Shown here piece after piece: positions 1 through 21,304 of a DNA stretch of 21,304 nt. Source of the DNA: a virus. The notes beneath the pieces were generated by a model. That model did not search any database. It was not told where the DNA came from and saw only the letters and a list, made by a program, of their open reading frames with translations. The translations under genes were made by a program, and so were the position numbers. Location of the stretch: IMG/VR virus record IMGVR_UViG_3300047476_000561, positions 1 through 21,304 of that record. One strand, written 5' to 3'. Numbering within the stretch: the stretch's first letter is position 1; each line of letters opens with the position of its first letter.

Positions 1-98
1 CGCTTGGCTTTTCTTAGTTTCTTAACTAAGTCATCGCCTTGCAAGTTGATGTCGTTATCTTGGTCTTCGTCTTCGTCTTCCCAGTAATTGTTGCTCAT
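1..98 (-). CDS. Acidic protein N-terminus, probable scaffold (partial)
   Basis: The minus-strand ORF begins with ATG at 98-96 and runs off the left edge, leaving 32 complete codons. The visible N-terminus (MSNNYWEDEDEDQDNDINLQ...) is very acidic and then turns to a Lys/Arg-rich helix-like stretch (DDLVKKLRKAK). A GGGTGGG purine-rich stretch sits about 5 nt upstream and could be a weak ribosome-binding site. Acidic, hydrophilic N-termini of this kind are common in phage scaffold/capsid-assembly proteins. The position downstream of terminase, portal, protease and large virion genes is where scaffold and then major capsid usually follow. The scaffold assignment is inference from position and composition; only the ORF itself is directly seen. 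Confidence 0.6.
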   Translation of the reverse strand, partial: MSNNYWEDEDEDQDNDINLQGDDLVKKLRKAK

Positions 99-217
99 AG
101 CAACCCACCCTTCTATTCGTTGTTAGTTCGCAGACCACAGTTCAGTTCGGGGAAACTGGCTGGCTTCTACTTCCAGACTTATACACCTCACGGGGCTGGC
201 CTATCCGTGTAGGGAAT
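99..217 (-). other. Structured gap before the probable scaffold gene
   Basis: This is the only gap above 20 bases inside the minus-strand arm. It contains two small inverted repeats: CACGG/CCGTG at 189-193 and 205-209 (11-nt loop), and CAGTT/AACTG at 143-147 and 154-158 (6-nt loop). Neither is followed by a clear T-run on the minus strand, so I do not call an intrinsic terminator. The gap may hold a processing site or a separate promoter raising scaffold/capsid expression, but I see no convincing -35/-10 pair. A 22-codon GTG ORF (191-123, minus) lacks a Shine-Dalgarno site. Confidence 0.35.
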
Positions 218-1513
218 TTAGAATTGACCTGACGCTGAACCTCTACGTAGGTACTGAGTTGATAGTGCACCTGAACCTAAACCAGTTCCAGATGAGCCAC
301 TAAACTCTGCTATTTCTCTTGCTACTAATTGTTCTTTCTTACGCTTAGCAGAGGCTAACCCTTTGAATGTATCTTGCTCTGCTTCTGCTTGCCCATACTT
401 AACGCCCATCTCATCATAGATAGCGCCTAACTTTTCTGAAGTAGGTAATACCTCTGCTATATCAGCATATCCTTCACGGGCTTGTTGTTGTGTTACGCCA
501 TACTTGGCTAAATCTTCTGCGGTGGCTGCGCTAACAGATAATCTTTGCGCTGCTGCTGCTCCACCAATTTCGGCTGCCTTAACCTTCTCTTCTAACTTAG
601 GAAGATTTTCCTTAGGATTTAAGAAGTAGTTTGTTAGGTCAGCATCTGTAATACTGTAATAGGCTTTAAGTTGAGCCTTGATAGTAGGGTCAGCATTTTC
701 TACTCTAGATACAGCCAAATCAATTCTACCTTTAAACTCAGTAGGAGATACATCTCCAGCAATTAAACTTGACATTGCTGTTTGTCTAGCATCCATTGTT
801 GTGCCAAAGTAATTCTCTTTGCCATAGGCTTTAAGAGTCTGAGAGTATTGGTCCTCAATATCTAGATATGATGCCTCATCTATAGCATTAAGTCCATTGG
901 CTACACGGGTAGCATTGGCTTGGAATCTCTTTGCATATCCTATTAAATTACCATTAGCATCTTTATTATACTTAGGGTCTGTCTTTAATAGTAAAGAAGC
1001 CTGTTCTGGACCAACATTGTTCTTCATTAAGTCTTCAATTGCTGGTATTAAACTTGTTAAATTATATCTAGTAAATACACTCTTAAGTAAAGCATAGGCA
1101 TCCTGTGCTTCTTCACTTAATGTAGATGCTGTACTAAGAGATGAGGTTCCACTACCTCCAGCACTACCACCTTGAGATGGTGGAGTCTTAGCATCTATCT
1201 TTGCTTGAGTAGCAGCATTAATTGCTGCACCTGCTTCAGCACCAGTCTTGCCAGCAATTGCCTCAGCGTATTCAGCATCAGTTAAAGATGTTTCAGGATT
1301 CCAAGAATCGCCATAATAACCAGCAGCATTAACTCCGCCACGGGCTTCAATTTGTTCTTTAGTAGCAACTCCAGCAGCAATAGCCGCAGCCTCTTGTGCT
1401 GCGTTTCTAACGAAACCAGGTTTAGTATCTGCTAACTCTTGAAGTCTTTTTGTCTGGTCCAAGACCGCTTGTAATCTTGGGTCTACATAATCTACAACAC
1501 CACGTTCTTGCAT
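218..1513 (-). CDS. Virion-type structural protein, function unknown (431 aa)
   Basis: A 431-aa soluble, Ala-rich protein with no signal peptide or membrane segment. It has an N-terminal helical part, a Gly/Ser/Thr-rich linker at about residues 113-130, a central region (about 135-300) rich in charged helices with a run resembling YLDIEDQYSQTLKAYG, and a C-terminal tail rich in Ser/Gly (FSGSSGTGLGSG) ending in a short Arg-containing segment. The layout and phrases look like conserved hypothetical proteins of tailed phages that sit beside large virion proteins, but I cannot name a characterised family. The ATG overlaps the stop of the upstream 409-aa gene by one base (TAATG), so translation is probably coupled. 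It lies third after the 1767-aa protein and directly before the probable scaffold, which favours a minor head or injected protein. Confidence 0.75.
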   Translation of the reverse strand: MQERGVVDYVDPRLQAVLDQTKRLQELADTKPGFVRNAAQEAAAIAAGVATKEQIEARGGVNAAGYYGDSWNPETSLTDAEYAEAIAGKTGAEAGAAINAATQAKIDAKTPPSQGGSAGGSGTSSLSTASTLSEEAQDAYALLKSVFTRYNLTSLIPAIEDLMKNNVGPEQASLLLKTDPKYNKDANGNLIGYAKRFQANATRVANGLNAIDEASYLDIEDQYSQTLKAYGKENYFGTTMDARQTAMSSLIAGDVSPTEFKGRIDLAVSRVENADPTIKAQLKAYYSITDADLTNYFLNPKENLPKLEEKVKAAEIGGAAAAQRLSVSAATAEDLAKYGVTQQQAREGYADIAEVLPTSEKLGAIYDEMGVKYGQAEAEQDTFKGLASAKRKKEQLVAREIAEFSGSSGTGLGSGALSTQYLRRGSASGQF

Positions 1514-2742
1514 TAGCCTACCAATCCAAATGACTTGAGGATACTGTTAGCATAATTAGATGCTTCCTCCCGTGCATTCTGTGTCTTAGACCAGCGTGGG
1601 TCTCTACGCATTGCTATCTCAAAATCTGTATAACTCATAGTGCCTGCTTTGCCACCATTACGTAGCGCTGCTTGGATATCATTATCAAATACATCTATTG
1701 ACTCTGAAGGTAATTCAAGAACCTTGCTCTTATATGCAGCATATTGACTAGCGATATCTGCCACCTTTAAACCAGAATCAATCTGTGGTGCTAGGTTAGA
1801 GTAAAGAAGTTTAGACATTTCAAGAATAGATTTCTTCTGTGCCTCAAGAGAACCAGCAGAACCTGGCTTCATGCCAGCGGTAATTTCATTTAATGCTTTC
1901 TTAGTATCTAGTCTTACACCATATGCACTAGCATAGGATTTCAACTCAGATATATCTTGGGCAATCTTGCCATTACCTGATGCAATTTTTTCTAAATCTG
2001 TGCCAGCAACAGATGGCTTTAATACATCTGTTCTAATACGATAGTAGTCATCGGCTGTAAGTAATGTATCTACAGTCTTGCTGACTCCACCTTTAGTAGT
2101 GGTAGTTCTCTTAGCCTTCTTCTCTTCTCGTTGAAGGCGCTCAAAGTAATCATTCTTTTCTGCAGCAGTGGCATCTCTACCTAGCATCTCATTAAAGAAT
2201 GAATCAATATCTTGGTCTGCCTCAGGGCGTGGTGTTTCCACCATAGTAGTATCTGGTCCACCACTACCACTGCCATAGGCTGGACGTTTAGAGAACCAGT
2301 TGCCAAAACCTGCAAAAGATGTGGCTCCGCCTACTGTGTACTTCTGGGCTTCGCCTACTGAGTGCTCATTAGCAGCCTTTAAGATACCTCCGTTAAGACC
2401 AACTTCACTTTTAGTTTCATAATCCTTTTGAGATATAAAACCTTTTTCATATAAAGATTTTCTTAATCCCTCTTGATTAGAGTAAAGTTTCTTAATCTTA
2501 GCAATTACTTGGCTACCATTATAAATACCAAAGTCTTTGCCATTAGGCTCAACAACAAAATACTTTATGGTGCGACCAATTTCTTGGCCGTTGGCATCAT
2601 ATTGAACTTCTTGTATTTCTAGTTCACCGTATTGATTTAAACCTATTTGAAGTGTAGGTCTATCTCCACCAAAGCGTTTCTCAAGGTCAGCCTTGTTTTT
2701 TGCATCAAGTGCATCAGCAGGATTGTCATATGTAAAACCCAT
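1513..2742 (-). CDS. Virion-type structural protein, function unknown (409 aa)
   Basis: A 409-aa soluble protein. Residues about 30-105 look like a small beta-rich domain (alternating hydrophobic and polar residues, e.g. LQIGLNQYGELEIQEVQYD). A Gly/Ser-rich linker follows at about 155-170, then a segment resembling a short repeat-type motif (FFNEMLGRDATAAEKNDYF) and a helical C-terminal half ending with MRRDPRWSKTQNAREEASNY. The start is ATG at 2742 with AAGGAG seven to eight bases upstream; that Shine-Dalgarno site lies inside the last codons of the 1767-aa gene. The stop overlaps the next start by one base. It probably forms a virion sub-module with its two neighbours. No enzyme motif is visible and no characterised family is recognised. 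Confidence 0.75.
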   Translation of the reverse strand: MGFTYDNPADALDAKNKADLEKRFGGDRPTLQIGLNQYGELEIQEVQYDANGQEIGRTIKYFVVEPNGKDFGIYNGSQVIAKIKKLYSNQEGLRKSLYEKGFISQKDYETKSEVGLNGGILKAANEHSVGEAQKYTVGGATSFAGFGNWFSKRPAYGSGSGGPDTTMVETPRPEADQDIDSFFNEMLGRDATAAEKNDYFERLQREEKKAKRTTTTKGGVSKTVDTLLTADDYYRIRTDVLKPSVAGTDLEKIASGNGKIAQDISELKSYASAYGVRLDTKKALNEITAGMKPGSAGSLEAQKKSILEMSKLLYSNLAPQIDSGLKVADIASQYAAYKSKVLELPSESIDVFDNDIQAALRNGGKAGTMSYTDFEIAMRRDPRWSKTQNAREEASNYANSILKSFGLVG

Positions 2743-2744
2743 TA

Positions 2745-5700
2745 CTACTCCTTACCTGCAGTTGCGCTGGTTACTTCACGAGAATATTGATTTAACAAAG
2801 GTATGATTACCAATCTACTTGCTTCTTTAACTTCAGGACTCATCTTTGAAAGTTCAGCAATTAGGTTCATTACTTCCTGCTTGCTTGCCTTCTTATCTAC
2901 ATTGTAGTTAGGTAGTTTCTTTAGAGATGGGTTAGTAGCCATTCCAACGAATCCACTAACTTGACCTATGATGGTCTGCATTGCAGCCCGTAACTCAGGT
3001 CGCATAGGGGAATCTTTATCGGTAACTATTGCTGCTAAGTTATTAAACTTCTTTCTTAAAACACCACGGTCATCACCGCTATTTAGTTCTGTCTCCAATA
3101 GAGGATTAGATATAAGTAGTAGTTGACGCTCACGGGCAGCCTTAGCAATAATCTGTTTACGAGTATCGTAGTCTGGTTGAGTTGCTAGTTGTGCATCTTC
3201 CTTCTTAGATAGATTAAAGTAAATTTCTTTATCTTCTGCTACCTGAACTTTCTCTAGGTAATCCTGTAAAGAAACATCCTTAATCAAGCCTTCGGCTTCC
3301 ATCCAAGAATAGATATCTGGATTGTATTCGCCCATACGTGGAGCAAATACCCATGCTAGTTCACCCCAAGTATCTACAAACTTCTTATTGTTAACAGCCC
3401 AATCTTTAACCTCATTGGTCTTGTTAATAAAGACTTTATACTCTTTGGTATTTCTAGGTACGATAAATGCTAACTTGCCTGGATTCTTTCCTACATAAGT
3501 AGCAAGTGCTAACTCCATTGGATTAGTTACATCATCACCCATATTACGAACAATGCCGTTATAGATATCCCAGAACTCTGATTTCCAAGAAGTTATACCA
3601 CTATTCTTAATAAAGTCTGGTAATCCATTAGAGTCTTTTAATGAAGGATATCCAGGAGATACCTGACCCAACATGATTTGACCTACAATTAGATTGCTTG
3701 CAGATATCTTTATATTCTGTAGATATTCAAACTTCTCTTTTTCAGTAGCATTAACTGGCAATCCATTACCAAATGCTTGATGGTAAGCAATTGCCTGACG
3801 TGCTGCATCTGATTTAATCTTGCTCCACTCAGTTGGAGAAGCCGCTGTAGCAATGCTTCCACCCAACATTGGGAATGTAACCTTTAATAAGTCACCAAGA
3901 CTAGTGCCTTTACCAACGTGTCCCATAGCAAAAGTATCTAAAAAGTCTGCTGCATCCGTAGTCCAAGGATAGATTTCATCCTTAATTCTTGATGGAATAA
4001 ATGGTAGTTCTCTTAGCAAAGACTTCATTACAAGGATAGGAACACCAGCAATAGGCCCAGCAAAGGCTGGTTGTCCAGCATCTGGAGAGAATGATGGGTT
4101 AATCAATCGTAGTTTAATTGCAAACTCGTTGAATGACATAACCTTATAGTTATCATTACCAGTCAACATACGCATAACTGGCTCAATTGCTGAGTTAATA
4201 ACTATATCCGTTGGGAAAGTAATGTACTCATCGCCCTTTTCGTCTTGATATACAGAACCCATATTCTGTAATCCAAGGTGTAATAGACGCATTCTGTATA
4301 GAGACCTAATTGGATGGTTCTTATATAGACGGAATATTCTGCGATGGAAATCTTCTGTTGCTCTTTGGAATCTAGCCAAGTGCTTAATAGATACAGATAG
4401 GTTGCTTCGGATAGCAGGGTTATCAACTATCTCCAGCATTGCATCTGTAGCCTGAGTCATTGCTAATTGAGCAGACATCTTTTCAGCCTGAAAATCAGCC
4501 TGTTTTCTAGCAGTAGCCTTTAACATAAAAGGATTCTCATCTAGCATTGCATTGTAGTATCTATCAGATAGCATCTTCTGATATGGCTTAAGTCTTTCTA
4601 ATGCTTTACTTGCCATTACTGTTAATGCTGGTTGACGATAGAATCCAGTTACCTGTGCATCCATCATACCCAAGAAAAAGTCAGGGTATTTTTCTACAAA
4701 GTCTTCAAATGTAGTTGTTTCTTTAAGTCCACTAGCATCTTTTTCTTTACCTTTGTACACAAGGTTAGTATTAATATCTCCAGTTACTGGACGCATACCA
4801 ACTGTTGCATCTTCAAATGGCTTAAACTCTATGCTATTAACTGCTCTTGCCCAAGTGTTTCCCTTGGTAGTCTTTTTAGCCTTGTCTAAGGCTATGATAT
4901 TAGCACGGGTAGATTTAACTAAGTCAAGTAATGCTTTGTTATATCCAGTTTCACTGCCATGGAATGCTGTTCTAGCATCAAGCAACATGCTTTCAATAAT
5001 ATTTCTAGCAATTTCAGGGTCAGACATACCTGCCTGACGCATGCTTACTGAAATACCATATTGTTGAAGCATGCCTTTTAGTTTCTCAGGGGCTATTACT
5101 TCATAGGCATTGTTCTTTTTATCAAAGATAACGCCAATATGCTCTAGCATTTCATTGCGTGCTCTAGCAAAATCGTCTTTAGTCTTAAGTGCGTTGTTCC
5201 TAAAGAATGGACCAACTGGACTTATGTAAGTTCCTTCTACAACTTTCATTTCATTGTAGGCTAAACGAACTTTAAAGTTAGTAAACTGAGCCATTGCTAC
5301 ATCATGCTCAAGAAGTTTCTGCACATTTCTTGCTGTAAAGTCTTTGGTTGTTTCAAAACCACTTTCTTTTAATGCAGCACGAGTAGCATCTGGAGTAAAT
5401 ACTGAACTAATAATATCTTGGTCAAACTTGGCAGATATAGAAGAACGTGCTGCCATTGATTGTGAGATAGAGTTAGATAGATTTACATCATGACGGATTA
5501 AAGTTCTAAGTAGTTCTTTTCCAGCAGGAGAAGTTTTATTTCCATAAATCTGGAATACAGCCTCTAGCATTTCTTCACGAATCTGAAGATGTGAGATTTC
5601 ACTTAATGGAACTTCATATCCAAGTTTCTTTGAAAGTCTTTGTTGAATACCTTTAACAATTTCCATACGCATATCTGGTGTTAACTTCTTGCGTGGGTCT

Positions 5701-8048
5701 ACTTTAAAGCCCATCTTTTCTGCAAGCCAGTAGTATGTATTCTTGTATGGACCTATTCCAGCACTAGAACCGCTATATGCAGTTGCTGCCTTTAAGTCTC
5801 CACCAAACTTTAACTTACCAAAGTCATTAATAAATGATGCATCTTGACTTAGTCCAGCAAAGAACATTTCATCAATATTACTTCTAGCACCCAAACGTGG
5901 GAACAAAGTAAATACTGCCCAGAAGTTATTGTAATGGCGTAGTCCATTGCTTCGCAGCAATTGAGATGTAGCGCCACCTAATTTTTCTTGGAAGTCAGTA
6001 GCCTCAGATAGTTTGTTTTTAGTAGCAAAGCGATATAAATCCTCAAATGGTAGTGGAGCAATACCCTTAGCAATTTGTGAAGGATGTACTGCGCCTTTAC
6101 CTACTAGGTAAGGAACATCGTTTTCTTTTCTAATTACTGACGGATGTACTTCATCTAGAAATTCTTTAGGTACTGCAGTTTTAACCATTGTATACATACC
6201 AGCAGACTCATTAAATGTCTTGCTTAATGTTAATAACTTAATATCTTCTGGCACGCCAAGTTTAGTCATAAATGCATAGTACATATTACGCACTACTGTT
6301 AACTGAACCTCTGGTGTCTCATCTACTACAGCAAGGGTAAGAGCCTCTGCAATATCTCTAGGTAGAATTAAAGCAGCCATATTGCGGATATCATCCGCAT
6401 TCTTTACTGCATCTTCTCCCCATAGGATACGACCAGGAACACGGCCGCTAAGGATTCCTAATTTTTCTGCAGTCTTTCTTGCTTTAGATAGGCTACCTTG
6501 TATTTCAAAGATATCTGCAATCTGAGGATTAACTAATGATTCACTATCATTGGCTACAGTCTTTAAAATATCCATAGCATTTTGAACTTTTTTTTCTCCA
6601 GCAAGAATTGATTCTGCTGTCTTTACATCTGCAACTGGATTAAAAGTCGCATATGCAGTTCTATGGACTGCTGATGTCAGCATTCTAGAACTACGAGAAA
6701 CTGGAATACCATTACGGCGGAAAGAAATACCTTCTACATTTCCAGCAAGTAATCTATTCTGGTCATCAATATTCATAAAGAAGTTCTTTGCTGACTTAGC
6801 ATCAAACATGCCTTGCTTAGCAAATAGTTTTACTTCTTCGGTGTTATACCATTCTGGAAAATCTTCTTTAATAGAACGAAGGATTGCTCCTTGTTCGTAC
6901 TTTGTTTCAGCCTCAGCAAAGCGCTTTAAGCGTGGTCCAAGTTCATTGTCCCAAAGTTTAACAACATCATCTTGTTTAAATATCCAGTCCATGCCAGCAT
7001 CTGCACTACCTCTGCGTTCTGCTACAAATTGGTACTGGTCTGCTAAACGTTGGCCACGAGTCTTTTGACCACCCATTGCAAGGGCTTCTTTGGTTGTTGC
7101 TTTAATTCCAGCAACAGCGCCAGTCTTTGCTTTTAAAATAGAACCTACACCAGTATAAGATGTTGGGTCAGAGGCAACACGATAGATTGCATCTACTGGT
7201 CCAGATATTACAGACTTGGCTTGACGTTGACCTTTTTCAGTAGCAAGGTCAATACCAATCTTCTTAAGAAATTTATATGCCCAATACTCTGTATTAACTT
7301 CATTAGTGCGACCAGAAATATTATTTGCTATATCACGACCAGGAGATACCTGTGCATCTTGAGCAAGGTTTTCTTTTAATACCTTAAACTTATCTGGCTC
7401 ATCTCCCATATACATGATGGCCTTAAGCATTTCAGAATCTGTTGACCCGTAAAGGTCAATTGCTTCACCAACAGTTCTTCCTTCAGCAATAGCCCTAGCA
7501 AGGGTAGTTAAAGCCTTGCCATGCTTTTCTTCATATGGCTTTACTCTATCCCAAGCCCAAGAGTTCTTACCATCATAGGCTTCATCTAAAAGTTTCTTGG
7601 AAAAATCACTTGGTCGTAACTCTGTAAGACTTTTATCAGAAGCCTGAGTTGCTTGACGAGCAGCAGTAAATGGTCGTGCTAATTGCTTGCCATATTTATC
7701 CAGCATTTTAAATGCTTCAATGAATGGACTACCAGCAATTTTAAGAGGAGTTGCTGCTACATTTCCAACTCCCATAAAAATTTTTCCAGCAAGAGATTGC
7801 TCTGGCTTGAATAAATCCTTATTAGGATAAATATATTGGATGTTTGCTTTTACTGTATCATCTAAAGAAAGAAATTCTTTACGTGCTTTTTCTGAATCCA
7901 TAGCAAGTAACTCTTTAGCACGCTTATGTGTTTGAGCCATTTGCTCAACAAGGCGTGCAGATGTAGGATTCAAATTAGAATCTAAAGCAGCACGATAAAG
8001 GTTTGGACTCAGTTTTGCAACTGATGGGTCCAATATAATTTCAGCCAT
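2745..8048 (-). CDS. Giant virion protein, candidate injected/internal virion protein (1767 aa)
   Basis: This 1767-aa protein is the largest gene of the window and fills a quarter of it. It is mostly helical and charged, without a signal peptide. At about residues 1220-1235 it has LARFQRATEDFHRRIFRLYK, followed by Gly/Pro-rich hydrophobic stretches near 1329-1345 (PAFAGPIAGVPILVMKSLL) and 1381-1400 (SLGDLLKVTFPMLGGSIATA). Similar aromatic/basic helices followed by hydrophobic stretches occur in very large internal virion or ejection proteins of podoviruses and in large polyvalent virion proteins; that comparison is from memory. The gene sits between portal/protease and scaffold, where other phages place MuF-type minor head proteins that enter the cell with the DNA. 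Tape-measure function is possible but less likely, because tail genes normally follow the capsid gene. The ATG overlaps the stop of the 136-aa gene (TAATG). Confidence 0.75.
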   Translation of the reverse strand: MAEIILDPSVAKLSPNLYRAALDSNLNPTSARLVEQMAQTHKRAKELLAMDSEKARKEFLSLDDTVKANIQYIYPNKDLFKPEQSLAGKIFMGVGNVAATPLKIAGSPFIEAFKMLDKYGKQLARPFTAARQATQASDKSLTELRPSDFSKKLLDEAYDGKNSWAWDRVKPYEEKHGKALTTLARAIAEGRTVGEAIDLYGSTDSEMLKAIMYMGDEPDKFKVLKENLAQDAQVSPGRDIANNISGRTNEVNTEYWAYKFLKKIGIDLATEKGQRQAKSVISGPVDAIYRVASDPTSYTGVGSILKAKTGAVAGIKATTKEALAMGGQKTRGQRLADQYQFVAERRGSADAGMDWIFKQDDVVKLWDNELGPRLKRFAEAETKYEQGAILRSIKEDFPEWYNTEEVKLFAKQGMFDAKSAKNFFMNIDDQNRLLAGNVEGISFRRNGIPVSRSSRMLTSAVHRTAYATFNPVADVKTAESILAGEKKVQNAMDILKTVANDSESLVNPQIADIFEIQGSLSKARKTAEKLGILSGRVPGRILWGEDAVKNADDIRNMAALILPRDIAEALTLAVVDETPEVQLTVVRNMYYAFMTKLGVPEDIKLLTLSKTFNESAGMYTMVKTAVPKEFLDEVHPSVIRKENDVPYLVGKGAVHPSQIAKGIAPLPFEDLYRFATKNKLSEATDFQEKLGGATSQLLRSNGLRHYNNFWAVFTLFPRLGARSNIDEMFFAGLSQDASFINDFGKLKFGGDLKAATAYSGSSAGIGPYKNTYYWLAEKMGFKVDPRKKLTPDMRMEIVKGIQQRLSKKLGYEVPLSEISHLQIREEMLEAVFQIYGNKTSPAGKELLRTLIRHDVNLSNSISQSMAARSSISAKFDQDIISSVFTPDATRAALKESGFETTKDFTARNVQKLLEHDVAMAQFTNFKVRLAYNEMKVVEGTYISPVGPFFRNNALKTKDDFARARNEMLEHIGVIFDKKNNAYEVIAPEKLKGMLQQYGISVSMRQAGMSDPEIARNIIESMLLDARTAFHGSETGYNKALLDLVKSTRANIIALDKAKKTTKGNTWARAVNSIEFKPFEDATVGMRPVTGDINTNLVYKGKEKDASGLKETTTFEDFVEKYPDFFLGMMDAQVTGFYRQPALTVMASKALERLKPYQKMLSDRYYNAMLDENPFMLKATARKQADFQAEKMSAQLAMTQATDAMLEIVDNPAIRSNLSVSIKHLARFQRATEDFHRRIFRLYKNHPIRSLYRMRLLHLGLQNMGSVYQDEKGDEYITFPTDIVINSAIEPVMRMLTGNDNYKVMSFNEFAIKLRLINPSFSPDAGQPAFAGPIAGVPILVMKSLLRELPFIPSRIKDEIYPWTTDAADFLDTFAMGHVGKGTSLGDLLKVTFPMLGGSIATAASPTEWSKIKSDAARQAIAYHQAFGNGLPVNATEKEKFEYLQNIKISASNLIVGQIMLGQVSPGYPSLKDSNGLPDFIKNSGITSWKSEFWDIYNGIVRNMGDDVTNPMELALATYVGKNPGKLAFIVPRNTKEYKVFINKTNEVKDWAVNNKKFVDTWGELAWVFAPRMGEYNPDIYSWMEAEGLIKDVSLQDYLEKVQVAEDKEIYFNLSKKEDAQLATQPDYDTRKQIIAKAARERQLLLISNPLLETELNSGDDRGVLRKKFNNLAAIVTDKDSPMRPELRAAMQTIIGQVSGFVGMATNPSLKKLPNYNVDKKASKQEVMNLIAELSKMSPEVKEASRLVIIPLLNQYSREVTSATAGKE

Positions 8049-8458
8049 TAAAAGCCTCTATCTTCAAACGACCTGTAAATTAATTCTGTTTCTCCGCTAG
8101 GGTCATTTTGTGCAATCTGACGCAATACTGATAAAAGTGTAGGTTGAGCAGATGGTAGATTAAGTGCAGTTGAATTAGCGCCAGGTCCAAAGTCTGAACC
8201 ATTTGTGATTGGCTCATTAGGCATGGTTGTAGGTGCATTAATAGGAGTTACATCTGGCATGCCAAAACTTGCAATTGGATTTCCTGCCATAGGTGCTGCT
8301 ACTTGATTTGAGTAGGTTTCTTGTCCTTGTCCATATGGTAATCCTGAGATGTATTTTGCAGGTTGTGTTGGACCCCCGTCAGTGCGCTGACTAAGAGAGC
8401 CAGGGCCTGATACTGGGGCTGGGTTGTTTGGTTTTCTATATCCACCTCTTTGTGCCAC
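8048..8458 (-). CDS. Pro/Gly/Asn-rich hypothetical protein (136 aa)
   Basis: A low-complexity protein rich in Pro, Gly, Asn, Ser and Gln. It begins MAQRGGYRKPNNPAPVSGPG and becomes more ordered only near the C-terminus (LLSVLRQIAQNDPSGETELIYRSFEDRGF). The start codon is GTG at 8458 with AGGAGG four bases upstream, a very strong Shine-Dalgarno site. Its stop overlaps the ATG of the 1767-aa gene, so it may couple or set expression of that gene. It could be a disordered adaptor or decoration protein of the head. No family is recognised, and the function is unknown. Confidence 0.7.
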   Translation of the reverse strand: MAQRGGYRKPNNPAPVSGPGSLSQRTDGGPTQPAKYISGLPYGQGQETYSNQVAAPMAGNPIASFGMPDVTPINAPTTMPNEPITNGSDFGPGANSTALNLPSAQPTLLSVLRQIAQNDPSGETELIYRSFEDRGF

Positions 8459-8466
8459 ACTTCCTC

Positions 8467-9009
8467 CTACTTAATCTTCTTTGGTTGTTCTTTTGATAAA
8501 TACGGACCTGCAGTATATGCAGTTAACTTACTAGCAATCTCCATTGCCTCATAGGCATCTGCTCCAGCATATATAGCACCTAGTGCATAAGGTGCACCAG
8601 AACCTGCAGCATATACTCCATCTGCAGATTTACTTATTGATAACTCTTGGTCAACATCAAAGATTTCTCCACCAACAGCCATAATAAACTGAAAGCGGGT
8701 TTCCTTTGTATCTTCGTCAAAGTTATAACCATTCTCTGACATACATTTACGTAGAGATGGCATAGCCTTTACAATCATAAAGTGATAAAGGTCTTGCTTG
8801 TCTTGCTTAGTAGGAACGGGTGGTTCCCATATATGTTGTGCTATATCGCAAGGTAGTGTCTCACCAGAACCAGCGATTAAAAATGAGCCATTCTCTGAAA
8901 TCTTTTTAACTTCAGGATGGCTATAGATGCGTCCACCTTCATCTGTTGTTTGGCTATCTGCAACTATAAAACATTTATCTTTATACTCTAAGCCAATTAT
9001 TGTTGTCAT
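8467..9009 (-). CDS. Proteasome/HslV-like Ntn-hydrolase, probable head-maturation protease
   Basis: A 180-aa protein with the look of a proteasome beta-type N-terminal nucleophile hydrolase. It starts MTTIIGLEYKDKCFIVADSQ. Removal of Met would expose Thr as the catalytic N-terminus; Asp18 (Asp17 after Met removal) falls where the family has its conserved Asp; Lys35/Lys36 are near the Lys33 position; and a Gly-Ser-Gly turn (AGSGE, residues 46-50) follows. A later AAGSGAPYALGAIYAGAD segment matches the Gly-rich helix start typical of the fold. The length fits single-domain HslV/beta subunits. The family cleaves peptide bonds inside a self-compartmentalised ring. No ATPase partner (HslU-like) is visible. 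The location between portal and scaffold suggests it matures head proteins, which is inference. The ATG at 9009 has GGGG three bases upstream. Confidence 0.8.
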   Translation of the reverse strand: MTTIIGLEYKDKCFIVADSQTTDEGGRIYSHPEVKKISENGSFLIAGSGETLPCDIAQHIWEPPVPTKQDKQDLYHFMIVKAMPSLRKCMSENGYNFDEDTKETRFQFIMAVGGEIFDVDQELSISKSADGVYAAGSGAPYALGAIYAGADAYEAMEIASKLTAYTAGPYLSKEQPKKIK

Positions 9010-9022
9010 GTCCCCTACCTAG

Positions 9023-10771
9023 TTATCTTCTTACGACTGTCCTTGCACTTGCACTTGCTGCCCCACCAGAGGTTAAACTAGATAAAAGACTTTGTAGTCC
9101 GCCACCTTGAGGTGCTGCCATAGGAGAGCCTCCTACGGCTGCGGCGGGAGCAGGGGACGGTTGCTCAACCGAAGGTGCAGCAGTAGGAGGTAATTCTTCA
9201 GGCTTAAAGACTTCTTCAATAGCATCTTCAATTGCAACACCCTTTTGACGTGCCTTAATAACATCAGCAATCTTTGTGATGATTTGTGTAGGGTCTTGTC
9301 CTTGAGTTGCCATTTGAGGAATTGCTTGAGTATACGCCCCTAACGCACCCATTAATGAGTTACGCATTTCTTCTACTTCAATTTTTTCTTGTTCTTGAGT
9401 TACGTTAATACCAAATGGTAGTTCACGCATAACCATATCTTTAGAAATAATTTTAGCGCCTAATGCTTGTAGCATGAAGATAAGTCCCTGCGCTGGGTTA
9501 AGTCCAGCCAACATGCCATAACGAACATCAGCGGAGTAATCCTTCTTAATATCCTTAGAAGGCTTGTAATCAATACTGTAAGGAGAACCAGCATCTACAC
9601 CACGAACTGTCTTCTCAAAATCAAAGAATGTCTCATCTACCTCAAAGGCGATAGAGATAACATCCTTTAATGCTGAAGCAAAGATAGCCTGAGCAGATTT
9701 AACTTGTGTATCAAAACCACCCATAAGTGCTTGAACACCTTGACCAGTAATAATGCTTGCATCTAGATTACCAGTACGTGATTCTGGATAACGAGTTCCA
9801 GTTCTTAACTCTTGTTGTAGTAATGATTGTTCAGTAAATGCACCGTTAGGTATAGGTAGTTCTACACGACGTACACCCGCTGGGTTGTTGGTGCGAATAA
9901 TCGCATCGCCACCAAATTCAATTTCTTGAACATCGCCTGGTACAACGATTGGTGATTGAACAGACTTCTCTGCTGCTTCCATCGCAAGTAATGCGAATCT
10001 ATTACGAAGCAGTTGAATGCCTAGAACATCATCAAACTGTCCACGCATTTCGCCATCAATAGATGGACGTTTTGCAACTACCACCATCATCTTGCCTAGT
10101 GGATTAATAGCCTCAGAAAGAATTAAGTTATTACGTGTAGGAACAAATATTACTGATTGGTCCTTATCATAATAACGAACAAAATCAACCTTAGCGGTTA
10201 GGTCTTGACGGTATCCTTCTCGTCCCAAGAGTTCCATTTCAAACTCTGGGAACTGTGCTACTAATTCACCAATTGATAGTGAGTAACTTTTAGCGAAGGC
10301 GATGCAACGTCCGTAGCGGTCAAACTCTGGGTAAGCCCCAATTGGACTTTCTACACGGATGCGTGGCAGCCCTGCCTCTTCGTCTAATTCAATGATGAAT
10401 GGGACGAAACCGAATGTGATGTAGTGGTCTGCGCCAGTGTACATCTGCACTTGTAAATCTGAATGAGAAAAATAATTAGCGGCAATACGAGTACGCTTAT
10501 CGGCAAAAGAACGAGCACGGTCGCTGACCTGATTAGCGGCCGAGCAATTAACCGCTGGTAGTGGCGCCATAACTTCCGACAAGTCACGGGCAACAATATC
10601 AATAAAATTTGCAACGACATTTGCATCTACACCTTCTGGAAAGAATGCAGGATAAACCTCAGCAATTTTACCTTTACGGACTGCAAGAACATCTTGTGCT
10701 CTGCCATCACGTTCTGCCGAACGTTGCTTAAGAGAATCTACTCTCGCTGCAATTTGCTCAATGCTTAACAA
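9023..10771 (-). CDS. Portal protein
   Basis: A 582-aa protein in the usual size range for portals. The portal forms the dodecameric ring at one head vertex through which DNA is packaged and released. The sequence has a helical N-terminus, then a mixed alpha/beta core (e.g. GFVPFIIELDEEAGLPRIRV at about residues 122-141) and a long helical stem/crown with a loop rich in basic and polar residues. The C-terminal 60 residues are Pro/Ala/Gly-rich, ending VVRR, and are probably disordered. The start appears to be TTG at 10771, with AGAGG eight bases upstream and the preceding gene's stop only a few bases before that; no ATG fits better. It lies immediately after the small basic proteins and before the protease. 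The assignment rests on position, size and overall pattern, because portals have few diagnostic residues. Confidence 0.8.
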   Translation of the reverse strand: MLSIEQIAARVDSLKQRSAERDGRAQDVLAVRKGKIAEVYPAFFPEGVDANVVANFIDIVARDLSEVMAPLPAVNCSAANQVSDRARSFADKRTRIAANYFSHSDLQVQMYTGADHYITFGFVPFIIELDEEAGLPRIRVESPIGAYPEFDRYGRCIAFAKSYSLSIGELVAQFPEFEMELLGREGYRQDLTAKVDFVRYYDKDQSVIFVPTRNNLILSEAINPLGKMMVVVAKRPSIDGEMRGQFDDVLGIQLLRNRFALLAMEAAEKSVQSPIVVPGDVQEIEFGGDAIIRTNNPAGVRRVELPIPNGAFTEQSLLQQELRTGTRYPESRTGNLDASIITGQGVQALMGGFDTQVKSAQAIFASALKDVISIAFEVDETFFDFEKTVRGVDAGSPYSIDYKPSKDIKKDYSADVRYGMLAGLNPAQGLIFMLQALGAKIISKDMVMRELPFGINVTQEQEKIEVEEMRNSLMGALGAYTQAIPQMATQGQDPTQIITKIADVIKARQKGVAIEDAIEEVFKPEELPPTAAPSVEQPSPAPAAAVGGSPMAAPQGGGLQSLLSSLTSGGAASASARTVVRR

Positions 10772-10783
10772 TTTGTGCCTCTC

Positions 10784-10993
10784 TTAATACTGCGCTGAAC
10801 CCTTATATGGTTTCTTTTTATTCTTTTCAATAGTCTTCATTGTTTTTGCTCTTAAATCTGCAATGCGTTGTGGTGATGGTTTACCACCTTTTGCCTCTAC
10901 TTCTCTTTCAAGTTTAGCAATAGCACCACGCATTTGATAAGTCTTTTGTTTATTAGTTAATTTCTTAACACCCTTACCAATTTTTTTAACCAT
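10784..10993 (-). CDS. Small lysine-rich protein (69 aa)
   Basis: A 69-aa protein, strongly basic: it begins MVKKIGKGVKKLTNKQKTYQ and has further Lys clusters (KTMKTIEKNKKKPYKG). No Cys and no membrane segment are present. It is probably helical with a flexible C-terminus. The ATG overlaps the stop of the upstream 156-aa gene by one base, so it is likely translated by coupling. It is the last of six consecutive small basic genes between terminase and portal. The charge suggests contact with DNA or with an acidic protein such as the scaffold, but no specific family is recognised. Confidence 0.65.
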   Translation of the reverse strand: MVKKIGKGVKKLTNKQKTYQMRGAIAKLEREVEAKGGKPSPQRIADLRAKTMKTIEKNKKKPYKGSAQY

Positions 10994-11463
10994 TATTTAC
11001 CCTTTTTAAGTTGTTTGATTAAAGCATCCTTTTGAGATTGTAGACGCTTTGCTGAGTTTTCAATACCAGAACGCTTTGAAGGTGGGGCAGCCTTCCATGA
11101 GTTTCTAAGTGTAGATAAGTTATTATTAATTTCTTTTAGTTTTTTATTTGCTTCAGTATTGTTTCTAACAAAAGGAGTTTTAGTTGCACCAAGATTTGGC
11201 ACTACACCTTTAGTAATTCTTTGTTTGCTTACTGCAAAACCAAGTTCATCTGTCTTAGCCTTCATGCCAGGCTTTAACTTATCCTCTGGACGAACAGATG
11301 GACGTGGGCCTTTGGCTTTTCCTTCACTAACCTTCTTGCCTTTGGCGTTTACGTTAGTGCCAGTACGTCCCTTACTTGCTGCGCTTCCTACTTTTTTTGC
11401 AGCAGGCTTCTTAGAGGCAGATGCCTTAAGAATACCCATAAGGATTTTTTCTGGATTAGCCAT
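10993..11463 (-). CDS. Lysine/alanine-rich basic protein (156 aa)
   Basis: A 156-aa basic protein. It opens MANPEKILMGILKASASKKP, resembling the MANPIK... starts of its neighbours, and continues with Ala/Lys/Gly repeats that recall bacterial histone H1-like tails. A more helical C-terminal part (about residues 100-150) contains two likely coiled segments, and the protein ends LKKGK. It overlaps its upstream and downstream neighbours by one base each (TAATG). A DNA-condensing or head-internal role is plausible from the charge and the position beside the portal; this is inference. The antisense frame over the same stretch is open but shows no independent signal. Confidence 0.65.
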   Translation of the reverse strand: MANPEKILMGILKASASKKPAAKKVGSAASKGRTGTNVNAKGKKVSEGKAKGPRPSVRPEDKLKPGMKAKTDELGFAVSKQRITKGVVPNLGATKTPFVRNNTEANKKLKEINNNLSTLRNSWKAAPPSKRSGIENSAKRLQSQKDALIKQLKKGK

Positions 11464-11663
11464 TACTTAGGTTTACGCTTTCCTCGTTTTTCGGCTTTGT
11501 ACATTTCAGAACCAATCCATGCTGAAGTTGCAGCAGTACCAATAGCAAAACCTGCTGCTTGTTTCTTTGCCTTTGATTCTATATTTCTATAAATTGGGTC
11601 AACTGCTTTAGCACCTTTACCGCTAATGCCAGCAACTTTTCTAATTAATTTAATAGGATTCAT
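11463..11663 (-). CDS. Small basic protein with NPIK N-terminus (66 aa)
   Basis: A 66-aa protein beginning MNPIKLIRKVAGISGKGAKA. It contains a short Ala/Gly-rich hydrophobic stretch at about residues 34-53 (KQAAGFAIGTAATSAWIGSE), which could be a weak membrane-interacting or buried helix, and ends in a basic cluster (KAEKRGKRKPK). The N-terminal NPIK matches the leaders of two other genes in this cluster. The start and stop each overlap a neighbour by one base. No known family is recognised. A virion-internal or DNA-binding role is a guess from context. Confidence 0.6.
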   Translation of the reverse strand: MNPIKLIRKVAGISGKGAKAVDPIYRNIESKAKKQAAGFAIGTAATSAWIGSEMYKAEKRGKRKPK

Positions 11664-11863
11664 TACTTACCCATGTTTCTATAAACTTTATTTACAAACT
11701 TCTTACCTGCTTTAGTAATGCCACCAATAACACGAGGTGCTCCTAGCATTGCATAGTCAACAGGATTGCTTGGGTCAAATACCCAATCCTTAATAAACTT
11801 CACATTGCCAGATGGCTTAACCTTATTAGTTTGTTTTAGGTTTGTTTTCTTAGAAGCAGCCAT
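11663..11863 (-). CDS. Small basic protein (66 aa)
   Basis: A 66-aa protein beginning MAASKKTNLKQTNKVKPSGN. It shares a weak internal block (KPSGNVKFI) with the KPKSNVKVV block of the two upstream paralogs, which hints that it is a diverged member of the same set. The second half (DWVFDPSNPVDYAMLGAPRV) is less basic and looks folded. It ends RNMGK, and the codons for that tail (GGGTAAGTAATG) also supply a purine-rich ribosome site for the next gene. Overlaps by one base occur on both sides. The function is unknown. Confidence 0.6.
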   Translation of the reverse strand: MAASKKTNLKQTNKVKPSGNVKFIKDWVFDPSNPVDYAMLGAPRVIGGITKAGKKFVNKVYRNMGK

Positions 11864-12129
11864 TACTTGCCTCGTTGTTTTTTGAGTTTATTAATTTCTT
11901 TTTCAATAAAATTATTTGTTCTTGCTTTTTGTGCAGAGGTCATAGGTGGTGCCTTGGGTAAAGATTTAAGAATTGCATCTACATCTTTTGGCTTAACCTT
12001 TTTAAAATTCGGTACAACCTTAACATTTGATTTAGGTTTAGATACAGTTGTGGACTTTGTGCCACGGCCCTTCATGCCAGTCGGCTTAATCTTCTTAACA
12101 GCCTTAATTGCTTTGATTGGGTTTGCCAT
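11863..12129 (-). CDS. Small lysine-rich protein, paralog of the next upstream gene (88 aa)
   Basis: An 88-aa protein with 22 Lys and 3 Arg against only 4 acidic residues. Its first 13 residues (MANPIKAIKAVKK) are identical to those of the gene directly upstream, and a second block, KPKSNVKVVP, is also shared; at DNA level the first 34 bases differ at one position. This marks a recent tandem duplication followed by divergence. The C-terminus is a basic helix (FIEKEINKLKKQRGK). Start and upstream stop abut exactly (TAA then ATG), and GAGGCAAG just before acts as ribosome site. The composition fits nucleic-acid binding or condensation, but no family is recognised. Confidence 0.65.
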   Translation of the reverse strand: MANPIKAIKAVKKIKPTGMKGRGTKSTTVSKPKSNVKVVPNFKKVKPKDVDAILKSLPKAPPMTSAQKARTNNFIEKEINKLKKQRGK

Positions 12130-12501
12130 TTACTTGCCTCGCTTTGGATTACTATTAATTTTAATTACTGGTTTTCCTTCTTTTTTAATTGCTGCATCCT
12201 TACGTTTTGCACGAGGTCCCTCTCCACGCCAACTTTTTGGATACTCAGATGGGTGCATTCCAGCAAGTCTTTCTTGACTGCTATAGTACTTGCTAAGTTG
12301 TTTATCAAATCTATAATCTTGTGCACGCTCTGAGCGTTGTGATTTACTTAATTTTGCACCACGATTTTCAAGACCAGTCTTAGGTGCAGTTTTAGAAGGT
12401 ACAACTTTAACGTTTGATTTTGGTTTAATTTTTTTAGCAGGTGAAGTTTTTTTCACTACTACTTTTTTAACAGCCTTAATGGCTTTGATTGGGTTTGCCA
12501 T
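12130..12501 (-). CDS. Lysine-rich basic protein, first of six after terminase (123 aa)
   Basis: A 123-aa protein starting MANPIKAIKAVKKVVVKK, with a Lys/Pro-rich N-terminal third (KKIKPKSNVKVVPSK), a polar middle with a predicted helix (SQRSERAQDYRFDKQLSKYY) and a basic tail ending PKRGK. The N-terminal 13 residues and the KPKSNVKVVP block are shared with the following gene. The codons of its C-terminal Arg-Gly-Lys contain the GAGGCAAG that serves the next start, so the duplicated unit includes the translation signal. It lies 9 bases downstream of the terminase stop. A role in DNA condensation or head assembly is possible; nothing catalytic is visible. Confidence 0.65.
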   Translation of the reverse strand: MANPIKAIKAVKKVVVKKTSPAKKIKPKSNVKVVPSKTAPKTGLENRGAKLSKSQRSERAQDYRFDKQLSKYYSSQERLAGMHPSEYPKSWRGEGPRAKRKDAAIKKEGKPVIKINSNPKRGK

Positions 12502-12510
12502 TGTTATCTC

Positions 12511-14397
12511 CTATGTATAAGTTTCGGACCACTGCTCAGCAAAGGCCTCGTCTAAGTTGACTGAAAACCGTTTTTCAGTTTGTGCTCTTGTTGCCCAACG
12601 GTTATGTGCGTAGCGTTGGATACGACCATTCTGTTGCATGAAGTCCCTTGCTCTAAGCACGGTAAACCACAGCGCCATAACACAGTCGGTCTTTCCACGG
12701 GTATTTGGCTTCCAAGTAATTAACTGTTGGACAAGAGCCTTAAGACCCTCTGAGTTCTCCGTAGAAGGAAACTCAATTATGTTGTTCTTTTGAAACTTCT
12801 CATCTCTCATAGTTCCCATGAGCATTGACATACCAGCAACACCAAAGTTGCTATCCCACTTGTTCTTGCTAGTGAAGTGAGATTCTAAACGGCAGCCATA
12901 TGCAGCAAGCCAGTTTCTCAAGTTGTCATCTAGCGAGTATGCCTTTTGATGAGCGTTGATTTCCACACGTAATTCTTGTGGCCTATACTTCTCAACTAAT
13001 TCTTCAATAGTATCTTGAATCTTCTGTGGCGTAGGCTCTGACATATTTACACAATCAAGAATATAAATCCTGCCATCATGCCTGTTGTATGTGGTCACCA
13101 CAAACGCAGCATTCCCGCCCATTGCGGGGTCAAACCCTATTATCGTATACCCCTCAATGTGCGAGGGATGGCCTACGGCTCCTGCTTTCAGCAGGCCACG
13201 TTTGCGTTGCCCATTGATACAGCCCTGCACAATTGCAGGTGGAAAAATAGAATCATCTTGAACATCTTCTTGTTGGTAAACCAACGCCCATGTTGACGGG
13301 GTTACTTCGCCTCTTCTTTTGCTGAGTGCTTGCCCATCCCATTTGGGGTACAAGCCTTCTTCATCAGGCTCATCAGCGTCACCGTCCCACGGAACGTCTG
13401 ACTTCTCCCAGAGCGTTTTCCACTCTTGCGGCTTTTGTGCATATTCCAAAACAGCAGGCATGCCCATATAAGTAAAAGGAGTTTTGCCACCAGACCAATG
13501 CTTGGCTTCCCTGAGTTCTTTGTAAAAGTCTGTCGGCGCAATTCGTGTCCCTACGATTAGCAGTTTACCGTTTTTACCCAAACGGGTAATAACTTCTTTT
13601 TGTAACCAGTTGATTTGTTTCTCGTACTCATGTGCGTTGGCTGTAGTAATACAGTCATCAAGAATGATGAGGTCAGCACGGGCACCGTAAATCTGTCCAC
13701 CCATACCAAGTGCTTGGATGGTTGGGTCCTTCTCAGATGAATTTCGGGCATCGCCCCCAAGGTAAACGGTGTCAACTCGCCAAGTGTCTGAGTCTTCTTT
13801 CCAACCACCTTCTGGGCCAAAAGTTGTTTGCAACTTTAACCATCTTGGGTGGGAAAGTCTCTGCTTGATTGCGTACACGAACTCGCGTGCTTTGACCAAC
13901 GTTTTGGAAACCACAATAATGCGGACATTGGGATTGAGGGCGATACGATATGTGGAGTAGTTTACGGTGATGACCGTACTCTTGGCGTGCTCAGGTGGCA
14001 CGTTAACCAACAGACGGGTAGGGTCACCCTTCTCGTAAATCATGCTAGGGTGGAGCCAAGAAGGCTCCCTACCCTCTAGCAGGTCAATCCAATCCATATG
14101 ATGAGGGAATACCCTCTGGTTCAAAAATATCTCTGAGAACTGAGGAAAGTTTATTTCCTCTTTTGGGATGCCTAAAGATTTTAGGGAGGCATCCTTTGCG
14201 GTCTCTTTGGCCTCTGCTAGGTCGGCGGCAAACTTTTTATCCCGTGCCATCCAGATTCGGACGGTATCAGGTTTCTTGTTTACCTTTTCCATAGCCTTAT
14301 GGACAGAGTGGCCCTCGGCCACCATGGCCAAAACCTTGGCCTTTGCCTCTGCCATCGCAAGGGATTTTGGGTTCACTGAACCCTTCTGAAAAGTCAT
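12511..14397 (-). CDS. terL: Terminase large subunit (ATPase and nuclease)
   Basis: The DNA-packaging motor, 628 aa. Residues about 15-75 form a helix-turn-helix-like extension (EGHSVHKAMEKVNKKPDTVR) of the kind found in small terminase subunits. The ATPase domain has a deviant Walker A, PPEHAKST (134-141), a Walker B LIILDD (243-248) and a coupling motif IVGTR (281-285). The RNase H-like nuclease has Asp423 (GFDPAMGG), Glu479 (LRVEIN) and Asp571 (KTDCVMALW) as its acidic triad. The ATPase cleaves ATP to move DNA through the portal, and the nuclease cuts the concatemer. The ATG at 14397 follows AGGAC five bases upstream. No separate small-terminase gene is visible next to it, so the N-terminal extension may take over DNA recognition. 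Confidence 0.93.
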   Translation of the reverse strand: MTFQKGSVNPKSLAMAEAKAKVLAMVAEGHSVHKAMEKVNKKPDTVRIWMARDKKFAADLAEAKETAKDASLKSLGIPKEEINFPQFSEIFLNQRVFPHHMDWIDLLEGREPSWLHPSMIYEKGDPTRLLVNVPPEHAKSTVITVNYSTYRIALNPNVRIIVVSKTLVKAREFVYAIKQRLSHPRWLKLQTTFGPEGGWKEDSDTWRVDTVYLGGDARNSSEKDPTIQALGMGGQIYGARADLIILDDCITTANAHEYEKQINWLQKEVITRLGKNGKLLIVGTRIAPTDFYKELREAKHWSGGKTPFTYMGMPAVLEYAQKPQEWKTLWEKSDVPWDGDADEPDEEGLYPKWDGQALSKRRGEVTPSTWALVYQQEDVQDDSIFPPAIVQGCINGQRKRGLLKAGAVGHPSHIEGYTIIGFDPAMGGNAAFVVTTYNRHDGRIYILDCVNMSEPTPQKIQDTIEELVEKYRPQELRVEINAHQKAYSLDDNLRNWLAAYGCRLESHFTSKNKWDSNFGVAGMSMLMGTMRDEKFQKNNIIEFPSTENSEGLKALVQQLITWKPNTRGKTDCVMALWFTVLRARDFMQQNGRIQRYAHNRWATRAQTEKRFSVNLDEAFAEQWSETYT

Positions 14398-14461
14398 AGT
14401 CCTGTCCCGTTTTCATTCAGTTACTGATAGTTAGTAACAGGTAGTAGATACAGTTTGTAAC

Positions 14462-14482
14462 GCAAGTTCCTGAAGAACTTGC
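14462..14482 (-). repeat. Perfect 8-bp hairpin in the terminase leader
   Basis: GCAAGTTC at 14462-14469 pairs with GAACTTGC at 14475-14482 around a 5-base loop. It lies between the candidate leftward promoter and the terminase start, so it would be in the 5' leader of the late mRNA. There is no T-run, hence no terminator call. It may stabilise the leader or be a protein-binding site. Confidence 0.6.
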
Positions 14483-14505
14483 TACTGTCTAAAAGAAATA
14501 GTTCC

Positions 14506-14535
14506 TATATAGTATTAATCCGTCCAAACAGCCAA
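14506..14535 (-). promoter_or_regulatory. Candidate leftward (late) promoter
   Basis: Read on the minus strand, TTGGCT (14535-14530) and TATATA (14511-14506) are separated by 18 bases, a sigma-70-like arrangement. Transcription would start near 14499, about 100 bases before the terminase ATG. The -35 element is half of an inverted repeat (14530-14553), which would suit repressor control. The assignment is by eye only. Confidence 0.35.
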
Positions 14536-14553
14536 AACGGACACTTTTTGGCT
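14530..14553. repeat. 8-bp inverted repeat overlapping the candidate -35
   Basis: AGCCAAAA (14530-14537) and TTTTGGCT (14546-14553) are perfect complements with an 8-base spacer. A TATTTTTTG run follows three bases later on the plus strand, so it could also end rightward transcripts, but no gene lies to its left on that strand. An operator is the simpler reading. Confidence 0.5.
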
Positions 14554-14577
14554 AACTATTTTTTGCAGCCTGCCCAG

Positions 14578-14597
14578 AAATAGGACAAAATAGGACA
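14578..14597. repeat. Perfect 10-bp tandem direct repeat
   Basis: AAATAGGACA occurs twice head-to-tail (14578-14587 and 14588-14597). Direct repeats spaced by one helical turn are typical sites for cooperative protein binding, such as an origin-binding or regulatory protein. Only two copies are present. Confidence 0.55.
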
Positions 14598-14662
14598 TAA
14601 CTACCTATAGCAGGGGGCTAATAGTTTGTACGGGAAAATCTTTGTTGTAGAAACTCTACTGT

Positions 14663-14683
14663 ATTAAACAGATTATTAAACAG
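14663..14683. repeat. ATTAAACAG direct repeat, 12-bp period
   Basis: ATTAAACAG occurs at 14663-14671 and again at 14675-14683. The related words CTGTATTAAA (near 14772) and TTTAAAACAG (near 14800) recur downstream in the same control region, so this may be a family of binding sites. The second copy overlaps the left arm of the hairpin at 14678-14713. Confidence 0.45.
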
Positions 14684-14713
14684 TCTGGGGTCATTGAGAC
14701 CCCATAACTGTTT
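14678..14713. repeat. Strong interrupted hairpin (7+6 bp)
   Basis: TGGGGTC (14686-14692) pairs with GACCCCA (14698-14704) around loop ATTGA. After a 2/3-base internal loop, AAACAG (14678-14683) pairs with CTGTTT (14708-14713). All pairs are Watson-Crick, so the strand is not defined. No T-run follows. Confidence 0.6.
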
Positions 14714-14721
14714 GCTGTCGC

Positions 14722-14755
14722 TCTGTTTGTCCTGTATAGACAGGCGCAGAACAGA
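14722..14755. repeat. Nested inverted repeat
   Basis: CCTGT (14731-14735) pairs with ACAGG (14740-14744) around a 4-base loop. Outside it TCTGTT (14722-14727) pairs with AACAGA (14750-14755). It is one of several consecutive stems in the control region, and its role is unknown. Confidence 0.45.
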
Positions 14756-14769
14756 TGACAGTCTGCGGT

Positions 14770-14793
14770 CGCTGTATTAAATTCCTGACAGCG
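14770..14793. repeat. 6-bp inverted repeat around TATTAA
   Basis: CGCTGT (14770-14775) and ACAGCG (14788-14793) flank a 12-base A/T-rich spacer containing ATTAAATTC. An A/T-rich core between G/C-rich arms fits an operator or an unwinding site; no further evidence. Confidence 0.35.
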
Positions 14794-14838
14794 CCCCAGT
14801 TTAAAACAGAATCGTCACAGGCTGATAAGCCAATGCGA

Positions 14839-14885
14839 TTCCGAACTAGTCGGAAGCAGTTATCGGCGCAAGCGCCGCCTGCTTC
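14839..14885. repeat. Pair of overlapping hairpins in the G+C-rich half
   Basis: TTCCGA (14839-14844) pairs with TCGGAA (14850-14855). Partly overlapping it, GAAGCAG (14853-14859) pairs with CTGCTTC (14879-14885) and encloses CGGCG/CGCCG (14864-14868 and 14873-14877) with a CAAG loop. The two stems share bases 14853-14855, so both cannot form completely at once; this could be a switch or simply strand-breathing structure. Confidence 0.5.
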
Positions 14886-14911
14886 TCACAGTTAGCCTTT
14901 GAGTGTATCGT

Positions 14912-14981
14912 CCTTGTCAAATCGCCTAAGGGCGATTGTCCGCCTAGACGTCTGGCCTCGGCCAGACAGGCGATGACAAGG
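14912..14981. other. Compact three-way-junction fold (candidate structured RNA or origin element)
   Basis: A 70-base element in which 23 of 27 stem-helix positions can be drawn as three continuous perfect stems and one extension. P1 is CCTTGTCA/TGACAAGG (14912-14919 with 14974-14981). P2 is AATCGCC/GGCGATT (14920-14926 with 14931-14937, loop TAAG). P3 has a base CGCCT/AGGCG (14941-14945 with 14968-14972), a 4-base bulge, then GTCTGGC/GCCAGAC (14950-14956 with 14961-14967, loop CTCG). The P1/P2 junction is 0 nt, P2/P3 is 3 nt and P3/P1 is 1 nt. There are no mismatches and no G-U pairs, so the transcribed strand cannot be inferred. It is not a tRNA: there is no T-loop and no anticodon arm. Confidence 0.6.
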
Positions 14982-15000
14982 CGATAGCACTGTCGGCGTA

Positions 15001-15019
15001 ATAGCCAATGGTTGGCTAT
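15001..15019 (+). promoter_or_regulatory. 8-bp hairpin ahead of the first early gene
   Basis: ATAGCCAA (15001-15008) pairs perfectly with TTGGCTAT (15012-15019) around TGG. It ends four bases before the AAAGGAA ribosome site (15023-15030) of the 160-aa gene, so it would sit in the mRNA leader and may affect initiation or mRNA stability, or act as an operator. Confidence 0.5.
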
Positions 15020-15035
15020 ACAGAAAGGAACTGAG

Positions 15036-15518
15036 ATGACTAGTTTCGCACTATCATCATCTACGCAGTTCTTTGAATGCCTACATGAGAATCCTGCTTC
15101 ATCATTAGATTCTCTGGAGGTATTCTGCGTAGAGTGCTCTTTGGAGCGAGAAGGCAGTAGCGTTGAGAACGCTCTGAACCTTCACGAGGTCAGCCGTGCC
15201 GAGCAGGAGTCTGAACATGTTCAGCACCTGCCCATCCTACAGAAGGATGGGGAAGGGCACGAGTGGACCGACCGTGAAGGTGAACTCAAAGAGCAGATTT
15301 ATGACATTACCAACCGTCTTCCTAGTTGGTTATGGCTTGGCTCTCGTATCTTCCCTATGCTAAAGCCAGATGAACTTACTGCTTATCTGGCTCTACCATC
15401 AACCGATACTATCTGTGTCTCATGCCACCTACAAGTTAATAGATTTGTAGGTTGCCTTCAATGTGTAACGCCCTCTCAATCTCTATACAATGAGATTAGT
15501 AGAGTTCTTCATAGTTAG
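15036..15518 (+). CDS. Early protein with C-terminal zinc ribbon (160 aa)
   Basis: The first rightward gene, 160 aa from ATG at 15036, chosen over an in-frame TTG at 15012 because AAAGGAA precedes the ATG and the TTG lies inside a hairpin. Residues about 31-34 hold a first CxxC (VFCVECS). The middle is acidic and polar (HEVSRAEQESEHVQHLP). The C-terminal third has a hydrophobic segment (RLPSWLWLGSRIFPMLKPDE) and then CVSC-x9-CLQC, a four-Cys zinc-ribbon pattern. Such ribbons bind DNA, RNA or proteins. No family is recognised, and regulator or host-takeover protein are both possible. Many codons are less A/T-rich than in the late genes. Confidence 0.7.
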   Translation: MTSFALSSSTQFFECLHENPASSLDSLEVFCVECSLEREGSSVENALNLHEVSRAEQESEHVQHLPILQKDGEGHEWTDREGELKEQIYDITNRLPSWLWLGSRIFPMLKPDELTAYLALPSTDTICVSCHLQVNRFVGCLQCVTPSQSLYNEISRVLHS

Positions 15519-15526
15519 TCAACTAC

Positions 15527-15561
15527 GGATTTCCCCTGAGATAATGCTCAGGGGAAAATCC
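15527..15561 (+). promoter_or_regulatory. Strong hairpin between the first two early genes
   Basis: GGATTTCCCCTGAG (15527-15540) pairs with CTCAGGGGAAAATCC (15547-15561) over 14 base pairs with one bulged A; the loop is ATAATG. There is no T-run, so it is unlikely to be an intrinsic terminator. It ends ten bases before the AAAGGAGATAG ribosome site of the next gene and may stabilise or cleave the transcript. Confidence 0.65.
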
Positions 15562-15585
15562 TCCGAGAATAAAGGAGATAGATAA

Positions 15586-15894
15586 ATGAGTAATTCATTT
15601 AGTTTCAATCAGGTTATCCTGAAGAAGGTTCTTGATTATGATTCAGTAATCAAGGTAAATCTTGAGGACCGTAGAGCAGTAAGCCAACCAGATGGTTCTT
15701 ATCGCTCAGTATTTGTATGCTCTCGTCAGATAACAGTTAATGACACTGACCTTATGAAGTTCATTCGTGAGAATGTATCTGCGAACGATGAGTTCGTAGT
15801 TAATGTAAACGGTTATGCGACTACCACATTTAGTAAGAAAACTAATAAGTGGTATGAGAATCTCGTAGCAACTGAGTTTACTCTCGCTGAGTAA
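15586..15894 (+). CDS. Small beta-rich protein, possible OB-fold/ssDNA-binding type (102 aa)
   Basis: A 102-aa protein from ATG at 15586 with AAAGGAG eight bases upstream. The predicted pattern is mainly strands: VIKVNLEDRRAVSQ, YRSVFVCSRQITVN, DEFVVNVNGYATTTF, then KTNKWYENLVATEFTLAE. A final strand following an aromatic/basic turn resembles the last strands of single-stranded-DNA-binding OB folds, and the size would fit one domain. There is no acidic C-terminal tip beyond the last Glu. The OB-fold idea is a weak inference; a different beta-barrel is equally possible. Strong hairpins lie on both sides of the gene, which suggests independent control or high expression. Confidence 0.65.
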   Translation: MSNSFSFNQVILKKVLDYDSVIKVNLEDRRAVSQPDGSYRSVFVCSRQITVNDTDLMKFIRENVSANDEFVVNVNGYATTTFSKKTNKWYENLVATEFTLAE

Positions 15895-15901
15895 TCACTG
15901 G

Positions 15902-15940
15902 CTGGGTAGAGGGGCTTCGGCTCTTCTACCCAGTCTCTTA
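15902..15940 (+). terminator. Stem-loop with UUCG loop, terminator-like
   Basis: A 14-bp stem (15902-15915 with 15920-15933) closes a C(TTCG)G tetraloop. Two pairs are G-U in the plus-strand RNA and would be A-C in the minus-strand RNA, so the plus strand is the structured one. The following TCTCTT is only a short U-rich run, so it may be a partial terminator or an mRNA-end stabiliser rather than a full stop. Confidence 0.6.
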
Positions 15941-15993
15941 AAAAACCACACCGTTTCATCGACAGATGACAGCGAGTCGAACAGGAGATAGCA

Positions 15994-16137
15994 GTGAGCA
16001 GAGACTTAACACCAGAAGATTTAGAAAGATGGAAGAAAGTCAGCAAAGATTATATATTAGTAGACCAGTTCCTACCTACAATCAATGACCTAATCAAGCA
16101 GATAGAGGAGGCAGACTCAGATGTTGGGCTACAATAA
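15994..16137 (+). CDS. Small hypothetical protein (47 aa)
   Basis: A 47-codon ORF starting with GTG at 15994, with AGGAGATAGC directly upstream, the same ribosome-site word used by other early genes. The product (MSRDLTPEDLERWKKVSKDY...) is charged and probably two amphipathic helices, ending EEADSDVGLQ. It overlaps the next small ORF by 17 bases. No family is recognised. The strong ribosome site is the main support. Confidence 0.5.
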   Translation: MSRDLTPEDLERWKKVSKDYILVDQFLPTINDLIKQIEEADSDVGLQ

Positions 16138-16285
16138 TACAGAACTAGAGTGTATGAAGGCTGCCATCAACGCAGCCTTGACAGTCATTGACCAAGAGAA
16201 GTATCCTGCCATCAGCAGAAACCTATACAACGCCTCTGAATTTATCAGCGGACTACAAGTAGAAGGATGGACTAATGTTGGATGA
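16121..16285 (+). CDS. Small hypothetical protein (54 aa)
   Basis: A 54-codon ORF with ATG at 16121, preceded by GAGGAGG nine bases upstream, one of the strongest Shine-Dalgarno sites in the window and located inside the 47-aa ORF. The product (MLGYNNTELECMKAAINAAL...) looks helical with a C-terminal FISGLQVEGWTNVG. It overlaps both neighbours, suggesting coupling. The function is unknown. Confidence 0.5.
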   Translation: MLGYNNTELECMKAAINAALTVIDQEKYPAISRNLYNASEFISGLQVEGWTNVG

Positions 16286-16460
16286 AGATACCCCAGTATG
16301 GGAGCACACCATGTGGATTATGGCAAGAGTTCGGCGCCGCACCTCACATGTAGATATAGATAGGGCAGGAACAGAAGCCCTTGATGACCCAGAAGAATGG
16401 ACAGTGCTAGAATTTGACACAGGAATAAAGCATTCCGAAGAAATAATCCGAATCAGTTAG
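16275..16460 (+). CDS. Small acidic hypothetical protein (61 aa)
   Basis: A 61-aa protein from ATG at 16275, which overlaps the end of the 54-aa ORF by 11 bases; AGAAGGATGG lies upstream as ribosome site. The product has a Trp/Met-containing N-terminal half with an Arg cluster (MWIMARVRRRTSH) and an acidic C-terminal half (DDPEEWTVLEFDTGIKHSEE). No membrane segment or known motif is present. It belongs to a run of tiny overlapping early genes, often the place of host-takeover or anti-defence proteins in phages; that role is only a possibility here. Confidence 0.5.
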   Translation: MLDEDTPVWEHTMWIMARVRRRTSHVDIDRAGTEALDDPEEWTVLEFDTGIKHSEEIIRIS

Positions 16461-16470
16461 GAAAGAGGAA

Positions 16471-16569
16471 ATGATTAATGAGTTCATTACAAGTTACTAC
16501 CTCACGCCAGCACAAACCTGGACATTCTTCATACTCTTTCTCTATCTCACATGGAGGTTCATTAGATGA
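16471..16569 (+). CDS. 32-aa membrane peptide, possible holin-like partner
   Basis: An ORF of 32 codons from ATG at 16471: a short polar start (MINEFITSYYLTP), then one hydrophobic, aromatic-rich helix (TWTFFILFLYLTW) and a basic end (RFIR), giving one likely membrane span. Its TGA overlaps the ATG of the lysozyme-like gene (ATGA), an arrangement that couples translation and is common in lysis cassettes. AGAGG lies only two bases before the ATG, which is close, so the start is not ideal. A competing overlapping frame exists (16478-16771). Membrane topology and pairing with the secreted enzyme make a lysis accessory role conceivable, but this is inference. Confidence 0.5.
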   Translation: MINEFITSYYLTPAQTWTFFILFLYLTWRFIR

Positions 16570-16988
16570 AGAAGTTATTAGCGATGTCCTTAAGTTGGCT
16601 ACTAGGGCTATTGTCAGCACCATTCTTGCCCAGTCCAGCATACGCAGTGGCAATAGCAACACAACTGGAAGCCAACTGCTTAACAGATACCTCATTGTGG
16701 ACCCCACGAACAGCGAAGGCATACGCCAGAGCGCTGATGAATTGGGATTACCCACATTGGAACAGGTCTGAGTGGATAGCATTAGATAAACTTTGGACCA
16801 AAGAAAGTAACTGGAGACATCAAGCAGACAACAAAGAGTCTACTGCTGGTGGAATCCCACAGATATTAGGACTTGACCCTAAGTCGCCAGCCCCGTATCA
16901 AATTGAACGGGGACTGGCTTATATACAGCACCGTTATGAACGACCATCAATTGCTTGGGCTCACTGGCGCAGCAAAGGATGGTATTAG
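16566..16988 (+). CDS. Secreted lysozyme/transglycosylase-like protein
   Basis: A 140-aa protein with a Sec signal peptide: MKK, a hydrophobic core, then a PSPAYA cleavage site near residue 27. The mature part carries the lysozyme-like domain found in actinobacterial secreted proteins: WTKESNW with the catalytic-type Glu80, then GGIPQ (95-99), QIERGLAYIQHRYERP (112-127) and a final AWAHWRSKGWY. The family is expected to cut peptidoglycan glycan strands outside the membrane. One Cys only (Cys38), so no disulfide. It could be the endolysin, exported by the host Sec pathway, or an enzyme acting on the host wall early. It is coupled to the 32-aa membrane peptide by an ATGA overlap. Confidence 0.8.
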   Translation: MKKLLAMSLSWLLGLLSAPFLPSPAYAVAIATQLEANCLTDTSLWTPRTAKAYARALMNWDYPHWNRSEWIALDKLWTKESNWRHQADNKESTAGGIPQILGLDPKSPAPYQIERGLAYIQHRYERPSIAWAHWRSKGWY

Positions 16989-17029
16989 ATTTCTACCTTG
17001 CGCTTCCGTATGGATTCCCTAGGTAGATA

Positions 17030-17131
17030 GATAAATGTATTGGTATCTATAGTCAATCAGTAGAGAAATCTGAAATGATGTTATAGCGGGCCGCCACTAG
17101 CCATACCATAGTGGATACCAATGCATTTGTT
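17030..17131 (+). ncRNA. Candidate structured leader/ncRNA with an 18-bp closing stem
   Basis: The left arm 17030-17047 pairs with the right arm 17114-17131 over 18 base pairs without a mismatch, three of them G-U in the plus-strand RNA (at 17032/17129, 17038/17123 and 17030/17131); in the opposite strand these would be A-C, so the plus strand is favoured. The enclosed 66 bases include a stem CACTA/TAGTG (17095-17099 with 17109-17113) stacked directly on the closing stem, and a weak TCAG/CTGA stem. It lies between the lysozyme-like gene and the DUF4192-like gene, 27 bases before the latter's start. Function unknown; RNA status is inferred from pairing only. Confidence 0.4.
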
Positions 17132-17158
17132 AACCCAACAACTAACAAAGGAGATAGC

Positions 17159-17695
17159 ATGACAACAAAAGAAGCAATCCGTAATGAGATTCTTAGCGAG
17201 TTATTACTTGCCAAAGAATCATACAATCCTGACAGCAAGGATGACAACATCCGTATTGTTGAGAATGTTCGTAAAGCAGTAGATGAAATGGCAGATGGTA
17301 TCAATCCATCAGCAAAGCACATCGCTGAACTAGCAGTTGCTGCTAAAGAAAACATACAAGTTCGTGACTTCTTAATGGGATTGCGTGCTGAAAAAGACTT
17401 TAAGTTTGTAGGAGAATACCTTGAGTATATGGTTGAGTTAATCAAGAAAGATTATTCTTATCCATTAGCAGCAGTTCTAACTACATACTTCTACGAGCAC
17501 GGTGCCTCTGATACAGCCAAGGATTTACTTGAGCAAGTATTAGATACAGACCCAGAGTATGCACTAGGTAAACTATTGCAAAGAGTTTACGCTGCCGAGT
17601 GGCCAGCAGAATCTATGGCTGACATGGCTAAACAACTACACCACAAAATTATAGATACAATCTACGAGACAGAGGAATCAGATGACAACAACTAA
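17159..17695 (+). CDS. DUF4192-like helical protein (178 aa)
   Basis: A 178-aa protein from ATG at 17159, chosen over an in-frame GTG at 17111 because AAAGGAGATAGC lies directly before the ATG and the GTG falls inside a predicted RNA stem. The C-terminal half (YPLAAVLTTYFYEHGASDTA then LLEQVLDTDPEYALGKLLQR) follows the helix pattern of the C-terminal part of actinobacterial DUF4192 proteins (a TPR-like arrangement with aspartate-proline and aliphatic turns). The usual N-terminal part of DUF4192 is not evident, so it may be a shortened relative. Function is unknown for the family. It overlaps the DUF932 gene by 14 bases. Confidence 0.7.
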   Translation: MTTKEAIRNEILSELLLAKESYNPDSKDDNIRIVENVRKAVDEMADGINPSAKHIAELAVAAKENIQVRDFLMGLRAEKDFKFVGEYLEYMVELIKKDYSYPLAAVLTTYFYEHGASDTAKDLLEQVLDTDPEYALGKLLQRVYAAEWPAESMADMAKQLHHKIIDTIYETEESDDNN

Positions 17696-18665
17696 TCTAG
17701 TTCCAGGTGTAAGAAAAGCAGCATGGAATCAGGTTGGCACAGCAGTAACAGCATCATCAGCATCAGAGGTAGCCAGTCAAGCAGGCCTTGACTGGTCAGT
17801 ATCTTTGCATGATATTGAGGCTAACTATGTAGTGCCAGGCAGTGATACAACTAATCGCATACCAGTTGCTAACAAGAAAGCGGTAATTAAAACTACCCCA
17901 TTCGGTGAGACAACTGCTATTGGAGTAGTAGGTAACAAGTATAAACCATTCCAAAATGCAGAGATATTCTCAGCCCTTGATAGCATGATTGATTCAGGTC
18001 AGGCTAGATATGCTGCTGCTGGTGAGTATGATGGCGGCGCTAAAGTATGGATGTTACTAGAGTTACCACTTGAAGTAACAGTTGCTAACGACCCACATGC
18101 TGCGTTCTTATTGGCTAAGACTAGCCATGATGGCAGCGGTTCAGTTAGTATCAAGCCAGTGATTGAACGATTGTTTTGTATGAATCAAATCAATAAGATT
18201 TATCGGAACAATAACAAGCACACATACACACTACGGCATACACAAAATGCAGTGCTATCAGTATCTGATATTAGCAATATCATTCAGTTAACTTATGATA
18301 TGGCTAATGAATATGAGACAATGGCAGAAGCATTAATTAATAAGAAGGTAGACCATGCTCGTGCAGTTAACTACTTCAAGAAAGTATGGGCACTACCATC
18401 TAAGATAGAAGAAGCACCTATTGAGTTGCTATCTTCATCTGAAAAGAATGCCAGAACAAAAGCATTTAATGCTAGAGCAAAGGCATTATCTATTTACAAT
18501 GACTCAACTACACAGTTTAATATCAAAGGAACTGAGTTCGGTTTATGGCAGGCAGTGGTAGAATACGCTGACCATCATAGCATTTCAAAGAACCGAGCAG
18601 TTGCTACTATTGCACAACGCAATGATGGTATTAAAGTAAGAGCACTTGAACTACTAGGAATGTAA
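17682..18665 (+). CDS. DUF932 family phage/plasmid protein
   Basis: A 327-aa protein of the DUF932 family (phage/plasmid-like protein), recognised by its N-terminal phrase KAAWNQVGTAV, the following AGLDWSV, the GVVGNKYKPFQNAEIF segment at about residues 80-97, and the later FCMNQ region (about 165). Members occur on many phages and plasmids, but their biochemical role is not established. It is soluble with no signal peptide. The ATG at 17682 lies inside the end of the DUF4192-like gene with GAGG ten bases upstream. Co-localisation with that gene and with replication genes downstream suggests an early function. Confidence 0.85.
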   Translation: MTTTNLVPGVRKAAWNQVGTAVTASSASEVASQAGLDWSVSLHDIEANYVVPGSDTTNRIPVANKKAVIKTTPFGETTAIGVVGNKYKPFQNAEIFSALDSMIDSGQARYAAAGEYDGGAKVWMLLELPLEVTVANDPHAAFLLAKTSHDGSGSVSIKPVIERLFCMNQINKIYRNNNKHTYTLRHTQNAVLSVSDISNIIQLTYDMANEYETMAEALINKKVDHARAVNYFKKVWALPSKIEEAPIELLSSSEKNARTKAFNARAKALSIYNDSTTQFNIKGTEFGLWQAVVEYADHHSISKNRAVATIAQRNDGIKVRALELLGM

Positions 18666-18674
18666 GGAGATAGC

Positions 18675-19124
18675 ATGACAATGTATTACAGTGAAAACAA
18701 CGGTGAACCATTCATCACTATCCAAGTTAAAGATGCTAAGTATACCCTTACTCAAGCAGCCTTGGCTGAAATCATTGAGAAGAATGAATCACTTAAGGTA
18801 GAACTAGAACAAAGCAACCGTATGATTAGAAGTTTAGGTTGGGATGTTAGAGAGTTCTTTGAGTCTAGACAAAACTCAGGTGAAGATGAAATCATCTGCA
18901 GTGTAGAAGATGTCAATGAACTACTACTTAAATTAAATGTAGACCCATTAGTCAAAACATGGTCAGCAACAGTGCTAATCTCAGCCACAATTACTGGCAT
19001 AGAAGCAGTAGATGCAGACGCAGCAAGAGAGTTAATCGAAAATAATATTGAGGTTAACCTTACTGAAGATGGTGACCTATGGGTTGATGACATTGATGTA
19101 AGTGATGTGCATCCTGAATCATAG
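18675..19124 (+). CDS. Acidic hypothetical protein (149 aa)
   Basis: A 149-aa acidic protein from ATG at 18675, with AAGGAGATAGC immediately upstream. The N-terminal half has a beta-like start (EPFITIQVKDAKYTLTQAAL), then a probable coiled-coil helix (LAEIIEKNESLKVELEQSNR). The C-terminal half (WSATVLISATITGIEAVDAD ... LWVDDIDVSDV) looks like a small alpha/beta domain with two strands and a very acidic end. This C-terminal pattern is common in hypothetical proteins of actinobacteriophages, but the function is unknown. A candidate promoter begins just after its stop. Confidence 0.65.
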   Translation: MTMYYSENNGEPFITIQVKDAKYTLTQAALAEIIEKNESLKVELEQSNRMIRSLGWDVREFFESRQNSGEDEIICSVEDVNELLLKLNVDPLVKTWSATVLISATITGIEAVDADAARELIENNIEVNLTEDGDLWVDDIDVSDVHPES

Positions 19125-19126
19125 TA

Positions 19127-19135
19127 TGTTATACT
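19127..19135 (+). promoter_or_regulatory. Candidate extended -10 promoter
   Basis: TG-T-TATACT (19127-19135) fits the extended -10 form TGnTATAAT with one mismatch. No good -35 is seen, as often with extended -10 promoters. Transcription would start near 19142, exactly at the first base of the downstream hairpin, so the transcript would begin with that structure. Confidence 0.45.
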
Positions 19136-19141
19136 AATCTT

Positions 19142-19192
19142 GAGTGCCCCGATTTTGGCTATCTCCTTTCTCGGGGCTACTCATAAAGGAGA
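19142..19192 (+). promoter_or_regulatory. Hairpin with anti-Shine-Dalgarno loop, candidate pseudoknot
   Basis: GCCCCGA (19146-19152) pairs with TCGGGGC (19171-19177), extended by GAGT/ACTC (19142-19145 with 19179-19182) across one bulged T. The 18-base loop contains TCTCCTTT (19162-19169), a perfect complement of AAAGGAGA (19185-19192), the ribosome site of the nuclease gene at 19196. Pairing of loop and site would form an H-type pseudoknot (7-bp and 8-bp stems, loops of 9, 1 and 7 bases) that hides the ribosome site. The loop also reads GCTATCTCCTTT, a full complement of AAAGGAGATAGC, used upstream of other early genes. Confidence 0.55.
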
Positions 19193-19195
19193 GCA

Positions 19196-19975
19196 ATGGC
19201 ACACTTACAAATAGAACGAGATAGATACGGCAGACCACTAGTAGTTCCACCCAAAGGTGGTAAGCCAGTAGCATATACAAGAGCAACTACAATTGCTAAC
19301 TCATTAGATGATGCGTCAGCATTAGTTGCCTGGAAGATGCGTATGGCAGCCATTGGTTTAACAACTAGGCCAGACATATTGTTATCTATTAGCGCAGCAC
19401 AAGATGACAAAATGGCAGTCAATTCTTTTATTGAAGATGCTATGCAAGTAGCAGGTGCAAACAAAGCAGCAAACATTGGCACCGCTATACATTCATTTGC
19501 AGAGCGACTAGATTTAGGATTAGAGTTAGGTGTCATACCACCTGAATATTTACCAGATATAAAAGCGTATGAAGAAACAACTAAGATTCTCAACAACAAG
19601 TTCATTGAACAGTTCAGTGTGCTAGACAAATACAAAATTGCTGGCACACCAGATAGAGTTGTTGAGTATAACGGCGAGTTATTTATTGCAGATATTAAGA
19701 CAGGTCGAATAGACCATCCAAATAATATCTCAATTCAGTTGGCTATCTATGCCAACGGCTTGCCGTATGACCCTGCTACGGCAACCCGTGGCACATGGGG
19801 AGATGTAAACAAAGAGAAGGCAATCATTATTCATTTACCTGCAGGTAGTGGCACGTGCAAACTAGTGTGGATAGATATTAAAGAAGGCCATAAGGGTTTA
19901 CAATTCGCTATGAAAGCAAGACAATGGAGAGACCAAAAAGGTCTTTCTTATCCGTTCGAACAGGAGAACAAATAG
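19196..19975 (+). CDS. PD-(D/E)XK exonuclease (RecB/Cas4-like)
   Basis: A 259-aa nuclease of the PD-(D/E)XK superfamily. A conserved His lies in GTAIHSFAERLDLG (His99), the acidic motif in IAGTPDRV (Asp153), the core in ELFIADIKTG (Asp166-x-Lys168), and a QLAIYANG motif follows (Gln181, Tyr185). This arrangement is the RecB/Cas4-type exonuclease module that cuts DNA ends with Mg2+. The four Cys of Cas4 iron-sulphur enzymes are missing, so it is closer to phage recombination exonucleases. It starts with ATG at 19196 after AAAGGAGA and is preceded by the hairpin described above. Its stop overlaps the start of the next gene by one base, so it probably works with the zinc protein and the ATPase in replication or recombination. 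Confidence 0.85.
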   Translation: MAHLQIERDRYGRPLVVPPKGGKPVAYTRATTIANSLDDASALVAWKMRMAAIGLTTRPDILLSISAAQDDKMAVNSFIEDAMQVAGANKAANIGTAIHSFAERLDLGLELGVIPPEYLPDIKAYEETTKILNNKFIEQFSVLDKYKIAGTPDRVVEYNGELFIADIKTGRIDHPNNISIQLAIYANGLPYDPATATRGTWGDVNKEKAIIIHLPAGSGTCKLVWIDIKEGHKGLQFAMKARQWRDQKGLSYPFEQENK

Positions 19976-20409
19976 TGTCTCACTCAGAAGCACCAATCAG
20001 CATCACAGTAAAAACAGCAGCAGGTAGTTTAGTAACAGTTCGTGCAGAGCACGGAGACCAACTAGACCTACTACTTGTTAATGGACTGGAAGCAATCAAG
20101 TCAGCAACAACTGAACTTGAATCAGCAATCAGAGGTGCAGCACCAGTAGCAACACCAATGACAGCAACAGCAATCGCATCATCACTAGGCGCAAGCATCA
20201 TCTCAACTGATAACTCAACTGCATCGCTTGGTGGACGCAATTGCCCACATGGAAAGATGACTGCAATTCAAGGAACAGGTAAAGATGGTTCTTTGTATCG
20301 TGGTTATTTCTGCCCAGCACCAAAGGGTGCCTTTGATAAATGTAAGAACGTTTATCTAAAAACAACAGACGCAGCATGGAACACATTCGTTCCTGAACAG
20401 GTTAAGTGA
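19975..20409 (+). CDS. Zinc-binding replication-associated protein (144 aa)
   Basis: A 144-aa protein from GTG at 19975 with AGGAGA eight bases upstream; a longer reading from ATG at 19924 is possible but overlaps the nuclease gene heavily and lacks a site. The N-terminal half is an Ala/Thr-rich beta/helix domain. The C-terminal half has NCPHGKMTAI, then GYFCPAPKG and DKCKNVY, a CPHG...C...C zinc ribbon of a type seen in phage proteins beside replication genes. The ribbon probably binds single-stranded DNA or a replication partner. The TGA overlaps the next GTG (GTGA). The function is inferred from family pattern and context. Confidence 0.75.
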   Translation: MSHSEAPISITVKTAAGSLVTVRAEHGDQLDLLLVNGLEAIKSATTELESAIRGAAPVATPMTATAIASSLGASIISTDNSTASLGGRNCPHGKMTAIQGTGKDGSLYRGYFCPAPKGAFDKCKNVYLKTTDAAWNTFVPEQVK

Positions 20410-21218
20410 AAACACTTAGACGCTCCATCAACAAAGCAGAAGTGGGGGGCGAACCATTGCCCCCTGCTTTTCAAGCATTTGAAAGAGCGGGAATTATATT
20501 ACGGCGTGCAGAAGTAACAGTAATTGCAGGCACGCCTGGCGCAGGTAAGTCATCAGTAGCATTGGCTATTGCAGCCAGAGCAAAACTACCTACACTTTAC
20601 TTCAGTGCGGATACTAATGCACATACAATGGCGATGAGATTAATTTCAATGGCAGGTAAGATGAGTCAGTCTGCTGCCGAACAGTTACTAAAGAAAGACC
20701 CAGACAGAGCAGCGGAATTACTATTACTAAATAATCATTTGTTTTGGTCATTTGAATCTACACCTACATTAAAAGATTTAGATGAAGAGGTATCTGCGTT
20801 TGAAACTATCTGGGGTAGAAGTCCTACACTAATAGTTGTAGATAATCTTATGGACATAGCAATGGATGGACATGAAGAGTTCCAAGGTATGCGTGCTGCT
20901 ATGAAGGAGTTAAAGTATTTGGCTAGAGATACCAATGCTGCAGTCCTAGTATTACACCATACTAAAGAAGGCTTTGAAGGTTATCCATGCCAGCCACGGT
21001 CAGCAGTTCAAGGTCTAGTCAATCAGATACCAGCAATGGTATTAACTATTGGCCAGATGAAACAAGGTAATGATAACTTCTTGTGCGTAGCACCAGTAAA
21101 GAATCGTTATGGTAGGGCAGACCAGACTGGCAATAACTATGTGACGTTAGCATTCGACCCAGAGTCTATGCATCTTGATGATGTTATGATTCGTTATATG
21201 GCACCAGAAATGTTTTAA
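20406..21218 (+). CDS. RecA/DnaB-fold ATPase (helicase-like)
   Basis: A 270-aa P-loop ATPase of the RecA/DnaB type. The Walker A is GTPGAGKS (42-49), followed by a helix and the strand LPTLYFSADT (61-70) where DnaB-like proteins have their second motif. The Walker B is TLIVVDN (141-147), and LVLHHTKE (181-188) takes the place of the sensor strand. The size corresponds to the C-terminal ATPase domain alone, without the N-terminal primase-binding domain of DnaB, so it could be a short replicative helicase or a RepA/recombination-type ATPase. It starts with GTG at 20406 overlapping the preceding stop, and its TAA overlaps the next ATG. Confidence 0.82.
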   Translation: MKTLRRSINKAEVGGEPLPPAFQAFERAGIILRRAEVTVIAGTPGAGKSSVALAIAARAKLPTLYFSADTNAHTMAMRLISMAGKMSQSAAEQLLKKDPDRAAELLLLNNHLFWSFESTPTLKDLDEEVSAFETIWGRSPTLIVVDNLMDIAMDGHEEFQGMRAAMKELKYLARDTNAAVLVLHHTKEGFEGYPCQPRSAVQGLVNQIPAMVLTIGQMKQGNDNFLCVAPVKNRYGRADQTGNNYVTLAFDPESMHLDDVMIRYMAPEMF

Positions 21219-21304
21219 TGTCATCAGCAGCCAAACGCAAAGGGTCAAGAGCAGAATCAGATGTAGTTAAATGGCTCAAACAAAATGGTTATCCATACGC
21301 AGAC
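21218..21304 (+). CDS. Resolvase/endonuclease-like protein N-terminus (partial)
   Basis: The ORF starts at 21218 with ATG overlapping the ATPase stop (TAATG) and runs off the right edge after 29 codons. The visible N-terminus (MSSAAKRKGSRAESDVVKWL) followed by a Lys/Gly-rich turn matches the K-x-K-G-S-x-x-E-x-D-V-V-x-W-L start of Holliday-junction resolvase and VRR-type endonucleases, with Glu13 in the position of the first catalytic acid. Too little is visible for a firm choice; the context of nuclease, zinc protein and ATPase supports a role in branch resolution or DNA processing. Confidence 0.6.
   Translation, partial: MSSAAKRKGSRAESDVVKWLKQNGYPYAD

What the first reader, a model, noticed from the sequence alone, without database searches (positions are those of the whole stretch)
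15571..19169. One RNA loop complementary to the ribosome sites of four other early genes
The word AAAGGAGATAGC, or 10-11 bases of it, is the ribosome site of the genes starting at 15586 (15571-15581), 15994 (15983-15992), 17159 (17147-17158, all 12 bases) and 18675 (18664-18674). The loop at 19158-19169 is GCTATCTCCTTT, the exact 12-base complement, and it fits these distant sites better than its own cis site (8 bases). A short RNA from the promoter at 19127 could therefore bind several early messages in trans and hold back translation, making a small phage-encoded anti-SD regulator of the early arm. The reuse of one SD word could alternatively come from gene duplication or strong SD selection.
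Basis: partly seen in the sequence, partly recalled or inferred. Interest (0 to 1): 0.72.

Follow-up and report, generated by a model that had tools for sequence, protein, structure and literature searches.

The report
Phage hairpin matching its ribosome sites
These freshwater actinobacterial phages carry a small RNA hairpin whose loop is an exact mirror of the ribosome-binding word shared by a set of their early genes, and the loop and the words have changed together during evolution, which points to an RNA switch that most likely turns those genes off.

Summary
AGGAGATAG occurs five times in the window (0.14 expected): at four early-gene ribosome sites and, antisense, in the loop of a hairpin at 19141-19183. 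Several hundred related contigs were fetched. The hairpin sits before the exonuclease-gp49-DnaB operon in nearly all relatives, at the 5' end of a transcript (extended -10 box in 84 of 86 upstreams). Its stem sequence changes freely while pairing is kept. The loop coevolves with the ribosome sites of orthologous upstream genes (SSB, DUF4192, the 18675 gene and others). Loop TATCTCC goes with GGAGAT (208/220, GGAGAC 0). Loop GTCTCC goes with GGAGAC (185/252). A clade without the hairpin has GGAGAA (25/32). Genes of the hairpin's own operon do not follow the loop. A sister clade with cultured 'Ca. Planktophila' phages E7 and F5 has its own pair (loop CTCCTGTC, word GACAGGAGA at nine sites, six on the opposite strand). 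Best reading: the hairpin heads the replication message and pairs in trans with early-gene Shine-Dalgarno sites, probably repressing them. Pairing is well supported; repression, timing and a free small RNA are inferred. It resembles RNAIII and 6C loops but is phage-encoded, matches no Rfam family and may explain mycobacteriophage "start associated sequences".

The parts
19127..19135 (+). extended -10 promoter element TGTTATACT; transcription start expected near 19141-19143, so the hairpin is at the 5' end of the RNA
   Evidence: TGNTANNNT lies within 40 nt upstream of the hairpin in 84 of 86 unique upstream regions against 3.5% of random positions; end of the -10 box usually 8-9 nt before the first stem base
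19141..19183 (+). hairpin: 12-bp stem (19141-19152 with 19171-19183, one bulge at 19178), 18-nt loop 19153-19170
   Evidence: folds at -22.5 kcal/mol; the eight loop-proximal pairs are canonical in 308 of 312 cells of 39 distinct hairpins and occur as several pair types at every position; real upstreams score far above shuffled ones
19158..19169 (+). anti-SD loop GCTATCTCCTTT
   Evidence: exact complement of AAAGGAGATAGC; loop class coevolves with SD words
19185..19192 (+). cis SD of the exonuclease gene, AAAGGAGA, only 8 nt complementary to the loop
   Evidence: cis match is 8 nt in 78 of 101 relatives while trans target sites mostly match 9-11; duplex -13.3 kcal/mol
15571..15581 (+). target site 1: SD AAAGGAGATAG of the gene 15586-15894, an OB-fold SSB-like protein
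   Evidence: duplex with loop -16.1 against -9.1 kcal/mol with the 16S tail; fold pLDDT 92, Foldseek hits PriB and SSB, E about 5e-5
15983..15992 (+). target site 2: SD AGGAGATAGC of a 47-aa ORF, 15994-16137
   Evidence: duplex -18.2 against -10.2
17147..17158 (+). target site 3: SD AAAGGAGATAGC of the DUF4192 gene, 17159-17695
   Evidence: duplex -19.4 against -9.2; Pfam DUF4192; orthologues follow the loop class (FAM 4)
18664..18674 (+). target site 4: SD AAGGAGATAGC of the gene 18675-19124, unknown function
   Evidence: duplex -18.4 against -8.2; FAM 2 pairs at all four extension positions in 86% (CTAT), 100% (TTGT), 75% (TAGT), 78% (CTGT) of nonredundant cases, wobble counted
19196..21218 (+). 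operon headed by the hairpin: PD-(D/E)XK exonuclease (19196-19975), gp49-like (19924-20409), DnaB-like helicase (20406-21218); not targets
   Evidence: orthologous downstream families do not match the loop word

Best explanation
The hairpin at 19141-19183 is a 5'-terminal RNA element of the phage replication operon message. Its 18-nt loop displays a mimic of the 16S anti-SD, extended by phage-specific bases. It base-pairs in trans with the Shine-Dalgarno regions of a regulon of early genes (SSB, the 15994 ORF, DUF4192, the 18675 protein and their relatives) that carry the matching word. The loop duplex (-16 to -19 kcal/mol) is about twice as stable as the 16S duplex on the same sites (-8 to -10), so pairing should keep 30S subunits off. 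The likely effect is that, as the replication operon is transcribed, translation of the early set falls: an early-to-replication switch. Shown: site reuse, conserved hairpin, promoter position, loop-SD coevolution, target and non-target partition, a second clade with a different word. Inferred: direct pairing in vivo, repression as its outcome, timing, and whether the acting molecule is the whole leader or a processed 5' fragment.
For: Five functional-position matches against 0.14 expected. Stem covaries in 39 distinct hairpins while the loop core is fixed within a clade. Promoter at a fixed distance in 84/86. Loop class predicts SD words: the predicted 4-nt extension is the commonest in all four large classes (ATAG 103/550, ACTA 106/397, ACAG 16/70, ACAA 15/89) and rare elsewhere; class-label permutation P = 0.0003. 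Within orthologous families, summed match 29.6 against 15.7 +/- 2.5, 0 of 20,000 permutations. Target families GGAGAT 208/220 and GGAGAC 0/220 with A loops, GGAGAC 185/252 with G loops, GGAGAA 25/32 without a hairpin. Non-target families match their own loop hardly better than other loops (1.43 against 1.29 extra pairs; targets 2.98 against 1.96). G-U replacements keep pairing (GGAGATGG with CTAT, GGAGACGA with TTGT). Families with more than half of their SDs matching all lie upstream of the hairpin, 0.5-4.8 kb. In near-complete genomes AGGAGATAGC is absent from six genomes of other classes and AGGAGACTA from eight class-A genomes. E7/F5 clade: word GACAGGAGA at 9 RBSs against 0.33 expected, six on the strand opposite to the hairpin, hairpin in 33 loci directly before the exonuclease and in 25 of 27 others slightly further upstream, with different stems.
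Against: No expression or interaction data. Small loop classes (TCGT, GTGT, TGTT, CAGT, CACT, GAGT) show no exact 4-nt match in their few SDs. F5 has a T-to-C loop change without a matching SD change. In class A most near-complete genomes have only 0-2 copies of the full AGGAGATAGC word; most sites match 9-10 nt. Relatives are not independent: about 21 loop changes on the exonuclease tree. Target families were chosen by their match, so only own-against-other comparisons are unbiased. No terminator after the hairpin. The 16S 3' end used is general knowledge, not read from a host genome.
Confidence: 0.66

Rival explanations
1. The loop acts only in cis: it pairs with the SD of the exonuclease gene next to it (a pseudoknot-type leader switch), and the distant matches come from ordinary SD selection.
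For: The cis SD is complementary over 8 nt in most relatives; in the E7 clade the neighbouring SD carries the full 9-nt word.
Against: The cis match is shorter than the trans matches. The extra loop bases (GGCTA, GATTA and others) are not used in cis yet predict trans SDs. The linker between the stem and the cis SD is only 1 nt here against a 12-bp stem, which makes an intramolecular pseudoknot unlikely (inference). E7 sites on the opposite strand cannot be in cis.
Confidence: 0.1
2. Strong or lineage-specific SD preference or gene duplication explains the shared word; the complementary loop is a by-product of mimicking the 16S anti-SD.
For: The core AGGAG is the universal 16S complement and part of the match is therefore generic; GGAGAT is also fairly common in non-target genes (54 of 330 in class A).
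Against: The informative bases lie outside the 16S complement and switch between clades together with the loop. Target and non-target genes of the same contigs differ. The hairpin-less clade loses the word. The target proteins are unrelated to each other.
Confidence: 0.06
3. Loop and SD words do pair, but the outcome is not repression: for example the SD-bearing messages sequester the leader to control the exonuclease operon, or pairing stabilises, cleaves or co-localises the messages.
For: The loop is at the 5' end of a message, so binding could alter that message; 10-12 bp duplexes next to a long stem could attract RNase III (inference).
Against: The duplex covers the SD of every target, for which blocked initiation is the simplest result; many sites and one loop fit one regulator with many targets.
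Confidence: 0.18

Closest known systems
Staphylococcus aureus RNAIII and related staphylococcal sRNAs with C-rich (UCCC) loops
   Same: one RNA with exposed hairpin loops complementary to the SD of several mRNAs, blocking initiation (RNAIII-coa: PMC2837412, listed; details from general knowledge)
   Different: chromosomal, long structured RNA; here a single short hairpin at the head of a phage message, with a set of SDs that coevolves with the loop
6C sRNA of actinobacteria (M. tuberculosis 6C, M. abscessus B11)
   Same: actinobacterial hairpin RNA whose C-rich loops bind several mRNAs, in 5' UTRs (PMC10470900, which cites Mai et al. 2019)
   Different: two C-rich loops, chromosomal sRNA with its own Rfam model; the window hairpin has one loop, no C-run, no Rfam match
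Start associated sequences (SAS/ESAS) of Cluster K mycobacteriophages
   Same: a word longer than the 16S complement reused at the RBS of 11-19 non-structural genes (PMC3203893). In K1 phages the only reverse-orientation copy lies in a hairpin loop
   Different: different word (GGGATAGGAGCCC); SAS persists in K2, K3 and other phages without such a loop; role still ill-defined as of 2024 (PMC11373665)
Phage antisense RNAs such as P1/P7 C4, P22 sar, lambda OOP
   Same: small phage RNAs that control translation or stability of phage messages by pairing (from general knowledge)
   Different: those act on one message encoded nearby; here one loop fits many RBSs

Membership tests
6C sRNA (Rfam RF01066) | scores above the Rfam gathering threshold | tested here: not met
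   no family at gathering threshold in the window; only two weak minus-strand chance matches to other families at E 0.7 and 1.5
6C sRNA (Rfam RF01066) | two hairpins with C-rich (about 6 C) loops | tested here: not met
   one hairpin with loop TTTTGGCTATCTCCTTTC
trans-acting anti-SD loop regulators (functional class: RNAIII, 6C) | one exposed loop complementary to SDs of several unrelated mRNAs | tested here: met
   four SDs at 10-12 nt; coevolution across relatives
trans-acting anti-SD loop regulators (functional class: RNAIII, 6C) | pairing demonstrated to repress translation in the cell | not testable with these tools
   needs expression data or reporters
Cluster K start associated sequences | 13-bp consensus GGGATAGGAGCCC (up to two deviations) at RBSs | tested here: not met
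   window word is AAAGGAGATAGC; only the AGGAG core is shared
Cluster K start associated sequences | conserved word beyond the 16S complement at RBSs of several non-structural genes | tested here: met
cis-acting SD-sequestering leaders (riboswitch or thermometer type) | SD of the adjacent gene sequestered by the upstream hairpin | tested here: inconclusive
   8-nt complementarity present, but a 1-nt linker against a 12-bp stem and no matching Rfam riboswitch

The most novel reading that the evidence does not exclude
A general and so far undescribed layer of phage gene control in actinobacteriophages: a genome keeps a private ribosome-site word on a set of early genes and one hairpin with the complementary loop at the head of a later operon, which shuts the set off in trans. 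Word and loop drift together, so each phage lineage has its own private code. The mycobacteriophage SAS system would be another instance.
Probability: 0.45. Interest if true: 0.88.

Novelty: new variant of a known kind. Interest (0 to 1): 0.8.

Why it matters
It would be a phage-encoded RNA regulon with one loop, many ribosome sites and a code that differs between lineages, in a very abundant group of freshwater phages. It offers a testable explanation for the start associated sequences of mycobacteriophages, unexplained since 2011. Cultured phages with the element exist (E7 and F5 on 'Ca. Planktophila'; Adephagia-type phages on M. smegmatis), so the idea can be tested directly. The loop-word pairs could also serve as ready-made orthogonal translation switches.

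Tried and rejected
Whole-window megablast against phage records gave nothing. A genome-contig scan gave no relatives. Rfam gave no family. Streptomyces phage Omar and Mycobacterium prophage relatives of the exonuclease show no such hairpin before that gene. Microbacterium EF phage AnnaSerena has its SAS but no complementary hairpin loop at up to 3 (first 40 kb) or 2 mismatches (rest). TM4 and Pixie have SAS but no complementary loop. The hairpin-less clade was searched for a TCTCC-type loop elsewhere; the one candidate, in L320, lies 7.1 kb downstream and its loop does not match that clade's usual word. Two of the 34 contigs counted as hairpin-less (L345, L296) belong to the TGCTGT clade and may be misread by the hairpin finder. 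The MAFFT alignment of all hairpins shifts stems between classes, so pair counts were made on hairpins anchored at the loop. At first the E7 clade seemed to have hairpin-less members with the same word; the hairpin was then found one gene further upstream in 25 of 27. Structure of the 18675 protein is low confidence (pTM 0.43) and was not searched. Literature searches found no description of such a phage system.
Full report
OBSERVATION. AGGAGATAG occurs five times in 21.3 kb against 0.14 expected: four times as the SD of an early + strand gene and once, antisense, in the loop. No other gene start checked in the window matches the loop by more than 8 nt. The loop belongs to a 12-bp hairpin, 19141-19183 (-22.5 kcal/mol, z -2.8).

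SURROUNDINGS. Late genes run leftward (terminase 12511-14397 and below), early genes rightward from about 15.0 kb. The hairpin lies between the 18675 gene and an operon of PD-(D/E)XK exonuclease, gp49-like protein and DnaB-like helicase. The targets are an OB-fold SSB-like protein (15586; pLDDT 92, Foldseek hits PriB and SSB), a 47-aa ORF (15994), a DUF4192 protein (17159) and a protein of unknown function (18675). They are unrelated in sequence, which argues against gene duplication. Protein relatives are mainly actinobacteriophages. The terminase is 63% identical to that of E7 and F5, the first phages isolated on 'Ca. Planktophila', so the host is probably a freshwater Nanopelagicales bacterium (inference).

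THE HAIRPIN IS A REAL, 5'-TERMINAL RNA ELEMENT. Of 320 relatives with a readable upstream region, 286 have a hairpin with a CTCC loop just before the exonuclease. In 39 distinct hairpins the eight loop-proximal pairs are canonical in 308 of 312 cells, with several pair types at each position; scores exceed shuffled upstreams (median 25 against 14.5). Because the hairpins were picked by pairing score, the shuffles and the fixed place and loop are the control. An extended -10 box lies upstream in 84 of 86 unique cases (3.5% at random positions), usually ending 8-9 nt before the stem, so the stem starts at about +1 to +3 (inference from usual promoter spacing). There is no terminator-like site after it: the element is at least the leader of the exonuclease message.

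LOOP AND SD WORDS COEVOLVE. Loops fall into classes by the four bases 5' of CTCC. Each class predicts the bases that should follow GGAG in paired SDs. The predicted word is the commonest in all four large classes (CTAT/ATAG 103 of 550; TAGT/ACTA 106 of 397; CTGT/ACAG 16 of 70; TTGT/ACAA 15 of 89) and rare in the others; permuting loops among classes gives P = 0.0003. Small classes mostly do not match. Within orthologous gene families the summed match is 29.6 against 15.7 +/- 2.5 (0 of 20,000 permutations, labels permuted within families). In target families, CTAT loops go with GGAGAT 208/220 and GGAGAC 0; loops ending in GT go with GGAGAC 185/252; the hairpin-less clade has GGAGAA 25/32. Some departures keep pairing through G-U: GGAGATGG with CTAT, GGAGACGA with TTGT. 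The exonuclease tree needs about 21 loop changes. Near-complete genomes show class exclusivity: AGGAGATAGC is absent from six genomes of other classes, AGGAGACTA from eight class-A genomes.

WHO IS A TARGET. Families with more than half of their SDs matching lie 0.5-4.8 kb upstream of the hairpin. Genes of the operon headed by the hairpin do not follow the loop. Non-target genes of the same contigs match their own loop hardly better than other loops (1.43 against 1.29 extra pairs) while targets do (2.98 against 1.96), which controls for lineage-wide SD preference. The target set was chosen by match, so only own-against-other contrasts count.

CIS OR TRANS. The adjacent SD matches only 8 nt in most relatives, trans sites 9-11. 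With a 1-nt linker and a 12-bp stem an intramolecular pseudoknot is unlikely (inference). Duplex energies with the loop are -16 to -19 kcal/mol for the four targets, -13 for the cis site and -10.5 or weaker for others; the 16S tail gives -8 to -10 on the targets (the 16S tail is from general knowledge).

A SECOND CLADE. E7 and F5 have an 18-bp hairpin before their exonuclease-gp49-DnaB operon (loop core CTCCTGTC) and the word GACAGGAGA at nine RBSs each against 0.33 expected; six are on the strand opposite to the hairpin, so cis action is excluded for them. Relatives keep the loop core with different stems: 33 loci directly before the exonuclease, 25 of 27 others slightly further upstream. Here the phage-specific bases lie on the other side of the SD (GAC-AGGAG against AA-AGGAG), again matched by the loop.

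MYCOBACTERIOPHAGES. Cluster K phages carry 13-bp start associated sequences at 11-19 RBSs, of unknown role. The single reverse copy noted by their authors lies in the loop of a strong hairpin in a gap near the right end in Anaya, Angelica and Adephagia, and SgtBeansprout and Shaobing have the same loop. Other Cluster K phages keep SAS but have a degraded loop or none. This is a lead, not proof.

MECHANISM. Most likely the replication-operon leader, whole or processed, pairs with early SDs and blocks 30S binding. Shown: reuse, conservation, coevolution, target partition, clade replicate. Inferred: pairing in vivo, repression, timing. Novelty: the principle (a loop on several SDs) is known from RNAIII and 6C; the phage setting, the lineage-private word and the coevolving regulon were not found in the literature searched.

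Noticed in passing
L156 (Anaya) 29871; L158 (Angelica) 28635; L161 (Adephagia) 4683: The only reverse-orientation SAS copy of K1 mycobacteriophages (GGCCTCCTATCCC) is the loop of a strong hairpin in a gap near the right end.
   Followed up: partly
L156 29750-30070 and 174 other Cluster K records: A conserved region of about 320 nt, mostly intergenic, with several hairpins is present in 175 Cluster K phage records; a candidate noncoding RNA.
   Followed up: partly
L416 31658 and L417: Cultured 'Ca. Planktophila' phages E7 and F5 have the same design with another word (GACAGGAGA; nine RBSs).
   Followed up: yes
L416 31712-31897 and 31881-32489: The E7 exonuclease is split into two overlapping ORFs in different frames, which suggests a frameshift (programmed or sequence error).
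   Followed up: no
upstream of the hairpin in L078, L065, L074, L076, L148: In classes B and D an inverted repeat with a CCTTCC-type loop overlaps or flanks the -10 box, possibly an operator or a terminator of the upstream operon.
   Followed up: no
window 15528-15563: Strong inverted repeat GGATTTCCCCTGAG-ATAATG-CTCAGGGGAAAATCC just before the SD of the SSB-like gene.
   Followed up: no
L303, L320, L330 and relatives, upstream of the exonuclease: The clade without the anti-SD hairpin has other conserved hairpins there (TAACACATAG...CTATGTGTTA and GGGATGGGTGGTCCCGCCATC).
   Followed up: partly

Follow-up and report, generated by a model that had tools for sequence, protein, structure and literature searches.

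The leader of a Cas4-like exonuclease gene in a tailed phage carries a hairpin whose loop displays an anti-Shine-Dalgarno (anti-SD) sequence, which raises the question of the ribosome sites with which this loop pairs. The initial annotation proposed a pseudoknot switch in which the loop hides the ribosome site of the nuclease gene itself. The window, i.e., the whole stretch of DNA analyzed, is an entire virus record of IMG/VR and comprises 21,304 bases. The phage resembles actinobacteriophages. The minus strand of the window carries a structural block, including the terminase and portal genes, and the plus strand a block with the genes for DUF932 and DUF4192 proteins, the Cas4-like exonuclease (phrog_466), a gp49-like protein, and a DnaB-like helicase. 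In the structural block, two adjacent small genes (window 11863-12501, minus strand) have an identical beginning, MANPIKAIKAVKK, and are likely a tandem duplication. The features discussed below are listed in Table 1.

Table 1. Coordinates of the nuclease leader hairpin and of the ribosome sites complementary to its loop.
Feature	Position	Strand	Evidence
SAS-like site AAAGGAGATAG before gene 15586; 11 bases complementary to loop	15571..15581	+	sequence, duplex prediction
SAS-like site AGGAGATAGC before GTG start 15994; 10 bases complementary to loop	15983..15992	+	sequence, duplex prediction
SAS-like site AAAGGAGATAGC before ATG 17159 (DUF4192 gene); 12 bases complementary to loop	17147..17158	+	sequence, duplex prediction
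SAS-like site AAGGAGATAGC before gene 18675; 11 bases complementary to loop	18664..18674	+	sequence, duplex prediction
Extended -10 element TGTTATACT of the promoter, with a start predicted at the hairpin or immediately 5' of it	19127..19135	+	sequence
Stem 5' arm: GAGT 19142-19145 and GCCCCGA 19146-19152	19142..19152	+	sequence, fold, covariation
Loop TTTTGGCTATCTCCTTTC, 18 bases; GCTATCTCCTTT, anti-SAS; TCTCCTTT (19162-19169), portion matching own site	19153..19170	+	sequence
Stem 3' arm: TCGGGGC 19171-19177, bulged T 19178, ACTC 19179-19182	19171..19182	+	sequence, fold
Nuclease ribosome site AAAGGAGA, 8-base cis complement of the loop	19185..19192	+	sequence
Cas4-like PD-(D/E)XK exonuclease gene, with the hairpin in its leader	19196..19975	+	phrog_466, E 3e-61

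The leader hairpin and its conservation

Both the sequence and the fold contain the 11-bp stem and 18-base loop that had been claimed, and the minimum free energy structure adds the pair U19141-A19183, giving a stem of 12 bp and an energy of -21.3 kcal/mol. The fold energy of this single hairpin is only modestly unusual, with a z of -1.98 alone and -1.21 in a longer stretch, and the hairpin matched no Rfam family. The extended -10 element six bases 5' of the hairpin was likewise correctly annotated; neither a -35 element nor a full promoter was detected upstream of the hairpin by a simple sigma-70 scan. No terminator was predicted between the hairpin and the nuclease gene. In many relatives, a TATACT or TACACT -10-like element lies 5-9 bases 5' of the hairpin, which is consistent with a hairpin located at the very 5' end of the transcript.

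Exonuclease relatives were collected from IMG/VR with five queries, resulting in 324 loci with enough upstream sequence and 120 distinct leaders. A stem closing a loop with the anti-SD core was present in all 120 distinct leaders, with the core reading (G/A)TCTCCTT in nearly all of them. The stem sequence turns over across these leaders and the loop core stays, being the most conserved part. Covariation was counted in an independent MAFFT alignment of 35 diverse leaders, from which the stem was recovered by RNAalifold. Double-sided compensatory changes were seen at eight out of eight modelled stem pairs, and the alignment held 66 cells with such changes versus 19.9 in shuffles. The covariation score was 0.682 versus 0.318 in shuffles, none of the 500 shuffles reached it, and slid versions of the structure scored far lower (0.05-0.18). 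In a hand-anchored count over 62 different stems, 98% of the pairs were canonical and most positions held four to six pair types; this count is biased, as the stems were picked by a search rewarding pairing. When random windows containing CTCC served as a control, approximately 6% of them scored equally well, some being the hairpin itself. As a single hairpin of this kind is thus not rare, the evidence lies in its presence in all 120 leaders. We conclude that the hairpin is real and conserved and not a product of chance.

The best cultured relative of the nuclease has 39.9% identity, and no relative was found in the GTDB genomes. Mycobacterium prophage FSAT01, Dulem virus 32, and Streptomyces phage Saftant were considered as sources of leaders and rejected, because in all three the gene overlaps or abuts the previous gene and leaves no leader. 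A pattern search of IMG/VR for similar GC stems with this loop returned mostly unrelated loci.

Possible pairing of the loop with the ribosome site of the nuclease

In the window, TCTCCTTT is indeed a perfect complement of the nuclease ribosome site AAAGGAGA, which is separated from the 3' arm of the stem by AT. The spacings given in the initial annotation were slightly off, as the loop complement and the site are 15 and not 16 bases apart and the site lies three and not four bases before the ATG at 19196. Nearly all relatives retain such a complement, 7-8 bases long, immediately 3' of the stem. It lies a few bases past the stem and reads AAAGGAGA in the clade with the ATA loop type and AAGGAGAC in the other clades. 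In the ACT and ACA clades, this complement is mostly located 11-18 bases before the start codon, and a second SD-like stretch lies closer to the start. Since it is kept even away from the Shine-Dalgarno distance, ribosome spacing alone does not account for it, and pairing of the loop in cis with the site beside the stem appears credible.

The geometry of such a pairing was assessed with a simple A-RNA model. The linker in the window is 2 nt (or 1) and a stem of 11-12 bp needs about 6, so that an H-type pseudoknot requires the opening of about four lower pairs. Simultaneous stem and loop-site pairing, as originally put forward, therefore fails for the whole 11-12-bp stem, which 2 nt cannot span, and becomes possible when about four lower pairs are opened. 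In the same model, opening of zero to four lower pairs permits the pseudoknot in most sequences, the number needed differing among the relatives.

Compensatory changes between the loop and the ribosome site in related phages had been suggested as a check of the switch, and the outcome was divided. The core is invariant in the loop and in the own site. In the ATA clade, the two read TCTCCTTT/AAAGGAGA; in the ACT and ACA clades, they read GTCTCCTT/AAGGAGAC. One shifted pair compensates, but the extension does not: in the ATA clade, none of the 55 own sites carries the ATA extension.

Joint change of the loop and the SAS-like sites of upstream genes

Each of the four GGAGATAG sites in the window precedes a start codon. 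The loop matches these upstream-gene sites over 10-12 bases compared to 8 at the own site of the nuclease, and the predicted loop duplex energies range from -16.1 to -19.4 for the four sites versus -13.7 for the own site. The motif consists of an SD core with conservation beyond it; GGAGATA stands before four genes of the window and is dominant among the early genes of the clade. To our knowledge, the extension bases of these SAS-like sites do not match the 3' tail of 16S rRNA, and pairing with rRNA thus does not explain the extension. Near two of the sites we noted further details. The start at 17111 of the listed ORF 17111-17695 is probably wrong; ATG 17159 directly follows the SAS AAAGGAGATAGC. 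A terminator-like hairpin, TTTCCCCTGAG ATAATG CTCAGGGGAAAA, is located at window positions 15532-15560, just 5' of the SAS of gene 15586.

Across the relatives, the extension after GGAG in the upstream genes follows the loop of the clade (types ATA, ACT, ACA, and AAC). The early-gene extension is ATA with an ATA loop (88 sites), ACTA (64) or ACAG (25) with an ACT loop, and ACA or ACG with an ACA loop. At finer resolution, ACTAA loops occur with ACTA(A) sites, ACAAG loops with ACAA(G) or ACG sites, and AAC loops with AAA or AAT sites. The clade motif is AAAGGAGATAGC in the clade of the window, and AAGGAGACTAA and AAGGAGACAAG in other clades. Some early sites deviate, namely ACAG in ACT-loop phages and the ACA and ACT sites of one locus with an ACG loop (L329). 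Orthologous families 3, 6, 11, and 13 carry the extension of the clade's loop, in contrast to families 1, 7, and 8, which lie downstream of the hairpin; within-family permutation gave a p of 0.005. In 111 out of 112 loci belonging to the three main loop types, the antisense 9-mer is present a single time, within the loop, and the sense motif is present zero to six times.

Swapping of loops between clades weakened the predicted pairing. ATA sites paired with the own-clade loop at -15.5 kcal/mol versus -11.3 and -12.2 kcal/mol with swapped loops, and ACT sites at -14.3 versus -11.7 and -12.7 kcal/mol. Swapped loops were weaker in each of three clades, with Wilcoxon p values from 5e-5 to 5e-17 that are not corrected for phylogeny. 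Loop type and site type fall into the same clades of the nuclease tree, in which the loop type has switched independently approximately four or five times, each switch involving several dispersed genes at once. The loop-swap statistics are consequently not phylogenetically independent. As judged from the sequences, these patterns suggest that the loop and the early-gene sites have coevolved as a built-in RNA switch that would turn those genes down.

In the explanation that we consider fairly probable, a 5'-terminal anti-SAS hairpin represses early ribosome sites by pairing with them in trans, in competition with a weaker pairing in cis. The nuclease and replication transcript would begin with the stem, and the loop would display the complement of the phage's own extended SD, which is AAAGGAGATAGC here. 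In the cell, the loop could bind this motif on the mRNAs of several upstream genes, probably expressed earlier, and block ribosome binding at their sites. As transcription of the replication operon rises, the SAS genes would be turned down. Once the lower stem opens, the same loop may pair, more weakly (8 versus 10-12 bases), with the nuclease ribosome site, which would be free when SAS mRNAs are abundant and would close when they are scarce. The fuller match to the outside sites, together with the pseudoknot geometry, suggests to us that the loop is adapted to outside partners and that the own site is a weaker partner that could compete. A free small RNA with its own terminator was considered and rejected, as no terminator was found 3' of the hairpin; the hairpin is instead predicted to act as part of the mRNA or after processing or cleavage. 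If the proposal is true, a single mRNA leader would provide temporal control in the phage by acting on the ribosome sites of an entire set of early genes.

The loop might, on the other hand, pair exclusively with the ribosome site of its own mRNA and control only the nuclease operon, its other matches reflecting a shared Shine-Dalgarno character. Much of the originally proposed cis switch has held up, namely the structure, its 5'-terminal place, the anti-SD loop, and the conserved complement 3' of the stem. In the ACT and ACA clades, moreover, the position of this complement beyond a nearer second SD points to a role other than ribosome binding, and opening of at most four lower pairs would bring the pseudoknot within reach of most sequences. 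However, the loop covaries with the sites of other genes, which a loop acting only in cis has no reason to track. Its variable extension (TA, TTA, CTTG) matches the sites of the early genes and not that of the nuclease, as seen throughout the ATA clade, and the outer stem pairs that would be required to open also covary (alignment columns 12-14/48-50). Control in cis only is thus unlikely in our view, although it deserves consideration.

We find it quite improbable that a phage regulator recognizes the SAS motif and its inverted copy as DNA sites, similar to stoperators, with the hairpin being just the inverted-repeat setting of one such site. An altered regulator specificity would likewise change all sites together, the SAS of Cluster K was first found as repeats, and relatives carry dyads over the promoter. 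Yet the sites coincide with the SD at a fixed distance from the starts (four out of four in the window), and the stem stays paired through a complete turnover of its sequence, which is not required of a DNA site. An ordinary 5'-terminal stability hairpin, with an incidental or decoy anti-SD loop, would agree with the location right after the promoter and with the protection of mRNAs by 5'-end hairpins. As the loop is the most conserved part of the 120 leaders, the stem varies, and the loop extension is matched to the clade, this last explanation is very improbable.

Known systems and the SAS of Cluster K phages

SAS (GGGATAGGAGCCC) is an extended SD of Cluster K mycobacteriophages that is conserved beyond rRNA pairing (PMC3203893), and a SAS-like GGGAAAGGACCCC is present in Cluster EF Microbacterium phages (PMC7302621). 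Since 2011, the puzzle has been that it is conserved past the needs of the ribosome and lacks a known partner. The Cluster K paper of that year stated that the partner, RNA or protein, 'remains to be determined' (PMC3203893), and papers from 2024-2025 still describe the role of SAS as unclear (PMC11373665, PMC12699233). The sites described here are similar in that an over-conserved extended SD precedes several genes, mainly outside the structural ones, with an extension that 16S rRNA leaves unexplained. In contrast to Cluster K and EF, a conserved hairpin with an exact complement covaries with the motif here. Because the motifs of the window's clade and of the other clades differ from the Cluster K consensus, we regard the system as an analogue of the SAS system and not as a member of it. 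The SAS of Cluster K is often accompanied by ESAS, a promoter-linked inverted repeat of 17 bp located upstream. Here, dyads over the promoter were seen, by eye only, in ACT and ACA relatives, e.g., in L064, L065, L066, and L074 (GCAGAC..GTCTGC; GAATAGTAC..GTACTATTC); they resemble the ESAS repeats and are possibly an operator.

In Staphylococcus aureus, the C-rich loops of RNAIII and RsaE act in trans on the SD regions of several mRNAs (PMC2837412, PMC11188477). The leader hairpin shares with them an anti-SD loop complementary to the SDs of several mRNAs and the proposed block in trans. However, RNAIII and RsaE are separate bacterial small RNAs, whereas the hairpin belongs to a phage mRNA 5' leader, is followed by no terminator, shows no homology to them, and fits, through its loop, an extended SD that is specific to the phage. 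Leader pseudoknots also control translation, as in T4 gene 32, S15, and the preQ1-type riboswitches. There, as here, the SD region of the same mRNA is available for pairing to a loop close to the 5' end. Unlike in those cases, the stem and linker lengths forbid a full H-type pseudoknot without stem opening, and conservation is confined to the anti-SD core, with neither a conserved ligand or protein pocket nor an Rfam match. A literature search limited to open papers revealed no earlier description of a phage hairpin that matches a phage SAS. The new reading is that of a coevolving anti-SAS hairpin, which we regard as stronger than the cis pseudoknot; SAS was known before only in Cluster K and EF phages, with its partner unnamed there. 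Coevolution over hundreds of freshwater phage contigs makes the hairpin a candidate phage-encoded RNA partner of a SAS-like motif.

When Cluster K was viewed with this idea, a lone inverted SAS was found in Mycobacterium phage Anaya, in the 10-base loop that caps a long hairpin at record position 59870, within a 385-base intergenic gap. The gap is conserved in 177 records. A perfect anti-SAS loop accompanied by stem changes was observed only in five K1-type phages (Anaya, Angelica, Validus, Shaobing, and Enkosi), and seven Cluster K phages deviate from the anti-SAS loop (Hammy, Unicorn, Syra333, Keshu, LeMond, Yuna, and SirPhilip). A reverse site in ZoeJ was rejected as an anti-SAS, being the ordinary SAS of a leftward gene. 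Given the deviating phages and ZoeJ, the extension of the anti-SAS hairpin to Cluster K is suggestive only. More broadly, and as a tentative idea, actinophages might use a private SD/anti-SD code, in which a SAS-marked gene set and one complementary phage hairpin coevolve and the set is switched off during infection; this would explain the SAS of Cluster K, too. As a separate observation, the Anaya gap (L166:9782-10166, Mycobacterium phage Anaya 59682-60066) corresponds to a conserved structured intergenic region of about 300 bases in Cluster K phages, possibly a non-coding RNA.
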